A DNA stretch of 64,000 nt, taken from positions 186,001-250,000 of the forward strand of contig DATJRY010000017.1 of the NCBI GenBank assembly GCA_035504415.1. The letters are read 5' to 3'. Positions within the stretch are counted from its first letter, which is position 1, and the number at the start of each line of letters is the position of its first letter. This document shows, one piece after another, positions 1 through 64,000 of this stretch. The translations under genes were made by a program, and so were the position numbers. The DNA is from Candidatus Sulfotelmatobacter sp. Lineage in GTDB: Bacteria > Vulcanimicrobiota > Vulcanimicrobiia > Vulcanimicrobiales > Vulcanimicrobiaceae. The notes under the pieces were generated by a model. It saw nothing but the letters and a program-made list of their open reading frames with translations. It was not told where the DNA came from and made no database searches.

Positions 1-211
1 CGGGCACGACGATGAGGTCGCCCCGCGCGGCGCGCGGCAGACGCTGCAGCTCGGCGAGCGCGACGCCCTGTTCGCTGGCGACGGAGCGCGCGGTGCCGGC
101 GAAGACGATCTCGTAGCCCGCGCCCAGCGCGTTCGCTTCGTGGAAGACCTGTACGGGGCCGGCGAGGTCGAACAGCTCGACGCTCTCGCCGATCAGGAAG
201 ACGACGCGCAT
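1..211 (-). CDS. GlxA/DJ-1-like N-terminal domain protein (partial)
   Basis: Only the first 70 residues are inside the window; the gene runs off the left edge. The N-terminus MRVVFLIGESVELFDLAGP is typical of the DJ-1/PfpI-like glutamine-amidotransferase fold that opens GlxA-type AraC regulators and related isonitrile-hydratase-like proteins: a beta strand, then a 'hydrophobic-D-x-x-GP' loop. The ATG at 211 gives this start directly. Its stop side is unseen, so whether a C-terminal AraC helix-turn-helix follows cannot be decided. It lies just downstream of a cysteine hydrolase on the same strand (9 bp gap), so the two are probably co-transcribed. Confidence 0.6.
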   Translation of the reverse strand, partial: MRVVFLIGESVELFDLAGPVQVFHEANALGAGYEIVFAGTARSVASEQGVALAELQRLPRAARGDLIVVP

Positions 212-220
212 GTGCGCATG

Positions 221-802
221 TTAGGCGACTTCGGCGAGGATGTCATCCACGCTCGCGATGCGCGCGAAGCGCCGCCGCAGCGCGAACTCGGTGCGCTCGA
301 CCACCGCCTCGACCGGCAGCTCACCCTCGCGCCGGCCCGGCACCAGCGGGATCGGGAACGTCAGGGTCGCCTCGGAGACGAAGTCGACGTCGTAGCCGAG
401 GTCGCCGCCCAGCCGCGCCGTCGTCTCGCAGCACTGCTCGGTTTGGATGCCGGTGACGATCAAGCGCCGGATCCCGCGCTGCGTGAGCAGCTGCTGCAGG
501 CGGGTGCTGGTGAAGCAGTTGCGGGTCGTCTTGTGGAGCAGCGTCTCGCCGGGCAGCGGCTGCACGAAGTCCATCAGCCGGTAGGCCGGGCTGTCGGTCT
601 GGAAGTGCTCGTCTTCGTCGCTGTGCAGGAAGAAGATCACCGGCAGGTGTGCGGCGCGGTAGGCGGCCAGCAGGCGTCGCAGGTTGTCCTCGAAGCGCGG
701 GTTGCCGCGCTGTGCCCAGCGCGCGCCGGCTTTGAACGAGTCTTGCACGTCGATGACCAGCAGGGCCGAGGAAGCGATGGGAGCGGGCGGTGTATGCGGC
801 AT
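221..802 (-). CDS. Isochorismatase-like cysteine hydrolase
   Basis: 193 residues from the ATG at 802; in-frame codons upstream do not look coding. The fold is the isochorismatase/nicotinamidase family. The catalytic Asp lies in LLVIDVQDSF near the start, Lys in LLHKTTRN in the middle, and the nucleophilic Cys in the GIQTEQCCETTARLGGD segment that ends with the typical 'DVDFVSEAT' strand. Such enzymes cleave amides or ring systems through a Cys-thioester. The substrate cannot be read from sequence. It shares a strand with the GlxA/DJ-1-like gene downstream. Pairing of these two families is common and suggests one small catabolic or regulatory unit, but that is inference. Confidence 0.8.
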   Translation of the reverse strand: MPHTPPAPIASSALLVIDVQDSFKAGARWAQRGNPRFEDNLRRLLAAYRAAHLPVIFFLHSDEDEHFQTDSPAYRLMDFVQPLPGETLLHKTTRNCFTSTRLQQLLTQRGIRRLIVTGIQTEQCCETTARLGGDLGYDVDFVSEATLTFPIPLVPGRREGELPVEAVVERTEFALRRRFARIASVDDILAEVA

Positions 803-894
803 GCGACTATTGTCGCGGGCCCGCGGCGCATGCGGAAGACCGCCGCGAGACCGGCAGCGGACATTTCGGGCCACGTCCGGAACTCGGTGGGATC

Positions 895-1347
895 GTGACC
901 CTGCGCCCGTTCCTTCCGCTCGCGGTGGCGCTGCTGGCGGCGTGTTCGCCCCACGTACCGCGCCTGCAGATGCCGTTGACCGTTCACGCCGACTGCGAAA
1001 ACCGCGCGGTCAAGCAGACGGCGATCGAGTCGATCGTCGCCTCGACCGACGACCGGATCCGCAACGAGCCCTATCCGGGCGACGCGGCGTTGGACAAGAC
1101 GATTCACGCGGTCGGCGGCGGGTTCGCGTACTGGCCGAGCCAGCCGCTGCGCTTGCCGAACACCGCGCGCGCGCTGGGTCTCGACGGCGACTACGTGACG
1201 ATGACGCGCGTCGTCGTCACGAATCAGGTCGAGAACGGCTCGCGACCGATCTGGCTGACGCTCGAGACGCCGCACGGCCCGAAGGTCGTGCTCGAACGCG
1301 CCTACGACATCCAGAACGTCTGCATCGAAGGCGCCCGCGACCTCTAA
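895..1347 (+). CDS. Putative lipoprotein
   Basis: 150 residues from a GTG at 895, chosen because it opens directly onto a signal sequence (VTLRPFLPLAVALLAACSP) with a lipobox LAAC, so the mature protein would start at the Cys and be lipid-anchored. The mature part is about 135 residues with two further cysteines and no family I recognise. Upstream in-frame codons back to 790 are possible but read as non-signal sequence. It ends with a TAA that overlaps the stop of the convergent membrane-protein gene by 4 bp. Confidence 0.6.
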   Translation: MTLRPFLPLAVALLAACSPHVPRLQMPLTVHADCENRAVKQTAIESIVASTDDRIRNEPYPGDAALDKTIHAVGGGFAYWPSQPLRLPNTARALGLDGDYVTMTRVVVTNQVENGSRPIWLTLETPHGPKVVLERAYDIQNVCIEGARDL

Positions 1348-1691
1348 CGACGGGTCCGCCGCAGCGCGGGGCCGACCAGCATCTCGAGCAGCAACGCGGC
1401 GATCAAGATGCCGGTCTCGGCCACCGTGAAGGTGCGGCGGTCGGGCATCACCGGGCCGACGGCGAGCGCGGCGAGCCAGATCAGTGCCAGCCCGCACACG
1501 AATCGAATCGCACCGGCGGCGATCCCGCGCCGCGTACCGAGTGCCCTGCGCACGTCGGCGAACAGCGTGAGCGGAGGACGCGTCCCGACGTCCCACACGA
1601 TGAACGCCCCCGCGTTGAGGACGACCGCGAACGCGACGCGGATGGCGAGCACCGAAAACAGGAGCACGCCCGTTTGCTCCGCGCGCGGCAC
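1344..1691 (-). CDS. Small integral membrane protein
   Basis: 115 residues from a GTG at 1691; a later GTG at 1667 would give 107. Three hydrophobic stretches are visible: about residues 9-30 (LLFSVLAIRVAFAVVL and following), 55-78 (FVCGLALIWLAALAVG) and 88-105 (ILIAALLLEMLVG). The short C-terminus ends in RRTRR, consistent with a cytoplasmic end. No conserved family is recognised. It is divergent from the FAD monooxygenase gene (57 bp apart) and convergent with the lipoprotein gene, sharing a CTAA stop overlap. Confidence 0.55.
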   Translation of the reverse strand: MPRAEQTGVLLFSVLAIRVAFAVVLNAGAFIVWDVGTRPPLTLFADVRRALGTRRGIAAGAIRFVCGLALIWLAALAVGPVMPDRRTFTVAETGILIAALLLEMLVGPALRRTRR

Positions 1692-1748
1692 GCGCGCATC
1701 CTGCCGGCCTCGCAGGGAGGCCCAAGCCCACCGTCCTACCCCTGCGCC

Positions 1749-2999
1749 ATGAGCGAGAGCACCGGACTCCCCGAACGCGTACGGTGTTGCATCGCCGGCG
1801 GCGGGCCGGCCGGGATGATGTTGGGCTTCTTGCTCGCGCGCGCCGGCATCGAGGTGCTCGTGCTCGAGAAGCACGCCGACTTCTTCCGCGACTTCCGCGG
1901 CGACACGATCCACCCGTCGACGCTGACACTGATGCAGGAGCTCGGCCTGCTCGACCAGTTCCTGGCGACGCCGCACGACGAGATTCGCGAGTTGACCGCG
2001 CACGTCGGCAGCTCGGCGCTGCGCATGGTCGACGTGCGCCACGTGCCGGGCCCCTGCAAGTTCATCGCCTTCATGCCGCAGTGGGACTTCTTGAACTTCC
2101 TCGCCTCGCAGGCGAAGCGGTATCCGGCCTTCCGGCTGGCGATGCAGGCCGAGGCGACGGACGTCGTCTATTACGGCGACCACGTCGCGGGCGTGCGCGT
2201 GCGCACGAAGGACGGCGAGCACGTCGTGCACGCCGACCTGGTCGTCGCGGCCGACGGACGCTCGTCGACGCTGCGCGAGCGGGCGCGCTTCGTCGTCGAG
2301 GACGTCGGGGCGCCGATCGACGTGCTCTGGATGCGGCTCTCGCGGAACGACGGCGATCCGGGGGCGGATTTCGGGAACATCGGGCCGGGCGGCTTCCTGG
2401 TCGCGATTCCGCGCAGCGGCTACTATCAGTGCGCGTTCGTGATCAAGAAGGGCGCGTTCGACGAAATCAAGGCGCGCGGACTGCCGGCCTTTCGCGACGA
2501 CGTCGCGCGGCTCGCGCCGTTCCTCGCCGATCGCGTCGACGAGCTGAAGGACTGGGATCAGGTCCAGCTGCTGACTGTTACCGTCGACCGTTTGCGCGAT
2601 TGGGCGAAGCCCGGGCTCCTGTGCATCGGGGACGCGGCGCACGCGATGTCGCCGGTCGGCGGCGTCGGGATCAACCTGGCGATTCAGGACGCCGTCGCCG
2701 CCGCCAACCTGCTCTGGCGACCGCTGCGCAACGGTGCGCCGACCATCGATCAGCTGCGCGCGGTGCAACGCCGCCGCGAGTGGCCGACCAAGGCGACGCA
2801 AGCGCTGCAGGTGTTCATCCAGAACATGGTGCTCAAGCCCACGCTGCAAACGACCTCGCTGCCGCGCGCGCCGCTGCCGGTGCGCCTGTTCGCGTCGATC
2901 CCGCTCTTGCGGCGCATCCCGGCCTACATCGTCGGGATCGGTTTCCGCGCCGAGCACGTCCACTCGCCGGCGGCGCCGGCGCCCGTCTCAGCTGATTAG
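1749..2999 (+). CDS. FAD-dependent monooxygenase (PHBH fold)
   Basis: 416 residues from the ATG at 1749. The N-terminal Rossmann motif CCIAGGGPAGMMLGFLLARAG binds the ADP of FAD. The 'DG' motif sits in VVAADGRSSTLRE, and the 'GD' motif in LLCIGDAAHAMSPVGGVGIN near residue 300. These three motifs in this order define the class A flavoprotein aromatic hydroxylases (FAD_binding_3). Such enzymes hydroxylate or oxidise small, often aromatic, substrates with NAD(P)H and O2. The particular substrate is not evident. It overlaps the convergent sufU stop by 4 bp (TTAG), so its 3' end is interlocked with the SUF operon. Confidence 0.85.
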   Translation: MSESTGLPERVRCCIAGGGPAGMMLGFLLARAGIEVLVLEKHADFFRDFRGDTIHPSTLTLMQELGLLDQFLATPHDEIRELTAHVGSSALRMVDVRHVPGPCKFIAFMPQWDFLNFLASQAKRYPAFRLAMQAEATDVVYYGDHVAGVRVRTKDGEHVVHADLVVAADGRSSTLRERARFVVEDVGAPIDVLWMRLSRNDGDPGADFGNIGPGGFLVAIPRSGYYQCAFVIKKGAFDEIKARGLPAFRDDVARLAPFLADRVDELKDWDQVQLLTVTVDRLRDWAKPGLLCIGDAAHAMSPVGGVGINLAIQDAVAAANLLWRPLRNGAPTIDQLRAVQRRREWPTKATQALQVFIQNMVLKPTLQTTSLPRAPLPVRLFASIPLLRRIPAYIVGIGFRAEHVHSPAAPAPVSAD

Positions 3000-3391
3000 T
3001 GCTTCTCGTCCGGCCAGGAGGCGATTTCGCCCAGCGCCGCGCTCTTGAGGACCTTGAGTCCGAGCATCGCGCACTTCATCCGACTGGGGCTGATGCCGAT
3101 GCCGACGTTCTCGAGCACCGTCTCTTGCGAGAGCTTGGCGACCTCTTCGAGCGGCATCCCCTTGATCGACTCGGTCAGCATCGACGCCGACGCCTGCGAG
3201 ATCGCGCAGCCGCGCCCGGAAAACTTCACGTCGGTCACCTTGCCGTCGTCACCAACGGCCAGTTCCATCGTGATCGTATCACCGCACAGCGGGTTCAAGT
3301 CTTCCGCCGTCGCGGTCGGTGATTCCAGGTGCCCGAAGTTCCGCGGATTGCGATAGTGGTCGAGAATATACTCTTTATAGAAATCGTCCAT
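2996..3391 (-). CDS. sufU: Iron-sulfur cluster scaffold SufU
   Basis: 131 residues from the ATG at 3391. It has the U-type scaffold layout: Cys36 in PLCGDT with the neighbouring Asp38, Cys62 in SGRGCAIS, and Cys107 in RMKCAML, the three ligands expected for zinc or a nascent cluster. In SufS/SufU systems SufU accepts persulfide sulfur from SufS. It is the last gene of the sufC-sufD-sufS-sufU run, separated from sufS by 128 bp. That gap contains a two-hairpin leader almost identical to one upstream of a second NifU-like gene at 7686, so it may be controlled separately from the rest of the operon. Confidence 0.93.
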   Translation of the reverse strand: MDDFYKEYILDHYRNPRNFGHLESPTATAEDLNPLCGDTITMELAVGDDGKVTDVKFSGRGCAISQASASMLTESIKGMPLEEVAKLSQETVLENVGIGISPSRMKCAMLGLKVLKSAALGEIASWPDEKH

Positions 3392-3468
3392 TTTAAAGGC
3401 GCTCCGCCCCTGGCTCCGCGCCCCCCACGACGCCGCGCGTCGCGGGGCCCCCGCGAGGACCTCGCAAC
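3392..3468 (-). promoter_or_regulatory. Two-hairpin leader upstream of sufU (copy B)
   Basis: On the minus strand: GTTGCGAGGTC (3468-3458), then hairpin 1 with CCCC/GGGG base, an 11-bp stem and GCG loop (3447-3423, one G-U pair), then hairpin 2 GGCGC-GGA-GCC-AGG-GGC-GGA-GCGCC (3422-3398). Six nucleotides (TTTAAA) separate it from the ATG. A GGAG Shine-Dalgarno-like sequence lies inside the 3' arm of hairpin 2. The same architecture with the same spacing precedes the NifU-like gene at 7686. Hairpin 1 differs in sequence but still pairs. A regulatory role is inferred. Confidence 0.6.
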
Positions 3469-3519
3469 GAGATTTCGATAGCGTCGCGATCGTTCTGCGC
3501 TCGGTCTGCCGACATGCTG

Positions 3520-4782
3520 CTATGCCACCTTAAACACGGTGGCGGCCTTTTCGATTGCGGCCACCAGGGCGTCGACGTCGGCTTCGGTGTTGTAGAGATA
3601 GAACGAGGCGCGAGCGGTCGCCGGCCAGCCCATCTTGTCCATGAGCGGCATCGTGCAGTGGTGCCCGGCCCGCACGCAGACGCCTTCGAGATCGAGCAGC
3701 GAGGCCAGATCGTGGGCGTGCACGTCGGCGAAGTTGAACGAGATGACGCCGCCGCGGTCCTGCGCGCGCGGCGGGCCGTAGATCGCCAGGCCGCGCGGTT
3801 CGAGCGTGCGCAAGCGGTCCAGCGCGTAGGCCGTCAGCGCGACCTCGTGCGCGCGGATCCATTCCATCCCGACGCCGTTCAGATAGTCGACCGCGGCCCC
3901 CAGGGCGATCGCGTCGGCGATGTTCGAGGTGCCGGCCTCGAACTTCCACGGCAGCTCGTTGTACGAGGTCGTCTCGTAGGAGACGCGCTTGATCATATCG
4001 CCGCCGGTCAAGAACGGCGGCATCGCCTCGAGCAGCGCGCGTTTGCCGTACAGGAAGCCGATCCCGGTCGGACCGCACATCTTGTGGCCGCTGGCGGCGA
4101 GGAAGTCGACGTCGAGCGCCTGCACGTCGATCGGCAGGTGCGGGACCGATTGGGCGGCGTCGACCAGCACCAGCGCGCCGGCGGCGTGCGCGCGCGGGAC
4201 GATGACGTCCAGCGGTGCGATCGAGCCGAGCGTGTTGGAGACGTGCGCCAGCGCGACCAGCTTCACGCCGTCGAGCAGCGCGTCGAGCTGGTCCAGCACG
4301 AGGTTGCCGGCGTCGTCGGCCGGGATGAAGCGCAGCTCGGCGCCGGTCTTGGCGGCCAGCAGCTGCCACGGCACCAGGTTCGAGTGGTGCTCGATCTGGG
4401 TGGTCAGGATGGCGTCGCCCGGGCCGAGGTTGCGCAGGCCCCACGAGAACGAGACCAGGTTGATCGACTCGGTCGTGTTGCGCGTCCAGATGATCTCGGC
4501 CGTGTCGGCCGCGTTGACGAAGCGCGCGACTTTCTCCCGCGCGGCCTCGAACTGATCGGTCGCGCGCGACGCCAGCTCGTAGACGCCGCGGTGGATGTTG
4601 GCGTTGTCGTTCTCGTAATAGTGGACGAGCGCGTCGATGACGGCCTGCGGCTTTTGCGAGCTGGCCGCCGAGTCGAGGTAGACCAGCCGCTTCCCGCGCG
4701 AGGTCGGCTTGGCCAGGATCGGAAAGTCGGCGACGATTCGGTCCTGCTTGGCACGGTCGATCGTCGCGGTCGCCGCCGTCAT
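3520..4782 (-). CDS. sufS: Cysteine desulfurase SufS
   Basis: 420 residues, the usual length for SufS. It removes sulfur from L-cysteine to give alanine and an enzyme persulfide for Fe-S assembly. The PLP lysine is Lys234 in ASGHKMCGPTG and the persulfide-forming cysteine is Cys376 in VRAGHHCTMPLM. The group II signature IEHHSNLVPW and the substrate loop YNELPWKFEAGT are present. The ATG at 4782 overlaps the sufD stop in an ATGA, so the two are translationally coupled. Partner sulfur acceptor is probably the downstream sufU. The 128-bp break before sufU is unusual inside an otherwise overlapping operon. Confidence 0.95.
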   Translation of the reverse strand: MTAATATIDRAKQDRIVADFPILAKPTSRGKRLVYLDSAASSQKPQAVIDALVHYYENDNANIHRGVYELASRATDQFEAAREKVARFVNAADTAEIIWTRNTTESINLVSFSWGLRNLGPGDAILTTQIEHHSNLVPWQLLAAKTGAELRFIPADDAGNLVLDQLDALLDGVKLVALAHVSNTLGSIAPLDVIVPRAHAAGALVLVDAAQSVPHLPIDVQALDVDFLAASGHKMCGPTGIGFLYGKRALLEAMPPFLTGGDMIKRVSYETTSYNELPWKFEAGTSNIADAIALGAAVDYLNGVGMEWIRAHEVALTAYALDRLRTLEPRGLAIYGPPRAQDRGGVISFNFADVHAHDLASLLDLEGVCVRAGHHCTMPLMDKMGWPATARASFYLYNTEADVDALVAAIEKAATVFKVA

Positions 4783-6092
4783 GCGTCGATCTCCGTCGCG
4801 GCGTCGATCTTGTCGTCGAGCGCGGTCCGGATCTCTTCGCGCAGCGCATCGCCGGGGAAGCGCGCGATGGCGGGCTCGAAGAACGCCAGCGCGACCATCC
4901 GCACCGCGTCGGGCCGTGCGATGCCGCGGCTGGCGGCGTAGAAGAGCGCGTCCTGGTCGAGCGAACCGACCGTCGCGCCGTGATAGGCGCTCACATCGTT
5001 GGCCGCGATCGCCAAGGCCGGCACCGAGTCGATGTGCGCACGGCGCGAGAGCAACAGCGCGTCGTCGCGCAGCGAGGCGTCGCTGCCGTGCGCGTGCGGC
5101 CGGATCGTGATGTTGCCGAAGAAGCGGCCTTGGCCACGATCGGCGGCGGCGGTGCGCACGATGGTCGAGGAATGGGTGTTCCCGACCGCGTGCTCGGTGT
5201 TGGTGGTCAGCTCGACGTGCTGGAAGCCGGTGTTGAAGAAGAGCGCGTCGCACTCGGTGTCGGCGCCGCCGGCTTCGAGGTGCGTGCCCAGCACGGTGCG
5301 GGCCAGCGTCGCCCCCAGCTCCGCCAGGTGCCAACGCACTTTCGCGGCGGCGCCGGTGTGCGCGCTGCGATACATCAGCACGCGCGCCTCCTCGCCCAGC
5401 TGTTGGATCGCCGCGTAGTCGAGCTCGGCGTTCGCGCCCAGCTGCGCGCTGACGACGCCGCACACCAGCCCCGCGCCTTCGCCGATCTGGCGCTCGAGGA
5501 CGGTCGCGCGCGCCCCTTCGCCCAGGACGACGACGATGCGCGGGAAGATCGCGTCGGCGTACGGTTCGGCCTGCGCGAAGACGAGTTGGATCGGCGTGTC
5601 GAGCACGACCCCGGCGGGGACGTGGACGAACGCGCCGCAGTTCTGGAACGCGGTCGCCAACGCGGCGAACTTGTCCGCCTGCGCGCCCTCGTCGAGCGCC
5701 GGGATCAGCGCGCGGAAACGTTCGTCGCGTGCCGCGTCGGCCAGCGGCAGCACGGTGACGCGCGAATCGCTCACGACGCTGCCGGGCGCGGTCAGCACGG
5801 TCGCGCCGCGGTGGACGAGCGCGCCCGTGCTCTCCGGGATCGCGACGCGGTCGGACGTGTAGCGCAGCTCGTCGAAGCGCAGCTTCGCGTAGTCGTGGCG
5901 CCAGCCGCGGGAGGGACGGCCGCCGGGCAGCATCGCGGTCTCGTAACGCGTCAGCGCGGCGCGGCGCTCGTCGGCGTCGAGGACGCCGCCGCTGCGCTCG
6001 CCGGCGTTCGCGAGCACCGCGACCGCCGCGTCGAGCCCGGCCGCCGTCGGCGCGAACATCGCGCCGGCCGGCGTTTCGGTCGCGCTAGACAC
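4779..6092 (-). CDS. sufD: Fe-S cluster assembly protein SufD
   Basis: 437 residues if it starts at the GTG at 6092, which overlaps the sufC stop by 8 bp; a GTG at 6113 would add 7 residues. The C-terminal right-handed beta-helix half carries ANDVSAYHGATVGSLDQDALFY followed by SRGI. This is the SufD form of the motif; SufB would have 'EHEATTSKI'. SufD normally pairs with SufB and SufC in a SufBC2D scaffold complex using sulfur from SufS/SufU. Here it sits between sufC and sufS with no sufB beside it. The partner must be encoded elsewhere or the complex is atypical. Confidence 0.9.
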   Translation of the reverse strand: MSSATETPAGAMFAPTAAGLDAAVAVLANAGERSGGVLDADERRAALTRYETAMLPGGRPSRGWRHDYAKLRFDELRYTSDRVAIPESTGALVHRGATVLTAPGSVVSDSRVTVLPLADAARDERFRALIPALDEGAQADKFAALATAFQNCGAFVHVPAGVVLDTPIQLVFAQAEPYADAIFPRIVVVLGEGARATVLERQIGEGAGLVCGVVSAQLGANAELDYAAIQQLGEEARVLMYRSAHTGAAAKVRWHLAELGATLARTVLGTHLEAGGADTECDALFFNTGFQHVELTTNTEHAVGNTHSSTIVRTAAADRGQGRFFGNITIRPHAHGSDASLRDDALLLSRRAHIDSVPALAIAANDVSAYHGATVGSLDQDALFYAASRGIARPDAVRMVALAFFEPAIARFPGDALREEIRTALDDKIDAATEIDA

Positions 6093-6855
6093 CCGCGGCC
6101 GCAACCTCGTCACGGATGCCGTCGTAGCCTTCGCGCTCGATCTGCTGCGCCAGCTCCGGACCGCCGGTCTTGACGATGCGTCCGTCGATGAGGACGTGCA
6201 CCACGTCGGCCGGCAGATGCTGCAGGATGCGCGGATAGTGCGTGATCACCAGGAAGCCGGTGTCCTTGCCCTCGTCGCTCGCGCGCAACGCCTGCACGCT
6301 CTTGCCGACGGCTTGCAGCGCGTCGACGTCGAGCCCGGAGTCGGTCTCGTCGAGGATCGCGTATTTCGGCCCGATGATCGCCATCTGCAGCATCTCCAGG
6401 CGCTTCTTTTCACCGCCGGAGAAACCGTCGTTGACGTAGCGGCCCAGGAACGCCGGGTCCATGTCGAGCGTGTCGAGCTTCTCGAACACCAGCTGGCGGA
6501 ACTTGGCCGGGGCGAGGTCGCCGGGGCGGACCGCTTGGCGCGCGGTGCGGATGAAGTTCGCGACCGTCACGCCCGGGATCGCCGCCGGGTACTGGAACGA
6601 GAGGAACAGGCCGGCTTGGGCCCGCTTCTCGGGCGGCAGATCGAGCAGCTCCTCGCCGTCGAGCGTCACCGAGCCGCCGGTCACCGTGTAGCCGGGGTGG
6701 CCGGCCATGGTGAAGGCGAGCGTCGACTTGCCGCTCCCGTTGGGGCCCATCAGCGCGTGGACGCGGCCCGGCTCGACCGTCAGGTCGATGCCTTTGAGGA
6801 TCTCTTTTCCTTCGACGGCCACCCGGAGGTCGCGCGTGATCAGCCCCTTTGACAT
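6085..6855 (-). CDS. sufC: Fe-S assembly ATPase SufC
   Basis: 256 residues from the ATG at 6855. It is an ABC-type ATPase: Walker A GPNGSGKS near residue 38, the SufC-type signature FSGGEKKRLEMLQMA, Walker B and following D-loop AILDETDSGLD, and the switch histidine in ITHYPRIL. SufC energises the SufB/SufD scaffold for cluster building and iron entry. It is the first gene of the operon. A well-matched promoter (TTGACT-17-TACGAT) ends only 8 nt before its ATG, so the message may be leaderless. It is divergent from the SufR-like regulator. Confidence 0.95.
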   Translation of the reverse strand: MSKGLITRDLRVAVEGKEILKGIDLTVEPGRVHALMGPNGSGKSTLAFTMAGHPGYTVTGGSVTLDGEELLDLPPEKRAQAGLFLSFQYPAAIPGVTVANFIRTARQAVRPGDLAPAKFRQLVFEKLDTLDMDPAFLGRYVNDGFSGGEKKRLEMLQMAIIGPKYAILDETDSGLDVDALQAVGKSVQALRASDEGKDTGFLVITHYPRILQHLPADVVHVLIDGRIVKTGGPELAQQIEREGYDGIRDEVAAAGV

Positions 6856-6863
6856 GCCTAGCC

Positions 6864-6892
6864 ATCGTAGGCGGCCGGGGTGAGAAAGTCAA
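6864..6892 (-). promoter_or_regulatory. Promoter of the suf operon (leaderless type)
   Basis: On the minus strand TTGACT (6892-6887), a 17-bp spacer and TACGAT (6869-6864) form a near-consensus sigma-70-type promoter. The -10 box ends 8 nt before the sufC ATG, which places the transcription start at or next to the start codon. No Shine-Dalgarno sequence lies in the 8 nt GGCTAGGC. The SufR-like product of the divergent gene is the obvious candidate regulator. Confidence 0.7.
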
Positions 6893-6900
6893 GGAAAGCC

Positions 6901-6929
6901 TGGACTATCTGCGACTTCCGTGGTAGGGT
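6901..6929 (+). promoter_or_regulatory. Promoter of the SufR-like gene (leaderless type)
   Basis: TGGACT (6901-6906), a 17-bp spacer and TAGGGT (6924-6929) lie 8 nt before the ATG at 6938. The arrangement mirrors the sufC promoter on the other strand, and the two -35 boxes are 8 bp apart. Back-to-back spacing like this suits coordinated repression by one bound protein. The match to the -10 consensus is only moderate. Confidence 0.5.
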
Positions 6930-6937
6930 GGGGCGGG

Positions 6938-7567
6938 ATGCACGACCGCTTCTTCGAGTCGACGCGCGGCAAGATCGTCGGGGCGTTGCGCGAGCGCCAC
7001 TCGGCGTCCGCCTTCGACCTGGCGGACCTGCTCGGCTTGTCTCCCAACGCGATCCGCCAGCAGCTGGTCGTGCTGGAACGAGACGGTCTGGTGGCCGGTC
7101 ACAGCGTGCGCCGCAGCCGGACCAAGCCGACGGTCGAGTACGCGCTGACGGCCGAAGCCGACCGGTACTTCCCGCAGCGCTACGACAAGATGCTCAACGC
7201 CGTGCTGCGCGAGATCCGGCATGCCGGCGGCGACGAGGCCGTCAAGGGCATCTTCGATCGGATCGGCCACCGCTCGGGCGAACGCCTGGGCGCGGCGGTC
7301 GCCGACAAGCCGGCCGAGGAGCGCATCGCCGCGCTGGTCTCGGTGCTCAAAGCGTCCGGCGTCACCGCCGACATGCAGAGGACCGAGCGCGGCACGATCG
7401 TGCTGCACGAGCACTGCTGCCCGTACGCGTCGGTGGTGGCCGAGAACCCGGAAGCGTGCTCGGCGATCCACACCATCCTCGAGCACGTCGTGCCGGGTCA
7501 AGCCCAGCAGACGGAGTCGCTCGCAACCGGCGGCAACGAGTGCCGGTTCGAAATCAACGTACGATGA
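6938..7567 (+). CDS. sufR: SufR-like Fe-S-sensing transcriptional regulator
   Basis: 209 residues from the ATG at 6938. The N-terminal winged helix-turn-helix (about residues 20-70, ASAFDLADLLGLSPNAIRQQL) is of the DeoR/ArsR-like SufR type. The C-terminal half carries cysteines 160, 161, 174 and 202 (HEHCCPYA, NPEACSAI, NECRFE). SufR proteins use conserved C-terminal cysteines to hold a [4Fe-4S] cluster and repress suf genes when clusters are plentiful. Position immediately divergent from sufC supports this role. The extra adjacent cysteine means the exact ligand set is not certain. Confidence 0.82.
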   Translation: MHDRFFESTRGKIVGALRERHSASAFDLADLLGLSPNAIRQQLVVLERDGLVAGHSVRRSRTKPTVEYALTAEADRYFPQRYDKMLNAVLREIRHAGGDEAVKGIFDRIGHRSGERLGAAVADKPAEERIAALVSVLKASGVTADMQRTERGTIVLHEHCCPYASVVAENPEACSAIHTILEHVVPGQAQQTESLATGGNECRFEINVR

Positions 7568-7613
7568 TGTTGATGGACCGAGCGCAGGGTTACCGCGCAA
7601 TCAAAGAACTGTT

Positions 7614-7685
7614 GTTGCGAGGTCGGGCCGGGGGCCCCACGCTTTGCGTGGGGGGGCGCGGAGCCTTGGGCGGAGCGCCGTTAGA
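7614..7685 (+). promoter_or_regulatory. Two-hairpin leader upstream of NifU-like gene (copy A)
   Basis: GTTGCGAGGTC (7614-7624); hairpin 1 CCCCACGC-TTT-GCGTGGGG (7635-7653); hairpin 2 GGCGC-GGA-GCC-TTG-GGC-GGA-GCGCC (7655-7679); then 6 nt (GTTAGA) to the ATG at 7686. Hairpin 2 differs from the sufU leader only in its 3-nt loop. Hairpin 1 keeps the CCCC/GGGG base but has a different, still fully paired, upper stem. GGAG at 7672-7675 would be the ribosome-binding site and is partly buried. Shared structure upstream of two scaffold-type genes suggests a cis-acting RNA; function is inferred. Confidence 0.6.
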
Positions 7686-8210
7686 ATGAATTTCGCCAAG
7701 TTCCAGCAGCTCGTCGAGCATCGCACGGGATTCCGCACGATGGAGCAGCCGACCGCGAGCGGTGAGTACTTCAGCGACTCGTGCGGCGACCTGTACACGT
7801 TCTTCTTGAAGGTCGGGCCGGGCGACGTGATCGAGGACGTCTCGTACTTCACGACCGGCTGCGGCTTCGGCACGGCGACCTGCTCGCTGCTGGTCGAGTT
7901 GGCGCGCGGCAAGACGATCGACGAAGCGCTGCTGATCACCGACGCCGACATCGAAGCCGCGCTGGACGGCTATCCCGAGAAGAAGAAGGACTACCCCGAG
8001 CGCTCGCGCTTCGCGCTGCAGGCGGCGATCGAGGATTACCGGCGCGGGCGCGCCGAGGGGCGCATCACCGACGCGATGCTCGAGCAGGCCCGGGCGACGG
8101 TCGCAGCCGCCGCGGCGGCGCGGCGCGGGAACGGCACGACCTCCGAGGACGAGAAGGCCGGCCCCAAGGTCATCGACGACGGCGGCGTCGTCACCATCAA
8201 GCTGCACTGA
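7686..8210 (+). CDS. NifU/IscU-like scaffold homologue with altered cysteines
   Basis: 174 residues from the ATG at 7686. It has the NifU N-terminal fold: SDSCGDLYTFF (Cys33) and the strand-loop YFTTGCGFGTATCSLL (Cys59, Cys66), then a GKTIDEALLIT helix and a long C-terminal helix. The third canonical ligand, normally in an 'H-C' pair before the LA..A helix, is replaced in KKKDYPERSRFALQAA, so only Cys33 and Cys59 match the usual set while Cys66 is extra. It could be a divergent scaffold or carrier. It sits behind the SufR-like gene, and its leader RNA matches that of sufU. Confidence 0.72.
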   Translation: MNFAKFQQLVEHRTGFRTMEQPTASGEYFSDSCGDLYTFFLKVGPGDVIEDVSYFTTGCGFGTATCSLLVELARGKTIDEALLITDADIEAALDGYPEKKKDYPERSRFALQAAIEDYRRGRAEGRITDAMLEQARATVAAAAAARRGNGTTSEDEKAGPKVIDDGGVVTIKLH

Positions 8211-8506
8211 TGCTGCTGGCGCTGGCGCTCGCGGCCGCGACGCCGGCACCGTCGGTTCCCGCCGTACCGCGCACGAGCGTGGTCTGCGCGCGCGCCGACC
8301 TGTGGCTGTGGCCGGCGAACGCGACCCAACCGGTCCGCGCCGCGGTGCCGCCGGCCACGCTCGGCACGCGCTTCACGCGCTTGGCCGGGCCGCGCATCCC
8401 GCTGGGCGGCGAACCGTACGTCGAAACCGACGTGCCCGCGCTCGAGCCCGGCCATCGCGGCGAGTTCTACTGGCTGCGCGCGCGCTGCGCCGCCGACGAA
8501 GGCTGA
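8210..8506 (+). CDS. Small secreted protein of unknown function
   Basis: 98 residues; its ATG overlaps the stop of the preceding NifU-like gene as TGATG, so the two are coupled. The N-terminus MLLALALAAATPAPS is a short hydrophobic signal-like sequence followed by a Pro/Ala-rich stretch. The mature part has two cysteines (SVVCARADLWLW and LRARCAADEG), which could form a disulfide. No family is recognised. Location after a cluster-scaffold gene may be accidental. Confidence 0.5.
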   Translation: MLLALALAAATPAPSVPAVPRTSVVCARADLWLWPANATQPVRAAVPPATLGTRFTRLAGPRIPLGGEPYVETDVPALEPGHRGEFYWLRARCAADEG

Positions 8507-8510
8507 CCCC

Positions 8511-8530
8511 GCCCGCTGCCTGAAGCGGGC
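8511..8530. other. Small inverted repeat between genes
   Basis: GCCCGCT (8511-8517) and AGCGGGC (8524-8530) form a 7-bp stem with a 6-nt loop in the 27-bp gap before the DUF885 gene. No T-run follows, so it is not a clear terminator. It could influence translation of the gene starting at 8534. Confidence 0.35.
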
Positions 8531-8533
8531 CGC

Positions 8534-10306
8534 ATGCAGCGTTTCGCCCGCCTCCTCGTCACGCTCGCGTTCGCCGCGCTCCTGATCCCCGCGCCCGGCG
8601 CCGCGCAGGCCGGCGCCGACAATCGGTACGCGCAGTTGGCACGGGACTACTTCATGGCGCAGTTCCACGCCAACCCGGTCAGCGCGACCTATGTCGGCAT
8701 CCATCGCTGGGACAACCTGCTCGGCTCGTTCACGGCGGCCGACTACGCGCGGCAGCTCGCGCTCGACCGCGAGACGCTCCGGACGCTCGCGGCGATCGAC
8801 CGAACGCAGCTCTCGCCGCGCGTCCACCTCGACGCCGAGATGCTGAGCAATGCGTTGCACGACGATCTGCTGATCAACGGCACGATGGCGATGTGGCGCC
8901 ATCAGCCCGACGGCTACGTGCAGACCGCCTCCAACGGCGTCTTCCTCTTGATCTCGCGCAATTTCGCACCGCCGCTGGCGCGCCTGCGCGCGACGATGTC
9001 GCGGGAGGCCGAGATCCCGATGATCTACGCGATGGCGCGCCGGAACTTGACCGCCGTCGATCGCGACACCGCGACCCTTGCGATGCAGGACGCCACCGGC
9101 AGCCTGGACCTGCTGCAGACGACGATTCCGCAAGCCTTCGCCGGGGTCGGCGATGCGGAGACGCGGGTCGAGTTCCGTCACGCGACACTGGTCGCGGTCG
9201 GCGCGACGAAGTCGTACATCGCCTACCTCAAGACGACCTGGATCGCGCACCCGAAGGGCACCTACGCGATCGGCGCCGCCAACTACAGCGCGCGACTGAA
9301 GTACGAGGAAGGCGTCGACCTGCCGCTGAGCGAGTACCTGGCGATCGGCGAGAAGGCGCTGGCGCAGACGCGCGCGCAGATGATCGCGAGCGCGCACGCC
9401 ATCCATCCCGGCGCCGGCGTCACGCAGGTGATCGCCGAGCTCTCGCGGCAGCACCCGACGGCCGCCGGACTGATCCCGGCGGCGCAAGGCGATCTGGTGA
9501 AGCTGCGTGCGTTCGTCATCGCCCACCACATCATCGACCTGCCGCCCGACGCGCGCATCGCGGTGACGCCGACGCCGCCGTTCATGCGCTCGACGACCGA
9601 GGCCGCCGAAGACTCGCCCGGCCCGCTCGAGCAGGTCGCGAAGCAGGCCTACTACTACGTCACGCCGGTCGATCCGCACGATCCGCCCGCGGTGCAGCAG
9701 GCGTACCTGGCGAGCTTCAACGACTACGAACGGCCGATCGTCTCGGCGCACGAAGTCTATCCCGGCCACTTCACCAACTTCGTCATCGACCGCCACCTGC
9801 CGCTGACGCTGAGCGAGAAGCTGCTGACGGCGACCTCGTTCGTCGAGGGCTGGGCGCACTACGACGAGCAGATGATGGTCGACCAAGGCTGGGGCGACGG
9901 CGATCCGCGGGTGCGCTTCATGCAGCTGCGCGAGGCCATCTGGCGCAACGCGCGCTACGTCGCGGGGGTGAAGATGCACACGCAGGGGATGACGGTCCCG
10001 CAGGCGATCCGGTTCTTCGAGACCCAGGCCTTCCTCGATCCGGCCAACGCGCGCGCCGAAGCGTATCGCGGCACGCAGGACGCGACCTACGGGTACTACA
10101 CGCTCGGCAAGCTCGAGATCCTCAAGCTGCGCGCCGACTACCGCAAGAAGCTCGGCCCGGCGTTCACCCTGGCGCGCTTCCACCACGACCTCCTGCAGTA
10201 CGGCGATCCGGCGCTCCCGCTGCTGCGCCCGCTGCTGCTCGGCCCCTCGGACGACGGCAAGATTCTGCCGATCATCTGCTCGGCCGCGCCGTGCACGAAC
10301 GCGTGA
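8534..10306 (+). CDS. DUF885-family secreted metallopeptidase-like protein
   Basis: 590 residues from the ATG at 8534, beginning with a signal peptide (RLLVTLAFAALLIPAPGAAQA). The C-terminal third contains SAHEVYPGHFTNF, the zinc-peptidase-like HExxxGH motif of the DUF885 family, followed about 30 residues later by SFVEGWAHYDEQMM, a second conserved block with likely metal ligand Glu. The full length of the family is present. These proteins are predicted periplasmic or secreted zinc-dependent peptidases; substrates are poorly known. It stands alone on the plus strand, convergent with the MBL hydrolase. Confidence 0.82.
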   Translation: MQRFARLLVTLAFAALLIPAPGAAQAGADNRYAQLARDYFMAQFHANPVSATYVGIHRWDNLLGSFTAADYARQLALDRETLRTLAAIDRTQLSPRVHLDAEMLSNALHDDLLINGTMAMWRHQPDGYVQTASNGVFLLISRNFAPPLARLRATMSREAEIPMIYAMARRNLTAVDRDTATLAMQDATGSLDLLQTTIPQAFAGVGDAETRVEFRHATLVAVGATKSYIAYLKTTWIAHPKGTYAIGAANYSARLKYEEGVDLPLSEYLAIGEKALAQTRAQMIASAHAIHPGAGVTQVIAELSRQHPTAAGLIPAAQGDLVKLRAFVIAHHIIDLPPDARIAVTPTPPFMRSTTEAAEDSPGPLEQVAKQAYYYVTPVDPHDPPAVQQAYLASFNDYERPIVSAHEVYPGHFTNFVIDRHLPLTLSEKLLTATSFVEGWAHYDEQMMVDQGWGDGDPRVRFMQLREAIWRNARYVAGVKMHTQGMTVPQAIRFFETQAFLDPANARAEAYRGTQDATYGYYTLGKLEILKLRADYRKKLGPAFTLARFHHDLLQYGDPALPLLRPLLLGPSDDGKILPIICSAAPCTNA

Positions 10307-10371
10307 CGGACGACGTCGACGTCAAGCTCGGCCAACGCGCCGACGCGTGGCGAAAGAACGGTCGCTGTCCG

Positions 10372-11007
10372 TCAGGTCAAGAACGGGTTCTCGCGGCGCT
10401 CGATCCCGATGGTCGTCGCGGGGCCGTGGCCGGGAACCACGACCGCGGCATCCGGATAGACCAGCAACTTGGTGCGAATCGAGTCGACGATGTCCTCGAG
10501 CGAGGTGCCCCCGAGATCCCAGCGGCCGACCGCGCCGCGGAAGAGCGTGTCGCCGGTGAACAGCGTCGTCGCGCCGTCGTGCTCGAGCGCGAACGAGGTC
10601 GAGCCGGGCGTGTGCCCCGGCGTGTGCACGCAGCGCAGCGCGATCGCACCGGCGCGCAGCTCCTCGCCGTCGGCCAGGTCGCCGTCGAGCGCGACGACCT
10701 GCGGCGGGGCGAGCATCCCCAGCCACCGCGCCTGCTGCGCGAGCGTCGCGTAGAGCGGCAAATCGGCATGGTGCAGCAACGCTTCGCCGCCGGTCCGCTC
10801 GCGTAACGGGCCGACCGCGCCGATGTGGTCGATGTGCGCGTGCGTGTGCACGAGCCAGCGCGCGCGCAGGCCGTGCGTCTCGAGCCGACGCGCGATCTCC
10901 GGCACCTCGTCGCCGCCGTCGACGACGATCGCTTCGCCGGCTTCCGGATCACCGAGGATCGTGCAGTTGCAGCCCAGCACGCCGACCGGGAACGTTTCGA
11001 CGATCAT
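10372..11007 (-). CDS. Metallo-beta-lactamase-fold hydrolase (glyoxalase II-like)
   Basis: 211 residues from the ATG at 11007. It has the metal-binding signature HTHAHIDHIG, then His in VHTPGHTPGS, Asp in FTGDTLFRGAVGRWD and a last His in VVPGHGPATTIG. This is the compact class of hydroxyacylglutathione-hydrolase-like thioesterases. The ATG overlaps the stop of the upstream flavin reductase gene (ATGA), so translation is coupled. Partner genes (flavin reductase, O-methyltransferase) give no clear pathway; general thioester hydrolysis is the safe call. Confidence 0.85.
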   Translation of the reverse strand: MIVETFPVGVLGCNCTILGDPEAGEAIVVDGGDEVPEIARRLETHGLRARWLVHTHAHIDHIGAVGPLRERTGGEALLHHADLPLYATLAQQARWLGMLAPPQVVALDGDLADGEELRAGAIALRCVHTPGHTPGSTSFALEHDGATTLFTGDTLFRGAVGRWDLGGTSLEDIVDSIRTKLLVYPDAAVVVPGHGPATTIGIERRENPFLT

Positions 11008-11486
11008 ACACCGACTCCGAAGTCACGGTAGGCGCGGTCGAAGTATCCCAGCGGCGCACCTTCGCGGTGCCCCGCTTCGAGGACCGTGCCGAGGAAGATC
11101 GTGTGGGTCGACGCGCTCAGCTCTTCGGCGAGCGTGCAGTCGACGTAGGCCAGCGTGCCGGCGAGGATCGGGCAACCGCTGGGCCCGAGCCGATAGCCGA
11201 CCCCCGTGAAGCGCGAGTGCGGTTCGCCGTCGGCGAAGCGCTCCGCGAGCGCACGCTGCTCGAGCGCGAGGATGTTGGCGCAGAAGCGCTGCGAGACGGT
11301 GATCAGCGGGTGCGCGCGCGCGCCGCGGTTGACGCAGATCAGCACCATCGGCGGGTCGGCCGAGACGCTGGCGAACGCGTTGACGGTAAAGCCGTGGATG
11401 CGGCCCTCGTGCGCCGTGGTCACGATGGTGACGCCGGTCGGGAAGCGGCGCATCGCGGCCCGGAAAGCGTCAGTCGATGCGGGCAC
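11004..11486 (-). CDS. Flavin reductase-like protein (FMN-binding split barrel)
   Basis: 160 residues from a GTG at 11486. It begins within the last 17 bases of the O-methyltransferase gene, so the two are tightly coupled. RRFPTGVTIVTT is the classic start of the HpaC/flavin-reductase domain, followed by GFTVNAFASVSADPPMVLICV and a C-terminal GYFDRAYRDFGV. These enzymes supply reduced flavin to two-component monooxygenases or bind FMN themselves. No oxygenase partner adjoins it here. The alternative ATG 33 bp downstream would cut off part of the first conserved helix. Confidence 0.85.
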   Translation of the reverse strand: MPASTDAFRAAMRRFPTGVTIVTTAHEGRIHGFTVNAFASVSADPPMVLICVNRGARAHPLITVSQRFCANILALEQRALAERFADGEPHSRFTGVGYRLGPSGCPILAGTLAYVDCTLAEELSASTHTIFLGTVLEAGHREGAPLGYFDRAYRDFGVGV

Positions 11487-12096
11487 CGATGCCGATTCCG
11501 TCGCCCAGCGGCAGGATCGTGGCGTCGAGCTCCGGATGGCTGAGGAACGCCTTGTTGAACTCGCGGATCGCACGCGTGTCCGCGTCGTCCTTCGACGAGG
11601 GCGCCGCCGCGGCGCGGCCGCCCCACAGCAGGTTGTCGACGACCACGATTCCCGAGCGCTTGAGCATCGGGACGACCGCCTCGAGATAGTCGACGTACTC
11701 GGTCTTGACGGCATCGATGAAGACGATGTCGAGGTTGCGCTGCGGGAACCACTCCAACACTTCGAGCGCGGGCTGATTGATGACCTCGACCCGTCCGTCG
11801 ACGCCTGCCCGCTTGAAGTAGGAGGCCGCGATCTCGGTCCGCTCCATGTCGGGGTCGATGGTCCAAATGTGGCCGGCCGGGGGCAGCGCCAGGGCCATCC
11901 ACAAGGTCGAATAGCCGAAGGCCGTCCCCAGCTCGAGGACGCGGTTCGCCTGCATGCAATGAACCAGCACCGAAAGGAGCCGACCGGCGGCCCGGTCGAC
12001 GATCGGAATCCCTTCGCGCGTCCCGTGCTGTTCCAGTTCCAGGAGCAGCGGCGACGGCTCATTGTGGAGCCGTGCAAGGTAGGCAAGATCGCGCAC
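11470..12096 (-). CDS. SAM-dependent O-methyltransferase
   Basis: 208 residues from a GTG at 12096, chosen because GGGG lies 5 nt upstream and the product then has the normal family length. A TTG at 12216 would run into the sod gene. The SAM-binding motif is VLELGTAFGYSTLWMALAL, with the acidic strand TIDPDMERTEIA, the DIVFIDAVKTEYVDYL metal/catalytic block and GIVVVDNLLWGG. This is the catechol/caffeoyl-CoA O-methyltransferase family. The acceptor is unknown. It is divergent from superoxide dismutase across a 99-bp gap. Confidence 0.85.
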   Translation of the reverse strand: MRDLAYLARLHNEPSPLLLELEQHGTREGIPIVDRAAGRLLSVLVHCMQANRVLELGTAFGYSTLWMALALPPAGHIWTIDPDMERTEIAASYFKRAGVDGRVEVINQPALEVLEWFPQRNLDIVFIDAVKTEYVDYLEAVVPMLKRSGIVVVDNLLWGGRAAAAPSSKDDADTRAIREFNKAFLSHPELDATILPLGDGIGIGARID

Positions 12097-12150
12097 GATA
12101 GCCCCATGTTTGCCGCCCGCCAGGGGCGGGAACCTGCCGGACGCGTCGGC

Positions 12151-12165
12151 GCATTCGTCGAATGC
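12151..12165. promoter_or_regulatory. Short palindrome in the sod/methyltransferase intergenic region
   Basis: GCATTCG-T-CGAATGC is a perfect 7-bp inverted repeat about 30 bp before the sod start and 55 bp before the methyltransferase start. Its position between divergent genes makes it a candidate repressor site. Neither the binding protein nor a clear -35/-10 pair can be named. Confidence 0.35.
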
Positions 12166-12195
12166 TCCAGGACACGCACAATCAGGAGGCTTCCG

Positions 12196-12822
12196 TTGGC
12201 AACGCTCGTCCAGCAATCATACACGCCGAAGAAGTTCGATCTTGCCGGGTTACAGGGAATCTCGGACAAGACGCTCGAGGTGCATTTCGGCCTGTACGAA
12301 GGCTACGTGAAGAACACCAATCTGCTCAACGAGCAGATTGCCGAACAGATCAAAGATGGCAAAGCCGCCGGGGCGAACCCGGTCTTCGCCGAGCTGACCC
12401 GCCGGCTCGGCTTCGAGTACAACGGCATGACCCTGCACGAGTACTACTTCGGCAACATGACCAAGAACGCGGGCGGGAACCCGGGCGCCGCGGTGCAAGA
12501 AGCGCTGGGCGGCGTCTACGGCGATTTCGATACCTGGAAGAAGGACTTCGCCGCGACCGGCGGCATGCGCGGGGTGGGCTGGGCGATCGCGTACTACGAT
12601 CCCGCCTCGCAGCGCATCACCAACCACTGGATCACGCTGCACGAGGACGGCAACGTCGCGGGCTTCGTGCCGATCATGGTCATGGACGTGTGGGAGCACG
12701 CGTTCTTGCTCGACTACAAGCCGGCGGACCGCCCGAAGTACATCGAGGCGTTCTTCTCCAACGTCGACTGGGGCGTCATCGAGAAGCGCCTGAACGCGGC
12801 CAAGTCGGTCACCCGCGGCTAG
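12196..12822 (+). CDS. Iron/manganese superoxide dismutase (divergent type)
   Basis: 208 residues from a TTG at 12196, which is preceded by a perfect AGGAGG. It dismutates superoxide in the cytoplasm. Metal ligands can be placed: His in LEVHFGLYEGYVKNTNLL, His in LHEYYFGNMT, and Asp and His in MDVWEHAFLLDYKPADRPKY. The first ligand region lacks the usual 'HH' pair of standard Fe/Mn-SODs, and the N-terminus is short, so it belongs to a divergent branch. Preference for iron or manganese cannot be decided. Two 3-nt-loop hairpins follow the stop codon. Confidence 0.88.
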   Translation: MATLVQQSYTPKKFDLAGLQGISDKTLEVHFGLYEGYVKNTNLLNEQIAEQIKDGKAAGANPVFAELTRRLGFEYNGMTLHEYYFGNMTKNAGGNPGAAVQEALGGVYGDFDTWKKDFAATGGMRGVGWAIAYYDPASQRITNHWITLHEDGNVAGFVPIMVMDVWEHAFLLDYKPADRPKYIEAFFSNVDWGVIEKRLNAAKSVTRG

Positions 12823-12823
12823 T

Positions 12824-12866
12824 GGATTCCGCCGTGCGGAATCCGTCGCGTTCGGGCTTCGCCCGA
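12824..12866. repeat. Two hairpins with 3-nt loops between sod and LON-domain gene
   Basis: GGATTCCGC-CGT-GCGGAATCC (12824-12844) and TCGGGC-TTC-GCCCGA (12852-12866) fill most of the 60-bp gap. Each is a perfect stem closed by exactly three bases, like other hairpins in this window (3423, 7635, 33143). No T-run follows, so a simple terminator is unlikely. Confidence 0.5.
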
Positions 12867-12882
12867 TCCGCCTGACAAGGGA

Positions 12883-13599
12883 ATGGGGGACACGGGGCAG
12901 CTCCGGCTCTTCCCGCTCAACACCGTGCTCTTCCCGGGCGCGGTGTTGAACCTCCACGTCTTCGAAGAGCGCTATCGCACGATGATCGCCGAATGTCTCG
13001 ACGCGGGCGAGGCGTTCGGCGTCGTGCTGATTCGTGACGGCCAGGAGGCCGGCGATCCCGACGTGACGCCCCACGAGATCGGCACAACCGCCGAGATCGC
13101 CGAGGTCACACCGCTCCCGGCCGGCCGCTACTACATCAGCACCACCGGCCGGCGCCGCTTTCGCATCGCCCGCATCGTCAGCCGCGAGCCGTATCTGCGC
13201 GCCGAGGTCGAGTTCCTCGACGAGGACGTCGAGGACCCGCGCGCCGACGAGCTGACGCTGCGCGTGCGCGGTGAGTTCGACGAGTACGTCAAGCTGCTGG
13301 TCGCGTTCTCCGGCCGGCCCAGCGCCGTCGAAGTCCCCAGCGATCCGGTCGACGCCAGCTACGTCGTCGGCGACGCGCTGCAGGTCGCCGACGCGCTCAA
13401 GCAGCGGCTGCTCGAGCTGCGCAGCGCCGAGGCGCGGCTGGCGGCCGAGCTGGGATTCCTGCGCCGGCTGTTGCCGCAGCTGCGCGGGCTGCTCGAACGC
13501 AAGCGCACTCAGGAACGCGTGGTGCGCGAAGACGCGCCGGGCGGCGAGTTCCGCGCGCACCAAGAGCAGTACTTCGGCAAGCACTTCTCGCAGAACTGA
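12883..13599 (+). CDS. LON peptidase substrate-binding-domain protein
   Basis: 238 residues from the ATG at 12883. The N-terminal 190 residues match the LON N-terminal domain: LRLFPLNTVLFPGAVLNLHVFEERY, then GVVLIRDG, GTTAEI and TTGRRRFRI in the usual order. No AAA+ ATPase or Ser-Lys protease domain follows; the C-terminus is a charged helix (RLAAELGFLRRLLPQLRGLL). Such stand-alone proteins are widespread and of uncertain function, perhaps substrate or nucleic-acid binding. It is co-oriented with the hypothetical gene 34 bp downstream. Confidence 0.85.
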   Translation: MGDTGQLRLFPLNTVLFPGAVLNLHVFEERYRTMIAECLDAGEAFGVVLIRDGQEAGDPDVTPHEIGTTAEIAEVTPLPAGRYYISTTGRRRFRIARIVSREPYLRAEVEFLDEDVEDPRADELTLRVRGEFDEYVKLLVAFSGRPSAVEVPSDPVDASYVVGDALQVADALKQRLLELRSAEARLAAELGFLRRLLPQLRGLLERKRTQERVVREDAPGGEFRAHQEQYFGKHFSQN

Positions 13600-13633
13600 G
13601 GGACCTCGGGGCGGACGGAGAAAGAAGCCGCCC

Positions 13634-14248
13634 ATGGCGCGCGATCTGGCCGTCTCGGTCGTGAACGAGACGAAGGGCGGCCTCGAGCTCATCGCCTTCC
13701 TGCAGAACGAGCCGTTCCTCGCGAGCACGCTGGTAGCGGCGTGGGAGTACGTCTTCCTCGCGGGTGGCGGCGCGTCGTGGGACTTCGTGCTGCCGTCGAC
13801 GTTCGAGGTCAGCGGCCTCGCCGCCGCGGAACCGGCCACGCGGACGCAGTTGCTCGAGGCGCGGGAGCGCGACCAGTTCGAGATCACCGCCGAACCGCAA
13901 GAGCCGACGCTTCCCACGACGATCGCCCGGATCGGGCACGCCGCCGCGGACGGCGCGATCAGCGTTCGCAACGGCCTCGCCGCCGCTCCGGTCTGGGCGG
14001 TGCTGAGCAAGAGCGGTCAGCCGGTGCTCAGCACGTTCCTCGATCCGCGGGCGAGCGTCGACTACACCGTCCCCGCGACGCTGTACCTGGCGCTCGTCTC
14101 GGGTCTGCGGCGGGGCGACACGTTCTCGCCCGGGAGCGAGCAGCTGACGTCGACGTGGGCGTTCCCGTACGCCGGCTTCGACGCGCTGCGCGTCGTCGCG
14201 AGCGACGGGCTCGGGGGTGCCGTCAGCCTGAGCGGCCGGCTTTCGTAG
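13634..14248 (+). CDS. Hypothetical protein
   Basis: 204 residues from the ATG at 13634, with no signal peptide or membrane segment. It reads as a soluble beta-rich protein with two similar halves: AFLQNEPFLASTLVAAWEYV... and a later VLSKSGQPVLSTFLDPRASVDYTVPATLYLAL. No family is recognised. Codon usage and GC are like the neighbours. It ends 12 bp before the convergent folD gene. Confidence 0.5.
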   Translation: MARDLAVSVVNETKGGLELIAFLQNEPFLASTLVAAWEYVFLAGGGASWDFVLPSTFEVSGLAAAEPATRTQLLEARERDQFEITAEPQEPTLPTTIARIGHAAADGAISVRNGLAAAPVWAVLSKSGQPVLSTFLDPRASVDYTVPATLYLALVSGLRRGDTFSPGSEQLTSTWAFPYAGFDALRVVASDGLGGAVSLSGRLS

Positions 14249-14260
14249 CGCGCCGCGCGC

Positions 14261-15112
14261 TCATTCCGCGAGGTTCTCCGCGGCTTGGACGACGTTGCGC
14301 AACAGCGCGACGTTGGTGACCGGACCGACGCCGCCGGGAACCGGCGTCAGCTCGCCCGCGACGTCGGCCACCTCGGGTGCGACGTCGCCCAGCAGCACGC
14401 CGTCGACGAAGGTCGTGCCGACGTCGATGACGGTCGCGCCGGGACGCACCATGCCGGCGCGGATCAGGCCCGGCACGCCGGTCGCGACGACCAGCACGTC
14501 GGCATCGCGGACGTGGTGCGCGAGGTCGGCCGTCTCCTTGTGCGTCACCGTCACCGTCCCGCCGCGGCCGAGCAGCAGCAGCGAGACCGGCAAGCCGACG
14601 ACGTTGGAGCGGCCGACGACGACGCAGCGCGCGCCGCGCAGCGGCCAGCGTTCGGAGCGTTCGAGCAGCAGCAGCACCGCCAGCGGCGTGGCCGGGACGA
14701 ACGCGGTGTGCTGCGCGAACGCGAGCCGGCCGAGGTTGACCGGGTTGGCGCCGTCGACGTCCTTGTCGGCCGGCATCGCTTCGGCGATGCGCCGAATGCC
14801 CAGGTGCGCGGGCAGCGGCTGTTGCAGGATGATCCCGTGCACGAGCGGATCCTCGCCGAGCGCCTGCAGGCGACCGCGCAGCGCGCCCTCGGACGCGTCG
14901 GCCGGCAACGTGGCCACCGCGACGTCGACGCCGACCTTCGCGCCGACGCGCTCGATGCTGCGCACGTAGGCGATGCTGGCGGCGTCCTCGCCGACGATCG
15001 CGACCACCAGGCGCGGGGCGACGCCGCGGGCGCGCAAGCGTTCCGCGCGCTGCGCGATCTCGGCGCGCAGCTCGGTCGCGAGCGCGCGCCCGTCCAGGAT
15101 TCGGGCGGGCAT
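14261..15112 (-). CDS. folD: FolD-family methylenetetrahydrofolate dehydrogenase/cyclohydrolase, catalytic Lys missing
   Basis: 283 residues from the ATG at 15112. It shows the family blocks: ILQQPLPAHL, PADKDVDGANPVNLGRLAF, the NADP-binding VVVGRSNVVGLPVSLLL, and TPVPGGVGPVTN. FolD interconverts methylene-, methenyl- and formyl-tetrahydrofolate. The block normally reading YV.NK.KA, where the Lys drives catalysis, reads here ASIAYVRSIERVG, so Ile replaces the Lys. The usual GFHP after KDVDG is GANP. The enzyme may lack cyclohydrolase activity or have changed function; a second folD may exist elsewhere. Confidence 0.85.
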   Translation of the reverse strand: MPARILDGRALATELRAEIAQRAERLRARGVAPRLVVAIVGEDAASIAYVRSIERVGAKVGVDVAVATLPADASEGALRGRLQALGEDPLVHGIILQQPLPAHLGIRRIAEAMPADKDVDGANPVNLGRLAFAQHTAFVPATPLAVLLLLERSERWPLRGARCVVVGRSNVVGLPVSLLLLGRGGTVTVTHKETADLAHHVRDADVLVVATGVPGLIRAGMVRPGATVIDVGTTFVDGVLLGDVAPEVADVAGELTPVPGGVGPVTNVALLRNVVQAAENLAE

Positions 15113-15155
15113 CGCTCGCGTGTTTCGGGCGGCTAGGAGGCCGGCCCTGGAACGC

Positions 15156-15431
15156 GTGCGGCGGACCGTCGACCTGGGCGTGAGCTTCGACCTCGCCGCG
15201 CTCGACGACGCGTTGGCCGGCTTCAACCGGCTCTACAACACGCATCCCGATCGCATCTTGTGCTCGCCCGACGTGCTGGTGCGGGTGGCCGCCTTGACCG
15301 CGCGCACCGGCGACGACGCGTTGCGGCGCGAGCTGCGCTGGGCCGGCCTGCCGGTCGCCTCGGCGATCCTGGCGCCGGGCACGATCGTGTTCGAAGGCTA
15401 CGTCGACGAGGAGCGCATGGGCGACTGGTGA
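15156..15431 (+). CDS. Small hypothetical protein
   Basis: 91 residues from a GTG at 15156. An in-frame CTG at 15147 is better placed, 6 nt after AGGAGG, and would add three residues. It begins 34 bp from the divergent folD start. The product (FNRLYNTHPDRILCSPDVLVRVAAL... IVFEGYVDEERMGDW) is soluble, with one Cys and an acidic C-terminus. No family is recognised. Its short, regular composition and the strong ribosome-binding site support a real gene. Confidence 0.5.
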   Translation: MRRTVDLGVSFDLAALDDALAGFNRLYNTHPDRILCSPDVLVRVAALTARTGDDALRRELRWAGLPVASAILAPGTIVFEGYVDEERMGDW

Positions 15432-15452
15432 GCCCGCGCCGGCGTCACGCGG

Positions 15453-16310
15453 TCACGACAGGAACGCGTCGATCGCCGTCGCGAGCGCGGCCGGTTCTTC
15501 GCGCGTGGGCAGATGACCGCTGTGCTCGAGGATCAGCGTGCGCGCTTGCGGGTACACGCGGCGCACGATCGCGAGCGCGGCGATCGGCAAGTACCGGTCG
15601 CGGCGGCCCCACGCGCACAGCACCGGGCCCCCGTAGCGCGCGTAGCGCGCCTGCGCGGTGCGCCGGTGCGCCGGCGAAGCGAACGCCGGCAGACCGGCGG
15701 CGTAGACCCGCGCGAAGGCCCGGCGCAGGGCGGGATCGGCGCCCAGCGCCTGGGCCTGTTCGACGATCCCCGCGTCGAGGCTGGCCGGATCGTGGACGCT
15801 GCCCCGCAGGGTGGCGGCGATCAGTGCCCGCCGCGGCGGGCGCATGAACAGCGGGCGGGCCAGCCGCGCGGCGACCGCCAGCGCCAAGTGCCGGCGCGGA
15901 TGAGCGAAGCCGGCCGGCGCCAGCAGCACCAGGCGGCGGACCCGATCCGGGTGGGCGCCCGCGAAGTCGGCCGCCAGCAGCCCGCCCAGCGAGTGCCCCA
16001 CCAGCGCCACCTGCCCCGCGCCCAGCGCCGGCACGGCCGCTTCGAGGACGTGCCGGAAGAAGGCGGTGTCGTAGCGCGCGTCCGGCTTCTCGCTGGCGCC
16101 GAAGCCCGGCAGGTCCAGGGCGACGTAGCGCCGCCGTGGGTCCAGCCGGGCGACCAGCCGGTCCCAGGTGACGGAGGTCCACAGTCCCAGGCCGTGGAGC
16201 AGCAGGACCGGCGGCCCGTCCGGCGCGCCGGTCTCGAAGACCGCCAGCTCGAGTCCGGCGGCCCGGAGCGTGTGGCGGCGCCAGCCGGGCGGAGCGTCGG
16301 CGTCTACCAC
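15453..16310 (-). CDS. Alpha/beta hydrolase
   Basis: 285 residues from a GTG at 16310. It has the alpha/beta-hydrolase layout: oxyanion-side HGLGLWTS, nucleophile elbow GHSLGG near residue 105, acid in WGRRDRYLP, and catalytic His in EHSGHLPTREEP. The lid region is Arg/Pro-rich (ARPLFMRPPRRALIA). Substrate cannot be predicted; esterase or C-C hydrolase are both possible. Its start lies only 12 bp from the start of the divergent TlpA-like gene, so each promoter must lie within the other gene or the starts are slightly different. Confidence 0.82.
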   Translation of the reverse strand: MVDADAPPGWRRHTLRAAGLELAVFETGAPDGPPVLLLHGLGLWTSVTWDRLVARLDPRRRYVALDLPGFGASEKPDARYDTAFFRHVLEAAVPALGAGQVALVGHSLGGLLAADFAGAHPDRVRRLVLLAPAGFAHPRRHLALAVAARLARPLFMRPPRRALIAATLRGSVHDPASLDAGIVEQAQALGADPALRRAFARVYAAGLPAFASPAHRRTAQARYARYGGPVLCAWGRRDRYLPIAALAIVRRVYPQARTLILEHSGHLPTREEPAALATAIDAFLS

Positions 16311-16322
16311 GAAACCCCCGGC

Positions 16323-16844
16323 GTGCCTCGGGTCCCGCTCGTCCTCGTCGTGGTGCTCCTCCTATGCGGGTGCTACAACACCCCCGACCCCGGCAGCGCC
16401 GCCGGCGGTGGCGGTCCCGGGATGCTGACCGGGGCGCCGGCGCAGTCGTACCTGGTCCCGCGCACGGACGGCCGGACCGACGGCTTGGCCAATTACCGCG
16501 GTCGCGTCGTGCTGATGAACCTGTGGGCGACCTGGTGTCCGCCGTGTCAGGAAGAGATGCCCGCCCTCGAGCGCTTCGCGCGCGAAGAGGCCGGCAAGGT
16601 CGTCGTGCTCGGCGTCGATCAGGGCGAGTCGGCCGGCGTCGCGGGCGCGTTCGCACGCGCGCACGGCGTCACTTTTCCGATCCTCGTCGACGAGCAGCAG
16701 CAGTACGGGCGCACCTACGCGGCGCTGGGTTTGCCGACCTCGATCGTCGTCGGGCGCGACGGCAAGATCGTGCGCGGCATCGACGGCGCCATGACGCTGG
16801 CGCAGATGCGCGCCGCCGTCGCTCCGGCGCTCGCCGCGCGATGA
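16323..16844 (+). CDS. TlpA/ResA-like thioredoxin-fold lipoprotein
   Basis: 173 residues from a GTG at 16323. A hydrophobic signal (LVLVVVLLLCGC) with a lipobox suggests membrane anchoring outside the cytoplasm. The thioredoxin fold has the redox motif NLWATWCPPCQEEMPALE and the cis-Pro loop GLPTSIVVGRDGKIV. Proteins of this type reduce apocytochrome c or other periplasmic disulfides. Its stop overlaps the ATG of the next gene (ATGA), a membrane protein resembling ResB, which supports a role in cytochrome c maturation. Confidence 0.85.
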   Translation: MPRVPLVLVVVLLLCGCYNTPDPGSAAGGGGPGMLTGAPAQSYLVPRTDGRTDGLANYRGRVVLMNLWATWCPPCQEEMPALERFAREEAGKVVVLGVDQGESAGVAGAFARAHGVTFPILVDEQQQYGRTYAALGLPTSIVVGRDGKIVRGIDGAMTLAQMRAAVAPALAAR

Positions 16845-17860
16845 CCGCCCGCACGACGGCCCTGGTGGTCGCCGCCGTCGCGATCGCGCTGGTGGTCGCG
16901 CAGGATCTCGAGCCCGGTTACGCGCTCTACCACAGCTGGCAGTACGCGCTGGCGCTGGCGCTCGCGCTCGCGCTGCTGATCGGCTACGCGCACGGCGTGC
17001 GGCGCGGCGCCGACGGCGTCGTGGGCCGGCGTTTGCTGGTCGCGCTGGCAGGCGCCGCGATCGTCGATGTGGCCGGCTTGGCGTCCGGACTGCTCGGCCC
17101 CGACACGGCCGACGTCAGCGGCGCGCCGGGAACGGTCGTTCCCGTTCCCGCGCTCGGCGCGGCGGCGTTCTTCGGTCCGGCGGATGCGGCGGCGATCGCG
17201 CGCGGCGACGGAACGATCGTGCTGCGGCGGCGCGGCCACGGCGACGTCGTGCTCGGCACGGGCACGCGCCGTCTGTTCGGCGAGTCGGTGCTGAGCCTGG
17301 CGCCGCACCCCGCCGTCTACGTGCACGCCAGCGACGCGCGCGGCGCGCATCTGACCATCACCCAACCCACCGGCACGGCGTTCCTCTCGCCGGTGCTGCA
17401 ATTCGGCACCATGCAGCGCATCAACGACGCGCTGACCGTCCCGGTCGACACCTTCGCCACGCCGGCCCTGCACCGCGTCTTTCGCGCGCTCTACTTCACG
17501 CCCAGGCAGCTGGCGAACTTTCCGCATCACGTCGGCGATCCGACCAAGCCGGGCGTCATCCTGACCGCGCAGGACGATCGCGGCACGCCGATGGGGATCA
17601 CGATCACCCAAGGCGAGCCGGTCGTGCTCGGCGGCGTGACCGTGCAGCTCACGGTCGGCAGCTATCCCGCGCTCGCGATCGCGTCGGCGCCGGACACCTG
17701 GGCGCTCGCGCTGGGATCGGTGCTGGTCGTGCTCGGGCTGGTGTGGACCGGACTCGCCGCGCGCGCGAACGACTCAGATCAGCATGCCGATCGTGTCGAC
17801 GACCAGGCCGCACGCGGTGGCGATCGCGGCCGTGATCGGGAGCAGACGCGAGCCGGCTAA
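16841..17860 (+). CDS. Membrane protein, possibly ResB-like
   Basis: 339 residues from the ATG at 16841, coupled to the TlpA-like gene. Hydrophobic helices lie near residues 5-22, 33-50 and 62-85. A long non-membrane domain of about 190 residues follows, and a last helix (TWALALGSVLVVLGLVWTGL) comes at about 288-310. Helices flanking a large extracytoplasmic domain that ends 'TVGSYPALAIASAPD' just before the last helix recall ResB/Ccs1 of System II cytochrome c biogenesis. The similarity is only topological. The hydrophilic 30-residue tail overlaps the convergent gene by 87 bp and may be read-through of an ancestral stop. Confidence 0.5.
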   Translation: MTARTTALVVAAVAIALVVAQDLEPGYALYHSWQYALALALALALLIGYAHGVRRGADGVVGRRLLVALAGAAIVDVAGLASGLLGPDTADVSGAPGTVVPVPALGAAAFFGPADAAAIARGDGTIVLRRRGHGDVVLGTGTRRLFGESVLSLAPHPAVYVHASDARGAHLTITQPTGTAFLSPVLQFGTMQRINDALTVPVDTFATPALHRVFRALYFTPRQLANFPHHVGDPTKPGVILTAQDDRGTPMGITITQGEPVVLGGVTVQLTVGSYPALAIASAPDTWALALGSVLVVLGLVWTGLAARANDSDQHADRVDDQAARGGDRGRDREQTRAG

Positions 17861-18355
17861 GGCGGTGATCGAGACCAGCACGATCGCGATCTCGAACAGC
17901 GTCGTGCCGCTTTCGACCCACCGGTGGCGCGTCGCCAAGTGCTCCGAACGCTCGCCCTCGGCCTCCGAGCGCTTCTTGTCCTCGGCGGCGCTGCGCAGCA
18001 GCGGCGGTCCTTTGGCCTCCTCGCGCTTGGCATCGGCCGCGAGCAGATCCGGGTGTTTGGCGTTCCCGCTGTCGATGGCGGCGCGGTAGACGGCGACCTT
18101 GATGCGCCCGGCCTCGTATTCGTTGAACGTGTCGGCGGCGCGAGTGAAGATCGCGATCTGCTCGTTCTTGACCAGCAGCGCCTCGCTTTGCAGCGTGCTG
18201 GCGAGGAAGCCGGAGACCGCCGAGCACAGCGCCAGCACCGCGGCGGCGACCGGAATCCAGTGCGGCGCGTCGTGATGCTGCGTTCCCTCGGGTGCGAGCG
18301 CTTCGGGGACGCGGACGCGCCGGGAGACGGGCTGGTCGGCGGGCGTTTCGCTCAT
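17774..18355 (-). CDS. DUF4337-like membrane protein
   Basis: 193 residues from the ATG at 18355. One helix near residues 33-55 (WIPVAAAVLALCSAVSGFLAS) is followed by an acidic/basic helical middle (FNEYEAGRIKVAVYRAA, KKRSEAEGERSEHLATRHRW) and two C-terminal helices. This layout, with the conserved H..RW before the second helix, resembles the DUF4337 family of unknown function. Its ATG overlaps the stop of the upstream nitrilase gene (ATGA). The last 29 codons overlap the tail of the convergent ResB-like gene. Confidence 0.6.
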   Translation of the reverse strand: MSETPADQPVSRRVRVPEALAPEGTQHHDAPHWIPVAAAVLALCSAVSGFLASTLQSEALLVKNEQIAIFTRAADTFNEYEAGRIKVAVYRAAIDSGNAKHPDLLAADAKREEAKGPPLLRSAAEDKKRSEAEGERSEHLATRHRWVESGTTLFEIAIVLVSITALAGSRLLPITAAIATACGLVVDTIGMLI

Positions 18356-19629
18356 CGCGCCACCGGCGCGGTCAGCTCGCGCACGCGCTCGAGGCCGCTG
18401 CGCACGTCGGTGTCGGGCGCGACGCGCCAGGCCTCGGTGCGCGCGCGATCGAAACCGAACGCGGCCAGCTCGAACGCGCCGTGCGTGCCGCAGACGATCG
18501 CGCCGTCGGGATCGACGGCGAAGGCGCGCCGGTGCAGCGTGTCGAGCACGACGACGTAGCAGCGCAGCTCGGCGGCGCGCGTGCGCGCGAACCGCGTCGT
18601 CCAGTGCTCGTCGATCGAGGCGCGCCAGACGAACAGCCGAACGCCGTCGAGCCGCGGCGCCACCAGCGCGCGCGGATCGAGCACGGCCTCGTCGTCGACG
18701 TGGGCGATCTCCGCGCTCGTCGCGAGCGCGTGCGGATCGATCACCAGCTCGGCGCCGGCCGTGGCGGCCAGCGCGTGCAGGGCGGGATCGACGTGCGCGG
18801 TGATCGCGACCCGCAGGCTCGCCGGGAGCGCGGCGCCGTTGCCGCGCGCGACCGCCGGCGTCGCGCCGCGCGCGACGATGGCGGGGCCGATCGCGATCGT
18901 GCCGTGCACGATCTGCTCGTCGTGTTGCGAGCCCAGTGCGACCGGGCTGCCGTCGGCCGCGACGATCTGGCTCTTGCCGCAGTAGAGCACGCTGCGCGCT
19001 TCGACGCCGACCTTGTTGGCGGCGATCAGCGGAACGCCGTTCTCACGCGCGCGCACGGAAATCATCAGATCCGCCTGGATGTTCTCGAGCGCGTCGGGAT
19101 CGCGGCCGCTGCTCACCCAGGCGGTCGGAACGACGAGCACTTCCGCGCCGGCGTCGACCAGCGTCGCCGCAATGGTCGGGATGCGGCCGTCGGCGCAGAT
19201 GAAGACGCCCAGTCGACCGAGCGGCGTCTCGACCGGCTGCAACGCGTCGCCGGCGGTGAACCAGCGGCGATCGAAGTGCCACAGAAAGCACTTGTCGGCG
19301 AAGCCGACGACGCCGTCGGCGGTTACCACGTAGGCTGCGTTCGCGAGTCCGCGCTCGCCGTTTCGTGCGCTACCGTACACGATCGTCGCGCCGCTCCGGC
19401 ATGCGACCGCGATCACGTCTTGCGCGGCATCAGCAAGCAACTGCGGGTCGACCGGGTCGGCACCGATAACATATCCGGGGACGGTCCCTTCGGGGACGAC
19501 GATCAAGCGCGCGCCGTTTTCGGCCGCGGCCACGATGCGTGCCAGGATCGCGGGCCAGCGCTCGCTGAAATCGGCACGGTCGTGAGCTTGCAGCTGAACG
19601 GCACTAACGGCGGTCGGTCTAGCGTTCAC
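18352..19629 (-). CDS. Carbon-nitrogen hydrolase with a degenerate second nitrilase half
   Basis: 425 residues from the ATG at 19629. Residues 1 to about 255 form a nitrilase-fold amidase with the triad visible: Glu in LIVVPEGTVPG, Lys in GFADKCFLW, Cys in GVFICADGRIP. The remaining about 170 residues look like a second, reduced copy (LRVAITAHVDPALHALAATA... AAELRCYVVVLDTLH... VDPDGAIVCG) in which Glu, Lys and Cys are not recognisable. Nitrilases hydrolyse amides or nitriles. The extra half may replace the usual dimer partner. The gene is followed by the coupled DUF4337 gene. Confidence 0.78.
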   Translation of the reverse strand: MNARPTAVSAVQLQAHDRADFSERWPAILARIVAAAENGARLIVVPEGTVPGYVIGADPVDPQLLADAAQDVIAVACRSGATIVYGSARNGERGLANAAYVVTADGVVGFADKCFLWHFDRRWFTAGDALQPVETPLGRLGVFICADGRIPTIAATLVDAGAEVLVVPTAWVSSGRDPDALENIQADLMISVRARENGVPLIAANKVGVEARSVLYCGKSQIVAADGSPVALGSQHDEQIVHGTIAIGPAIVARGATPAVARGNGAALPASLRVAITAHVDPALHALAATAGAELVIDPHALATSAEIAHVDDEAVLDPRALVAPRLDGVRLFVWRASIDEHWTTRFARTRAAELRCYVVVLDTLHRRAFAVDPDGAIVCGTHGAFELAAFGFDRARTEAWRVAPDTDVRSGLERVRELTAPVAR

Positions 19630-19661
19630 TACCTAATCGCTCCAAAGGAGAAGCCGAGCTC

Positions 19662-20255
19662 ATGGACGGGCTCGCTGAGGGTCGTCGTATGACACGTTTG
19701 GTCGTATGTCTTTCACTCGTGTTCGCCACGTCCGCCGCGGCGCTCGTCCCCGCGGCTCCGGCTGGTGCCGCATCTCCGACGCACCGCCGGCACGTGCGGC
19801 AGACCGCGAACACGCACCATAAGCCGGTGCACCACGTGGTCCGCGTCGCTTGCAAGGTCGCCCCCGCGGATGAGTACTTCGGACGGATGAAGATGAGCAT
19901 CCTGGGCATCCGCAACACGATCAAGGACCAGGGTCTCAAGATCGACGCCGACCCGAACAAGGCTCCCGACACGTTCGGCGCGATCGCGCTGACCGAAGAC
20001 GCGATGCGCGACTGGCAGCGCAAGTACCCCTGCGACAGCTGGCTGCCGACCACGATCTACGCACTCGAGCACTTCTACGCGAAGATCCACACCGAGGACG
20101 GCGTCCGTCACGTGCACACCGTCTGGGCTTGGCTGCGCCGGGCGTACCCGCATGCCACGATCATCGCCGAGGGGCAGCGCGAGGACGCGGGCGCGACCGC
20201 GGCGCCGATCGCCGTCCCGGCCGCGCTGGTCAGTCCCGAGCCGAACCAGCCGTAA
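19662..20255 (+). CDS. Secreted protein of unknown function
   Basis: 197 residues from the ATG at 19662, which has AGGAG about 11 nt upstream; an ATG at 19689 would remove 9 residues and also leave a good signal peptide (LVVCLSLVFATSAAALVPAAPAGA). The mature part is His-rich at first (THRRHVRQTANTHHKPVHHVV), has two cysteines (ACKVAP, KYPCDSW) that may pair, and ends in a Pro/Ala tail. No family is recognised. A strong terminator follows. Confidence 0.6.
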   Translation: MDGLAEGRRMTRLVVCLSLVFATSAAALVPAAPAGAASPTHRRHVRQTANTHHKPVHHVVRVACKVAPADEYFGRMKMSILGIRNTIKDQGLKIDADPNKAPDTFGAIALTEDAMRDWQRKYPCDSWLPTTIYALEHFYAKIHTEDGVRHVHTVWAWLRRAYPHATIIAEGQREDAGATAAPIAVPAALVSPEPNQP

Positions 20256-20272
20256 CCGGGAGCGGAAAAGCA

Positions 20273-20305
20273 ACGGCCCCCGGGCATGCGCCCAGGGGCC
20301 GTTTT
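20273..20305. terminator. Rho-independent terminator between convergent genes
   Basis: ACGGCCCC (20273-20280) pairs with GGGGCCGT (20295-20302), and inside it GGGC/GCCC closes an ATGC loop. TTTT follows on the plus strand. On the minus strand the single mismatch becomes a U-G pair and TTGCTTTT follows. It probably ends both the secreted-protein gene (stop 20255) and the first stalk/barrel gene (stop 20326). Confidence 0.88.
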
Positions 20306-20325
20306 CGTTCCGCGCGCCGGAGCGC

Positions 20326-21627
20326 TTAGAACTTGAACCCGAGTCCGACGTAGCCGCCGGCGTGGGCCGCGTTGTCGGGCATGAGCTGCTTGTTGGTGAT
20401 CTGGTCACCCAAGAAGCCCGCGTCCAGGAACAGCCCGGACGAACCGAGCGTCCAGGTCGCGCCGACCTCGTACTTCATGAAGCGTGCCTCGATATCCGAG
20501 GTCGAGCCGTCGGGGAACGTGAACGGTCCCGAGACGCTCGGGTAGTACCAGATGCTCCCGTAGACCGAGAGCGGCTGATCGAGATCGGGGAGCTTCTCGG
20601 CACCGAAGCCGACGCCGTTCTGGCGCGGATAACCGTAGTTCTCCGCGCGCGAGAGATAGCCGACGCCGATGTAGATACGCGGCGAGGCGATCTTGATGCC
20701 CAGGCGCGCGTCGTTGTCGGTGTCGACCGCGCGGAAGGACGGCACGAACGTCGAGCCGTCGCCACCGATGGTGGTGACGTAACCCGGATTGTGCGGGTAG
20801 GCCCACTGGCGATAATCGTCTTCGATCATCCAGGGCAGGCCGAAGAGCGGGAACTCCGCCGCCGCGCGACCGGTGAACGAGGCGCCCTTTTCCTGGTTGC
20901 CGGGCGAGAACTCGTTGTAGACCTTGGAGGCGAAGATGTAGTCGCCGACCACGAAGTGCTCGTACGGATTCTTCGTCGGCACCGGCGTGGGGACGGGGGT
21001 CGGAACCGGGGTCGGGACCGGCGTGGCGACCGGGGTGGGAACGGGCGTCGGTACCGGGGTCGGGACCGGAGCCACGACGTACCGGACGACGACGATGCGA
21101 CGGTCCGGAACCCACTGGACGTAGGCGCCCATGCCTTCGGAGATGACGCGTACCGGTACGACGACGGCGCCCTTGTAGATCTCGGGCGGAACGTCGAGCG
21201 GGCGGCTTTCTCCGTTGATGACGACTTCCGGTCGTCCGACCGTCACCTTGACGTCGGAGCCGGGTTTCGAGACGTCGGCCGTGCGCGTCGCGGGGTCGTA
21301 CGACACGGTCGCGCCCATCTGTTCGAACATCGAGCGCAGAGGGATGAGGATGGTATTGCCGCGCACCAAGGCGGCGAGAACGCGGTTCGCGGTCAAGCGA
21401 TCCGGCTTCGTGTAGACGTGCCGGTCGTTGAACAGAATCGGGATCTCGCCGGATGGTGGCGTGCCGAAGTCAGCGGGCGGCATGCCGGACTGGTCCTGAG
21501 CGACCTGCACGTGCGCGAGCGTACCTGTGTTGCCTCGCGCGAATGCGGCCGTCTGGCCCAGAACCGACGTCATACCGATACCGACCGCGAAGATCGCGGC
21601 CAGAACCCCGGTGCTCAGTCGTTTCAC
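20326..21627 (-). CDS. Stalk-domain / (PVPT)n / outer-membrane beta-barrel protein, copy 1
   Basis: 433 residues from a GTG at 21627 with AGGGAG upstream; the paralogue shares the same VKRLSTG start. Order: signal peptide (residues 1-28); a copper-amine-oxidase-N-like 'stalk' domain (about 60-190; IPILFNDRHVY, NTILIPLRSMFEQMGATVSYD, VVVPVRVISEGMGAYVQWV); a (PVPT)n linker of about 32 residues; then a C-terminal domain of about 200 residues with alternating strands ending in GGYVGLGFKF. The terminal Phe after a beta pattern is typical of outer-membrane barrels. It may anchor something through its periplasmic or surface stalk domain; the ligand is unknown. Confidence 0.7.
   Translation of the reverse strand: MKRLSTGVLAAIFAVGIGMTSVLGQTAAFARGNTGTLAHVQVAQDQSGMPPADFGTPPSGEIPILFNDRHVYTKPDRLTANRVLAALVRGNTILIPLRSMFEQMGATVSYDPATRTADVSKPGSDVKVTVGRPEVVINGESRPLDVPPEIYKGAVVVPVRVISEGMGAYVQWVPDRRIVVVRYVVAPVPTPVPTPVPTPVATPVPTPVPTPVPTPVPTKNPYEHFVVGDYIFASKVYNEFSPGNQEKGASFTGRAAAEFPLFGLPWMIEDDYRQWAYPHNPGYVTTIGGDGSTFVPSFRAVDTDNDARLGIKIASPRIYIGVGYLSRAENYGYPRQNGVGFGAEKLPDLDQPLSVYGSIWYYPSVSGPFTFPDGSTSDIEARFMKYEVGATWTLGSSGLFLDAGFLGDQITNKQLMPDNAAHAGGYVGLGFKF
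20975..21071 (-). repeat. DNA repeat encoding (PVPT)n linker, copy 1
   Basis: About eight imperfect 12-bp units read PVPT on the minus strand, with one PVAT variant. The wobble positions vary between units, so protein sequence rather than DNA is conserved. Units could still expand or contract by slippage and change the linker length. Confidence 0.85.
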
Positions 21628-21795
21628 GTAAATCTCCCTACAATGGCGTGGTGTCGAGAGGGAATGCCGGTACGCCAACGCACCGACCGGCCGCTCGGCA
21701 AGCCGTGCGGGCCCTCTGGTCGCTCGTTCGGGCAAAAGAGGGCTCCTCCCCTGTAACGTGCGGCCACCCGGTTAGCTCATGTGATGGACGAGACG

Positions 21796-21834
21796 AAAAA
21801 ACGATCCGGGCCGAGCTACGCTCGACCCGGATCG
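21796..21834 (-). terminator. Rho-independent terminator after stalk/barrel copy 2
   Basis: On the minus strand a 15-bp helix is formed by CGATCCGGG/CCCGGATCG, a U-G pair and CGAGC/GCTCG. It is closed by a GTA loop and followed by TTTTTT (21801-21796). It lies 42 bp beyond the stop of the gene at 21876 and separates the two paralogues into independent transcripts. Confidence 0.93.
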
Positions 21835-21875
21835 CGGGGTTCTCTCGTCGTGCGGCCGCGCCGCCCGAGCGAGCT

Positions 21876-23258
21876 TTAGAAGCGGACCCCGATGCCGGCG
21901 AACCAGCCGTCGTGGATGAAGCCGTCGGGCGCGAATTGCTTCGCGTAGCCGCGGTCACCCATGAAGCCGCCTTCCAAGAAGACGCCGCCGTTGGTGAAGA
22001 ACGGAACGCTCCAGGCGGCACCGATCTGGTACTTCGAGTCACGGTACTGCAGCGCGTAGCCGATGCCCGTGGTCGGATCGGTGAAGTTACCCTGGATGCT
22101 CGGGTAGTACCAGTAGCTGCCGAACAGCGAGAGCGAACGGTCGAGGTCCGGGAGCTTCTCGACGCCGAAGCCGAAGCCGTTCTGCTGCGGGTAGCCGTAG
22201 TTGTCGTTGCGCCACAGGTAGCCAACGCCGATGTAGATGCGCGGCCAGGCGACTTCCACGCCCAGACGGACGTCGAGGTCGCGATCCTCGGCCAGGAAGG
22301 ACGGGACGTAGACGCCCGTGCCGCCCGAACCGATCGGGGTCACGCAGCCACGGTTGCCGTATTGCGGCGCACCGGGGACGCAGGGTGAGTTGCGCGGCAC
22401 CGAGGTGTCGAAGTCACCGACGTGCTGGTAGGCGAACTGCTCGGCGTTGACTTCGATCATCCACGGGATGTTGAAGGCCGGGAATTCGAGCGCAGCACGA
22501 CCGGCGAACGACGGACCCATGTCCTTGTTGCCCGGCGAGAACTCGTTGTAGACCGTCGGCTCGAAGATGTAGTCGCCCGCGATGAAGTGCTCGTAGTAAC
22601 GAGGCTTCCGGGTGGGGACGGGGGTCGGAACCGGGGTCGGGACCGGCGTCGCGACCGGAGTCGGAACCGGCGTGGGAACCGGGGTCGGCGCCGGCGGCGG
22701 CGGAGCCGCTACGTAACGAACGACCACGATGCGACGGTCGGGAACCCACTGAACGTAGGCGCCCATGCCTTCCGAGATGACACGAACGGGCACCACGACG
22801 GAGCCCTTGTAGATCTCGGGAGGAACGTCGAGCGGACGGGTCTCACCGTTGATCACGACTTCCGGCCGACCGACGGTGACTTTCACGTCGGAACCGGGCT
22901 TCGAAACGTCGGCGGTACGCGTCGCGGGATCGTACGAAACCGTTGCGCCCATCTGCTCGAACATCGAGCGGAGGGGGATGAGGATGGTGTTGCCGCGGAC
23001 GAGCGCAGCCAGAACGCGGTTCTGTTTCAGCGTGTCGGGCTTCGAGTAAACGTGCCGATCGTTGAAGAGGATCGGAACTTCGCCCGATGGCGGGGCGCCG
23101 AAGTCGGCGGGCGGCATTTGGTCGGCGGTCTGGGCGATCTGCGTCGGCGCGAAGCTTCGAGTGTTTCCTTGCGCCGCAGATTGCTGTGCCGAAACCGACG
23201 TCGTACCGATCCCGGCGGCAACCAGCACTGCCAGAAGTCCGGTGCTCAGTCGTTTCAC
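21876..23258 (-). CDS. Stalk-domain / (PVPT)n / outer-membrane beta-barrel protein, copy 2
   Basis: 460 residues from a GTG at 23258, with GGGAG upstream; an ATG at 23276 would add six residues. The layout equals copy 1: signal peptide VKRLSTGLLAVLVAAGIGTTSV, nearly identical stalk domain (SMFEQMGATVSYDPATRTAD is shared word for word), (PVPT)n linker, then a more diverged barrel-like domain ending WFAGIGVRF. An insertion with two cysteines (RNSPCVPGAPQYGNRGCVTP) is unique to this copy. The conserved stalk with a diverged barrel suggests the same partner but a different outer-membrane or surface role. Confidence 0.7.
   Translation of the reverse strand: MKRLSTGLLAVLVAAGIGTTSVSAQQSAAQGNTRSFAPTQIAQTADQMPPADFGAPPSGEVPILFNDRHVYSKPDTLKQNRVLAALVRGNTILIPLRSMFEQMGATVSYDPATRTADVSKPGSDVKVTVGRPEVVINGETRPLDVPPEIYKGSVVVPVRVISEGMGAYVQWVPDRRIVVVRYVAAPPPPAPTPVPTPVPTPVATPVPTPVPTPVPTRKPRYYEHFIAGDYIFEPTVYNEFSPGNKDMGPSFAGRAALEFPAFNIPWMIEVNAEQFAYQHVGDFDTSVPRNSPCVPGAPQYGNRGCVTPIGSGGTGVYVPSFLAEDRDLDVRLGVEVAWPRIYIGVGYLWRNDNYGYPQQNGFGFGVEKLPDLDRSLSLFGSYWYYPSIQGNFTDPTTGIGYALQYRDSKYQIGAAWSVPFFTNGGVFLEGGFMGDRGYAKQFAPDGFIHDGWFAGIGVRF
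22611..22695 (-). repeat. DNA repeat encoding (PVPT)n linker, copy 2
   Basis: About seven 12-bp units encode PVPT, including one PVAT at the same place as in copy 1, followed on the N-terminal side by a run of prolines (PPPPAPTP). Shared placement of the PVAT unit shows that the linker was present before the gene duplicated. Confidence 0.85.
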
Positions 23259-23478
23259 TGAATTGGTGTCTCCCATGCTACGTGGTGATTGTGAGAGGTG
23301 GAAGAGTGCCGGGACAAGCCGAAGGCGGCGGGCCTCCGCCGGTGCTCGGGCACGGACGTGCATCGAGTACCCAGGAGCGTCGCCGGTCAATCCCCGAGGT
23401 AACCCCGGGGTTCCCGATCTTCCCCTCGAACGTCAACGAGGGTTGTGAGGGTTCCGCCCCGGCGCCCGAACGGGCTCG

Positions 23479-23874
23479 TCAGCCGAGCTTCTCGTCCAGG
23501 CGCTCGCGGAATTTCTCGCGGGAGGTGACGTAGCGCTCGTGGGTCCCCTCGCCGATCTTCTCGCGCTCGTCGAAGGCGGCGAAGGCGAACTCGATCCGGC
23601 GGCCGTCGACCTTGAGGACCTCGACCTCGGTCCGGATGATCAGGCCCACCGGGGTGGCGGCCAGGTGCGAGAGGTCGACGTGGGTCCCCAGGGTGATCTC
23701 GTCGGGGTCCAGGACCGGGGCGATGCACTGCATCGCGGCCTCCTCGACCAGCTGGAGCAGCATCGGTGTCGACAGCACGTCGACACCGGCATTGCCGGCC
23801 TTCTCGGCCGTCATCCACTCCTCAACCCGAGTCTGGCGCTGGTAGGACCTCCCGACCTCGATCTTGCCCCGCAT
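23479..23874 (-). CDS. Hotdog-fold thioesterase, FlK-like
   Basis: 131 residues from the ATG at 23874. The order VEEWMTAEKAGN, LSTPMLLQLVEEAAM, then LGTHVDLSHLAATPVG with VEVLKVDGRRIEFAFAAFD, is the pattern of fluoroacetyl-CoA thioesterase-like hotdog proteins. In FlK a Thr, Glu and His act in catalysis; candidates here are Thr in STPM, Glu in VEEAAM and His in THVDLSH. The natural substrate is probably an acyl-CoA, not necessarily fluorinated. It is divergent from the efflux adaptor gene (134 bp apart). Confidence 0.72.
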   Translation of the reverse strand: MRGKIEVGRSYQRQTRVEEWMTAEKAGNAGVDVLSTPMLLQLVEEAAMQCIAPVLDPDEITLGTHVDLSHLAATPVGLIIRTEVEVLKVDGRRIEFAFAAFDEREKIGEGTHERYVTSREKFRERLDEKLG

Positions 23875-24008
23875 CCCGCGGGCACCATACGACCGGCAAC
23901 CGGACGAATCATTTTCACGTTCCAGCCGTAGTACCGGGCGGGCGACGAAAGAGACCGCCCGGCGACGTCGCGTCCGAGCGTTCGGCGCGACCACGGAGAA
24001 GGAGCATC

Positions 24009-25442
24009 ATGAGACTCAGTCGGCGCACAGCGCTGGCCGCGACCATCCTGGTCGTGGCGCTGGCGGCATGCGGCAAAGGGGGAGCGCCTGCGCAGCAGGG
24101 GCCGCCGCCGCTCGCCGTCGACGTCGCCAAGGCGCAGCGGAGCGACATCGCCACCTACGTGACGCTCGACGGTCAGATCGCGCCGTTGCAGCAGTCGACG
24201 TTGAGCTCGCCCCAGTCGGGCAACCTGGTGGCGGTCTACGTCAACGAAGGGCAGCGCGTCCACCGCGGCCAGCTGTTGGCGAAGATCGACGACGCCGCGC
24301 TGCGCGCCACGCTGGCTCAACAGGTCGCGCTGGTGCAGCAAGGCACCGCGGCGTTGAGCTCCTCGAACTTGCAGTACCCGGTCACCGCCGCGCAGGGCAC
24401 CTCGACCATCGAGACCGCCCAGCAGCAGCTGGCCTCGGCGCGCAACGCCGTGCAGACCTCGCAATCGGCCTACGAGAGCGCGAAGGCGACCTACGTGGCC
24501 GACCAGTCGCTCATCAAGCAAGGCTACGTCGCGCAGACCGCGTACATTCAAGCCGAAGCGGCCTACGTGCAAGCGCTGCAGACGCTCAACACCGCGAAGG
24601 TGACGCAGCGGCAGGCCGAGGTCGCCCTCAAGGCCGCGCAGCAGCAGGGCGTCAACGCGGCGCCGATCCAGGCGCAACAGATCGCGCAGAACCGCGGCGC
24701 GCTCGCGGCCGCGCAAGCGCAGGTCAAATTGCTGCAGACCGAGATCGCACAGACCAACATCGTCGCGCCGTTCGACGGCGTCGTCACGCAGCGTCTGCTC
24801 GATCCCGGCGCGTTCGCCGGGCCGAATCAACCGGTCGTCCAGGTCTCGCAGGTCGACACGGTCTACGTCAACGTCAACGTGCCGGACGAAGACCTGGTCT
24901 ACTTGCGCAAGGGCACGCCGGTCACGTTCACCGCGACCAGCCTGGCCTCGCGCAGCTATCACGCCAACGTCTTCGACGTCAACGCGACGCCGACGCAAGG
25001 GACACTCTCCTACCGCGCGCGCCTGCGCGTCGACAACCCCGGCGGCGACCTGCGCGGCGGGATGCTGGTCGCGGTCAACGTCTTGACCGCCGAGCACCGC
25101 GGCGCGGTGGTCGTCCCGCGCGCCGCCGTCTTCTCGGGCGAGGGCGGCTCGAATGTCTTCACGGTGGCCGAAATGCCAGCTTCACCGGGTATGAGCAAGG
25201 GGGCCGCCGCCCCACAGAAGGGTGGAGCGGCTGGCGCAAAGCAGGGAGCCGCGATGAGTGTGAAGCTGGCGACAGCAAAGGTGGTGCCGGTGCAGGTTGG
25301 TTTGCAGACCGATACGTTGGCGGAGGTCCGCAGCCCGCTGATTCGTCCCGGGACGACGGTGATCGTCACCCGGCCGGATCGGCTGGACAACAACAGCCCC
25401 ATCATGATCGGTGGGCCGGCCGGCCCGAGCGGAGCACAGTAG
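24009..25442 (+). CDS. RND-type efflux periplasmic adaptor lipoprotein
   Basis: 477 residues from the ATG at 24009 with AAGGAG upstream. A lipobox (VVALAACGKG, Cys21) anchors it to the inner membrane. The lipoyl half-motifs (GNLVAVYVNEGQRVHRGQLLAKID and TNIVAPFDGVVTQRLLDPGAF) flank a long alpha-hairpin rich in Ala/Gln (residues about 95-250), followed by beta-barrel and membrane-proximal domains. A Gly/Ala/Lys-rich insert lies near residue 400. Such adaptors link an inner-membrane pump to TolC. The TolC gene follows with no gap, but no pump gene is present nearby. Confidence 0.88.
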   Translation: MRLSRRTALAATILVVALAACGKGGAPAQQGPPPLAVDVAKAQRSDIATYVTLDGQIAPLQQSTLSSPQSGNLVAVYVNEGQRVHRGQLLAKIDDAALRATLAQQVALVQQGTAALSSSNLQYPVTAAQGTSTIETAQQQLASARNAVQTSQSAYESAKATYVADQSLIKQGYVAQTAYIQAEAAYVQALQTLNTAKVTQRQAEVALKAAQQQGVNAAPIQAQQIAQNRGALAAAQAQVKLLQTEIAQTNIVAPFDGVVTQRLLDPGAFAGPNQPVVQVSQVDTVYVNVNVPDEDLVYLRKGTPVTFTATSLASRSYHANVFDVNATPTQGTLSYRARLRVDNPGGDLRGGMLVAVNVLTAEHRGAVVVPRAAVFSGEGGSNVFTVAEMPASPGMSKGAAAPQKGGAAGAKQGAAMSVKLATAKVVPVQVGLQTDTLAEVRSPLIRPGTTVIVTRPDRLDNNSPIMIGGPAGPSGAQ

Positions 25443-27047
25443 ATGCCGCTGCGCCCCACGCGCCGATTGGCGCTCGGGACGGTCGCCGTGCTCGCGCTGA
25501 CCTCCGTGCTGCCGCAGACCGTCGCGGCTCGTCCGCGCCAGCCGGCGCCGGCGGTCTCGCCGGTGCCGCTCGCGACCGGGACCCCGAGCGCAGTCCAAGT
25601 CACGACGACGCCGGCACCGCTGCCGGCGCCCTCGTACGTGCCCGTCTCCCCCAACGCGATGCCGAGCCTGCCCTCGGCCGATACCGAGTCGCCGCTGCCG
25701 TTTCCCTATTACGGTACGCCGGCGCCGGCCTCGCCGCCGCACGTCGACCCGGCGGTGCCGCAGGTCATCACCCTGCAGCAAGCGATTCTGATCGCCTACG
25801 CGCGCTCGCCGCTGCTGGCCGAGGCGCGCGCCCAGGTCGCGATCGCCACCGCGCCGGTGGCGCTGGCGCAGAGCGCGCTGTTCCCCGAGCTCTCGGCCAC
25901 CGCCACCAACACCTACGATCACACCCAGGCCGGCACGTCGACCAGCATCAACCCGGTGACCGGCGCGCCGACGACGTCGACGACCGGCGGCTGGTCGACC
26001 GACCGCGGGCTGTCGCTCTCGCTGCAGCAGCTGATCTACGACGGCGGCCACGTCGCCGACGAGATTCGCTCGGCCCGCGCGACGCAGAGTGCGACCATCG
26101 CGACCTATCAGCGCGAGCTGCAAACGATCGCGTACAACGTCGCCAACGCCTACTACAACGTGTTGGCCGCGCAGCGCCAGCGGCAGGTCGACATCGCGAC
26201 GGTCGCGCTCGACCAGGTTCAAGAGAACCTCGTCGCCGCGCAGATCCGCGCCGGTACGGAAGCGGCGGCCGATCTCTCGACCGCGCAGCTGCCGACGGAA
26301 CAGGCGCGCGTCGCGGTCATCAAGCAGCAGGCGACGGAGAAAGTCGCACTGGCGACGTTCGCCAACACGCTGGGTATCGATGCCGCCATCAACGTGCAGC
26401 CGAAGGACGACGTCCCGCCGTTGAGCGCGACGTCGGGGACGATCAGCCTCTCGCCGGCGTTCCCGACGCCTTCGTACGATCAGGCGTACGCGCGCGCGAA
26501 TCTCTTGCGCCCCGACCTGACCTCGGCGCAGCAGACCGTCCTCTCGTACCAATGGAACTTCCGCGCGGCGAAGCTCGGCAATTTCCCGACGCTGAGCTTG
26601 GCCGGGGGCTACAACATCGACTCGACCTCGCCGGGCGGGGCCGCCTATCGGAACTCGGGCTCGATCGGGCTCGACCTCGACATCCCGATCTACGACCGCG
26701 GCGCGACGCGCGCGGAGACGGCGCAGGCGCAAGGGCAGCTCGACAACGCCGTCGCGCAGCTCGTCGCCGAGCAGCAGTCGATCCAGCTCAACGTGCAGTC
26801 GGCGCTGGTGAACCTGGTGGCCGCCTATGCGGCGCTCACGCAGACCGACGCCGAGCTGGCCAAGGCGCAGGACGTCCTGCGTTCGACCCAGGCGCAGTAC
26901 AAGGCCGGGGTCACCACCCTGCCGCTGCTGCTCAACGCCCAGGTCGGCATCACCCAGGCGCTGACCGACGAAGTCTCGGCGGTGTACGCGGTGCGCCAGG
27001 CCGAACAGGCCTTGCTCTACGCGGAGGGCGCCAACGCGGCTGGGTGA
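25443..27047 (+). CDS. TolC-family outer membrane efflux protein
   Basis: 534 residues; the ATG directly abuts the adaptor stop. A signal peptide is followed by a 70-residue Pro-rich segment (APLPAPSYVPVSP, PYYGTPAPASPPH) that is longer than usual. Two OEP repeats follow, each with long coiled-coil helices (AQVAIATAPVALAQSALFPELS, and DNAVAQLVAEQQSIQLNVQSAL) and a beta-barrel strand pair. The protein should form the trimeric outer-membrane channel for the adaptor encoded upstream. The Pro-rich extension may reach into the periplasm. Confidence 0.9.
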   Translation: MPLRPTRRLALGTVAVLALTSVLPQTVAARPRQPAPAVSPVPLATGTPSAVQVTTTPAPLPAPSYVPVSPNAMPSLPSADTESPLPFPYYGTPAPASPPHVDPAVPQVITLQQAILIAYARSPLLAEARAQVAIATAPVALAQSALFPELSATATNTYDHTQAGTSTSINPVTGAPTTSTTGGWSTDRGLSLSLQQLIYDGGHVADEIRSARATQSATIATYQRELQTIAYNVANAYYNVLAAQRQRQVDIATVALDQVQENLVAAQIRAGTEAAADLSTAQLPTEQARVAVIKQQATEKVALATFANTLGIDAAINVQPKDDVPPLSATSGTISLSPAFPTPSYDQAYARANLLRPDLTSAQQTVLSYQWNFRAAKLGNFPTLSLAGGYNIDSTSPGGAAYRNSGSIGLDLDIPIYDRGATRAETAQAQGQLDNAVAQLVAEQQSIQLNVQSALVNLVAAYAALTQTDAELAKAQDVLRSTQAQYKAGVTTLPLLLNAQVGITQALTDEVSAVYAVRQAEQALLYAEGANAAG

Positions 27048-27060
27048 GAACCCTAGCCCG

Positions 27061-28191
27061 ATGCCCTCCACCGTCCCGGTCTGGATCGACGATCCGACCA
27101 ACGCGGCGATCCTCGCGGTCAGCGAGGATCGCCTCCAAGGTTTCCAGCTCGACCCGTTCGGCGAGATCGCCGAGCGCAGCGGCGTCGACGTCGCCACGGT
27201 CCTCGAGCGGGTCGTGGCGATGCTGCGCGCCGGCACGATCCGCCGCGTGCGCCAGACGCTCATGGCGACCAACTTGGCCGAGGGCAGCCTGTGCGCGTGG
27301 CAGGTGCCGGCCGACCGGCTGAACGACGCCTTCGCGTGGCTGTCCGACGTCGACCCGTTCTCGGGCCACGTCGTGATCCGGACCACCGACGCGGCGACGG
27401 CCGGTTCCAACTACCGGCTGTGGACGACCCTCAAGGTGCCGCAGGGCTACGACATCGCCAAGTACGTCGCGTTCCTCGCGCAGCGCATCGGTGCCGAGCA
27501 CTACCGCCTGATGCCGGCGAAACGGCTGTTCGCGCTGGGCGTGGGGCACGTGCGGCGGCGCGGGATGGAGCCCGGCGCGCGCGCCGACGTGCTGGCCGAG
27601 GCCAAGGACACCGAGATCGTCTCGCTCGACCCGCTGGAGTGGCGCGTGCTGACGGCGATCAAGCGCGAGTTCGCGCCGGACGAGATCGTGCGCGATCTGT
27701 GGGTGCCGCGGGCGGCGGCGGCGGGCGTCTCGCTCGCGGAGTTCGAGCGCGTCGGCAAGGCGCTCGACGCCAAGAAGGTCATCGGGCGTTTCTCGACCTT
27801 CCTCGAGCACGTCAAGCCCAACGCCGCCGCCGGCGGCGCCAGCGTGACCCGCTACAACGCGCTCTTCCATTGGAAGGTCCCGGTCGGGCGCGAGATCGAC
27901 GCCGGTCGTGAGGTGGGACGGCACTACATCATGACCCATGCCTATTGGCGCGAAGGCGGCGCGGAGTTTCGCGGCGTCAACGTCATGGGCGTCGCACACG
28001 GCACGGAGAAGGAGACGGTTCTGGCGCACAAGGCCGCGATCGATCAGCACCTGCGGGAAGCGGGGATCGACTTCGACTACACCAACGTCTTCTGGGGCGG
28101 CCGCAGCGAGATCAAGCCGTCCGAGATCGCACCGCAAGCCTTCCGCGACTTCTGCGCCGCGCAAGGGGTCGACCCGGAGACGATGCGTTGA
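27061..28191 (+). CDS. Fused Lrp/AsnC-type protein, siroheme-decarboxylase-like (AhbA/AhbB/NirDLGH)
   Basis: 376 residues from the ATG at 27061, 13 bp after tolC. Two Lrp-like units are visible. The first has a winged-helix PFGEIAERSGVDVATVLERV..IRRVRQ and a RAM-like sheet with FSGHVVIRT..SNYRLWTTL. The second has LDPLEWRVLTAIKREF and then RHYIMTHAYWRE..VNVMGVAH. Duplicated Lrp units with 'H-x-Y..R' and 'N-hydrophobic..H' blocks are the mark of siroheme decarboxylases in heme b/d1 synthesis, but also of plain regulators. No other heme gene is adjacent. Either role is possible. Confidence 0.55.
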   Translation: MPSTVPVWIDDPTNAAILAVSEDRLQGFQLDPFGEIAERSGVDVATVLERVVAMLRAGTIRRVRQTLMATNLAEGSLCAWQVPADRLNDAFAWLSDVDPFSGHVVIRTTDAATAGSNYRLWTTLKVPQGYDIAKYVAFLAQRIGAEHYRLMPAKRLFALGVGHVRRRGMEPGARADVLAEAKDTEIVSLDPLEWRVLTAIKREFAPDEIVRDLWVPRAAAAGVSLAEFERVGKALDAKKVIGRFSTFLEHVKPNAAAGGASVTRYNALFHWKVPVGREIDAGREVGRHYIMTHAYWREGGAEFRGVNVMGVAHGTEKETVLAHKAAIDQHLREAGIDFDYTNVFWGGRSEIKPSEIAPQAFRDFCAAQGVDPETMR

Positions 28192-29852
28192 TGCGCGCGC
28201 GCCGCGCCCTCGCGCTCGCCGCGCTGCTCGCGCTGGGCCTGGGCGGCTGCACCAAGGTCGGGGAAGGGACCACCGGCGGCAACGCGATGAGCGACACCAG
28301 CCATCCCAACGTGCTCTCGATCTCGACCGCCGAAGACCCGAAGAACCTCAACCCGGCGCTGGCGACCTCGCAGGCCGTCGGGACGCTCTCGGCCTTCTTG
28401 TACCAATACGCGGTGCTCTACGACGACCACGCGCGGCCGGTTCCCGACGCCGTCAGCGAGGTGCCGACCATCGCCAACGGCGACGTCTCCAAAGACGGCT
28501 TGACGCTCATCTACAAGATCCGTCCGGGCGACAAGTGGAGCGACGGCGTCCCGGTGACGTGCAGCGACTTCCGCTTCACCTGGCAAGTGATGATCAACCC
28601 GCGCAACAACGTCAACACGACGGAGGGCTGGCGGGACATCAAGGACCTGGACTGCCGCAATCCGGCCGTCGCGGTCGTGCACATGAAGCGCGTCTACGCG
28701 CCGTTTCTGCAACAGCTGTGGGGCGTCAACGGCAACGGTCCGATCATGCCCGAGCACGTGCTGGCCAAGTACAACGATGCCAAGGGCAGCTTCAACACCG
28801 CCTCTTACAACTCGGGGCCGCAGGTGACCAGCGGGCCGTATACGTTCCTCTCCTGGGAGCGTGGCAACGCGATCCGCATGCAGGCCAACCCGAACTTCGT
28901 CTTCGGCAAGCCGAAGATCGACGAGGTCGTCTACAAGATCATCCCCGACCAGAACACGCTGGCGACGCAGGTGCAGACGCACGAGGTCGACGTGGCGTGG
29001 AATCTGCAGCCGGCGTCGATGGGTTTCCTCGGGCGCGCGGCCGGCGTCAAGGTCGCGACCCCGGTCGTCTACGTGTTCGACCACGTCGACTTCAACTTGC
29101 GCCACCCGCCGTTCAACGACGTGCTGGTGCGCCGCGCGCTGACCTACGCCATCGACCGCAAGTCGCTGCTCGACAAAGTGCGTCTGGGGCTGGGCGAGCT
29201 GAGCAACACCTTCCTCGATCCGACGCTGTTTCCCAAGATGCAGGATCCGAAGGTGATGACGTATCCGTACGATCCGGCCAAGGCGAAGGCGCTGCTCGAC
29301 CAGGACGGCTGGCACGTCGGTCCGGGCGGCATTCGCGTGAAGAACGGCAAGCGGCTGAGCTTCCAGATCTCGACCCAGGTCGAGTCCGATCAGGGCAAGC
29401 GCGTCCAGGCGCAGCTCCAGGCGTACTGGCGCGCGGTCGGCGCCGACGCCGAGGTCAAGAATTACCCGACGCCGATGTTCTTCGACAACACGGCGAACGG
29501 CATCATCCAGGGCGGCAAGTCCGACGTCGTGCTGTTCGCCTGGACGGCGGCGGCGGACATCGACAACAGTGCGATCTACTCCGGTGACGACTTCGCGCCG
29601 CACGGGCAGAACGGGCTGTTCTGGAACAACCGCCGCGCGACCGACGCGATGAACGCCGCCAACCAAACCGTCGACGAACCGAAGCGGATCGCGCTCTACC
29701 ACATCGTCCAGGAAGAGTTTGCGAAGGACGATCCGTCGATCATCCTGTGGTTCCGCAAGGACGCCGAAGCGTATACCAGCGCGCTCAAGGGGTTCCAGCC
29801 CACGCCGGTGATCACGACGCCGTTCTGGGACGTCTGGAACCTGCACTACTGA
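28191..29852 (+). CDS. Dipeptide/oligopeptide-type ABC substrate-binding lipoprotein 1
   Basis: 553 residues; the ATG overlaps the preceding stop as TGATG. The lipobox is LGLGGC (Cys20). It belongs to the SBP family 5 (DppA/OppA-like): DPKNLNPALATSQAVG, WSDGVPVTCSDFRFTW, the NPNFVFGKPKIDEVVYKIIPDQNT strand block and RRALTYAIDRKSLLDKV. These proteins capture peptides, nickel or other small solutes for an ABC importer. No permease or ATPase gene is near. It is the most diverged of three tandem binding proteins. Confidence 0.9.
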   Translation: MRARRALALAALLALGLGGCTKVGEGTTGGNAMSDTSHPNVLSISTAEDPKNLNPALATSQAVGTLSAFLYQYAVLYDDHARPVPDAVSEVPTIANGDVSKDGLTLIYKIRPGDKWSDGVPVTCSDFRFTWQVMINPRNNVNTTEGWRDIKDLDCRNPAVAVVHMKRVYAPFLQQLWGVNGNGPIMPEHVLAKYNDAKGSFNTASYNSGPQVTSGPYTFLSWERGNAIRMQANPNFVFGKPKIDEVVYKIIPDQNTLATQVQTHEVDVAWNLQPASMGFLGRAAGVKVATPVVYVFDHVDFNLRHPPFNDVLVRRALTYAIDRKSLLDKVRLGLGELSNTFLDPTLFPKMQDPKVMTYPYDPAKAKALLDQDGWHVGPGGIRVKNGKRLSFQISTQVESDQGKRVQAQLQAYWRAVGADAEVKNYPTPMFFDNTANGIIQGGKSDVVLFAWTAAADIDNSAIYSGDDFAPHGQNGLFWNNRRATDAMNAANQTVDEPKRIALYHIVQEEFAKDDPSIILWFRKDAEAYTSALKGFQPTPVITTPFWDVWNLHY

Positions 29853-29854
29853 GC

Positions 29855-31477
29855 GTGCGCGCACTCGTGCCGGCGCTGGCGAGCCTGGTTTTCTTCGCCG
29901 GCACGATCGCGCCCGCGGCGCCCGGCGAGCGGGCGCGCCACCCGTGGACGATCCCGCACGTCCTGCGCTACGCGACCGGCGAAGACATCGTCGGCCTCAA
30001 TCCGCATCTCGCCCAGCAGCTCACGCTCTCGTACCTCTCGTCGTTGACGATGGCGTGGCTGCTGCGGTACGACGAGCACAACCGCCCGGTGCCGGAGTTG
30101 GCGCTGGCCGTCCCCTCGCGCGCGAACGGCGGGATCTCGGCCGACGGGCGCACGTACACGTACCGTCTGCGCCGCGGCGCGCGCTGGTCGGACGGGGCGC
30201 CGTTCACCGCCGCGGACGTCGTGTTCTCCGCCCACGCGGTGCTCAACCCGTCGAACGACGAAGGCACGCACGTCGGGTTCGACCACATCGAGACGATCGA
30301 AGCGCGCGATCCGTACACGGTCGTCGTGCGGCTGCGCAGCGTCGACGTGGGCTTTCCGGTCAACTTCTTCACCTCGGCCGGGGCGAATCCGTGCGTCCTG
30401 CCCGAGCATCTGCTGGGGAAGCTGCCCAATATCAACGACGCGCCCTACAACGCGCTGCCGGTCGGGATCGGTCCGTTCAAATATGCCTCGTGGCAGCGCG
30501 GCGACCGCGTCGTGCTCGTTCCCGATCCGCTCTACTTCGGGCGCAAGCCCAAGCTGCAGCGGGTCGAGTTCCAGATCGTCACCAGCCGCGACACCGCGCT
30601 GACCCGCCTGCGCACGCACGAGATCGATCTCTGGCTGCCGGTGCCGCCGGCCTATTACGACGACGTGCGCGCGATCCCGGCGGTGGCCGTGCTGCGCCGT
30701 CCGTCGTACGGCTACGAGCACCTGGATTTCGAGCTGCAGCACCCGCCGCTCGACGACGTGCGCGTGCGCCGCGCGCTGCGCCTCGCGCTGGACCGGCCGA
30801 CGATCCTCGCGAAGGTCCGGCACGGCGTGGGCATCTTGCAAGAGACGCCGTTCGCTCCCGGGCACCCGTACCACGTCGATCTGCCGCGCGTTCCGTACGA
30901 CCCCGCCGCGGCGAACGCACTGCTCGACCAAGCGGGTTGGCGGCGCGGCTCCGACGGCGTCCGCGTGCGTGACGGAAAGCGCCTCGCGCTGACGCTCACG
31001 CTGGCGGCGGGCAGTCCCGACAGCGACGCCATGATGGAGCTCATTCGCACCTGGTGGTCGGCGGTCGGCGTCGCGATCGACGTCAAGCACTACCCCTCGC
31101 CGCTGTACTTCGCGCCGTTTCAGGCCGGCGGGGTCCTCTACGCCGGCAAGTTCGACGTTGGTTACTTCGCTTGGTACACGGGGCCGAACGGCGACGTCAG
31201 TAACCTATTTGAGTGCAAACGCGCGCCGCCGGCGGGACAGAACGTCATGCGCTGGTGCGACGCGGCCGCCGACGCCGCCATGGAACGATTCAACGCGAGC
31301 GACGACGAAGCGGTCCGCCGGGCCGCCGCCGACACGCTCCAGGAGCGGTTGGCGGCCGAGGTCCCGACGATCGTGACGATGGCACGGGAAGACGTCTTCG
31401 CGTACGACGACGACCTGCACGGGTTTCATCCCAACAACGTCTCCGCGTTCGACGATTTGGTCGACGCCGACATCTAG
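29855..31477 (+). CDS. ABC substrate-binding protein 2 (family 5)
   Basis: 540 residues from a GTG at 29855, 2 bp after the preceding stop. It has a cleavable signal (LVPALASLVFFAGTIAPAA) but no lipobox Cys, unlike its two neighbours. Family blocks: HVLRYATGEDIVGLNPHL, WSDGAPFTAADVVFS, FTSAGANPCVLPEHLLG and RRALRLALDRPTILAKV. A cysteine pair (NLFECKRAPPAGQNVMRWC) is shared with binding protein 3, so the two are close duplicates. Absence of a lipid anchor means it would be free in the periplasm or outside. Confidence 0.88.
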   Translation: MRALVPALASLVFFAGTIAPAAPGERARHPWTIPHVLRYATGEDIVGLNPHLAQQLTLSYLSSLTMAWLLRYDEHNRPVPELALAVPSRANGGISADGRTYTYRLRRGARWSDGAPFTAADVVFSAHAVLNPSNDEGTHVGFDHIETIEARDPYTVVVRLRSVDVGFPVNFFTSAGANPCVLPEHLLGKLPNINDAPYNALPVGIGPFKYASWQRGDRVVLVPDPLYFGRKPKLQRVEFQIVTSRDTALTRLRTHEIDLWLPVPPAYYDDVRAIPAVAVLRRPSYGYEHLDFELQHPPLDDVRVRRALRLALDRPTILAKVRHGVGILQETPFAPGHPYHVDLPRVPYDPAAANALLDQAGWRRGSDGVRVRDGKRLALTLTLAAGSPDSDAMMELIRTWWSAVGVAIDVKHYPSPLYFAPFQAGGVLYAGKFDVGYFAWYTGPNGDVSNLFECKRAPPAGQNVMRWCDAAADAAMERFNASDDEAVRRAAADTLQERLAAEVPTIVTMAREDVFAYDDDLHGFHPNNVSAFDDLVDADI

Positions 31478-31490
31478 GAGAGCACGGACC

Positions 31491-33140
31491 TTGAAGCGAT
31501 CGTTCGCCGCCATCATCATCGCCACGGCGCTGGCGGGCTGCACGCAGAGCGGCAGCCCCGGCTCGACGGGAACCGGTCAGACCGGTGCCGGCGGTGAGCA
31601 CCTGTGGACCGAGCCGCACGTCCTGCGCTACGCGAACGCGGAAGACGTCGCCGGGCTCAACCCGCACCTGGTCCAGCAGACGACGCTGGGCTACATGTCG
31701 TCGATGACGATGGCGTGGCTGGCCAAGTACGACCGCGACAACAAGCCCGTTCCCGAGCTGCTGACGGTCATCCCGACGCAGCAGAACGGCGGGATCAGCA
31801 AGGACGGCAAGACGATCACCTGGCACCTGCGCAAAGGCGTCAAGTGGTCCGACGGGCAGCCGTTCAGCGCCGACGACGTCGTGTTCTCGACCAACGTCGT
31901 GCTCAACAAGGCCAACAACGAGGTCAGCCGCGACGGCTGGGATCTGATCACGAAGATCGACGAGCCCGACAAGTACACCGTCGTCTACCATCTGCGCAAA
32001 CCGTACGCGTCGTATCTCCCGACGTTCTTCGGCTCGGCGGGCGCGAACCCGTGCATCCTGCCCAAGCACCTGCTGGGGAATCTGCCCAACATCAACAACG
32101 CGCCGTACAACGCGCTGCCGGTCGGCATCGGACCGTTCCGCTACACCAAGTGGACGCGCGGCGACTCGGTCGAGATGGAGGCCAACCCGTACTATTTCCG
32201 CGGGATGCCCAAGCTCAAGAAGGTCATCTTCAAGGTCATCCCCGACCGCAACACGGTGCTGACCCAGCTGACGACGCACGAGATCGATCTCTGGCCGTAT
32301 GTCCCGGCGTCGTACTATCCGCGCGTGCAGGCGATCCAAGGCGTCGCGACGCTGCGCGAGCCCAGCTACTACTTCAGCCACCTCGACTTCCAGAACCAGC
32401 ACCCGGTGCTGGCCGACGTGCGCGTGCGCGAAGCGCTGCGGCTGGCGATCGACCGCGACAACATCCGGCAAAAGCTGCGCCACGGGCTGGGCATCCTCCA
32501 AGAGACGCCGGTGTCGCCCAAGAACCCCGCCTTCGATTCGCACATCCCGAAGGTGCCCTTCGATCTGGCGCGCGCCAACGCGCTGCTCGATCAGGCCGGT
32601 TGGCGGCGCGGCGCCGACGGCGTGCGGACGAAGGGTGGCAAGCGGCTCGTGCTCGACTTCGCGACCTCGGCCGGCACGCCCGACACCGACTCGATGATCG
32701 AGCTCATCCGCGCCGACTGGCGCAAGATCGGCGTCGCGATCAACGTCCAGCACTACCCGTCCTCGCTGATGTTCGCGCCGATGGCCGAAGGCGGCATCGT
32801 GCTCAAGGGCAAGTGGGACATCATCGTCTTCCAGTGGGGCGGCGACACGATCGGCGACCTCTCGAACCTCTACGAGTGCAACCAGATCCCGCCCAACGGC
32901 CAGAACGTCGTGCGGTACTGCAACGCGCAGGTCGACGCGGCGATGGAGGCCTTCAAGGGCATCTACGACCCCAAAGCCCGTCAGAAGTATGCCGACATCG
33001 TCCAGGAGCACATCGCGAACGACGTGCCGACGGTCATCATGTGGATCGGCGAGGACATCTACGGCTACAACAGCGACCTCAAGAACTTCCACCCCAACCA
33101 GGTCTCGCCGTTCGACGACATGATGAACGTCGACATCTAG
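31491..33140 (+). CDS. ABC substrate-binding lipoprotein 3 (family 5)
   Basis: 549 residues from a TTG at 31491; AGGAG overlaps the preceding stop and serves as its ribosome-binding site. The lipobox is TALAGC (Cys17). It shares with copy 2 the blocks HVLRYANAEDVAGLNPHL, FGSAGANPCILPKHLLG and NLYECNQIPPNGQNVVRYC. The family block LRLAIDRDNIRQKLRHG is present. It ends the 9.1-kb co-oriented run that starts with the efflux adaptor gene. Confidence 0.9.
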   Translation: MKRSFAAIIIATALAGCTQSGSPGSTGTGQTGAGGEHLWTEPHVLRYANAEDVAGLNPHLVQQTTLGYMSSMTMAWLAKYDRDNKPVPELLTVIPTQQNGGISKDGKTITWHLRKGVKWSDGQPFSADDVVFSTNVVLNKANNEVSRDGWDLITKIDEPDKYTVVYHLRKPYASYLPTFFGSAGANPCILPKHLLGNLPNINNAPYNALPVGIGPFRYTKWTRGDSVEMEANPYYFRGMPKLKKVIFKVIPDRNTVLTQLTTHEIDLWPYVPASYYPRVQAIQGVATLREPSYYFSHLDFQNQHPVLADVRVREALRLAIDRDNIRQKLRHGLGILQETPVSPKNPAFDSHIPKVPFDLARANALLDQAGWRRGADGVRTKGGKRLVLDFATSAGTPDTDSMIELIRADWRKIGVAINVQHYPSSLMFAPMAEGGIVLKGKWDIIVFQWGGDTIGDLSNLYECNQIPPNGQNVVRYCNAQVDAAMEAFKGIYDPKARQKYADIVQEHIANDVPTVIMWIGEDIYGYNSDLKNFHPNQVSPFDDMMNVDI

Positions 33141-33142
33141 GT

Positions 33143-33216
33143 GGGTTCGGCTATGCCGAACCCTTCGCGGTCCTCGCTGCGCTGCGGTCCGCCAAGCGGA
33201 GTGTTAAAGCCCCACC
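33143..33216. repeat. Hairpin element downstream of binding protein 3
   Basis: GGGTTCGGC-TAT-GCCGAACCC (33143-33163) is a 9-bp stem with a 3-nt loop. A second one, TCCGC-CAA-GCGGA, follows near 33190-33205, and then GTGTTAAAG. The order of two 3-nt-loop hairpins, GCGGAG and a TTAAA tail recalls the leader of sufU in reduced form. The stop codon and last residues of the convergent GT87-like gene are encoded by this element. Confidence 0.45.
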
Positions 33217-34545
33217 AAGGATGAGGCAACCCAGCAGCGGGAGCGCGCGCAGCGCGCCCCACTGCGGCCGCCGCGCGTCCAGGCCGGCGGCGCGCTGCTC
33301 GTCGGCCCACAGCGCACCGGCGTCCGCGCCGGCCGGCGCGCGATAGCTCGCGCCGAGCGCGTCCGGCCACACCGGCGCCGGCGCCGAGCGCGCCAGCGGC
33401 ACGGCGAGCAGCGCTAACAGCGCCAGCGTCGCGACCGGCGCGAGGTCGGCGGCGCGTACCCGTTCGCGCCCCAGCGCGACGAACGCGGCGGCGACCGCCA
33501 GACCTTGCGCGAGGATCGCGAGCTGCGCCCCCGGGCGCTGCGCGAGGCCGAACGCGTCGGTGAGGATCAGCGTCAGGGCGACGCCGGTGCAAGCGCGCAG
33601 CGGCCCGCGGGTCGTGCGTGCCAGCACGAGCAGCGGCAGCAGCTCGATGGCGAAGTCGTGCTCGTGGAAGAACGGCACCGCGAACGGCAGCGCCGCCAAC
33701 GCCAGCAGCGTGCTCTCGAGCGCGCCGGCGCGCGTACGCACGATGACCGCGACGAGTGCCGCCGGCGCCAGCACGGCGCACAGCAGACCCAGCGCGTTGG
33801 CCAGCGATGCCGGCGCGCCCAGACTCCAGGCGATCGCGCCCGGCGTGTACTGGATGGCGTCGAACCGCTCCGCCGCGCCGTGGCGGCTCAGCACGCGCAG
33901 ATAGCCGGCCAGGTCGGGCGACGCCCACCCGGTGAGCAGCGCGAACGCGCCTAGCGCGAGCGCGATCGCCGTCAGTGCGCGCCGGTCGCGCAACCGCGCC
34001 GCCAGCGCGAGCGCCAGGTTCGGCTGCACGGCCGCGAGCAGCGCACCGAGCGCGGCGGTTGCGACGTCGTCGCGCTCGAGCGCCCACAGCGCGAGGGCGA
34101 TCCCGCCCGCGGCGAGCAACGCCGATTGCCCCAGGCCCAGCGCGCTCGTCACCGGGCCGGCCGTCAGCGCCAGCGCGAACGCGGCCAACAGCGCGCGCAC
34201 GCTGCGGGTGCGGACCAGCGCCAGCGCGACGAGCACCAACGTCGAGAGCGCCGCGACGAGCAGCCCGCTCCACACGCGCTCCGCGGTCGCGAACGGCAGC
34301 CGCGCCAGCGCGCCGAACAGCGGCAACGCCGCGGCCGGCCCGACGTAGGGCAGCAGCTCGTCGCGTTGCGCGCGCACACCGGGAATCGTGCGCTCGACCC
34401 GCCAGAGCTCGCGCGACCACGGGTTGCCGCCCGCGTTCCAGGTCGCGCCGGCGGCGTAGTACGCCTCGAAGTCGCGGCCGTACGGGCCTTGCGTCGGCGG
34501 CGGCGGTACGATCAGGAACGCCAGCGCCGCGGCGAGGACCGCCAG
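33151..34545 (-). CDS. GT87-like multi-pass glycosyltransferase, probable CTG start
   Basis: 464 residues if it starts at the CTG at 34545. The first ATG/GTG/TTG in frame is the GTG at 34377, but the preceding 56 codons read as a clear family N-terminus: a first helix (LAVLAAALAFLIV), then GRDFEAYYAAGATWNAGGNPW. That block is typical of GT-C/GT87 (DUF2029) mannosyltransferase-like proteins. About ten further helices are visible. It would transfer a polyprenyl-linked sugar on the outer face of the membrane. Its last codons lie in a hairpin repeat. The gene for a hypothetical protein ends 13 bp upstream. Confidence 0.65.
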   Translation of the reverse strand: MAVLAAALAFLIVPPPPTQGPYGRDFEAYYAAGATWNAGGNPWSRELWRVERTIPGVRAQRDELLPYVGPAAALPLFGALARLPFATAERVWSGLLVAALSTLVLVALALVRTRSVRALLAAFALALTAGPVTSALGLGQSALLAAGGIALALWALERDDVATAALGALLAAVQPNLALALAARLRDRRALTAIALALGAFALLTGWASPDLAGYLRVLSRHGAAERFDAIQYTPGAIAWSLGAPASLANALGLLCAVLAPAALVAVIVRTRAGALESTLLALAALPFAVPFFHEHDFAIELLPLLVLARTTRGPLRACTGVALTLILTDAFGLAQRPGAQLAILAQGLAVAAAFVALGRERVRAADLAPVATLALLALLAVPLARSAPAPVWPDALGASYRAPAGADAGALWADEQRAAGLDARRPQWGALRALPLLGCLILGGALTLRLADRSAARTAKGSA

Positions 34546-34558
34546 CGCTAGCGCCGCG

Positions 34559-35122
34559 CTACGTGCCGGCGTAGAGGCCGAGCCGCTCGATCCGGCCGTG
34601 GTTGCCCATGACGTAGGCGACGCCGCCGGGAAAACGCGCTTCGAACACCTCGGCGTAGACGACCGGCGCCGGACCGCCGACCGCCGGACCGTAGCGTTCG
34701 TCGAGCGCGGCGGTCGAGGCGCCCAGCGCGACGTCGCCGGGTGAGAAGCGGAAGCTGCCGTAGTCGCGCGCCGCCAAGCCGGGCGCGCGATCGGCTTTCG
34801 GCAGATAGTACTCGGCCGCGACCAACACGTCTTTCGAGTAGAACAGGCTCAGGAAGTTGCGCGCGCCGCCTTCGCGGGCGGCGTAGCTGTGCCAGCCGCG
34901 CATGGGGTATTGGAAGGCCACGCCGTAGGCTTTCTCGACGTCCGCGCGCGTCGTCGTGCCGACCGCGAACACGAGCTGATCGCTGGTCAGCACGACGGGG
35001 CGGTCCAGCGGCGCGGGCGGCACGTTGGCGCGGGCCCGCGAGCGCTCGTAGACCTGCGCCAGGATCTCGACCGCGCGCTGCATGGCGAAATCGGGCGCGC
35101 GCCCCTCGTCGTCGTCCTTCAT
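34559..35122 (-). CDS. Hypothetical protein
   Basis: 187 residues from the ATG at 35122, which overlaps the stop of the upstream M50 protease gene (ATGA). A charged start (MKDDDEGRAPDF) is followed by a helix and an alpha/beta region: VVLTSDQLVFAVGTTTRADVEKAYGVAFQYP is like a short repeat seen in outer-membrane assembly lipoproteins (BamE/SmpA-like), though it has no signal peptide. The C-terminus is beta-rich (FPGGVAYVMGNHGRIERLGLYAGT). Function is unknown. Coupling to the site-2-protease-like gene suggests a shared role. Confidence 0.55.
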   Translation of the reverse strand: MKDDDEGRAPDFAMQRAVEILAQVYERSRARANVPPAPLDRPVVLTSDQLVFAVGTTTRADVEKAYGVAFQYPMRGWHSYAAREGGARNFLSLFYSKDVLVAAEYYLPKADRAPGLAARDYGSFRFSPGDVALGASTAALDERYGPAVGGPAPVVYAEVFEARFPGGVAYVMGNHGRIERLGLYAGT

Positions 35123-35976
35123 CGCGCGGCGGTGTTTTCCACGATCGTCGCCGAGGCACCGGCCAACGCGATCAACCCGGTGGCGAAGTACGCGATGCCG
35201 GTCCACAGCCGCTGTCGCGGGGTGAGCCCGGAGGCGCGCGGATCGATCTGGCCGTGCCAGAGCGCGCGCAGGCGCGGGTACGCGGCGAAGCCGATCAGGA
35301 CCAGGAAGATCAGGCTGAACGCGCTGTGCGCGAAGAAGATCATGAACAGCGCGAACAGCGGAATCCCGACGTACCACAGGCGCGCGTCGATCGCGCCGGC
35401 GATGGCGCCGCCGTCGAACGGCGGCAGCGGGATCAAGTTGAAGAAGTTCAAGAAGAAGCCGATGTAGGCGCACGCGATCCAGAAACGCTCACCGGTCTCC
35501 AGGCCGTAGATCCAGCACACGGTGGCGGCGCCGATGCCGAAGATCGGCCCCGCGATCGCGGCGGCGACGTTCTGCGCGGGCGTTCCGCCCGGCGCGGCGG
35601 TGAACGCGCCCAGCCCCGGGATGAAGACCGGCAGCCGGGCCGGGACGCCGAAGTTGCGCCAGGTGAAGTAGTGGCCCAGCTCGTGGACCAGGATCATCGC
35701 CACGAACACGATCGCGATCTTCCAGCCGCCGAACAGCGCGGCGTAGAGTAGGATCGAGGCGAACAGCGACCCGAAGCTGATGAGCTTGGGGACGAAGATC
35801 AGGAACTTGAGGCCGCCCAGCGCGAGCAACCCGGCTTTGATCGCGGCGAAGAACTTGGCGACCAGCGCGGCCAGTCCGAGCACGGCGCCGCCGGCCGTGC
35901 GCGCGGCGCCGCCTTGCTTGCCCTGCCGAGGCTGCTGGAGGCGGTCCTCGGGCGGGCGCTGGTCGTCGTCGTACAT
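35119..35976 (-). CDS. Site-2 protease family (M50) membrane metallopeptidase
   Basis: 285 residues from the ATG at 35976. The zinc site HELGH is in MILVHELGHYFTWRNFG, and the second motif is NLIPLPPFDGG, giving His-His-Asp ligation inside the membrane. Six or so hydrophobic helices are visible. The N-terminal 30 residues are hydrophilic and Gln/Arg-rich. No PDZ domain is present, so it belongs to the compact type. Members cut transmembrane substrates such as anti-sigma factors. Its start lies 6 bp from the start of the divergent amidase gene. Confidence 0.88.
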   Translation of the reverse strand: MYDDDQRPPEDRLQQPRQGKQGGAARTAGGAVLGLAALVAKFFAAIKAGLLALGGLKFLIFVPKLISFGSLFASILLYAALFGGWKIAIVFVAMILVHELGHYFTWRNFGVPARLPVFIPGLGAFTAAPGGTPAQNVAAAIAGPIFGIGAATVCWIYGLETGERFWIACAYIGFFLNFFNLIPLPPFDGGAIAGAIDARLWYVGIPLFALFMIFFAHSAFSLIFLVLIGFAAYPRLRALWHGQIDPRASGLTPRQRLWTGIAYFATGLIALAGASATIVENTAAR

Positions 35977-35982
35977 CTCCCG

Positions 35983-36555
35983 GTGATTCTCGCTCCGCCC
36001 GTCCCGCTCCGTGAATGGCGGCCGACCTTTCCCGCCGGCACGCTGCGCTCGATCTCGTTGCACTGGAGCGGGGGCGACTACGCGGCCGTCTTTCCGGCAT
36101 ACCATTTCTGCCTGACCGGCCCGCAGGACGTGGTCGTGCACCACACGCACGACCTGCGCGACAACATGCGCGACGTGCGGCTCGCGCCCGACGAGCCCTA
36201 CGCCGCCCATACGCGCGGCCGCAACAGCTGGTCGATCGGCCTGGCCGTCGCGGCGATGCGCGACGCGCGTCCCGACGACTTCGGCGGCGCACCGATCACG
36301 GCGGCGCAAGCGGAGGGTCTGTGCGTGCTCGCCGCGCGGCTGGTGGGTGCCTACGGCATCGCGCTCGACGCCGTGCGCACGCACGCCGAAGCGGCGCTCG
36401 AGGACGGCTACTTCGGCGCGGGCGAGGGCGAGCGCTGGGACATCGCGCGCCTGCGTGCGTCACCGCTCCCGCTCGAGCCCGCCGAGGCGACCGCGACCGG
36501 CAACTGGTTCCGCACCCGCATCGCCGCGTTGCTCGCGGCCCCCGATGCCCGCTAG
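35983..36555 (+). CDS. N-acetylmuramoyl-L-alanine amidase-like (Amidase_2/PGRP fold)
   Basis: 190 residues from a GTG at 35983; other starts upstream would overlap the M50 gene. SISLHWSGGDYAAVFPAYHFC has the first zinc-type His and the YHF strand, VVVHHTHDL follows, and AHTRGRNSWSIGLAVAAM has the typical 'H..GRN..SIG' block of the amidase_2/PGRP family. Some catalytic residues cannot be assigned by eye. No signal peptide is seen, so it may act in the cytoplasm on recycled muropeptides, or the true start is different. Confidence 0.68.
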   Translation: MILAPPVPLREWRPTFPAGTLRSISLHWSGGDYAAVFPAYHFCLTGPQDVVVHHTHDLRDNMRDVRLAPDEPYAAHTRGRNSWSIGLAVAAMRDARPDDFGGAPITAAQAEGLCVLAARLVGAYGIALDAVRTHAEAALEDGYFGAGEGERWDIARLRASPLPLEPAEATATGNWFRTRIAALLAAPDAR

Positions 36556-36667
36556 GCTCGTTAGCGCGGCGCTGTGGGCGCTGCTGGTGCTCGGCGTCCT
36601 GCTGATCGTCGCGATGGTGTGGCACCCGTGGGTGACGCCGTGGACCGGAGCACCGTCCGCGCGCTGA
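36545..36667 (+). CDS. Single-helix small membrane protein
   Basis: 40 residues from the ATG at 36545, overlapping the end of the amidase gene by 11 bp. One hydrophobic helix (LVSAALWALLVLGVLLIVAMV) is followed by a short Trp/Pro-rich tail (WHPWVTPWTGAPSAR). Overlap with the upstream gene and a clean helix of about 21 residues support translation. It could assist the amidase or the NDH-2 gene, but nothing shows this. Confidence 0.45.
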   Translation: MPARLVSAALWALLVLGVLLIVAMVWHPWVTPWTGAPSAR

Positions 36668-36727
36668 AGCTCTCGATCGCGCGCGAGAGCTCGGAACCGG
36701 CAGCCGTGTGACCGGGTCGGTGGGAGC

Positions 36728-38077
36728 GTGAGTACGAGCACGCCTGCCGCCGACGGGCGTCCGCGCATCGTCATCCTCGGCGGCGGCTTCGCCGGCGTCT
36801 CGGTCGCGGAGCGGCTCGAGCGGCGGCTGCGCCCCGACGAGGCGTCGATCGCGCTGGTGAGCCGCGAGAACTTCACGCTGTTCACGCCGATGCTGCCCGA
36901 GGTCAGCTCCGGCGAGCTCGAGCCGCGCCACATCGCGACGCCGATCCGCGCGCAGCTGAAGCGGACGACGTTCGTGCTCGGCGAGATCACCCGGCTCGAC
37001 CTGCGCTTGCGTGAGGTCGACGCACAGCACGTCATCACCGGTGCGATGACGCACCTGGCGTACGACCACCTCGTGTTGGCGCTGGGGAGCGTGACCTCGA
37101 CGTTCGGCATCCCCGGCGTCGAGGAGTACACGCTCCCGCTCAAGTCGCTCGAAGACGCGGAGGTGCTGCGCAATCGCATCGTCGCGGCGCTCGAGCAGGC
37201 CGTCGTCACGCCGCCCGGCCCCGAGCGCGATCGCTTGCTGACGTTCGTCGTCGTCGGCGGCGGGTACACCGGCTGCGAGTGCGCCGGCGAGCTGGTCGAC
37301 CTGTTCCGCTCGATCGTGCCGTTCTATCATCCGCTGCGACTGGTCGACGTGCGGATGGTGCTGATCGAAGCCGGTGCCTCGCTGCTGCCGGACTTGCCGC
37401 CGCAGATGGGGCGCTACACGACCCGCAACCTGCAGCGCCGCAAGGTCGAGCTGATGCTGGGCGACGGCGTGACCCGCATCGACCGTCATGCCGTCGCGCT
37501 GCAGTCGGGTCGCATGGTGCCTTCGGCGACGATCGTGTGGAGCGCCGGCGTGCGGCCCTCGCCGGTGCTCAAGGATCTCGACGGCGTCGTGCACGCGCGC
37601 AACGGCGGCATCATGGTGCACCAGGACTTCGTCGCGCTCAATCGGCCGGAGGTGTGGGCGCTGGGCGACTGCGCCTGGATCCCGACGGTCGCCGACGCGC
37701 AGCAGAGCAATCGCGGCGATTGGTATCCGCAAACGGCGCAACACGCGATTCGTGAAGGTCCGGCGCTGGCCGACAACCTCGTCGCGACGCTGCGCGGCCA
37801 GCCGACCAAACCGTTCCACTTCACCGCGCTGGGCACGATGGCGTCGCTCGGCGCGCGCACCGCCGTCGCGGCGCTGCCGGGCGGGATCGTGCTGACCGGC
37901 TTCCCGGCCTGGTTCTTATGGCGATCGTACTATCTGGTTCGACTGCCGGGGCTCGACCGACGGTTCCGCGTCGCGATCGATTGGACGCTGGGGCTGCTGT
38001 TCCGGCGCGACATCGCCGAGCTGCGTCTGTACACGCAGCGTACGCGGGATGACGCCGCGATCGGTGAGCGCCGTTAG
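36728..38077 (+). CDS. ndh: Type II NADH:quinone oxidoreductase (NDH-2)
   Basis: 449 residues from a GTG at 36728. It has two Rossmann motifs: FAD-binding IVILGGGFAGVSVAERLERR and NADH-binding FVVVGGGYTGCECAGELVDL. The C-terminal FAD block is EVWALGDCAWIP, followed by AQHAIREG, where quinone-site residues usually lie. The C-terminal membrane-associating segment (GFPAWFLWRSYYLVRLPG) is amphipathic. NDH-2 passes electrons from NADH to quinone without pumping protons. The gene ends in a TTAG shared with the convergent S41 peptidase gene. Confidence 0.9.
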   Translation: MSTSTPAADGRPRIVILGGGFAGVSVAERLERRLRPDEASIALVSRENFTLFTPMLPEVSSGELEPRHIATPIRAQLKRTTFVLGEITRLDLRLREVDAQHVITGAMTHLAYDHLVLALGSVTSTFGIPGVEEYTLPLKSLEDAEVLRNRIVAALEQAVVTPPGPERDRLLTFVVVGGGYTGCECAGELVDLFRSIVPFYHPLRLVDVRMVLIEAGASLLPDLPPQMGRYTTRNLQRRKVELMLGDGVTRIDRHAVALQSGRMVPSATIVWSAGVRPSPVLKDLDGVVHARNGGIMVHQDFVALNRPEVWALGDCAWIPTVADAQQSNRGDWYPQTAQHAIREGPALADNLVATLRGQPTKPFHFTALGTMASLGARTAVAALPGGIVLTGFPAWFLWRSYYLVRLPGLDRRFRVAIDWTLGLLFRRDIAELRLYTQRTRDDAAIGERR

Positions 38078-39465
38078 GCAGACGCGATCAGCGCGAGCGT
38101 TCGATCGAGCACCGGCTCGCGGCCGGCCGCCACGTCCGCCGGCGTCGTCCGTACGACGACGTCCGGCACGACGCCCTGGCGCGGCGGCTGCGGCTTGGGC
38201 GGCAGGAAGACCTTGGTGGTAAAGTAGGCTTTGAAGCCGAGACCGGGCGAGGTGAAGGTGTAGACCTCACCGGTCGAGTCCACCGGCTCGCCGGTTTCCT
38301 CGCCGACGATCGTCGCCAGACCGTAGTCCTTGGCCGCCAGCGCGCACGACATCGCCGAGGAGAACGTCTGCGGCGAGATCAGGAGATAGACGGGTCCCGT
38401 GTAGCGGCTCGGCACGTCGCGCGCCGGCGTGAAGAGGTCGTCGTTCGGCCCTTCACGGATCGGAATGATGGTCCCGTCAGGCGCCGACCACGCGCGGGCG
38501 CCGTAGATCTCGACGTACTTGTCTTCACCGTACTCGCGCTTGAGCCGATCGCACGCTTTGACGATGACGCCGCCGAACTGCTTGAACGGCTTGCTCGAAA
38601 CGGCCGTCCAGAGCTCGTCGTTCAGGCGGCTGTCGCCGCCCCCGTTGCGGCGAATGTCCACCACGAGTGCTTTGATCGACGCGTCGTGCATGGCGGGCAC
38701 CGCTTCGGTGAGGAATCGCCCGAAGCGCGCGAACCCTTCGCAGCGACGGTAGTCGAGATAGCCCACGCCGCCGCCGGCGATCGTGCCATAGGTGTACGGC
38801 TCGGACGTCGTCGTCGTCGCGCGCGAAGGTGCCGTCGCGAGGGAGACGTCGCGCTCGTGCACCGCGCCGTCCGACTTCCAGACGACGTGATAGGTCGGTC
38901 GTTCGCCGAAGAGCGCGAACGACACGGCCGACCCCTCCGTCGAGACGCGGGTGCGGTGCAGGCTCTCGGTTTGGCCGCCGAGCGCCGCGAGCGCGAGGTG
39001 CACGTACTCCGGCGCGGCGATGCCGTCGATCGAGACGATCTCGCTGCCGCGCGGAATCGTCGCGCTCTCGTCGACGAGAACGACCAGCGCGTCGTCCGGC
39101 GCGAGGGCGAAGCGCAGCGGGAAGCGCCGCGCCGCCGCGGCGAGTAGGCCGTCGAAGCCGAGCGAGACGTGGCCGTCGTTCAGGGCGCCCAGCACCGGTG
39201 CGATCGCGAGCCACGCTTGGCGGACGGTGAGCGGCACGCGGATCGTTTCGCGCGTGGAGCGATAGAGCGCTTCGACGGTGGCACGGTCGGCGGCCAGGAA
39301 CGGATCGGCCCCTACGTCGAGCAGCGCTGCCCAGATGGCGTCGAGGTCGGCGCGGACGACCTCGGCGGTGAACGTCGGCTCGGCGACAGCGGCAGCCGCG
39401 CCGAGCAGCGGCGCGATGCCGAGCGCCGCCCCGATCCGCAGGAACGATCCGCGCTCCATTCGCAT
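38074..39465 (-). CDS. S41-family peptidase-like secreted protein
   Basis: 463 residues from the ATG at 39465 with a signal-like N-terminus (SFLRIGAALGIAPLLGAAAAVA) and a double-Arg-free n-region. The C-terminal catalytic core is recognisable: GVGYLDYRRCEGF, ALVVDIRRNGGGDSRL, YLLISPQTFSSAMSCALAAKD (nucleophile Ser) and TIVGEETGEP. PRGSEIVSIDGIAAPEY resembles a PDZ-like turn. Members are C-terminal-processing or tricorn-like proteases. Substrate unknown. It is probably lipid-free and periplasmic or secreted. Confidence 0.83.
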   Translation of the reverse strand: MRMERGSFLRIGAALGIAPLLGAAAAVAEPTFTAEVVRADLDAIWAALLDVGADPFLAADRATVEALYRSTRETIRVPLTVRQAWLAIAPVLGALNDGHVSLGFDGLLAAAARRFPLRFALAPDDALVVLVDESATIPRGSEIVSIDGIAAPEYVHLALAALGGQTESLHRTRVSTEGSAVSFALFGERPTYHVVWKSDGAVHERDVSLATAPSRATTTTSEPYTYGTIAGGGVGYLDYRRCEGFARFGRFLTEAVPAMHDASIKALVVDIRRNGGGDSRLNDELWTAVSSKPFKQFGGVIVKACDRLKREYGEDKYVEIYGARAWSAPDGTIIPIREGPNDDLFTPARDVPSRYTGPVYLLISPQTFSSAMSCALAAKDYGLATIVGEETGEPVDSTGEVYTFTSPGLGFKAYFTTKVFLPPKPQPPRQGVVPDVVVRTTPADVAAGREPVLDRTLALIASA

Positions 39466-39511
39466 GCGCGGCCCTTCGCGCGCGGCACGGCGAGCTACTG
39501 TGGGACACCCC

Positions 39512-39540
39512 TTGACAGAAGTGATAGCCCCTTGTACCTT
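39512..39540 (+). promoter_or_regulatory. Promoter of the DUF4097 gene (leaderless type)
   Basis: TTGACA (39512-39517), a 17-bp spacer and TACCTT (39535-39540), then only GTAACT before the ATG at 39547. The start point would fall on or next to the ATG. The spacer and -10 contain the direct repeat TTGTA..TTGTAA, a possible regulator site. Confidence 0.65.
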
Positions 39541-39546
39541 GTAACT

Positions 39547-40257
39547 ATGTTTTTAGTTATGGCCCTCGCCGGCGCCCCGTTCCACGCCGAGCCGGCGATT
39601 CGGCCCGGGCAGACGCTGACCGTGCACGACCTCAGCGGGCGCGTGCGCGTGCGGGTCGGCTCGCATCTGGTCATCGACGCGCGCAAACACGCCGAGCGCA
39701 GCGATCCGAACACGGTCGCGGTAAAGGTCGAGACGTCGGCCGACGGCGTCGCGGTCTGCGTGCGCTACCCGCCCGACACCGACCGCGGGTGCGATCAGCG
39801 CTCGCAGGGCGCGAACGACAACGACACCGAGGTCGACTTCGACATCACGGTCCCCGCTGGGGTGGGGGTCGCGGCGGCCAACGTGAACGGCCCGGTCGAC
39901 GTCGTCGCCGCCGGCCCGGCGCGCGGGACGAGCGTCAACGGTGAAGTACGCATCGACGCGCCGCACGTGGACGAAGCGACGACCGTCAACGGCGGGGTGC
40001 GCGTCTGGGAGCGCCGGCGTTCGTCGGCTCCGCTGCGCGCCAGCAGCGTCAACGGCCGCATCGAGATCGATTTGCCGGCCGGCAGCGGCGTCACCGTCAG
40101 CGCGAACACGCTCAACGGCGACATCCGAGCCGACGGTCTCGCCGTCACGCGCTCGATGTACGGCCTGGGCGCGAAGGCCAACGGCGTCCTCGGCGACGGC
40201 GCGCAGCACCTCTCGCTCTCGTCGGTGAACGGCGCGATCGTCGTGCGCCGGGGCTAG
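39547..40257 (+). CDS. DUF4097-like beta-helical protein
   Basis: 236 residues from the ATG at 39547. A weak signal-like N-terminus (MFLVMALAGAPFHAEPA) precedes a head domain with two cysteines and then regular turns of a beta solenoid marked by repeated 'VNG': ANVNGPVDVV, TSVNGEVRID, TTVNGGVRVW, SSVNGRIEID, NTLNGDIRAD, SSVNGAIVV. This repeat is typical of the DUF4097 family, often beside PadR regulators and anti-sigma genes, none of which is here. Function is uncertain; surface adhesion is often proposed. Confidence 0.8.
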   Translation: MFLVMALAGAPFHAEPAIRPGQTLTVHDLSGRVRVRVGSHLVIDARKHAERSDPNTVAVKVETSADGVAVCVRYPPDTDRGCDQRSQGANDNDTEVDFDITVPAGVGVAAANVNGPVDVVAAGPARGTSVNGEVRIDAPHVDEATTVNGGVRVWERRRSSAPLRASSVNGRIEIDLPAGSGVTVSANTLNGDIRADGLAVTRSMYGLGAKANGVLGDGAQHLSLSSVNGAIVVRRG

Positions 40258-40943
40258 CGGCCCAGGCGGTAGTTCAGGCCGATCGCCAGCGCGCTCTCCT
40301 GATACGGCGTGGGCGCGTTGGTGCGGTTGAAGAGCGCGGTGCGCGACCAGCTCAGGTCGAGTGCCGCGCGGTTGCCGGGCCGGCGCAGCAAGACCCCGAT
40401 ACGATACGACGTGCCGCGATAGGTCAGCGCGGTGTGCAAGCCGTCCGGCAGCAGCGCGTTGCCGCCGACGTTCGGATACGCGTAGCCCCATCCGTACGGC
40501 GCGACCGCGGCGTTCGGGTTGGGCATGAACAGCAGGCCGTAACCGAGCCCGTGGATCGGCGGATCGCCCTGTTGTGGGCGCGCGAACGTCGCGCCGCCGA
40601 CGTACAGGTGCGGCGCAATCCCGACCCCGCCGCCGGCTTGGACCTCGAAGCGGTGGATCGCCGCCGGCCCGGGCGGATCGAGGTACCAGCGGTATTCCGT
40701 GACGCTGGCGACCGCGTAGCGACCGAACAGCCGCGACTCGCCGGCCTGCCACGCCGACGGCTCGCTCGCGCCGATCGCCGCGAGCGGATCGTGCTCATCG
40801 CGCACCTGCGGCACGGCGGTGATGCCGATGCTGACGTACTGCGGTCCGGGCACGAGCAGCTTCGCGTGCGCGCGCGGCGTCGGCGTCGGGGAGGGCGTCG
40901 GCGCCGCGGCGAGCAGCGTTCCGAGCGCGAGCAGCGCGATCAG
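40254..40943 (-). CDS. Putative secreted/outer-membrane beta-barrel protein, CTG start
   Basis: 229 residues if translation starts at the CTG at 40943, whose CTGA overlaps the stop of the E1-alpha gene like the many ATGA pairs here. The first ATG/GTG/TTG in frame (GTG at 40853) would discard a clear signal peptide (LIALLALGTLLAAAPTPSP). After a (TP)n segment the protein is a run of alternating beta strands ending ALAIGLNYRLGR, suggesting a small outer-membrane barrel. No enzyme motif is seen. The 3' end shares CTAG with the DUF4097 gene. Confidence 0.6.
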   Translation of the reverse strand: MIALLALGTLLAAAPTPSPTPTPRAHAKLLVPGPQYVSIGITAVPQVRDEHDPLAAIGASEPSAWQAGESRLFGRYAVASVTEYRWYLDPPGPAAIHRFEVQAGGGVGIAPHLYVGGATFARPQQGDPPIHGLGYGLLFMPNPNAAVAPYGWGYAYPNVGGNALLPDGLHTALTYRGTSYRIGVLLRRPGNRAALDLSWSRTALFNRTNAPTPYQESALAIGLNYRLGR

Positions 40944-41953
40944 GTCGTGATCCAGGCGTCGTCGGCGCCGGCGTAGACGTTGCCGTAGAGCGTCGCCGCC
41001 GCGGGCAACGGCTCCGCTTCGACCTCGTCGGTCGTGCGATTGACCAGGTCGGCGATCTCGCGGCGAATCGCGCGCGCCTCGTCGGCGGTTAGGGTCCCCG
41101 CTTCGATCAGCGACTGCTCGAACTTCGGCAGCGGATCGTTGGGGCGCTGGCCGGCGACCTCGTCACGCGAGCGATAGGTGCGGTCGTCGTCGTCGGTCGT
41201 GTGCGAGAGGAAGCGGTAGCAGTGCGACTCGACCAGCACCGGGCCGTCGCCGGCCGCCGCGTGCGCGCGCGCGTCGCGCACGGTCGTATAAACCGCGACG
41301 GGGTCGAAGCCGTCGCAGCTCATTCCGCGGATGCCGTAGCCGTCGGCGCGCGGCGCCACTTCGGGCACGCGCATCTGCTTGGAGACGTGCGTCGAGATCG
41401 CCCACTGGTTGTTCTCGCACAGGAACAGCACCGGCAGCGCGTGGACGGCCGCGAAGTTGAGCGCTTCGTGCCACTCGCCTTGGCTGGTCGCGCCCTCGCC
41501 GAACTGGCAGAAGACGACGCGGTCGCGCGCGCCCGCGCGTTTGAGCGCCCAGGCGGCGCCGACGGCGTGCGTGCACTGCGCGGCGATGATCGAGGAGATC
41601 GACGCGATCCCCAGATCTTTGGCGGTGACGTGGTTGATGATCGAGCGCGCGCCGGTGCGATCGTTCGCGCGCGCCAGCTGCGAGCGGAACAAGTCGACCA
41701 GCGGGAAGCCGACCGCCAGAATCAGCCCGGTGTTGCGATAGTACGGGTAGAGCAGATCCTTGCCGCGTTCGAACGCGAGGCCGGTCCCGGCTTGCACGGC
41801 TTCGTGCCCTTCAGAGCCCATCGCGATGCCGATCTTCCCTTGCCGGTTGAGTTGGAAACCGCGTGTGTCGACCGCTCGCTGGGTCACCATGTCGCGGAAA
41901 AGCTTGAGCGATTGCTCGCGGGTCAACGTCGGGCTGCTGGCGGTGGTCGGCAT
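40940..41953 (-). CDS. 2-oxo acid dehydrogenase E1 component, alpha subunit
   Basis: 337 residues from the ATG at 41953. The thiamine-diphosphate motif is FGEGATSQGEWHEALNFAA..CENNQWAIST, with GEG in place of GDG. Other family blocks are MGSEGHEAVQAG, YPYYRNTGLILA, and the phosphorylation-loop-like RFLSHTTDDDDRTYRS. This is the pyruvate or branched-chain oxo-acid dehydrogenase E1-alpha type. The beta subunit gene, normally directly downstream, is absent: the next gene encodes a barrel-like protein, so this subunit must pair with a beta encoded elsewhere. Confidence 0.9.
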   Translation of the reverse strand: MPTTASSPTLTREQSLKLFRDMVTQRAVDTRGFQLNRQGKIGIAMGSEGHEAVQAGTGLAFERGKDLLYPYYRNTGLILAVGFPLVDLFRSQLARANDRTGARSIINHVTAKDLGIASISSIIAAQCTHAVGAAWALKRAGARDRVVFCQFGEGATSQGEWHEALNFAAVHALPVLFLCENNQWAISTHVSKQMRVPEVAPRADGYGIRGMSCDGFDPVAVYTTVRDARAHAAAGDGPVLVESHCYRFLSHTTDDDDRTYRSRDEVAGQRPNDPLPKFEQSLIEAGTLTADEARAIRREIADLVNRTTDEVEAEPLPAAATLYGNVYAGADDAWITT

Positions 41954-42045
41954 CGTCGTCCGTCCCCTTCCGGCGCTCCGCCGACGGCACCTACCGAGCG
42001 GTCGGGTGGGCGGGGAACGGCACGTTGCCTTCGGAATGACGCCGC

Positions 42046-45000
42046 ATGCGAACCGCTCCCGTGCTCGTCGTCGCGCTTTGTGTGACGGCGCTTCCGAGCC
42101 TCGGGGGCGCGACCGCGTCCCCCGCCACCGCGCCGCGCGGCGCCGTCCTGCGCCCGTCGGTCAAACGCCCGGCGGTCAAGCCGACACCGGTGCCGCCGAC
42201 GTTCACCTTCCGCGCGGTCGGACCGGCCGCGTCGGGAGGCCGCGTCAGCGCCGTGGCGGGCAGCGATCGCGATCCGCGCGTCTACTACGTCGGCGGCGCG
42301 GCCGGCGGCGTGTTCGCGTCGAGCGACGGCGGGACGTCGTTCGCGTCCGCGTGGACGGGACCGGCGTTCGGCGCGGTCGGCGCGCTGGCGGTGGCGCCGA
42401 GCAACGAGAAGGTGGTGTGGGCGGGGACCGGCGAGGCCAACCCGCGCAACGACGTCTCGTACGGCGACGGGGTCTACGTCTCGCGCGACGGCGCCAAGCA
42501 CTGGAAGCACGTCGGCCTCGAGGCGACCAAGACGATCGCGAAGATCCTGGTCGATCCGCACGATCCGAACGTCGCGCTGGTCGCCGCGCTCGGCGATCCG
42601 TGGGCCGACAGCGACGCGCGCGGCGTCTATCGGACGACCGACGGCGGCCGCACCTGGTCGCGCACGCTGGCGCTCGGGCCATCGAGCGGCGCGGCCGACC
42701 TGGCGTGGAGCCCGAAAGCGCCGCGGACGGTGTTCGCGGCGATGTGGCAGTTCCGCCGCCGGCCGTGGTACTTCTCGAGCGGCGGCCCGAACGACGGCCT
42801 CTACCGCTCGCGCGACGGCGGCCGCACCTGGTCGAAGATCCAGGGGCACGGCTTTCCGACCGATCTGCTCGGACGCATCGGCGTCGCGGTCGCGCCGAGC
42901 GATCCGCGCCGCGTCTACGCGGTCGTGCAGTCGAAGCAGGGAACGATCTGGCGTTCCGACGACGGCGGCGACACCTGGAAGAAGATGTCCTCCAGCACGC
43001 TGCCGGAGCAGCGGCCGTTCTACTTCAGCCACCTGAGCGTCGATCCGACGAACCCGAACCGCGTCATCTCGCTCTCGATGTACATGACCGTCTCGACCGA
43101 CGGCGGCAAGCACTGGAAGCACCTCGAAGGCTACTTGCACCCGGACAACCACGCGATCTGGTGGTCGGCCGACGGCAAGCGCATCATCGAGGGCAATGAC
43201 GGCGGCGTCGTGCTCAGCCGCAACGGGGGCGGGAGCTGGTCGTTCCTCGATCGCATCCCGCTCGCGCAGCTCTATCACGTCGCGACCGACGACGAGAAGC
43301 CGTACCTGATCTGCGGCGGGCTGCAGGACAACAGCTCGTGGTGCGGTCCGACGACCGCGCGCAACGGCATCGGCCTGCTCAACCGCGACTGGTTCGCCAT
43401 CGCCGGGGGCGACGGCATGTTCGCGATCCCCGATCCGCGCGATCCCAACCTGATCTGGACCAACACCGAGGACGGCATCCTGGGGATCTACGATCAGAAA
43501 GCGCGGCAGAGCATCGATGTGACGCCGTTCCCGCGCGACGTGTTCACCTCGCGTGACTCGTTCGCCGCCTCGCCGTACCGCTTCAACTGGAACGCTCCGC
43601 TCGCGTTCTCGCCCGACGGAAAGACGGCGTACTTCGGCGGCAACGTGGTGTTCGCGACGACCGATCGCGGCCGCCACTGGACGCCGATCAGCCCCGATCT
43701 GACGCGCAACGACAAGGCCCATCAGCGCGCGTCGGGCGGTCCGATCGAGCTCGACGTCTCGGGTGCCGAGTACTACGACACCACGCTGGCGATCGCGCCC
43801 TCGCCGAAGGATCCGCAGACGATCTGGGTCGGGACCGACGACGGGCTCGTGCAGATCACGCGCGACGGCGGCGCGCACTGGCGCGACGTGCGCGCGTCGA
43901 GCTGGCCGACCTACGGCCGCATCGAAGCCATCGACGCCAGCCCGTACGCGGCCGGCACCGCGTTCGTGCAGCTCGACCGGCACGATCTGGGCGACGACCG
44001 GCCGTACGTCTACGTCACCGACGACTACGGCGCGAGCTGGCACGCGATCCCGTCGAACCTGCCTGCCGACGCGCCGGTGCACGTCGTGCGCCAGGATCCG
44101 CGCGAGCCGAACCTGCTCTACGCGGGGACAGAGAACGGTCTGTTCGTCTCGTACGATCGCGGCGGGCGCTGGGAACGCGTCGGGCTCGGCCTGCCGCGCA
44201 CGCCGGTCTACGACCTGACCGTGCAGCCGCAGGTGAACGATCTGATCTTGGCCACGCACGGCCGCGGCTTCTACGTCCTGGACGACGCGACGCCGCTGCA
44301 GCGGCTGGCCGCCGCGCGCGCCGCCGGCACGATGTTCTTCCCGGTGCGCACCGCGACGCTGTGGGCGTCGTTCCCGTCGGTCGAACCGGGCGACGGCGGC
44401 TCGATGCCGTCCAACTTCTTCGTCGGCCCGGCCGCGCCCGGCGGCGCGCTGCTGAGCTTCTATCAAGCCACGCCGGCCAAGCAGCGGCCGTGGATCGAGA
44501 TCGCGACCACCGACGGCGTCCCGGTGCGCGAGCTGCGCGGCTCGTACCTGACCGACGACGGCCGCAAATACTGGGTGCCCAACGGCAAGGGGATCGTGCG
44601 CGTCAATTGGGACGGCACCGAAGACGGCCCGACGCGCTGGAACGGGACCAGCGTGCAGAACATGGGGCCGCTCTCGGGCCCCGAGGCCCTGCCGGGAACG
44701 TACGTCGCCAAACTGCACCGCGACGGCCGCGTCTTCACCCAGACCTTCACGCTGGTCGACGATCCGCAGAGTCCGTTCACCCCCGAGCAGCGCGTGGCAC
44801 GCCACGACTTCCTGCGCACGCTGTTCGGTTGGTACGACGAAGTCGATCGCGCGCTCAACGCGATCGACGCGCGGCTGAAGACCGCGACGCCGGCGCAGCG
44901 CGCGCGCTATCTCGCGCTGCAGCACGAGCTGACCGCGAACGATCGCAACGACGAGGACGGGGTCACGCAGCCCGACGGCATGCGCGAGCAGATCGGTTCG

Positions 45001-45201
45001 CTCATGGGTCAGCTCGGCGGCAGCTTGCAGCCCCCGTTCTCCCAACACGAGGCCGCTTTGGCGGCGCTGCGCACCCGCTACGAAGCGGTGCGCCGCGACG
45101 TGGTCGGCCTGCTCGGACCCGGGGTGTTCGCCTCGCCGTCGATGCGCGCGGCGCCGCCCGCGCCGTCGACGCCGTCTCCCGCGCCTTCCTCGTCGCCGTG
45201 A
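42046..45201 (+). CDS. Large secreted BNR/Asp-box beta-propeller protein (sortilin/VPS10-like)
   Basis: 1051 residues from the ATG at 42046 with a signal peptide (VLVVALCVTALPSLGGATA) and a Pro-rich spacer. At least nine Asp-box turns are readable (SSDGGTSF, SRDGAKHW, TTDGGRTW, SRDGGRTW, SDDGGDTW, STDGGKHW, TTDRGRHW, TRDGGAHW, SYDRGGRW) from about residue 85 to 720. Together they form two propellers. The C-terminal 300 residues hold a FlgD-like sheet (GTYVAKLHRDGRVFTQTFTLVDDP) and a helical end. Related proteins are predicted secreted glycosidase-like or exo-acting propellers of unknown substrate. Confidence 0.85.
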   Translation: MRTAPVLVVALCVTALPSLGGATASPATAPRGAVLRPSVKRPAVKPTPVPPTFTFRAVGPAASGGRVSAVAGSDRDPRVYYVGGAAGGVFASSDGGTSFASAWTGPAFGAVGALAVAPSNEKVVWAGTGEANPRNDVSYGDGVYVSRDGAKHWKHVGLEATKTIAKILVDPHDPNVALVAALGDPWADSDARGVYRTTDGGRTWSRTLALGPSSGAADLAWSPKAPRTVFAAMWQFRRRPWYFSSGGPNDGLYRSRDGGRTWSKIQGHGFPTDLLGRIGVAVAPSDPRRVYAVVQSKQGTIWRSDDGGDTWKKMSSSTLPEQRPFYFSHLSVDPTNPNRVISLSMYMTVSTDGGKHWKHLEGYLHPDNHAIWWSADGKRIIEGNDGGVVLSRNGGGSWSFLDRIPLAQLYHVATDDEKPYLICGGLQDNSSWCGPTTARNGIGLLNRDWFAIAGGDGMFAIPDPRDPNLIWTNTEDGILGIYDQKARQSIDVTPFPRDVFTSRDSFAASPYRFNWNAPLAFSPDGKTAYFGGNVVFATTDRGRHWTPISPDLTRNDKAHQRASGGPIELDVSGAEYYDTTLAIAPSPKDPQTIWVGTDDGLVQITRDGGAHWRDVRASSWPTYGRIEAIDASPYAAGTAFVQLDRHDLGDDRPYVYVTDDYGASWHAIPSNLPADAPVHVVRQDPREPNLLYAGTENGLFVSYDRGGRWERVGLGLPRTPVYDLTVQPQVNDLILATHGRGFYVLDDATPLQRLAAARAAGTMFFPVRTATLWASFPSVEPGDGGSMPSNFFVGPAAPGGALLSFYQATPAKQRPWIEIATTDGVPVRELRGSYLTDDGRKYWVPNGKGIVRVNWDGTEDGPTRWNGTSVQNMGPLSGPEALPGTYVAKLHRDGRVFTQTFTLVDDPQSPFTPEQRVARHDFLRTLFGWYDEVDRALNAIDARLKTATPAQRARYLALQHELTANDRNDEDGVTQPDGMREQIGSLMGQLGGSLQPPFSQHEAALAALRTRYEAVRRDVVGLLGPGVFASPSMRAAPPAPSTPSPAPSSSP

Positions 45202-45788
45202 GCTCGGAGCCGCGTCGCCCGTACGACATCGACACGCTGACCGACGTCGCGCTGCGCGTCTTCGCGGAGCGCGGCTACGACGGCGCGTCGATGGACGACG
45301 TCGCGCGCGCGGCCGGAATCACCAAAGCCTCGATCTATCACCACGTCAGCGGCAAGGAGGCGTTGCTCGAGCGCGGGCTGACCCGCGCGCTCGACGCGCT
45401 GTTCGCGATCCTGCGCGAGCCGGGTGCCCTCGAAGGCCGTGCGCTGGCGCGCTTGCAGTACATCGTCTCCCGCGTCGCGGAGGTGACGCTGCGGCTGTTG
45501 CCGGAGCTGACCGTGCTCTTTCGCGCGCGCGGGACGGCGAAGAGCGAGCGCGATGCGCTCGAGCGGCGGCGCGAGTTCGACCGGATCGTCACCGACCTGG
45601 TGCGCGGGGCGCAACGCGACGGCGACTTGCGTGCGGATCTCGATCCGCGGCTAGCGGTGCGGCTGGTGTTCGGCATGTCGAACTCGGTCGTCGAGTGGTA
45701 CCGGCCCGGCGGCGTGCTCGAGCCGGCGACGGTCACCGCGACGGTCGTCTTGATGGTGTTCGAGGGGCTCGGTGTCCGCGGCCGCTGA
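45198..45788 (+). CDS. TetR-family transcriptional regulator
   Basis: 196 residues from a GTG at 45198 that overlaps the previous stop (GTGA). The N-terminal HTH reads VALRVFAERGYDGASMDDVARAAGITKASIYHHV, followed by SGKEALLERGL. The C-terminal ligand domain is helical, with a last helix ending VLMVFEGLGV. It is coupled to the BNR-protein gene before it and to the chromate-transporter genes after it, either of which may be its target. The effector is unknown. Confidence 0.9.
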   Translation: MSSEPRRPYDIDTLTDVALRVFAERGYDGASMDDVARAAGITKASIYHHVSGKEALLERGLTRALDALFAILREPGALEGRALARLQYIVSRVAEVTLRLLPELTVLFRARGTAKSERDALERRREFDRIVTDLVRGAQRDGDLRADLDPRLAVRLVFGMSNSVVEWYRPGGVLEPATVTATVVLMVFEGLGVRGR

Positions 45789-46338
45789 GTCGCACGCGAC
45801 GCCCACGCTCGCGGCCATCGCGCGCGAGATCGGGCGACTGGGACTGCTCGGGTTCGGCGGCATCGGCCCGCAGGCGTATCACGTCTTCGTGACGCGCACG
45901 CAGTGGCTCTCGCCCGAGGAGTTCGCCGAGCTGTCGGGCGTCGGCCAAGCGCTGCCGGGTCCGAACATCGTCAATCTGGTTGCGATCTGCGGCGATCGCT
46001 GGCACGGGCCGTCCGGCACGCTGGTCGCGCTGGCCGCGCTGATCGTGCCGCCGGCCGTGGTCGCGCTCGTGCTGGCCGCGCTGATCGAACCGTTCGCCGG
46101 CGCGGCGCGGGTCGTCGCGGTCGAGTCCGCGATCGTCGCCGCCTGCGCGGGCCTGACGCTGGCGACGACGCTGCGCGTGCTGGGCACGATCGCGCAGCGG
46201 CGCACGTTCGCGTTCGCGCTGTGCGGCGCGCTGGCGGCGTTCGTGCTGTGGCGCTCGACGCAGATGCCGTACGCGACGATCGCGGCCGTCGGCGTCGGCT
46301 TCGCGGTCGAGCTGCTCGCGCTGCGCCGGGCGCGATGA
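45772..46338 (+). CDS. chrA: Chromate transporter (CHR) N-terminal-half protein
   Basis: 188 residues from a GTG at 45772, overlapping the TetR gene by 17 bp with AGGGG upstream. It is a single CHR domain: GLLGFGGIGPQAYHVFV and the conserved QALPGPNIVNLVA before four to five hydrophobic helices. Short-chain CHR proteins work as pairs of opposite topology to expel chromate or a related oxyanion. The second half is encoded immediately downstream with a 4-bp overlap. Transport of chromate is inferred only from the family. Confidence 0.85.
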   Translation: MSAAAESHATPTLAAIAREIGRLGLLGFGGIGPQAYHVFVTRTQWLSPEEFAELSGVGQALPGPNIVNLVAICGDRWHGPSGTLVALAALIVPPAVVALVLAALIEPFAGAARVVAVESAIVAACAGLTLATTLRVLGTIAQRRTFAFALCGALAAFVLWRSTQMPYATIAAVGVGFAVELLALRRAR

Positions 46339-46892
46339 CCGACGATCCGTTGCCGGTGCTGGCGCTGCGTTTCGCCGGGCTCTCGCTGATCGCGGTGGGC
46401 GGCGTCAACGCGCTGCTGCCGGCGATCCACGCCACCACCGTCACCCAGATGCACTGGCTGACGCCGGCGGCGTTCAACGCGTCGGTCGCGCTGGCGCAGG
46501 CGGCGCCCGGCCCGAACCTGCTCTTGGTGCCGCTGGTGGGCTGGCACGTCGCCGGTCTGGCCGGCGCGGGCGTCGCGCTGCTCGCCTTCGTCGTCCCCTC
46601 GACCCTGGTCGCGGTCGCCGGCGCGCGTTGGCTGCGGCACCATCAGGACAACGCGACCGTCGGCGCGCTGCGGCGCGCGCTCCGTCCGGTCGCCGGCGGC
46701 CTCATGCTGGCGTCCGCTATCGCGGTGTGGCTCAGCGCCGTGCGCGCGTGGCCGTCCTCGAACGCGTGGATCGCGGCGGCGTTGGGCGCGATCGCGCTTG
46801 CGACGATGCTCGCGACGCTGCGCTGGAAGCTCAACCCGCTGGCGTGGATCGCGATCGCCGCCGCGCTCGGCGCGATCGTACCGCTGCGCTAG
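46335..46892 (+). CDS. chrA: Chromate transporter (CHR) C-terminal-half protein
   Basis: 185 residues from the ATG at 46335 (ATGA overlap with the first half). The CHR signature appears as LIAVGGVNALLPAIH and ALAQAAPGPNLLLVPLVGWHVAGL, followed by hydrophobic helices ending IAIAAALGAIVPLR. With the preceding gene it makes the two-protein transporter. It shares CTAG with the stop of the convergent TIG-domain gene. Confidence 0.85.
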   Translation: MTDDPLPVLALRFAGLSLIAVGGVNALLPAIHATTVTQMHWLTPAAFNASVALAQAAPGPNLLLVPLVGWHVAGLAGAGVALLAFVVPSTLVAVAGARWLRHHQDNATVGALRRALRPVAGGLMLASAIAVWLSAVRAWPSSNAWIAAALGAIALATMLATLRWKLNPLAWIAIAAALGAIVPLR

Positions 46893-47878
46893 CTGCCGAC
46901 GGTGAGCGTCTTCGCCTCGCTGGTCAGCGCGCCGACCAGCACGGTGACACCCGGCGTCGCCGGCAGCTGCCAGGGCTGCTGGTTCCACGGTTGCGCCGGC
47001 GGGACGGTGAACACGATCGTGGTGTCGGCCCACGACGTGGTCGGCACGACGGCGCCGTTGAGGCGCAACGTCGAACCGGGATCCGCCGCGCCGAAGCCGG
47101 TTCCCGTCACGGTCACCGACTGACCGACCTGCACGCTGGGTGCGGAGAAGTTCAGGATCGTCGGGCGGCCCGGCGTGACGATCAGCTTGCCGCCCAGATA
47201 CGTCGCCTGACCGAAGCCCATCAAGAGGACGAGCGCGTTGCCGATGTCGGGCAGGTTCGGCGTGAACGTCGCTCCGGCCAGCGCGGCGACGGCGTCGCCG
47301 ACGAAGACGCCGACGGAGACGAGCGTCCACAGCAGTACTTGGAAGCGGGTCAGATCGATGTTGCCGTCGTCGCCGAGGACCAGCCACTTCCAGTTCAGGT
47401 CGAGCTGCTGCGCCTGTTGTTTGACGATCGTGCCTTTCGCGATCTGGCTGCCGGTGATGCCGGCGGCGCCGATCAGCGTCGTGGCGGAGAAGCCGAGCAG
47501 CACCAGCAGACTCTGCGGGAAGCCGAGCTGACACGATTGGACGTCGGACGGCGTGCACGCGAGGCCGACGTTGTGGACGAACAGCACGACGTACGCCCAC
47601 AGCGCGACGAACGTCCAGATGACCGTTTGCCACTTCGAGAGGCTCAAGCGTCCGTCGGCGCCCGCCGCGATCGAGAACGGGTTCCACTGCCCGGTGGCCG
47701 CGGCGGTCAGACCGGTCGCGAACAGGACCGGCGCCCAACCCCAGGTGGTGGGGCTGCCCACCGGGTGCCCGCTCGCGGCGTGCCCGATGCCGTAGACGAC
47801 GCAGCCCAGCACGACGAGGCAGAGCACGGCACCGGCGCGCGTCACCGTCGAGCTGCGCGGTACGAAGTTGCTGACCAT
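46889..47878 (-). CDS. Multi-pass membrane protein with C-terminal IPT/TIG domain
   Basis: 329 residues from the ATG at 47878; an ATG at 47944 would add 22 residues but would put the start inside the promoter of the divergent diiron gene. Hydrophobic helices lie near residues 12-32, 45-60, 85-105, 120-145 and 185-225. The C-terminal 90 residues are an Ig-like IPT/TIG fold: PTILNFSAPSVQVGQSVTVTG followed by TGFGAADPGSTLRLNG. A TIG domain on a membrane protein suggests an outward-facing binding module. No family-level function is recognised. Confidence 0.65.
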   Translation of the reverse strand: MVSNFVPRSSTVTRAGAVLCLVVLGCVVYGIGHAASGHPVGSPTTWGWAPVLFATGLTAAATGQWNPFSIAAGADGRLSLSKWQTVIWTFVALWAYVVLFVHNVGLACTPSDVQSCQLGFPQSLLVLLGFSATTLIGAAGITGSQIAKGTIVKQQAQQLDLNWKWLVLGDDGNIDLTRFQVLLWTLVSVGVFVGDAVAALAGATFTPNLPDIGNALVLLMGFGQATYLGGKLIVTPGRPTILNFSAPSVQVGQSVTVTGTGFGAADPGSTLRLNGAVVPTTSWADTTIVFTVPPAQPWNQQPWQLPATPGVTVLVGALTSEAKTLTVGS

Positions 47879-47909
47879 GTCGAGCGAGCGGCTTCTCGAA
47901 GCTTGCCCG

Positions 47910-47938
47910 TTGCCCTGCACCACCGGCTCGGGTATACT
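47910..47938 (+). promoter_or_regulatory. Promoter of the R2-like diiron gene
   Basis: TTGCCC (47910-47915), a 17-bp spacer and TATACT (47933-47938) precede the ATG at 47980. The start point would be near 47945, leaving a leader of about 35 nt with AGGGAGAGGA as ribosome-binding site, unlike the leaderless cases in this window. Confidence 0.65.
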
Positions 47939-47979
47939 GGGCATGAACCGACCATTTGGTAGGGAGAGGAACCCGCAGC

Positions 47980-49020
47980 ATGTCCAGCACGGCCCAGGTC
48001 CCGCAGCTCGTCGTCCCCGCCGGCGGCTTCGCGCCGTTCCCGGAGGTCCCGCAGCCCAACATCTTCCCGATGGAGTGGCGCGTCGAGACGCCCAAGCTGG
48101 CCGAGATCTACGAGCGCTCCAAGCGCCACGTCTGGAATCCGTCCGACTTTCCGTGGGACACGCTGCGGGCCGAGGACTTCACCGAAGAGCAGCGGCTGGG
48201 GATCATGTACTGGTACGCGGTGCTGGCGAACTTCGACGGCTCGGGTCCGGCCGTGTTCGCCAAGGCGACGATCCACGCGTTCGAGACGCACCAGGAAGAC
48301 CCGATCCGCAAGTGCTTCTTCGCGATCACGCGCGACGAGATGAACCACGAGGAAGTCTGCCAGCGCGCGATCCAAAAGCTCGTGCCGGGCGGCCCGATGG
48401 ATTTCACGGCCACCAGCGATCTCGCGCGCGCCGCGCAGAACAACATCGGTTGGCTCTATCACAACGGCGGCCGCTACTGGTCCGGCTACTCGAACTCGTT
48501 GCAGAAGTATCCGCTCAGCGTGCTGTTCACCTCGTTCCTAATGGGTGAGGTCGCCAGCTCGACGCTGTTCTTCGGCATGTCGAAGAAGGCGACGCACCCG
48601 GTCTTCAAGCAGATCTTCGCCAAGGTCGGCCAGGACGAAGCGCGCCACCTCGCGATCTGTCTGACGGTACTCGAGCGCGACTGGCCGGGACTCTCCGACG
48701 AGTACAAGACGCTCATCACCAAGCAGCTGCGGGCGGGCTTCGTGTTCCTGAGCATGATCCTGTGGGAGCCGCCCAATCAGTTCTGGGACATCCCCGACTA
48801 CTTCTTGCCGAACCACCGCGTGCTCGTGCAGCACGCGCGCGACGCCGGCCTGGGCGTGCTGACCTACGACGAGCAGGCCGAAAACTGGCGGGTCGCCCTG
48901 GCGCGCGTGCGCGCGATCGTCGGCGAGTGGGGGATCGAGTTCCCCGCCATCCCCGAGCTCGACCTCGACGGCGTCGACGTCAGCGACATCGGCCCCGAAG
49001 ACATCATCCCGGTCTTCTAG
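47980..49020 (+). CDS. R2-like ferritin-fold diiron oxidase
   Basis: 346 residues from the ATG at 47980 with GAGAGGA upstream. The carboxylate/His pattern of the ribonucleotide-reductase-R2/bacterial-monooxygenase superfamily can be assigned: Glu102 (HAFETHQED), Glu120 and His123 (RDEMNHEEV), Glu190 (LMGEVASST), Glu220 and His223 (GQDEARHLA). That set binds a di-metal centre in a four-helix bundle. No radical-generating tyrosine can be placed with confidence. It is not a normal NrdB, because no NrdA is nearby. N-oxygenase- or ligand-binding-oxidase-type chemistry is possible. Confidence 0.72.
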   Translation: MSSTAQVPQLVVPAGGFAPFPEVPQPNIFPMEWRVETPKLAEIYERSKRHVWNPSDFPWDTLRAEDFTEEQRLGIMYWYAVLANFDGSGPAVFAKATIHAFETHQEDPIRKCFFAITRDEMNHEEVCQRAIQKLVPGGPMDFTATSDLARAAQNNIGWLYHNGGRYWSGYSNSLQKYPLSVLFTSFLMGEVASSTLFFGMSKKATHPVFKQIFAKVGQDEARHLAICLTVLERDWPGLSDEYKTLITKQLRAGFVFLSMILWEPPNQFWDIPDYFLPNHRVLVQHARDAGLGVLTYDEQAENWRVALARVRAIVGEWGIEFPAIPELDLDGVDVSDIGPEDIIPVF

Positions 49021-49146
49021 CCCGACACGGCTCTGCCGAAAGGGGTCTAGGCTTGGAATATCCGCGCCCTTGTCGATCGATTGATAGTGGATGATCACGG
49101 TTCGTCGCAACATCGGCGCCGTTATCTCGCTCGATTATCGCGCCGG

Positions 49147-49926
49147 CTAGGGACTCGGAAGTTGCCCGAGTTCCTCTGCAAATGCGCCAAGATCGGGGTA
49201 AACCGTTCCTTTGGTGACGCCCCATCTTCGAAGCCAACTTCGTAAGAAGCCTTTTGAACCTTTTGGGATGTGCCACTGATATAGTAGCCAGTCGACAGAG
49301 GGCAAGTCCCTCAAATCGGTCCCCTCGCTATGAATCGTAAATTGGGCTTGTTGCACGAGCATACGAAGGTCAATTAGATGGCCCGTAACGGCAAGTGCCC
49401 GTCGGGATGCAGCCCCATCGTAAGGAGCTACTTGGCCGAACGCTTGTTGCACGAGCACCATCACGTCTGGGTGGCTTGGCATCAAGAGCGTATACTGATT
49501 GCGATGTTGTTTGTTGAGCCCGCTTGGATTTAGCGCCCAGATACAACCATCTTCATCGTCGTGCTCAACATTGCATACCGCAAAGTACAAAGCTATCAAT
49601 GGGCTCGCTGACCAATCCAGCAGGCGAGTCGGAAGTCCATAATGTTGCGCGTATTGCAGCCATGCAAAGAGATCGGCCGAGGGTGGTGGATTAGGCATGC
49701 GCGCCGGAGCCCCGAGGGTGAATCGAATCAACAACGAGATTTCGTGATACCTAGGATCACGAAAAACATGAGGCCGAAGATTCCATGCAGCGTTGCCGTG
49801 TCCCCGCCAGTAAACGTCGGAGCCGAACCTTGTATTTGCAAGTTGAACCGCATGTTCAAGATTTTCAAAGCTACGAATGTCCTCAGTCATGCGTCCCCAA
49901 GTCGCCTCTAAAGGCACATTACTCAT
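49147..49926 (-). CDS. FRG-domain protein in an AT-richer island
   Basis: 259 residues from the ATG at 49926 with GGAG upstream. The FRG domain is recognisable: DVYWRGHGNAAWNLRPHVFR (near residue 40) and QHYGLPTRLLDWSASPLIAL (about 95-110), here with W-R-G instead of F-R-G. The domain is of unknown chemistry and recurs in phage-defence and mobile contexts. The gene's base composition is near 50% GC by eye against about 69% around it, and its codons end in A/T far more often. Recent horizontal transfer is therefore likely. It sits alone between two normal genes. Confidence 0.82.
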   Translation of the reverse strand: MSNVPLEATWGRMTEDIRSFENLEHAVQLANTRFGSDVYWRGHGNAAWNLRPHVFRDPRYHEISLLIRFTLGAPARMPNPPPSADLFAWLQYAQHYGLPTRLLDWSASPLIALYFAVCNVEHDDEDGCIWALNPSGLNKQHRNQYTLLMPSHPDVMVLVQQAFGQVAPYDGAASRRALAVTGHLIDLRMLVQQAQFTIHSEGTDLRDLPSVDWLLYQWHIPKGSKGFLRSWLRRWGVTKGTVYPDLGAFAEELGQLPSP

Positions 49927-49950
49927 GGCGACTCCGGCCGTATCTAGCAA

Positions 49951-49983
49951 GAAGCGTCGACATCATTCAAGTTTCGACGCTTC
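49951..49983. promoter_or_regulatory. Perfect 10-bp inverted repeat upstream of the FRG gene
   Basis: GAAGCGTCGA (49951-49960) and TCGACGCTTC (49974-49983) are perfect complements separated by 13 bp, 24 bp before the FRG start codon. It could be an operator for a dimeric regulator, an RNA hairpin in the leader, or an end sequence of the acquired segment. No T-run follows. Confidence 0.55.
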
Positions 49984-50113
49984 GGGCTTGGACCCAGTTT
50001 GCGCGTCGTTCTCTTCCAGTGTCGCGAACGCGCTAGTGACGTTATGGTCGCACGGCGATGACGTGGAGAGATTGCGCGTTGAAGTGGCTCGGTATCAGGT
50101 CGCACTCCGGCGG

Positions 50114-50548
50114 TCACCCGGTCGCTCCGACGTAGACGGCCGCTAGGACCGTCAGCAGAATCGGGACCGCGGCGCGCAGCAAGCGGATCGGGGCGATGCG
50201 ATAGGTCTGGTTGCGGCCGAGCTGGACTTGCAACCCGGTCGTCCAGCCGACCAGCCCGCAGACCTCGGCGATCGTGAGGAAGACCAGGAACAATGCCGGC
50301 GCGGAGGTACCGTCGGGCGGCGTCGCGGCGACCGCGAAGCCGAGCACGATGACGACGGCGGCCACGATCGCCGGGGCCAGCCAGACGAAGCCGCGCGGCG
50401 CGAGCCAGCGTGGCCGGCCGTCGAGGCCGATTTGCAGCGGAATGCGTGGCGGCGCGTTCGGCCACAGGCGCGCGACGTGGCGGATCAGCAGCAGCGTCGC
50501 GAGGACGGCGATGACGTAGCCGGCCAGGACCAGCGGATCGCGCAGCAC
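50114..50548 (-). CDS. DUF1648-like membrane protein
   Basis: 144 residues from a GTG at 50548, one base after the acylphosphatase stop. Helix 1 is LVLAGYVIAVLATLLLI. It is followed by PPRIPLQIGLDGRPRWLAPRGF, the 'IP.H....G.P..W..k' block of DUF1648, and then three more helices. DUF1648 proteins often belong to SdpI-like immunity or membrane-stress proteins; here only the minimal domain is present. It is the last gene of a coupled minus-strand run. Confidence 0.65.
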   Translation of the reverse strand: MLRDPLVLAGYVIAVLATLLLIRHVARLWPNAPPRIPLQIGLDGRPRWLAPRGFVWLAPAIVAAVVIVLGFAVAATPPDGTSAPALFLVFLTIAEVCGLVGWTTGLQVQLGRNQTYRIAPIRLLRAAVPILLTVLAAVYVGATG

Positions 50549-50549
50549 C

Positions 50550-50849
50550 TCAGGACGTACTCGCGCGCGCGAAGCGAGTTGCACCCGTCGGCGGCGCCGC
50601 TTCGCGCTCGACCCCTTCGACGCGAGCGTAGCGCGGCGGGTGCGCCAGCACGTCGTCGAGGAAGGCGTCGACGTCGTCGGCTGTGCCTTCGACGTCGATC
50701 TCCAACTGCTCGCCGTCGCGCACGTTGCGTACGTGGCCGAAGACCGCGTGTCGCCGGGCGACCTCGAGCACGGTGTCGCGAAAGCCGACGGTCTGGACCC
50801 GCCCGCGCAGGCGCACGATCGCGCGCACACGCCCCTCGCCGCCGCTCAC
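50550..50849 (-). CDS. acyP: Acylphosphatase
   Basis: 99 residues from a GTG at 50849 that overlaps the upstream stop (GTGA). The active-site block is RLRGRVQTVGFRDTVLEVARR, with the catalytic Arg in VGFR, and the Asn is in GHVRNVRDGEQ. The common 'QGVGFR' appears as QTVGFR. It hydrolyses carboxyl-phosphate mixed anhydrides. The C-terminus continues 12 residues beyond the usual end (REAAPPTGATRFARASTS). Confidence 0.88.
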   Translation of the reverse strand: MSGGEGRVRAIVRLRGRVQTVGFRDTVLEVARRHAVFGHVRNVRDGEQLEIDVEGTADDVDAFLDDVLAHPPRYARVEGVEREAAPPTGATRFARASTS

Positions 50850-51604
50850 GCGAGGACGGTCGGGTCGGTGCGCAGCACGTCGCGATAGAGCGCGGCCGCG
50901 TTGAGCGCGACGACCGGCGGCTCGCCGCGCTCGAACGAGTCGCGGGTCGCGCGCGCGACCGCCTCGTCCATCGCGATCGGCGTGCCCGCGCTCATCCGTG
51001 CGCGGCAGCTCAGCTCGGCGGCGCGCTCGGCGTAGATGGTGCGGAAGAGCGCCGTCTCCAACGACTCGCCGCACACGACCAGCCCGTGCGAGCGCAGATA
51101 AGCGGTGTGGGCGCCGGCGGCGAGCATCGCCTCGACCGCCGGCAGCGTCTTGTCGGCGCCCCTCGCCAAGCCGCGATACTCGTCGTAGACGACGTGCCGC
51201 TCGAAGAACAGCGCGCTCTGCTGGTCGAGGGTGAGCAGCGGCGCACCGGAGGCCGCGAACAGCAGCGCCCAGCGCGGATGGTTGTGCACGACGCACGCCA
51301 GCTCGGGCGCGCGCTGGTAGAGTGCGAAGTGAACCTCGAGGTACTCGCTGGGCGCGGTCGTGCCTTCGACGACGCGCCCGCTCGCATCGACGCGGACGAG
51401 GTCCGACGCGCGCATCGAAGGCCACAAGTGGTCCCACGGGTTCGTCCACCAGGTCGCCGTCCCGGGCTCGCGCACGGTGACATGGCCGGCCGCGAGGTCG
51501 GCGATCCCGTGTGCGGCCAGCACGCGCAGCGCCAACGCCAGCCGTTGGCGGACGGGGAGCGCGAGCGTTTCGCTGCTCGTGCTCGAGAGCACGGTGGTGG
51601 TCAT
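50846..51604 (-). CDS. Class II aldolase/adducin-family protein
   Basis: 252 residues from the ATG at 51604, coupled by ATGA to the CoA-transferase gene. The fold signature includes GHVTVREPG, the metal-binding HNHPRW in CVVHNHPRWALLFA and the third His in AYLRSHGLVVCG. Zinc-dependent aldol cleavage (as in fuculose-phosphate aldolase) is the family's known reaction, but many members act as decarboxylases or unknown enzymes. Its pairing with a class III CoA transferase suggests action on an organic acid or its CoA ester. Confidence 0.85.
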   Translation of the reverse strand: MTTTVLSSTSSETLALPVRQRLALALRVLAAHGIADLAAGHVTVREPGTATWWTNPWDHLWPSMRASDLVRVDASGRVVEGTTAPSEYLEVHFALYQRAPELACVVHNHPRWALLFAASGAPLLTLDQQSALFFERHVVYDEYRGLARGADKTLPAVEAMLAAGAHTAYLRSHGLVVCGESLETALFRTIYAERAAELSCRARMSAGTPIAMDEAVARATRDSFERGEPPVVALNAAALYRDVLRTDPTVLA

Positions 51605-52623
51605 GGTCGCGTATCCTTCGCGGCCGAGGACGCGCCGTCCGGGTCGGCGCGCACCGCCGCGGCCAGCGGCAGCGGCAACGTGCCCTCGCCGGCGGCGGCG
51701 GCGACCGGAGCGACGAACGCCGCACAGGTATCGACCTCGCGCAGGCGCGCGAACCAGGCGGCGTCGTGTCGCGCGACCGCCGCCGCCACCGCCGCGACGT
51801 CGGCGCTCTCGTCGATCGCGAGCGTCGCGCAGAACGCGCGCCAGAAGTGCGGCTCGAGCGCGCCGACCGCCAACCACGCGCCGTCGGCCGTGCGGTAGCA
51901 GCCGTAGCGCGGCGAGCCGCCGGTGAACACGCCGCGCGCGACGTCGAGCGATCCGCCGCCGGCGGCCGTCGCTCGCGCCCACAGCGTGAACGGTGCCAAC
52001 GCGTCGGCGAGCGGCACGTCGAGGTGCGCGCCGTGTCCGGTGCGCTCGCGCGCGTACAGCGCGAGCAGGATGTTGACGACGGCCGGGTACGAGCCGCCGC
52101 CGACGTCGGCCAGCAGCACGCCGGGCAGCGCGGGCACGCCGTCGTGGGTGCGCAGCAGCGCCAGCACGCCGCGCTCGGCGAGATAGGTGAGGTCGTGCCC
52201 CGCGCGCGCCGCGTCGGGGCCGTCGGGATCGTAGCCGACGATCGAACAGGTGATGATGCGCGGCGCGTGCCGCGCGAGCGTCGCGTGGTCGAGTCCGAGC
52301 CGCCGCGCGACCGCGGGCCGGAAGCCGTCGACGACCACGTCGCTCTCGCGCACCAGCCCGATCAGCGCGTCGTAGCCGGCGGGATCTTTGAGGTCGAGCT
52401 CGATGCAGCGCTTGCCCGCGTGCAACAGCGCGAACGCCGCCGGCGCCTGCGGCCAGACGCCGTCGGCGCGGCGCATCACGTCGCCGCCGGGCGGCTCGAC
52501 CCGCGTCACCTCGGCACCGGCCGCGGCGAGAAACAGCGTTGCCAGCGGGCCCGGCAAGCGTGCCGAGAGATCGACGACCCGCACGCCCGCGAGCGCGCCG
52601 GCGGCCGGAACTTCGCTGCTCAT
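51601..52623 (-). CDS. Class III CoA transferase (CaiB/BaiF; racemase-like)
   Basis: 340 residues from the ATG at 52623. Blocks: GVRVVDLSARLPGPLATLFLAAAGAEVTRVE, KRCIELDLKDPAG, DGFRPAVARRLGLD and the catalytic Asp in RAGHDLTYLAERGVL. It is nearest the alpha-methylacyl-CoA racemase subgroup by these motifs, and is shorter than many CoA transferases. It either moves CoA between acids or epimerises an alpha-methylacyl-CoA. It is divergent from the PaaI thioesterase gene (46 bp) and first in a four-gene coupled run. Confidence 0.85.
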   Translation of the reverse strand: MSSEVPAAGALAGVRVVDLSARLPGPLATLFLAAAGAEVTRVEPPGGDVMRRADGVWPQAPAAFALLHAGKRCIELDLKDPAGYDALIGLVRESDVVVDGFRPAVARRLGLDHATLARHAPRIITCSIVGYDPDGPDAARAGHDLTYLAERGVLALLRTHDGVPALPGVLLADVGGGSYPAVVNILLALYARERTGHGAHLDVPLADALAPFTLWARATAAGGGSLDVARGVFTGGSPRYGCYRTADGAWLAVGALEPHFWRAFCATLAIDESADVAAVAAAVARHDAAWFARLREVDTCAAFVAPVAAAAGEGTLPLPLAAAVRADPDGASSAAKDTRP

Positions 52624-52669
52624 CGCAGCGTGACAGGTAGGCCGCTCGGCGCGCGCCAACCTCCCGCGG

Positions 52670-53116
52670 GTGACGACCGCGATGGATCCCGATGCGCTCG
52701 CGCGCGCCTGCGCCGCGGAGATGCTGCGGCGCGATCGCGCCTCGCAGGCGCTCGGCATCGAGATCGAAGAGGCGCGGCCCGGCTACGCGCGGGTGGCGTT
52801 GACGATCCGCGACGAGATGGTCAACGGCCACGCGATCGCGCACGGCGGCGTCGTGTTCACGCTGGCCGACAGCGGGTTCGCCTTCGCCTGCAACTCGCGC
52901 AACGAGGCGGCCGTCGCGCTGCAGTGCTCGATCTCGTACGTCGCGGCGGGAAAGCTCGGCGACCGGCTCGTCGCCGAGGCGCAGGAGCGCTCGGGCAAAG
53001 GCCGCACCGGCGTCTACGACGTCACCGTCACGCGCGGCGAGGGCGAGCTGGTCGCGCTCTTCCGCGGCGTCTCGTACCGCGTCAAGGGACCGGTTCTGCC
53101 CGACCCCGCGGCGTAG
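52670..53116 (+). CDS. paaI: PaaI-like hotdog thioesterase
   Basis: 148 residues from a GTG at 52670; the ATG at 52682 would give 144. The conserved HGGVVFTLADSGFAFACNS contains the catalytic Asp region and GGxxFxLAD of PaaI, and the flanks ARACAAEMLRRDRASQALGIE and ALQCSISYVAAGKLGD also fit. PaaI hydrolyses hydroxylated phenylacetyl-CoA and related aryl-CoA esters, so the enzyme suits the aryl-CoA locus that follows. It lies just before a MarR-type operator and livH. Confidence 0.85.
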   Translation: MTTAMDPDALARACAAEMLRRDRASQALGIEIEEARPGYARVALTIRDEMVNGHAIAHGGVVFTLADSGFAFACNSRNEAAVALQCSISYVAAGKLGDRLVAEAQERSGKGRTGVYDVTVTRGEGELVALFRGVSYRVKGPVLPDPAA

Positions 53117-53132
53117 GTCGCCGGACAGGATA

Positions 53133-53151
53133 TTGTTGCGAAGCGCAACAA
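53133..53151. promoter_or_regulatory. Putative MarR operator upstream of livH
   Basis: TTGTTGCG-AAG-CGCAACAA is a perfect 8-bp inverted repeat, 24 bp before the livH start. The core TTGTTGC-N5-GCAACAA recurs exactly at 56981 before the crotonase gene. The MarR gene lies between, so autoregulated control of both units is the likely role. Confidence 0.75.
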
Positions 53152-53175
53152 CATCCGGAGCGAAGGAGGATCGCG

Positions 53176-54054
53176 CTGCTCCAGCTGATCGTCGCCGGCC
53201 TGACCGTCGGCAGCGGCTACGCGCTCGTCGCGCTGGGCTTACACATCATCCTGCGCGCGACGCGGGTGATGAACTTCGCCCAGGGTGAGTTCACCGTCGT
53301 CGGCGGCCTGATCGCGCTGACGCTGATGCAGACGTTCCACGCCACCAGCGTGGTGGCGCTGATCGGGGCTACCATCTGCGGTTTCGTGCTCGGCCTGGGC
53401 TTCGAACGCTTCGTGCTGCGGCCCGCCGCGCGCTCGGGCGAGATGGGCGTCACCATCGCGACCGTCGGAACGGTCTTCGTCTTGCTGTACGGTCACGCGC
53501 TGGTGCCCACCTGGGGTTCGCTGCAGCAGCCGCTGCCGCCGTTCACCGGCCGGCTGAGCGACGCGATCGTCGTCGCCGGGGCGACGATCCAGATCCAGTC
53601 GCTGTGGATCGGCGCGCTGCTGCTGCTGGCGCTGGCGGCGCTGTACGTCTTCTTCGAGCGCACGTACTACGGCAAGGCGATTCGCGCGGCGGCCAACAAC
53701 CCGCTGGGCGCGCGGCTGGTCGGCATCGACGTGACGCGCGCGCGCGCGATCAGCGTCGGGCTCTCGATCGCGTTGGCGGCGTACGGCGGCACGATTATCG
53801 GCCCGATCACGCTGGTCGGCGGCGCGGGCGGCGTCGCGATCGCGATCAAGGGTTTCGTCGGCGCGATCGTCGGCGGCCTCGACTCGCCGATCGGCTGCGT
53901 CGCCGGCGGCCTGCTGGTCGGCGTCGTCGAGAAGTTCTTGCAGAGCGGGCTGGGCGCCAGCCGCGCCGAGCCGACCGTCTACGCGCTCTTGCTGGTGATG
54001 CTGCTGCTGCGCCCGCAAGGGCTGTTCGGCACGCGCGGAGCGGTGCGGGATTGA
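53176..54054 (+). CDS. livH: Branched-chain-type ABC permease LivH, CTG start
   Basis: 292 residues from a CTG at 53176, placed 6 nt after a perfect AGGAGG. No ATG, GTG or TTG occurs in frame until deep inside the first conserved helices (TRVMNFAQGEF), and none lies near upstream. Family blocks: VGSGYALVALGLHIILRATRVM, NFAQGEF, AIRAAANNPLGARLVGID and the final LLLVMLLLRPQGLFG. It is one of two membrane subunits of an importer for amino acids or aromatic acids. Its stop overlaps the TTG start of the livM-livG fusion. Confidence 0.9.
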   Translation: MLQLIVAGLTVGSGYALVALGLHIILRATRVMNFAQGEFTVVGGLIALTLMQTFHATSVVALIGATICGFVLGLGFERFVLRPAARSGEMGVTIATVGTVFVLLYGHALVPTWGSLQQPLPPFTGRLSDAIVVAGATIQIQSLWIGALLLLALAALYVFFERTYYGKAIRAAANNPLGARLVGIDVTRARAISVGLSIALAAYGGTIIGPITLVGGAGGVAIAIKGFVGAIVGGLDSPIGCVAGGLLVGVVEKFLQSGLGASRAEPTVYALLLVMLLLRPQGLFGTRGAVRD

Positions 54055-55817
54055 TCGACCGTCTCCGCGCCGACGCGCGCGTGCTGCCGGCCATCGCGCT
54101 GCTGGTGCTGCTGGGCGGCCTGTTCCTCCACGGCGCCGGCTTCGTCCAAGCCGCGACGTACGCCGCGATGTGGGCGATCGCCGCGATCGGGCTCTCGGTG
54201 CTGCTGGGCAACGTCAACCAGATCTCGCTCGGCCAAGCGGGTTTCTTCGCGATCGGCGCTTACGCCGTCGCCGCCTGCATCGACCTCGCGAACCTGCCGT
54301 TCTGGGTCGGCGCCGTGGCGGGGATCGTCGTCGCCAGCGTCGTCGGCGTCGTGCTCGGCTTCATCGCGCTGCGCTTTCGCGGTCACTACTTGGCGATGGC
54401 GACGCTCGCGTTCGGGCTGATCGTGCAAGGCGTGTTCCACCAGAGCCAGGCGCTGGGCGGCGCGAGCGGCTTCACCGATCTGCCGATCGTCAAGCTCGGG
54501 CCGTTCTCGCTGGCCGGGACGGCCGGCTACGCGTGCGTGTGGATCGTCGCGCTGGTCGTCGCCGCGCTGACCCTCAACCTGCTGCGCGGTCGCACCGGCA
54601 CCGCGTTCGAGACGATCCGCAACGACGAGCTGGCCGCCGAAGTCCTGGGCGTGCCGACCCGGCGCTACAAGATCGTCGCCTTCGCGTACGCCGGTGCGCT
54701 GGCCGGGCTGGCCGGGGCGCTCTACGCGCCGCTGATCGGCGTCGTCGTGCCGGATGCGTTCGGCGTCGATCGCTCGATCGATTTCCTGTTGATGGTCGTG
54801 CTGGGCGGGGCGGGCAGCGTCTCGGGCGCGATCGTCGGCGCGGTCGCGATCGGCTTTCTCGACGTGGTCGGCAACCAGTTCGAGAATTGGCGCGAGGTCG
54901 TCTACGGGCTGCTGGTCATCGCGATCGTCGTGGTCGCGCCGGGCGGTCTGTTCGGCCTGGTGCGGCGCGGTTCGCGTCGCCGCACGGCGCCCGTCGCGCG
55001 CGTCGGCACGGTCAGCGAGCGCGCGCCCGTGGCCCGGCCGATCGCGCCGCCGGCGGCGACGCCGCTGGAGGTGCGCGGCGTCACCAAGCGCTTCGGCGGC
55101 CTGGTCGCGGTGGACGACGTCTCGTTCGCGCTCGCGCCCGGCAGCTTGACCTCGCTGATCGGTCCCAACGGCGCGGGCAAGACGACGCTCTTCAACGCGA
55201 TCTGCGGCGTCGGCCGCACGAGCGCGGGCCAGGTACGGATCGGCGGCGTCGACGTCACCGGCTGGCAGCCGCACCGCATCGCCAAGCTCGGCGTCGGCCG
55301 CACCTTCCAGAACGCGCGCCTGTTCGGCGAGATGACGGTGCTCGAGAACGTCGTGGCCGGCGCGTTTCGCGCCGAGCGCACCGGTTTCGCCGCCGACTTG
55401 CTCGGCCTGCCCGCCGCGACGCACGCGCGTCACGAGGCGATCGAGCGCGCGCGCGACACGCTGGCGCAGCTGCGCATCGAGCATTTGGCCGGCACCTACG
55501 CGCGCGATCTGCCGTTCGGCGATCGCCGCCGCGTCGAGCTGGCGCGGGCCATCGCCGCCGACCCGTGGCTGCTGCTGGTCGACGAGCCGGCGGCCGGCCT
55601 CAACGCGTCCGAGCGCGAGACGCTGCAAGGCGATCTGCTGGCCCTGCGCGACCGCGGCGTCACGCTGCTGCTGATCGAGCACGACATGCGGCTGGTCATG
55701 ACCATCTCCGAGCGCGTGCTGGTGCTGGAGTTCGGCCACACCATCGCCGACGGCGTGCCGGCCGCGGTGCGGAACGACCCGCAGGTCGTCGCCGCGTACT
55801 TGGGGACCGCCGGCTGA
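54051..55817 (+). CDS. livM-livG: LivM permease - LivG ATPase fusion
   Basis: 588 residues from a TTG at 54051 (TTGA overlap). Residues 1 to about 300 are LivM: GLSVLLGNVNQISLGQAGFFAIGAYA, then AFETIRNDELAAEVLGV and a last helix. An Arg/Ala/Pro linker (RRGSRRRTAPVARVG) leads to LivG at about 340: Walker A GPNGAGKTTLF, GRTFQNARLFGEM, a degenerate signature LPFGDRRRVELARA, Walker B LLLVDEPAAGLN and EHDM. Fusion fixes permease and one ATPase in a single chain; livF supplies the other ATPase. Confidence 0.92.
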   Translation: MIDRLRADARVLPAIALLVLLGGLFLHGAGFVQAATYAAMWAIAAIGLSVLLGNVNQISLGQAGFFAIGAYAVAACIDLANLPFWVGAVAGIVVASVVGVVLGFIALRFRGHYLAMATLAFGLIVQGVFHQSQALGGASGFTDLPIVKLGPFSLAGTAGYACVWIVALVVAALTLNLLRGRTGTAFETIRNDELAAEVLGVPTRRYKIVAFAYAGALAGLAGALYAPLIGVVVPDAFGVDRSIDFLLMVVLGGAGSVSGAIVGAVAIGFLDVVGNQFENWREVVYGLLVIAIVVVAPGGLFGLVRRGSRRRTAPVARVGTVSERAPVARPIAPPAATPLEVRGVTKRFGGLVAVDDVSFALAPGSLTSLIGPNGAGKTTLFNAICGVGRTSAGQVRIGGVDVTGWQPHRIAKLGVGRTFQNARLFGEMTVLENVVAGAFRAERTGFAADLLGLPAATHARHEAIERARDTLAQLRIEHLAGTYARDLPFGDRRRVELARAIAADPWLLLVDEPAAGLNASERETLQGDLLALRDRGVTLLLIEHDMRLVMTISERVLVLEFGHTIADGVPAAVRNDPQVVAAYLGTAG

Positions 55818-56545
55818 TGCTGCTCGAGGTGCGCGGCTTGTCCGCCGGCTACGGTGCGCTCGACGTGTTGCGCGGCGTCGACCTCGAGGTCGACGCGGGC
55901 GAGCTGGTCGCCGTGCTCGGCGCCAACGGCGCCGGCAAGTCCACGCTGTTGCGGGCGATCTCGCGCTACGACGCCGACGTGCGCGCGGGCGGCATCAGGT
56001 TCGACGGCCACGACGCGCTGCGCGCGACGACGGAACGATTGGTGCGCTGGGGTTTGCTGCAGGTCCCCGAAGGGCGGCAGCTGTTCACCGAGCTGAGCGT
56101 CGACGACAACCTGCGGCTGGGCGCGTACGTCGCCGATCGCCGCGCGCTCGGCGCCGAGTTGGACGCGGTCTACGCGCGTTTCCCGCAACTCGCGGCGCGG
56201 CGCGGCCAGACCGCGTTCTCGCTCTCCGGCGGCGAGCAGCAGATGCTGGCGATCGGCCGCGCGCTGATGGCGAAGCCGAAGCTGTTGATGCTCGACGAGC
56301 CCTCGACCGGGCTCGCGCCGCAGATCGTCGAGCAGATCTTCGGCATCGTCGCCGAGCTGACGCGCGGCGGCGTCGCGGTGCTGCTGGTCGAGCAGAACGC
56401 GTACTTGACGCTGCGTCACGCCGATCGCGCGTACGTGCTCGAGCACGGCGCGGTCGTGCTGCACGACACCGCGGAGCGACTCGCCGCCGACGCGCGCGTG
56501 CAGGAGATCTATCTGGGCGGCCACACCGGAGGTGAGCCGGCATGA
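55817..56545 (+). CDS. livF: Branched-chain-type ABC ATPase LivF
   Basis: 242 residues; its ATG overlaps the preceding stop (TGATG). Walker A is GANGAGKSTLLRAI, the Q-loop/LivF block is VPEGRQLFTELSVDDNLRLG, the signature is LSGGEQQMLAIGRAL, Walker B is LLMLDEPSTGLAP and the switch is VEQNAYLTLR. It completes the energising part of the importer. No periplasmic binding protein (livK) is encoded in the window, so that subunit must come from elsewhere. Confidence 0.93.
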   Translation: MLLEVRGLSAGYGALDVLRGVDLEVDAGELVAVLGANGAGKSTLLRAISRYDADVRAGGIRFDGHDALRATTERLVRWGLLQVPEGRQLFTELSVDDNLRLGAYVADRRALGAELDAVYARFPQLAARRGQTAFSLSGGEQQMLAIGRALMAKPKLLMLDEPSTGLAPQIVEQIFGIVAELTRGGVAVLLVEQNAYLTLRHADRAYVLEHGAVVLHDTAERLAADARVQEIYLGGHTGGEPA

Positions 56546-57009
56546 GCGAGCCCGTTCAGCTCGGCCGGCTCGCGCCGGTTGTCGGTTACCATTTGCGCCG
56601 CGCGCAGCTGCGCGCGTACGACGACTTCCCCGCCGAGGCGACCCGCAAGGGGATCACGCCGCCGCACCTGGCCGTGCTGCTGCTGGTCGAAGCCAATCCG
56701 GGGATCAAGCAGACGACGCTGGCCAAGGTGCTGAGCTTGGACCGCTCGACGATGGTGCGGATGGTCGACCGGCTCGAGGAGGCCAAGCTGATCGAGCGCG
56801 GCAGCTCGCGCGCCGACCGGCGGGTCGCGCCGCCGGTCCTCACCGCCAAGGGTCGCGCCTACGTCGACGCCATGCTGCCCAAGGTGCTGGCCTCCGAAGA
56901 GGCACTCTTGGCCCCGCTCAGCACCGCCGAGCGCGCGACGCTGCTACGCCTCTTGGGCAAGCTGACCAGCCCCGCCAATATTGTTGCTGGACGCAACAAT
57001 TCGCGCTAG
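56542..57009 (+). CDS. MarR-family regulator of the aryl-CoA locus
   Basis: 155 residues from the ATG at 56542 (ATGA overlap with livF). The winged helix is readable: ANPGIKQTTLAKVLSLDRSTMVRMVDRLEEAKLIERG followed by SSRADRRVAPPVLTAKG. MarR proteins such as CouR, FerR and HcaR sense hydroxycinnamoyl-CoA and repress uptake and activation genes. The neighbours match that scheme. The last 25 bases of the gene include the second operator TTGTTGC-N5-GCAACAA and part of the promoter of the crotonase gene. The inducer is inferred. Confidence 0.88.
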   Translation: MSEPVQLGRLAPVVGYHLRRAQLRAYDDFPAEATRKGITPPHLAVLLLVEANPGIKQTTLAKVLSLDRSTMVRMVDRLEEAKLIERGSSRADRRVAPPVLTAKGRAYVDAMLPKVLASEEALLAPLSTAERATLLRLLGKLTSPANIVAGRNNSR

Positions 57010-57012
57010 AAT
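56981..57012 (+). promoter_or_regulatory. Promoter with overlapping MarR operator before the crotonase gene
   Basis: TTGCTG (56984-56989), a 17-bp spacer and TAGAAT (57007-57012) make a good promoter 15 bp before the ATG at 57028. The inverted repeat TTGTTGC (56981-56987) / GCAACAA (56993-56999) covers the -35 and spacer, so a bound MarR dimer would block RNA polymerase. The stop codon of the MarR gene lies inside the -10 box. Confidence 0.78.
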
Positions 57013-57027
57013 GCGGTCGAGGACACC

Positions 57028-57804
57028 ATGAGCGCACCCTCCCCCACGCCGCTGCCGCCGTTGCGGATCGACGCCGACGGCCCGGTCGCCCACGTTCGCC
57101 TGATCCGGCCCGACAAGCGCAACGCCGTCAACGTCGATCTGATCCTCGCGCTCGAGGCGGCGTTCAGCGCCCCGCCGCCCGGCACGCGCGTGTGGGTGAT
57201 CTCGGGCGAGGGCGATCATTTCTGCGCCGGTCTCGATCTGACCGAGGCGCGCCAGCGCACGCCGCAAGAGACGTTCGACCACTCGCAGCTCTGGCGGCGC
57301 GTGTTCGAGAAGATCCAGCTAGGCGGGATCCCGGTCGTCAGCGCGCTGCACGGCGCGGTCGTCGGCGGCGGCCTGGAGCTGGCCGCGTCGACGCACGTGC
57401 GCGTCGCCGACGAGACCGCGTTCTTCGCCCTGCCGGAAGGGCAGCGCGGCATCTTCACCGGCGGCGGCGCGGCAGTGCGCGTCGCGCGCATCATCGGCGT
57501 GCACCGCATGATCGAGATGATGCTGACCGGCCATCGCTACGACGCGCGCGAAGGGCTGGCGCTGGGCCTGGCCCACTACGTGGTCGAGCCGGGCAAGGCG
57601 CTCGAGAAAGCGACCGCGCTGGCCGAGCAGATCGTCACCAACGCGCAGGGGACGAACCGCGCGATCGTGACCGCGCTCGAACGGATCGCGACGATGCCGC
57701 CCGACGCGGGCTTGTTCACCGAGTCGCTGGTCGCGGCGCTGGTCGAGTCCAGCGGCGAAGGGTATCAGCGCATCACCGATTTCCTGGAGCGGCGGGTGCG
57801 ATGA
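57028..57804 (+). CDS. Crotonase-family enoyl-CoA hydratase
   Basis: 258 residues from the ATG at 57028. The crotonase fold has KRNAVNVDLILALE, the oxyanion loop SGEGDHFCAGLDLTEA, and ALHGAVVGGGLELAASTHVRVAD, with an acidic residue in FALPEGQRGIFTGGGA in the place of the catalytic glutamate. It could hydrate the double bond of a hydroxycinnamoyl-CoA or similar ester, or cleave it as feruloyl-CoA hydratase-lyase does; side-chain motifs do not decide which. It is coupled (ATGA) to the ligase gene next to it. Confidence 0.88.
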   Translation: MSAPSPTPLPPLRIDADGPVAHVRLIRPDKRNAVNVDLILALEAAFSAPPPGTRVWVISGEGDHFCAGLDLTEARQRTPQETFDHSQLWRRVFEKIQLGGIPVVSALHGAVVGGGLELAASTHVRVADETAFFALPEGQRGIFTGGGAAVRVARIIGVHRMIEMMLTGHRYDAREGLALGLAHYVVEPGKALEKATALAEQIVTNAQGTNRAIVTALERIATMPPDAGLFTESLVAALVESSGEGYQRITDFLERRVR

Positions 57805-59546
57805 GCGTGACGAGCGCGCTCCGGGCCGAGCGCGTGCTGCGCTCGGAGGTCCCGCTGGGACGGTATCCCGACCGGGTCGGCGACGATCTCGTCCGCTGGG
57901 CCGCGCAGCGGCCCGATCACGTGTTCATGGCGCAGCGCGCCGGCGAGGGCTGGCGCACGGTCACCTACGCGCGCGCGCTCGAGCGTGCGCGCGAGATCGG
58001 CGGTGCGCTGCTGGCGATCGGCGGCCCCGACCATCCGCTGGCCGTGATCGCCGAGAACGGCATCGACCACGCGCTGGTGGTGCTGGGCGCGCTGTACGCC
58101 GGCATCCCGGTGGCGCCGCTCTCGGTGAACTACGCGCGCGCCGACGCCGACCCCGCGCGGCTGCGCGCGCTGCTCGAGGTGCTGCACCCGGCGGCGGTGC
58201 TGGTCCCCGACGCGACGTTGGCGGACAACGTCGCCCGCGGCGTGCGCGGCCTCCCGCTGCTGACCGACGTCGCGGCGTTGCGCGGGGACCGCGAGTTGGC
58301 CGATGCCGCGTTCGCGCGCATCGGCCCCGACACGGTCGCCAAGATCCTGTTCACCTCGGGCTCGACCGGCACGCCGAAGGGCGTCGTCACGACCCACCGC
58401 ATGCTGTGCTCGAACCAGACCATGCTCACGCAGATCTGGGCCGAACGCGTCGACGATCCGGTCGTCGTCGATTGGGCGCCGTGGAGCCACGTCGCCTCGG
58501 GCAGCAAGATATTCGGTCTGGTGCTGCGCAACGGCGGCACCTTCTACGTCGACGACGGGCGACCGCTGCCGGGCGCATTCGACGCGACGCTGCGCAACCT
58601 GCGCGAGGTCGCGCCGACGTTCTACTTCAACGTGCCGCGCGGCTACCAGCTGCTGGCCGATGCGTTCGAGCGCGACGAAGCGCTGGCGGCTGCGTTCTTC
58701 TCGCGCGTGCGCGTGCTGCTCAACGCCGGCGCCGCGATCCACGAGACGCTGCGCGCGCGTTTGGCGCAGTTGGCGCTCCGGTATGCCGGCCGCGAGATTC
58801 CGGTCGTCTCGTGTTGGGGCGCGACCGAGACCGCGCCGATGGCGACCGCCGTGTGGGGACCGCGCCCGGCCGCGCCTGAAACGATCGGCACGCCGGTGCC
58901 GGGCGTCGAGATCAAGCTCGCGCCGGTCGACGATCGCTGGGAGATGCGCGTGCGCGGCCCGAGCGTGACGCCGGGCTACTGGCGCAACCCCGACGCGACC
59001 GCCGCGGCGTTCGACGAGGAAGGCTACTACAAGAGCGGCGACGCCGCGGAGCTGCTCGATCCGAACGACCCCGCGCGCGGCATCGTCTTCGCCGGCCGCA
59101 TCAGCGAGAATTTCAAGCTCTCGTCGGGCACGTGGGTCAACGTCGGCGCGGTGCGTCTGGCGAGCGTCGAAGCGACGGCGCCGCTGCTCGACGACGTCGT
59201 CGTCGCCGGCGCCGACCAGGAGGAGCTGGGCCTGCTGGGCTTCGTGAACCTGGCCGCGGCGCGCGAGCTGGCCGGCCTGCCCAACGCCGAGCGCGCCGAG
59301 TTGGCCGCGCATCCGGCGGTGCGCGAGCGGCTGCGCGCGGCGCTGCTCGAACGCAACGCCCGCGCCGGCGGCCTCTCGCAGCGCGTGACCCGCGTGCTGC
59401 TGTTGCCCGACGCGCCCAGCGGCGCCGACGGCGAGATCACCGACAAAGGCTCCGTCAACCAGCGGCGCGTGCTGACGCGCCGCGCGGCCGACGTCGCGCG
59501 TCTGTACGCCGACCCGCTCGATCCCGAGGTCCTGCCGATCCGATGA
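57801..59546 (+). CDS. fcs: Feruloyl-CoA synthase-like acyl-CoA ligase
   Basis: 581 residues from the ATG at 57801. AMP-binding motif ILFTSGSTGTPKGVVTTH, then VSCWGATETAPM, TPGYWRNPDATAAAFD and YKSGDAAEL, then GRISENFKLSSGTWVNVGAVR and a C-terminal TDKGSVNQRRVL. The unusual 'KLSSGTWVNVG' and 'EITDKGSVNQR' blocks, and the long length, match feruloyl-CoA synthases rather than general acyl-CoA ligases. It would activate ferulate, coumarate or similar acids with ATP and CoA. It lies between the crotonase and thiolase genes in the MarR-controlled unit. Confidence 0.82.
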   Translation: MSVTSALRAERVLRSEVPLGRYPDRVGDDLVRWAAQRPDHVFMAQRAGEGWRTVTYARALERAREIGGALLAIGGPDHPLAVIAENGIDHALVVLGALYAGIPVAPLSVNYARADADPARLRALLEVLHPAAVLVPDATLADNVARGVRGLPLLTDVAALRGDRELADAAFARIGPDTVAKILFTSGSTGTPKGVVTTHRMLCSNQTMLTQIWAERVDDPVVVDWAPWSHVASGSKIFGLVLRNGGTFYVDDGRPLPGAFDATLRNLREVAPTFYFNVPRGYQLLADAFERDEALAAAFFSRVRVLLNAGAAIHETLRARLAQLALRYAGREIPVVSCWGATETAPMATAVWGPRPAAPETIGTPVPGVEIKLAPVDDRWEMRVRGPSVTPGYWRNPDATAAAFDEEGYYKSGDAAELLDPNDPARGIVFAGRISENFKLSSGTWVNVGAVRLASVEATAPLLDDVVVAGADQEELGLLGFVNLAAARELAGLPNAERAELAAHPAVRERLRAALLERNARAGGLSQRVTRVLLLPDAPSGADGEITDKGSVNQRRVLTRRAADVARLYADPLDPEVLPIR

Positions 59547-60757
59547 ATCCCGTTCTCTACGACGACGTCTGGCTGTTGGGCGGCGCGCGCACGCCGTTCG
59601 TCGACTACAACGGTCCGGTCCGCGACGTCTCGCCGACCGACTTGGGCATCGCGGCGGCCCGCGCCGCGCTGGAGAAGACCGGCACCGACCCGGCCGACGT
59701 CGACCACGTCATCGCCGCCAGCGTCGCGCAAGCCTCGTTCGACGCATATTGCTTCGCGCGCCACGTCGGGCTGTACAGCGGCGTGCCGATCGAGGTGCCG
59801 GCGCTGCAAGTCATGCGCGTCTGCGGTTCGGGCTTCGAGACGATCGTGAACGCCGCCGACGCGCTGGCGCTCGGGCGCGCCAGCCGCGCGCTGTGCGTCG
59901 GCGCCGAGTCGATGTCGCGCAACCCGGTCGTCGCCTACACGCATCGCGGCGGCTTCAAGATGGGTCAGGTCCAGTTCGCCGACTTCTTGTGGGAAGCGAC
60001 GCTCGACACCGCGCCCGGCATCCGCATGGGCGACACCGCCGAGAACCTGGCCAAGCAATACGGCCTGCAGCGCGAGGAGGTCGACGCCTTCGCCGCCGAC
60101 AGCTTCGCCCGCGCGCTCGCCGGCCAAGAACGCGGCTACTTCGACGACGAGGTCGTGCCGCTGCGCAACGCGACGTTCGCGCGCGACGGCTACGAAGACC
60201 GCACCCTGCGCCTCGAGCGCGGCACCGAGTCGGTCGCGCGCGACACGCACCCGCGTCCGACCGACGCCGCGACGCTGGGCAAGCTCAAGCCCGCGTTCGG
60301 CGGCGTGCAGACCGGCGGCAACTCCAGCGCGATCGTCGACGGCGCGGCCGGCGCGATCGTCGTGAAGGGCGAGCAGGACGGCGTGCTGGCGCGCGTCGCC
60401 GGTGCCGTCTCGTTCGGCGTCCCGCCCGAGATCATGGGCATCGGCCCCGTCCCGGCCTCGCGGGCGATGGTGGCGAAGGCGGGGCTCGACCTCGGCGACA
60501 TCGGCCGCTGGGAGATCAACGAAGCCTTCGGCGCGCAGATCCTTGCCGTCGAGCGCGAGTTGGGGATCGACCACGAGTGCCTCAACGTCAACGGCGGCGG
60601 CATCGCGATCGGCCACCCGCTGGCCGCCACCGGCGTGCGCTGCACGCTGACGCTGGCGCGCGCGCTGCGCGAGAGCGGCGAACGCTGGGGCATCGCCGGC
60701 GCGTGCGCCGGCGGCGGTCAAGGCGTGGTGATCTTGTTGGAAAACCCGGCGGCCTAG
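59543..60757 (+). CDS. Thiolase (acetyl-CoA acetyltransferase family)
   Basis: 404 residues from the ATG at 59543 (ATGA overlap). The nucleophilic Cys is in LQVMRVCGSGFETIVNAADA, the catalytic His in NVNGGGIAIGHPLAATGVRC, and the second Cys in GACAGGGQGVVI. EINEAFGAQ is also present. With the ligase and the hydratase it completes a CoA-dependent side-chain shortening route in which a beta-ketoacyl-CoA is cut to acetyl-CoA. The beta-hydroxyacyl-CoA dehydrogenase step is not encoded in this unit. Confidence 0.9.
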   Translation: MNPVLYDDVWLLGGARTPFVDYNGPVRDVSPTDLGIAAARAALEKTGTDPADVDHVIAASVAQASFDAYCFARHVGLYSGVPIEVPALQVMRVCGSGFETIVNAADALALGRASRALCVGAESMSRNPVVAYTHRGGFKMGQVQFADFLWEATLDTAPGIRMGDTAENLAKQYGLQREEVDAFAADSFARALAGQERGYFDDEVVPLRNATFARDGYEDRTLRLERGTESVARDTHPRPTDAATLGKLKPAFGGVQTGGNSSAIVDGAAGAIVVKGEQDGVLARVAGAVSFGVPPEIMGIGPVPASRAMVAKAGLDLGDIGRWEINEAFGAQILAVERELGIDHECLNVNGGGIAIGHPLAATGVRCTLTLARALRESGERWGIAGACAGGGQGVVILLENPAA

Positions 60758-60773
60758 GAACGGAAGCCGCTCC

Positions 60774-60796
60774 ATGCGGCGCGAAGCGCCGTGCAT
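60774..60796. other. Hairpin with 3-nt loop at the DUF302 start
   Basis: ATGC (60774-60777) and GGCGC-GAA-GCGCC (60778-60790) with GCAT (60793-60796) form a stem with a 2-nt bulge and a 3-nt loop. Both possible ATG codons for the DUF302 gene lie in the stem, so the structure may limit its translation. Confidence 0.45.
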
Positions 60797-61169
60797 GCAG
60801 CAGAAGAGCCGTTATGCGTATCGTGAGACGATCGATCGGCTGACGTCGACGATCACCGGCGGTGGGAACACCATCTTCGTGACGATCGATCAGGCCGCGG
60901 CGGCGCAGAGCGTCGGTCTGACGATGCGGCCGACGACGCTGATCGTCTTCGGCAACCCCAAGGGCGGCACGCCCCTGATGGAAGCGTATCCGCTGATGGC
61001 GCTCCACCTGCCCATCAAGCTGTTGGTGTGGGAGCAAAACGGCGCGGTGCAGGTCGCCGCAGCCGACATGGCCGCGCTCGCGGCAGGCGTCGGCGTCCCG
61101 GCCGGCGAGCCCCACGTCGCGGCGCTCGACAAAGCGCTCGCGACGCTGATCGGTTCGGTCGCCGGCTAG
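60795..61169 (+). CDS. DUF302 protein
   Basis: 124 residues from the ATG at 60795; an ATG at 60774 would add seven. TIDRLTSTITGGGNTIFVTIDQ, MRPTTLIVFGNPKGGTPLMEA and ALHLPIKLLVWEQ are the conserved parts of the DUF302 fold, in the usual order and at full length. Function is unknown; binding of a small ligand is often supposed. It follows the thiolase gene by 37 bp and ends in a CTAG shared with the convergent hydroxylase gene. Confidence 0.85.
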   Translation: MQQKSRYAYRETIDRLTSTITGGGNTIFVTIDQAAAAQSVGLTMRPTTLIVFGNPKGGTPLMEAYPLMALHLPIKLLVWEQNGAVQVAAADMAALAAGVGVPAGEPHVAALDKALATLIGSVAG

Positions 61170-61777
61170 GCCCGGCTGGCCGCGCGCACCAGCACGCGGC
61201 GGCGGCGTGGACGGCCCGCGGCGACGCGGAAGCCGGCGATGAACATCGCGGTCACGGCGCGCTTGGCGTTGCGCACGCGGACGGCGCGCGGCCCGCTGAC
61301 GGCGCGCAGCGCGGCGATCATCACGCGCGCGGGAGCGTCGTAGAAGCGGAAGATGTCGCCGAACTCGGTCTCCGGGTCCTTATGGTGCCCGTTGTGGTCC
61401 TCGGGCAGCACCAGTCCGGTCGGCCGGGTCAGCAGCCGGAACCAGGCCGGCGTGCGGAAGCCGATCTCGGTCGTATGGCGCCACCAGACGTGGAACTCGC
61501 CGATCAGCAGGCCGATGATCGCTCCGACCGGCGAGAGACGCCAGCAAGCCGCTGCCACGATGATGTAGGGGACGCAGCCGTAGAAGCCGTCCAGCAGCAC
61601 CCAGGGGTCGCGCGAGACGATCGCGTGGTCCCAGAACGAGCGGCGGTTGTCGTGGTGGTACCGCAGGTGGAGCTTGAACCAGACGTGCTGCGGCACGTGG
61701 TAGAAGAAGGTCGACCCGAAGTCGCCGACGACCAGGACGATCGCCACGGCGAGGATCGCGAAGAGCGCGCTCATCAT
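61166..61777 (-). CDS. Fatty-acid hydroxylase/sterol-desaturase-like membrane di-iron protein
   Basis: 203 residues from the ATG at 61777. Histidine boxes of the membrane di-metal family are visible: HVWFKLHLRYHHDNRRSFWDH, then EFHVWWRHTTEI, then PEDHNGHHKD. Hydrophobic helices lie at residues 3-20 and 70-95. The usual length is greater, so this is a compact form. It ends in a very basic tail (AAGRPRRRRVLVRAASRA) that may contact the membrane surface. It would insert oxygen into, or desaturate, a lipid chain or carotenoid. Confidence 0.8.
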   Translation of the reverse strand: MMSALFAILAVAIVLVVGDFGSTFFYHVPQHVWFKLHLRYHHDNRRSFWDHAIVSRDPWVLLDGFYGCVPYIIVAAACWRLSPVGAIIGLLIGEFHVWWRHTTEIGFRTPAWFRLLTRPTGLVLPEDHNGHHKDPETEFGDIFRFYDAPARVMIAALRAVSGPRAVRVRNAKRAVTAMFIAGFRVAAGRPRRRRVLVRAASRA

Positions 61778-61833
61778 CTGTACTCTACTCTACCCGGGTG
61801 AAGCGGAACAAGTTGTGAAGTCGAGAGCGATTC

Positions 61834-62316
61834 TCAACAACTGGCCGGAGTCTTGGTTCCATTGACCACGACCCAGCCGTTGTCCGCCCCGCGATGGGTC
61901 GAGCAGTGGACGTCGTGGATCCCGGCCGCGAAATGCCCGCCCGGGCCGTCGTTGAAGTACTGACCGAAGGCGAACACGGCGGCGTGGGCGGGGGCGGTGA
62001 CCTTGCCGTCGAGCGAGTCGTTGATCACGACCTGGATCAGTTGCGCCGACCCGTCGGGGAAGTGGACGCGCAACGGCAGGATCTCGTGGTTGCCGTGCGG
62101 TCCGCCGCGCTGCGTGCGCGACGCGCTGATCGTGGTGCCGCACACCATCACGTTGTCGACCTCACCCGTCCGGTTCGACGCGATCAAATCGCTGAGGTGC
62201 GCGTTGACCTGCGGCGTGCACTGCGCGGGGACGGGAACGTCTTGGGCGCAGGCAACGAGCGTCGCGTTCGCGACGACGGCCAGCGCGAGGGCGCCGCCCA
62301 GGAGCGTTCGCAGCAT
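61834..62316 (-). CDS. Secreted cysteine-containing protein of unknown function
   Basis: 160 residues from the ATG at 62316, with GAGAGGA 5 nt upstream. The signal peptide is LLGGALALAVVANATLVACA. The mature protein has four cysteines (PAQCTPQV, NVMVCGTT, DVHCSTHRG and the last residue, TPASC), so two disulfides are likely. The sequence VVINDSLDGKVTAPAHAAVFAFGQYF and the end region HFAAGIHDVHCSTHRGADNG suggest a DUF-like beta fold, but no family is recognised. It is 26 bp after the acyl-CoA synthetase gene. Confidence 0.6.
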   Translation of the reverse strand: MLRTLLGGALALAVVANATLVACAQDVPVPAQCTPQVNAHLSDLIASNRTGEVDNVMVCGTTISASRTQRGGPHGNHEILPLRVHFPDGSAQLIQVVINDSLDGKVTAPAHAAVFAFGQYFNDGPGGHFAAGIHDVHCSTHRGADNGWVVVNGTKTPASC

Positions 62317-62342
62317 ACGGATCCTCTCGTTCACGGCCGGCA

Positions 62343-64000
62343 TCAGGCCGGGGCTACGACGCTTGCCTTGCTGGTGCCTGGTGCGAGCACGACCGCGGCG
62401 TCGAGGGCGAGCACGCCGCCCGGATACGCGCGCAGCGGGTTGACGTCGAGCTCGGCGACCTCGGGGTGTGCGGCGATGAGCCGGCCGACCGCGACGATCG
62501 CGTCGGCGAGGGCGCGGCGATCGACCGCCGGCGCGCCGCGCCACCCGTCGAGCAGCGCGGCCGTGCGCAGCGAGCCCAGCAGCGCCAGCGCGTCGTCGGC
62601 GTCGAGCGGTGCCGGTGCGGTCGCCGTGTCGCGCAGCGCCTCGGCTTGCGTACCGCCCATCCCGATCAGCACCGTCGGGCCGAACGAGGGGTCGTTGAGC
62701 GCGCCCACGATCAGCTCGAGGCCCGGCGGCGCCATCTCCTCGACGACGTAGCGCGACGGGGCCGGCGCGTCGATGCGATCGATCGCGTCCAGCGCGGCGT
62801 CGAGCCGTTCCGGCGTATCGACGAACAGGTGCACGCCGCCGGCTTCCGTCTTGTGGAGGATCGCCGGGTTGAGCACCTTGACGACGACCGGTTTGGCCAG
62901 CGCGGTGAAGGCCGCGTGCGCCTCGGCGCGCGTCGCGCACGCCTGCGCGCGCGGCGTCGCGATGCCGTACGCGCGCAGCAGCGCCTTGCCGCCGAGCTCG
63001 TCGAGCGGTGCGCGCACCGGCCCCGAAAGCGCGGCGTTCGCCGTCGCTCGGGCGCGCAGCACCGAGGCGCGTCCCGCGGCGTCCTCGACCAGCGCGCGCA
63101 CCGCGCGCGCCGCACGTTCGGGGCCGGGATACGCCGCGACCCCGAGCTCGCGCAGTGCGGCGAAGGTCGGTGCGACGTCGCCGTCGATTCCCATCGTGCC
63201 GAACACGACGGGCACGCCGAGCTCGGCTTTCGCGGCGCGAAAGACCGCGACCGGATCGACGGCGGCCGGCTCGTGCAGCGTGTAGACCGCGAGCGCATCG
63301 ACGTCGGGGTCGCCGGCGATGGCGCGCAGCACGTCGGGATACGTCGCCGCCGGGCGCGCCGTGTCGACGGGGTTGCGCACGTAGGTCATCGGCGGCAGCA
63401 GCTCGGCGATGCGCGCCGCCGCCGCGTCGCCGAGCGTCGGAATCCGCACGCCGCTCGCGCGCAGCGCGTCCAGCATCAGCAGCCCCGGTCCCGCTTGCGC
63501 CGTCATCAGCCCGACGCCGGCGTTCGCGGTCGGCGGGATGCGGCCGTGGACGAGTGCGATGGCCGCGTCGACCAGGTCGTCGGTCGTCTCGACCAGCACG
63601 GCGCCGGCAGCGCGCAGCGCCGCGCGTTTGCGCGCGTAGTCGCCGATCAGGTTGCCGGTGTGCGACTGCGCGAAGGTCGCGACGTCGGCGCGGCCGACGG
63701 TCAGCGCGACGACCGCTTTCGCCGGTACCGCACGGCGGATCGCCGCGGTCAGTGCGCGTCCGTTGGGGATCCCCTCGAGGTGCAGCGCGATCACGTCCGT
63801 GTGCGGATCGTCGGCCAACCAGTCGACGACGTCGGCGGCGGTGACGTCGACGCTGTTGCCCAAACCGACTGCCAGCCGCGCGCCGTAGCCGCGGTTCTGC
63901 AGCAAGAACGCGGTCGTGATGTTGACGCCCGCGCTCTGCGCGACGACGGCGATGCGGCCGGCCGGCAGTCGTTCGAGGCCGGGCGCGAACGACGCGGCGA
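62343..64000 (-). CDS. ADP-forming acetyl/acyl-CoA synthetase (partial)
   Basis: The visible 552 codons run off the right edge without a start. The part seen includes the succinyl-CoA-synthetase-like flavodoxin domain (IAVVAQSAGVNITTAF with SVDVTAADVVDWL), the loop VGRADVATFAQSHTGNLIGDY with the phosphorylated His, a second CoA-ligase domain, and a C-terminal ATP-grasp (LAKPVVVKVLNPAILHKTEAGG, ELIVGALNDPSFGPTVLIGMGGT, DVNPLRAYPGG). Such enzymes make ATP from acyl-CoA or activate acids. It may serve the nearby aryl-CoA pathway. Confidence 0.85.
   Translation of the reverse strand, partial: AASFAPGLERLPAGRIAVVAQSAGVNITTAFLLQNRGYGARLAVGLGNSVDVTAADVVDWLADDPHTDVIALHLEGIPNGRALTAAIRRAVPAKAVVALTVGRADVATFAQSHTGNLIGDYARKRAALRAAGAVLVETTDDLVDAAIALVHGRIPPTANAGVGLMTAQAGPGLLMLDALRASGVRIPTLGDAAAARIAELLPPMTYVRNPVDTARPAATYPDVLRAIAGDPDVDALAVYTLHEPAAVDPVAVFRAAKAELGVPVVFGTMGIDGDVAPTFAALRELGVAAYPGPERAARAVRALVEDAAGRASVLRARATANAALSGPVRAPLDELGGKALLRAYGIATPRAQACATRAEAHAAFTALAKPVVVKVLNPAILHKTEAGGVHLFVDTPERLDAALDAIDRIDAPAPSRYVVEEMAPPGLELIVGALNDPSFGPTVLIGMGGTQAEALRDTATAPAPLDADDALALLGSLRTAALLDGWRGAPAVDRRALADAIVAVGRLIAAHPEVAELDVNPLRAYPGGVLALDAAVVLAPGTSKASVVAPA

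Follow-up and report, generated by a model that had tools for sequence, protein, structure and literature searches.

Frg proteins have been placed in the ADP-ribosyltransferase (ART) superfamily by Iyer, Aravind, and colleagues, who proposed for them an antiviral role, possibly as NADases (PMC9503650). Among the single-gene phage defense candidates of PADLOC, the PDC-S15-type candidates have been termed uncharacterized (PMC12482510). DUF262 proteins, for their part, form part of the defense systems Menshen, Dazbog, and PD-T4-2, and a DGxQR motif has been reported for DUF262 NTPases (PMC10952713); in the literature searched, no paper joins FRG and DUF262. Here, we describe a solo FRG gene (49147–49926, minus strand) lying on a low-GC island within the window, i.e., the whole 64,000-nucleotide stretch of DNA that was analyzed. 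We are highly confident that this island arrived by horizontal transfer, as an insertion of one gene that is specific to the lineage. The gene it carries is a new and fairly ordinary member of the known defense-candidate class PDC-S15, and taken as a whole we read it as an acquired solo ART-fold FRG effector that would use NAD+ on phage infection, an interpretation that we place on the probable side of even.

The characterization of this gene as intact, of the PDC-S15 type, and with a predicted ART-like fold draws on Pfam, PADLOC, alignment, and AlphaFold. The encoded protein matched the Pfam FRG profile (PF08867) with 74.5 bits (E 1.3e-20), which passes the curated cut-off of 25 bits, and was assigned by PADLOC to PDC-S15 (E 5.5e-41) over residues 12–253 and profile positions 39–266 of 276. 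The likeness to this candidate extends to the occurrence as a single gene and to a similar length; PDC-S15 is itself a candidate, however, and the window copy lies outside any defense island or mobile element. No partner gene was found among the ORFs at the locus. Translation likely starts at the ATG at 49926, which yields 259 aa and is preceded by GGAG 6 nt upstream, whereas a TTG at 49950 (267 aa) is a less likely alternative. In an alignment of 83 proteins, the window protein retained every residue that is invariant or near-invariant, namely R41, G42, R56, Q94, H95, R101, D104, F115, R188, and Q192, and, as judged from its sequence, it is full length and intact.

The likeness to the Frg clade of the ART superfamily consists of the FRG domain and of a predicted fold that is nearest to ART proteins; on the other side, the NADase function is itself a proposal for that clade (PMC9503650), and the fold matches of the window protein are weak. 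The AlphaFold model was confident (pLDDT 92.9, pTM 0.89). Foldseek returned no significant match for it in the PDB (best E 0.21), and no PDB relative was found by sequence, either with the single sequence or with a profile. A second look at the Foldseek candidates with VIA revealed that nearly all of them are ART proteins, the matches being weak with Z up to 5.7. The ART rows listed comprise bacterial ART toxins, Tpt1/KptA, and Rhs TreX/TreTu, with PARP1 and rifampin ADP-ribosyltransferase lower down; a few structural neighbors (CNFy, rows 40 and 44) were left out of the division into ART and non-ART. Most rows align from about residue 35, in the strand with R41-G42, to residues 220–255, and the ART-like region does not end with the Pfam FRG domain but continues into the C-terminal half of the protein, where R188 and Q192 are invariant. 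Since Z values below 8 may reflect a common arrangement, the ART assignment rests on the consistency of these rows together with the published assignment; on this footing, the modeled FRG protein weakly resembles ART folds, and an ART-like fold is the most likely one.

Relatives of the FRG protein share 22–37% identity with the window protein; an alignment query recovered them from many phyla and from viral contigs, and scans of the genome and viral contigs with the single protein yielded no relatives. The distribution is sporadic: within the phylum of the window, six of 149 genomes had a PF08867 match (five above the cut-off), and the copies in congeners have diverged and occupy other genomic places. 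Some of the relatives are encoded near AbiEii/AbiEi and ABC-3C genes, others near MazE/MazF or type I-like restriction-modification genes, or near a putative phage abortive infection gene together with one for a restriction endonuclease. Scattered defense families (BrxL, methyltransferases, DpnI-like) were also detected in the neighbor scan, which had no control set, so that no defense enrichment is claimed. Of all relatives sampled, a Pseudomonadota MAG gene (34% identity), located between the ribosomal protein L11 and EutB (eutB) genes, is the closest; the nearest solo relatives lie among ordinary genes, not in defense islands.

Two further arrangements of FRG genes were observed among these loci. 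The solo FRG genes of Lachnospiraceae and related Bacillota are found beside shared gene families (loci L055, L057, L059, L060, L067, and L074), the neighbors being sugar ABC transporter genes in loci of the L036/L055 type, which suggests that the solo position in these loci is favored or stably inherited. In Verrucomicrobiota, Planctomycetota, and a viral contig (L080:7878–10546, L100, L110, and L141), each gene of another FRG clade stands ahead of two more, one encoding a conserved protein of ~400 aa and the other, in convergent orientation, a protein of ~235 aa. Neither product had a Pfam match when the L080 copy was tested; the three genes possibly constitute a further multi-gene FRG system.

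An anti-phage role of the FRG protein appears reasonably probable to us, and NAD+ chemistry, which is deduced from the family assignment, is an even call. The defense-type cargo of the original prediction stands at the level of the family only, through PDC-S15, the published Frg proposal (PMC9503650), and the relatives located by restriction, Abi, or toxin–antitoxin genes; neither a phage phenotype nor an enzyme activity of an FRG protein was found in the literature searched. In the mechanism that we propose, the arrival of the gene as a single-gene insertion is the step documented here. The FRG protein would then be produced, presumably as a one-domain ART-like enzyme whose motifs would be R41 on the first motif strand, the QHYGLPTRLLDW block, and an R188-x3-Q192 element immediately ahead of a later strand, and it would stay inactive until phage infection. 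After a phage cue, NAD+ would be hydrolyzed, or ADP-ribose would be transferred to a host or phage target, upon which the cell would cease to support phage growth and the infection would fail.

FRG genes also occur in phages and prophages and on plasmids (350 records, of which 261 are predicted to be conjugative). Like the defense genes near some relatives, these mobile contexts agree with the anti-phage reading. Together with the resemblance of the fold to toxin ARTs, they would also suit an ART-like toxic effector or a superinfection-exclusion gene working in competition for the benefit of a mobile element and not of the host. We consider such a selfish cargo unlikely, given that no antitoxin-like or immunity gene lies beside the window gene and that no mobile element is left at the site; moreover, the functions overlap, as exclusion cargo is also anti-phage. 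The island offers a minimal unit for testing phage defense by stand-alone FRG proteins.

The clustering of neighboring genes revealed a recurrent FRG partner. A DUF262/GmrSD_N gene was located by tblastn directly 3' of FRG in 14 of 82 relatives, and nine of these 14 genes overlap the FRG stop by 4 bp. The partners are without DUF1524, their DGxQR motif is invariant in the eleven that were aligned, and the pair spans several phyla and viral contigs. The corresponding FRG proteins belong in 12 of the 14 cases to one clade (SH-aLRT 91). Examples of the pair are found at L065:7998–9805, L068:7953–9784, L076:7998–9820, L099:3452–5289, and L136:1154–2958, with further loci at L135, L137, L140, and L116, and the same pair is present on a Hymenobacter plasmid (L221:2135–4161). 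We regard FRG–DUF262 as a candidate sensor–effector defense operon. The idea of a DUF262 NTPase is what Menshen, Dazbog, and PD-T4-2 have in common with this FRG clade only; the partners in those systems are not FRG (PMC10952713), and the window locus is without DUF262.

The window gene falls in the neighboring clade (n = 22; SH-aLRT 93), which is without DUF262. Its product is similar in length to the FRG component of the paired module, but no DUF262/GmrSD_N ORF is adjacent to it at the window locus, and a search of the assembly that contains the window (95.7% complete) returned no match to PF03235. Given the operon in the sister clade, the missing PF03235 match could mean that the island is an inert passenger, that is, recently captured DNA whose gene is not, or is no longer, functional in this host, for example after being parted from a DUF262-like partner. 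A promoter scan of the FRG gene that found no sigma-70-like promoter, other promoter types lying outside the scan, points in the same direction. We nevertheless hold this to be quite unlikely in view of the intact frame, the full set of conserved residues, and the ribosome-binding site that precedes the gene; in addition, the 22-member clade without DUF262 partners indicates that the solo state is normal for the clade of the window gene.

Returning to the reading of a solo effector active on phage infection, a far-reaching and very unlikely extension of it would hold that the members of the solo clade (22 sampled, window gene included) are one-protein sensor–effector ARTs that sense infection themselves, the sister clade using an FRG effector with a DUF262 NTPase as sensor. 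If this were true, solo genes would spread as minimal immune cargo of ~1 kb without a mobility gene. Provided that DUF262 acts as the trigger and FRG as the effector, the two-gene module would give a direct route to the enzyme action of FRG and to the switching of the solo form.

The evidence for the insertion itself comes from composition and synteny. At its maximal extent, the low-GC insertion covers 49021–50113 (no strand assigned; 1,093 bp), the span between the stop codons of two convergent genes. To the left lies an AurF/R2-like di-iron protein gene (47980–49020, plus strand; Pfam AurF E 1.2e-5, under the curated cut-off), and to the right a DUF1648-like small membrane protein gene (50114–50560, minus strand; Pfam DUF1648 E 6.2e-5, also under the curated cut-off). 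The GC content of this span is 54% (53.9% for 49056–50113 and 52.3% for the FRG gene alone) vs 70.4 ± 2.9% in 1-kb windows elsewhere, the minimum of which is 63.4%. The original prediction had described an island near 50% GC in a genome of about 69%, with one clear gene encoding an FRG-domain protein, and both points were confirmed, the FRG gene being the sole convincing one inside the span. Its codon composition is foreign, with a third-position GC of 0.50 vs 0.89–0.95 in eight nearby genes (54044–55817 was left out of this set) and a GC of 0.62/0.45/0.50 at codon positions 1/2/3. In the k-mer comparison suggested alongside codon usage, the island lies 8 SD over the background in uncorrected tetranucleotide distance, but it falls inside the background range once base composition is corrected for. 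The foreign signal therefore consists mainly of low GC and codon use and not of odd k-mers, and no donor is inferred from the latter. From this composition, the acquisition would be a recent one.

In line with the original prediction, the ORF list and the repeat search revealed neither an integrase or transposase gene nor direct repeats at the edges of the island. A tRNA search was negative as well, and neither terminal repeats nor a target duplication, as further hallmarks of transposons and integrative elements, were found. None of the repeats D1–D6 bracket the island. The perfect 10-bp inverted repeat noted upstream of the start is real; its arms, GAAGCGTCGA / TCGACGCTTC, lie in the FRG leader at 49951–49983 (no strand assigned), 24 nt 5' of the ATG and with a 13-nt spacer, and could possibly form a leader hairpin. 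As a sign of acquisition or mobility, it is not distinguishable from chance, since 15 perfect 10-bp repeats of that type were observed in the window vs ~16 expected, and it accordingly provides weak evidence; the probability that a random island-sized stretch has one such repeat is P ~0.03. With one copy in the genome, zero in the congeners, and a frequency at chance level, it was rejected as an element end or as a member of a repeat family.

The surroundings of the island were compared across ten congeneric genomes, one genome per species. The left-flank gene was matched in nine of them, at 91–93% identity where full length (one match is partial and one a short fragment), and the right-flank gene is present in seven. 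Both genes were readable in place in six congeners, with stop-to-stop gaps of 5, 10, 22, 38, 430, and 434 bp, so that a near-empty site, in which they lie 5–38 bp apart, is found in four of the six. A seventh genome (G003) was rejected for this comparison of empty sites, since downstream of its left gene the right side is different, with neither the right gene nor FRG. The island DNA was absent from all ten congeners in a DNA search. The claim of an acquired one-gene cargo is thus upheld by the synteny in six congeners, the short gap in four, and the foreign codons, and what was found is not a gene shared genus-wide at the same site with normal codon use. The insertion measures no more than 1,093 bp, occupies a short intergenic slot of two convergent genes, and breaks no gene; the few bases that separate these genes in the congeners are unconserved, which prevents its edges from being located exactly. 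It provides a clean natural case in which a single foreign gene has been inserted and relatives retain the empty site. That there was no acquisition, the gene being old and lost repeatedly in congeners or an assembly error, is hardly credible, for even though the comparison rests on one genome per species, the flanking genes are nearly contiguous in four congeners, the GC3 of the FRG gene is low, its nearest sampled relative is the Pseudomonadota MAG gene and not a congener, and the site is interior to a 545-kb contig, in which the flanks to its left and right are genuine.

The 430- and 434-bp gaps hold content unrelated to the island. In G001 (locus L027), the slot carries a HicB-like ORF, below the Pfam cut-off, and in G010 (locus L029) it carries an acylphosphatase-like stretch and, with it, an inverted-repeat hairpin. 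The differing content among congeners indicates that the slot is variable in the genus, with the FRG gene only here, and the space between the two flanking genes may represent a small slot for recurrent insertion.
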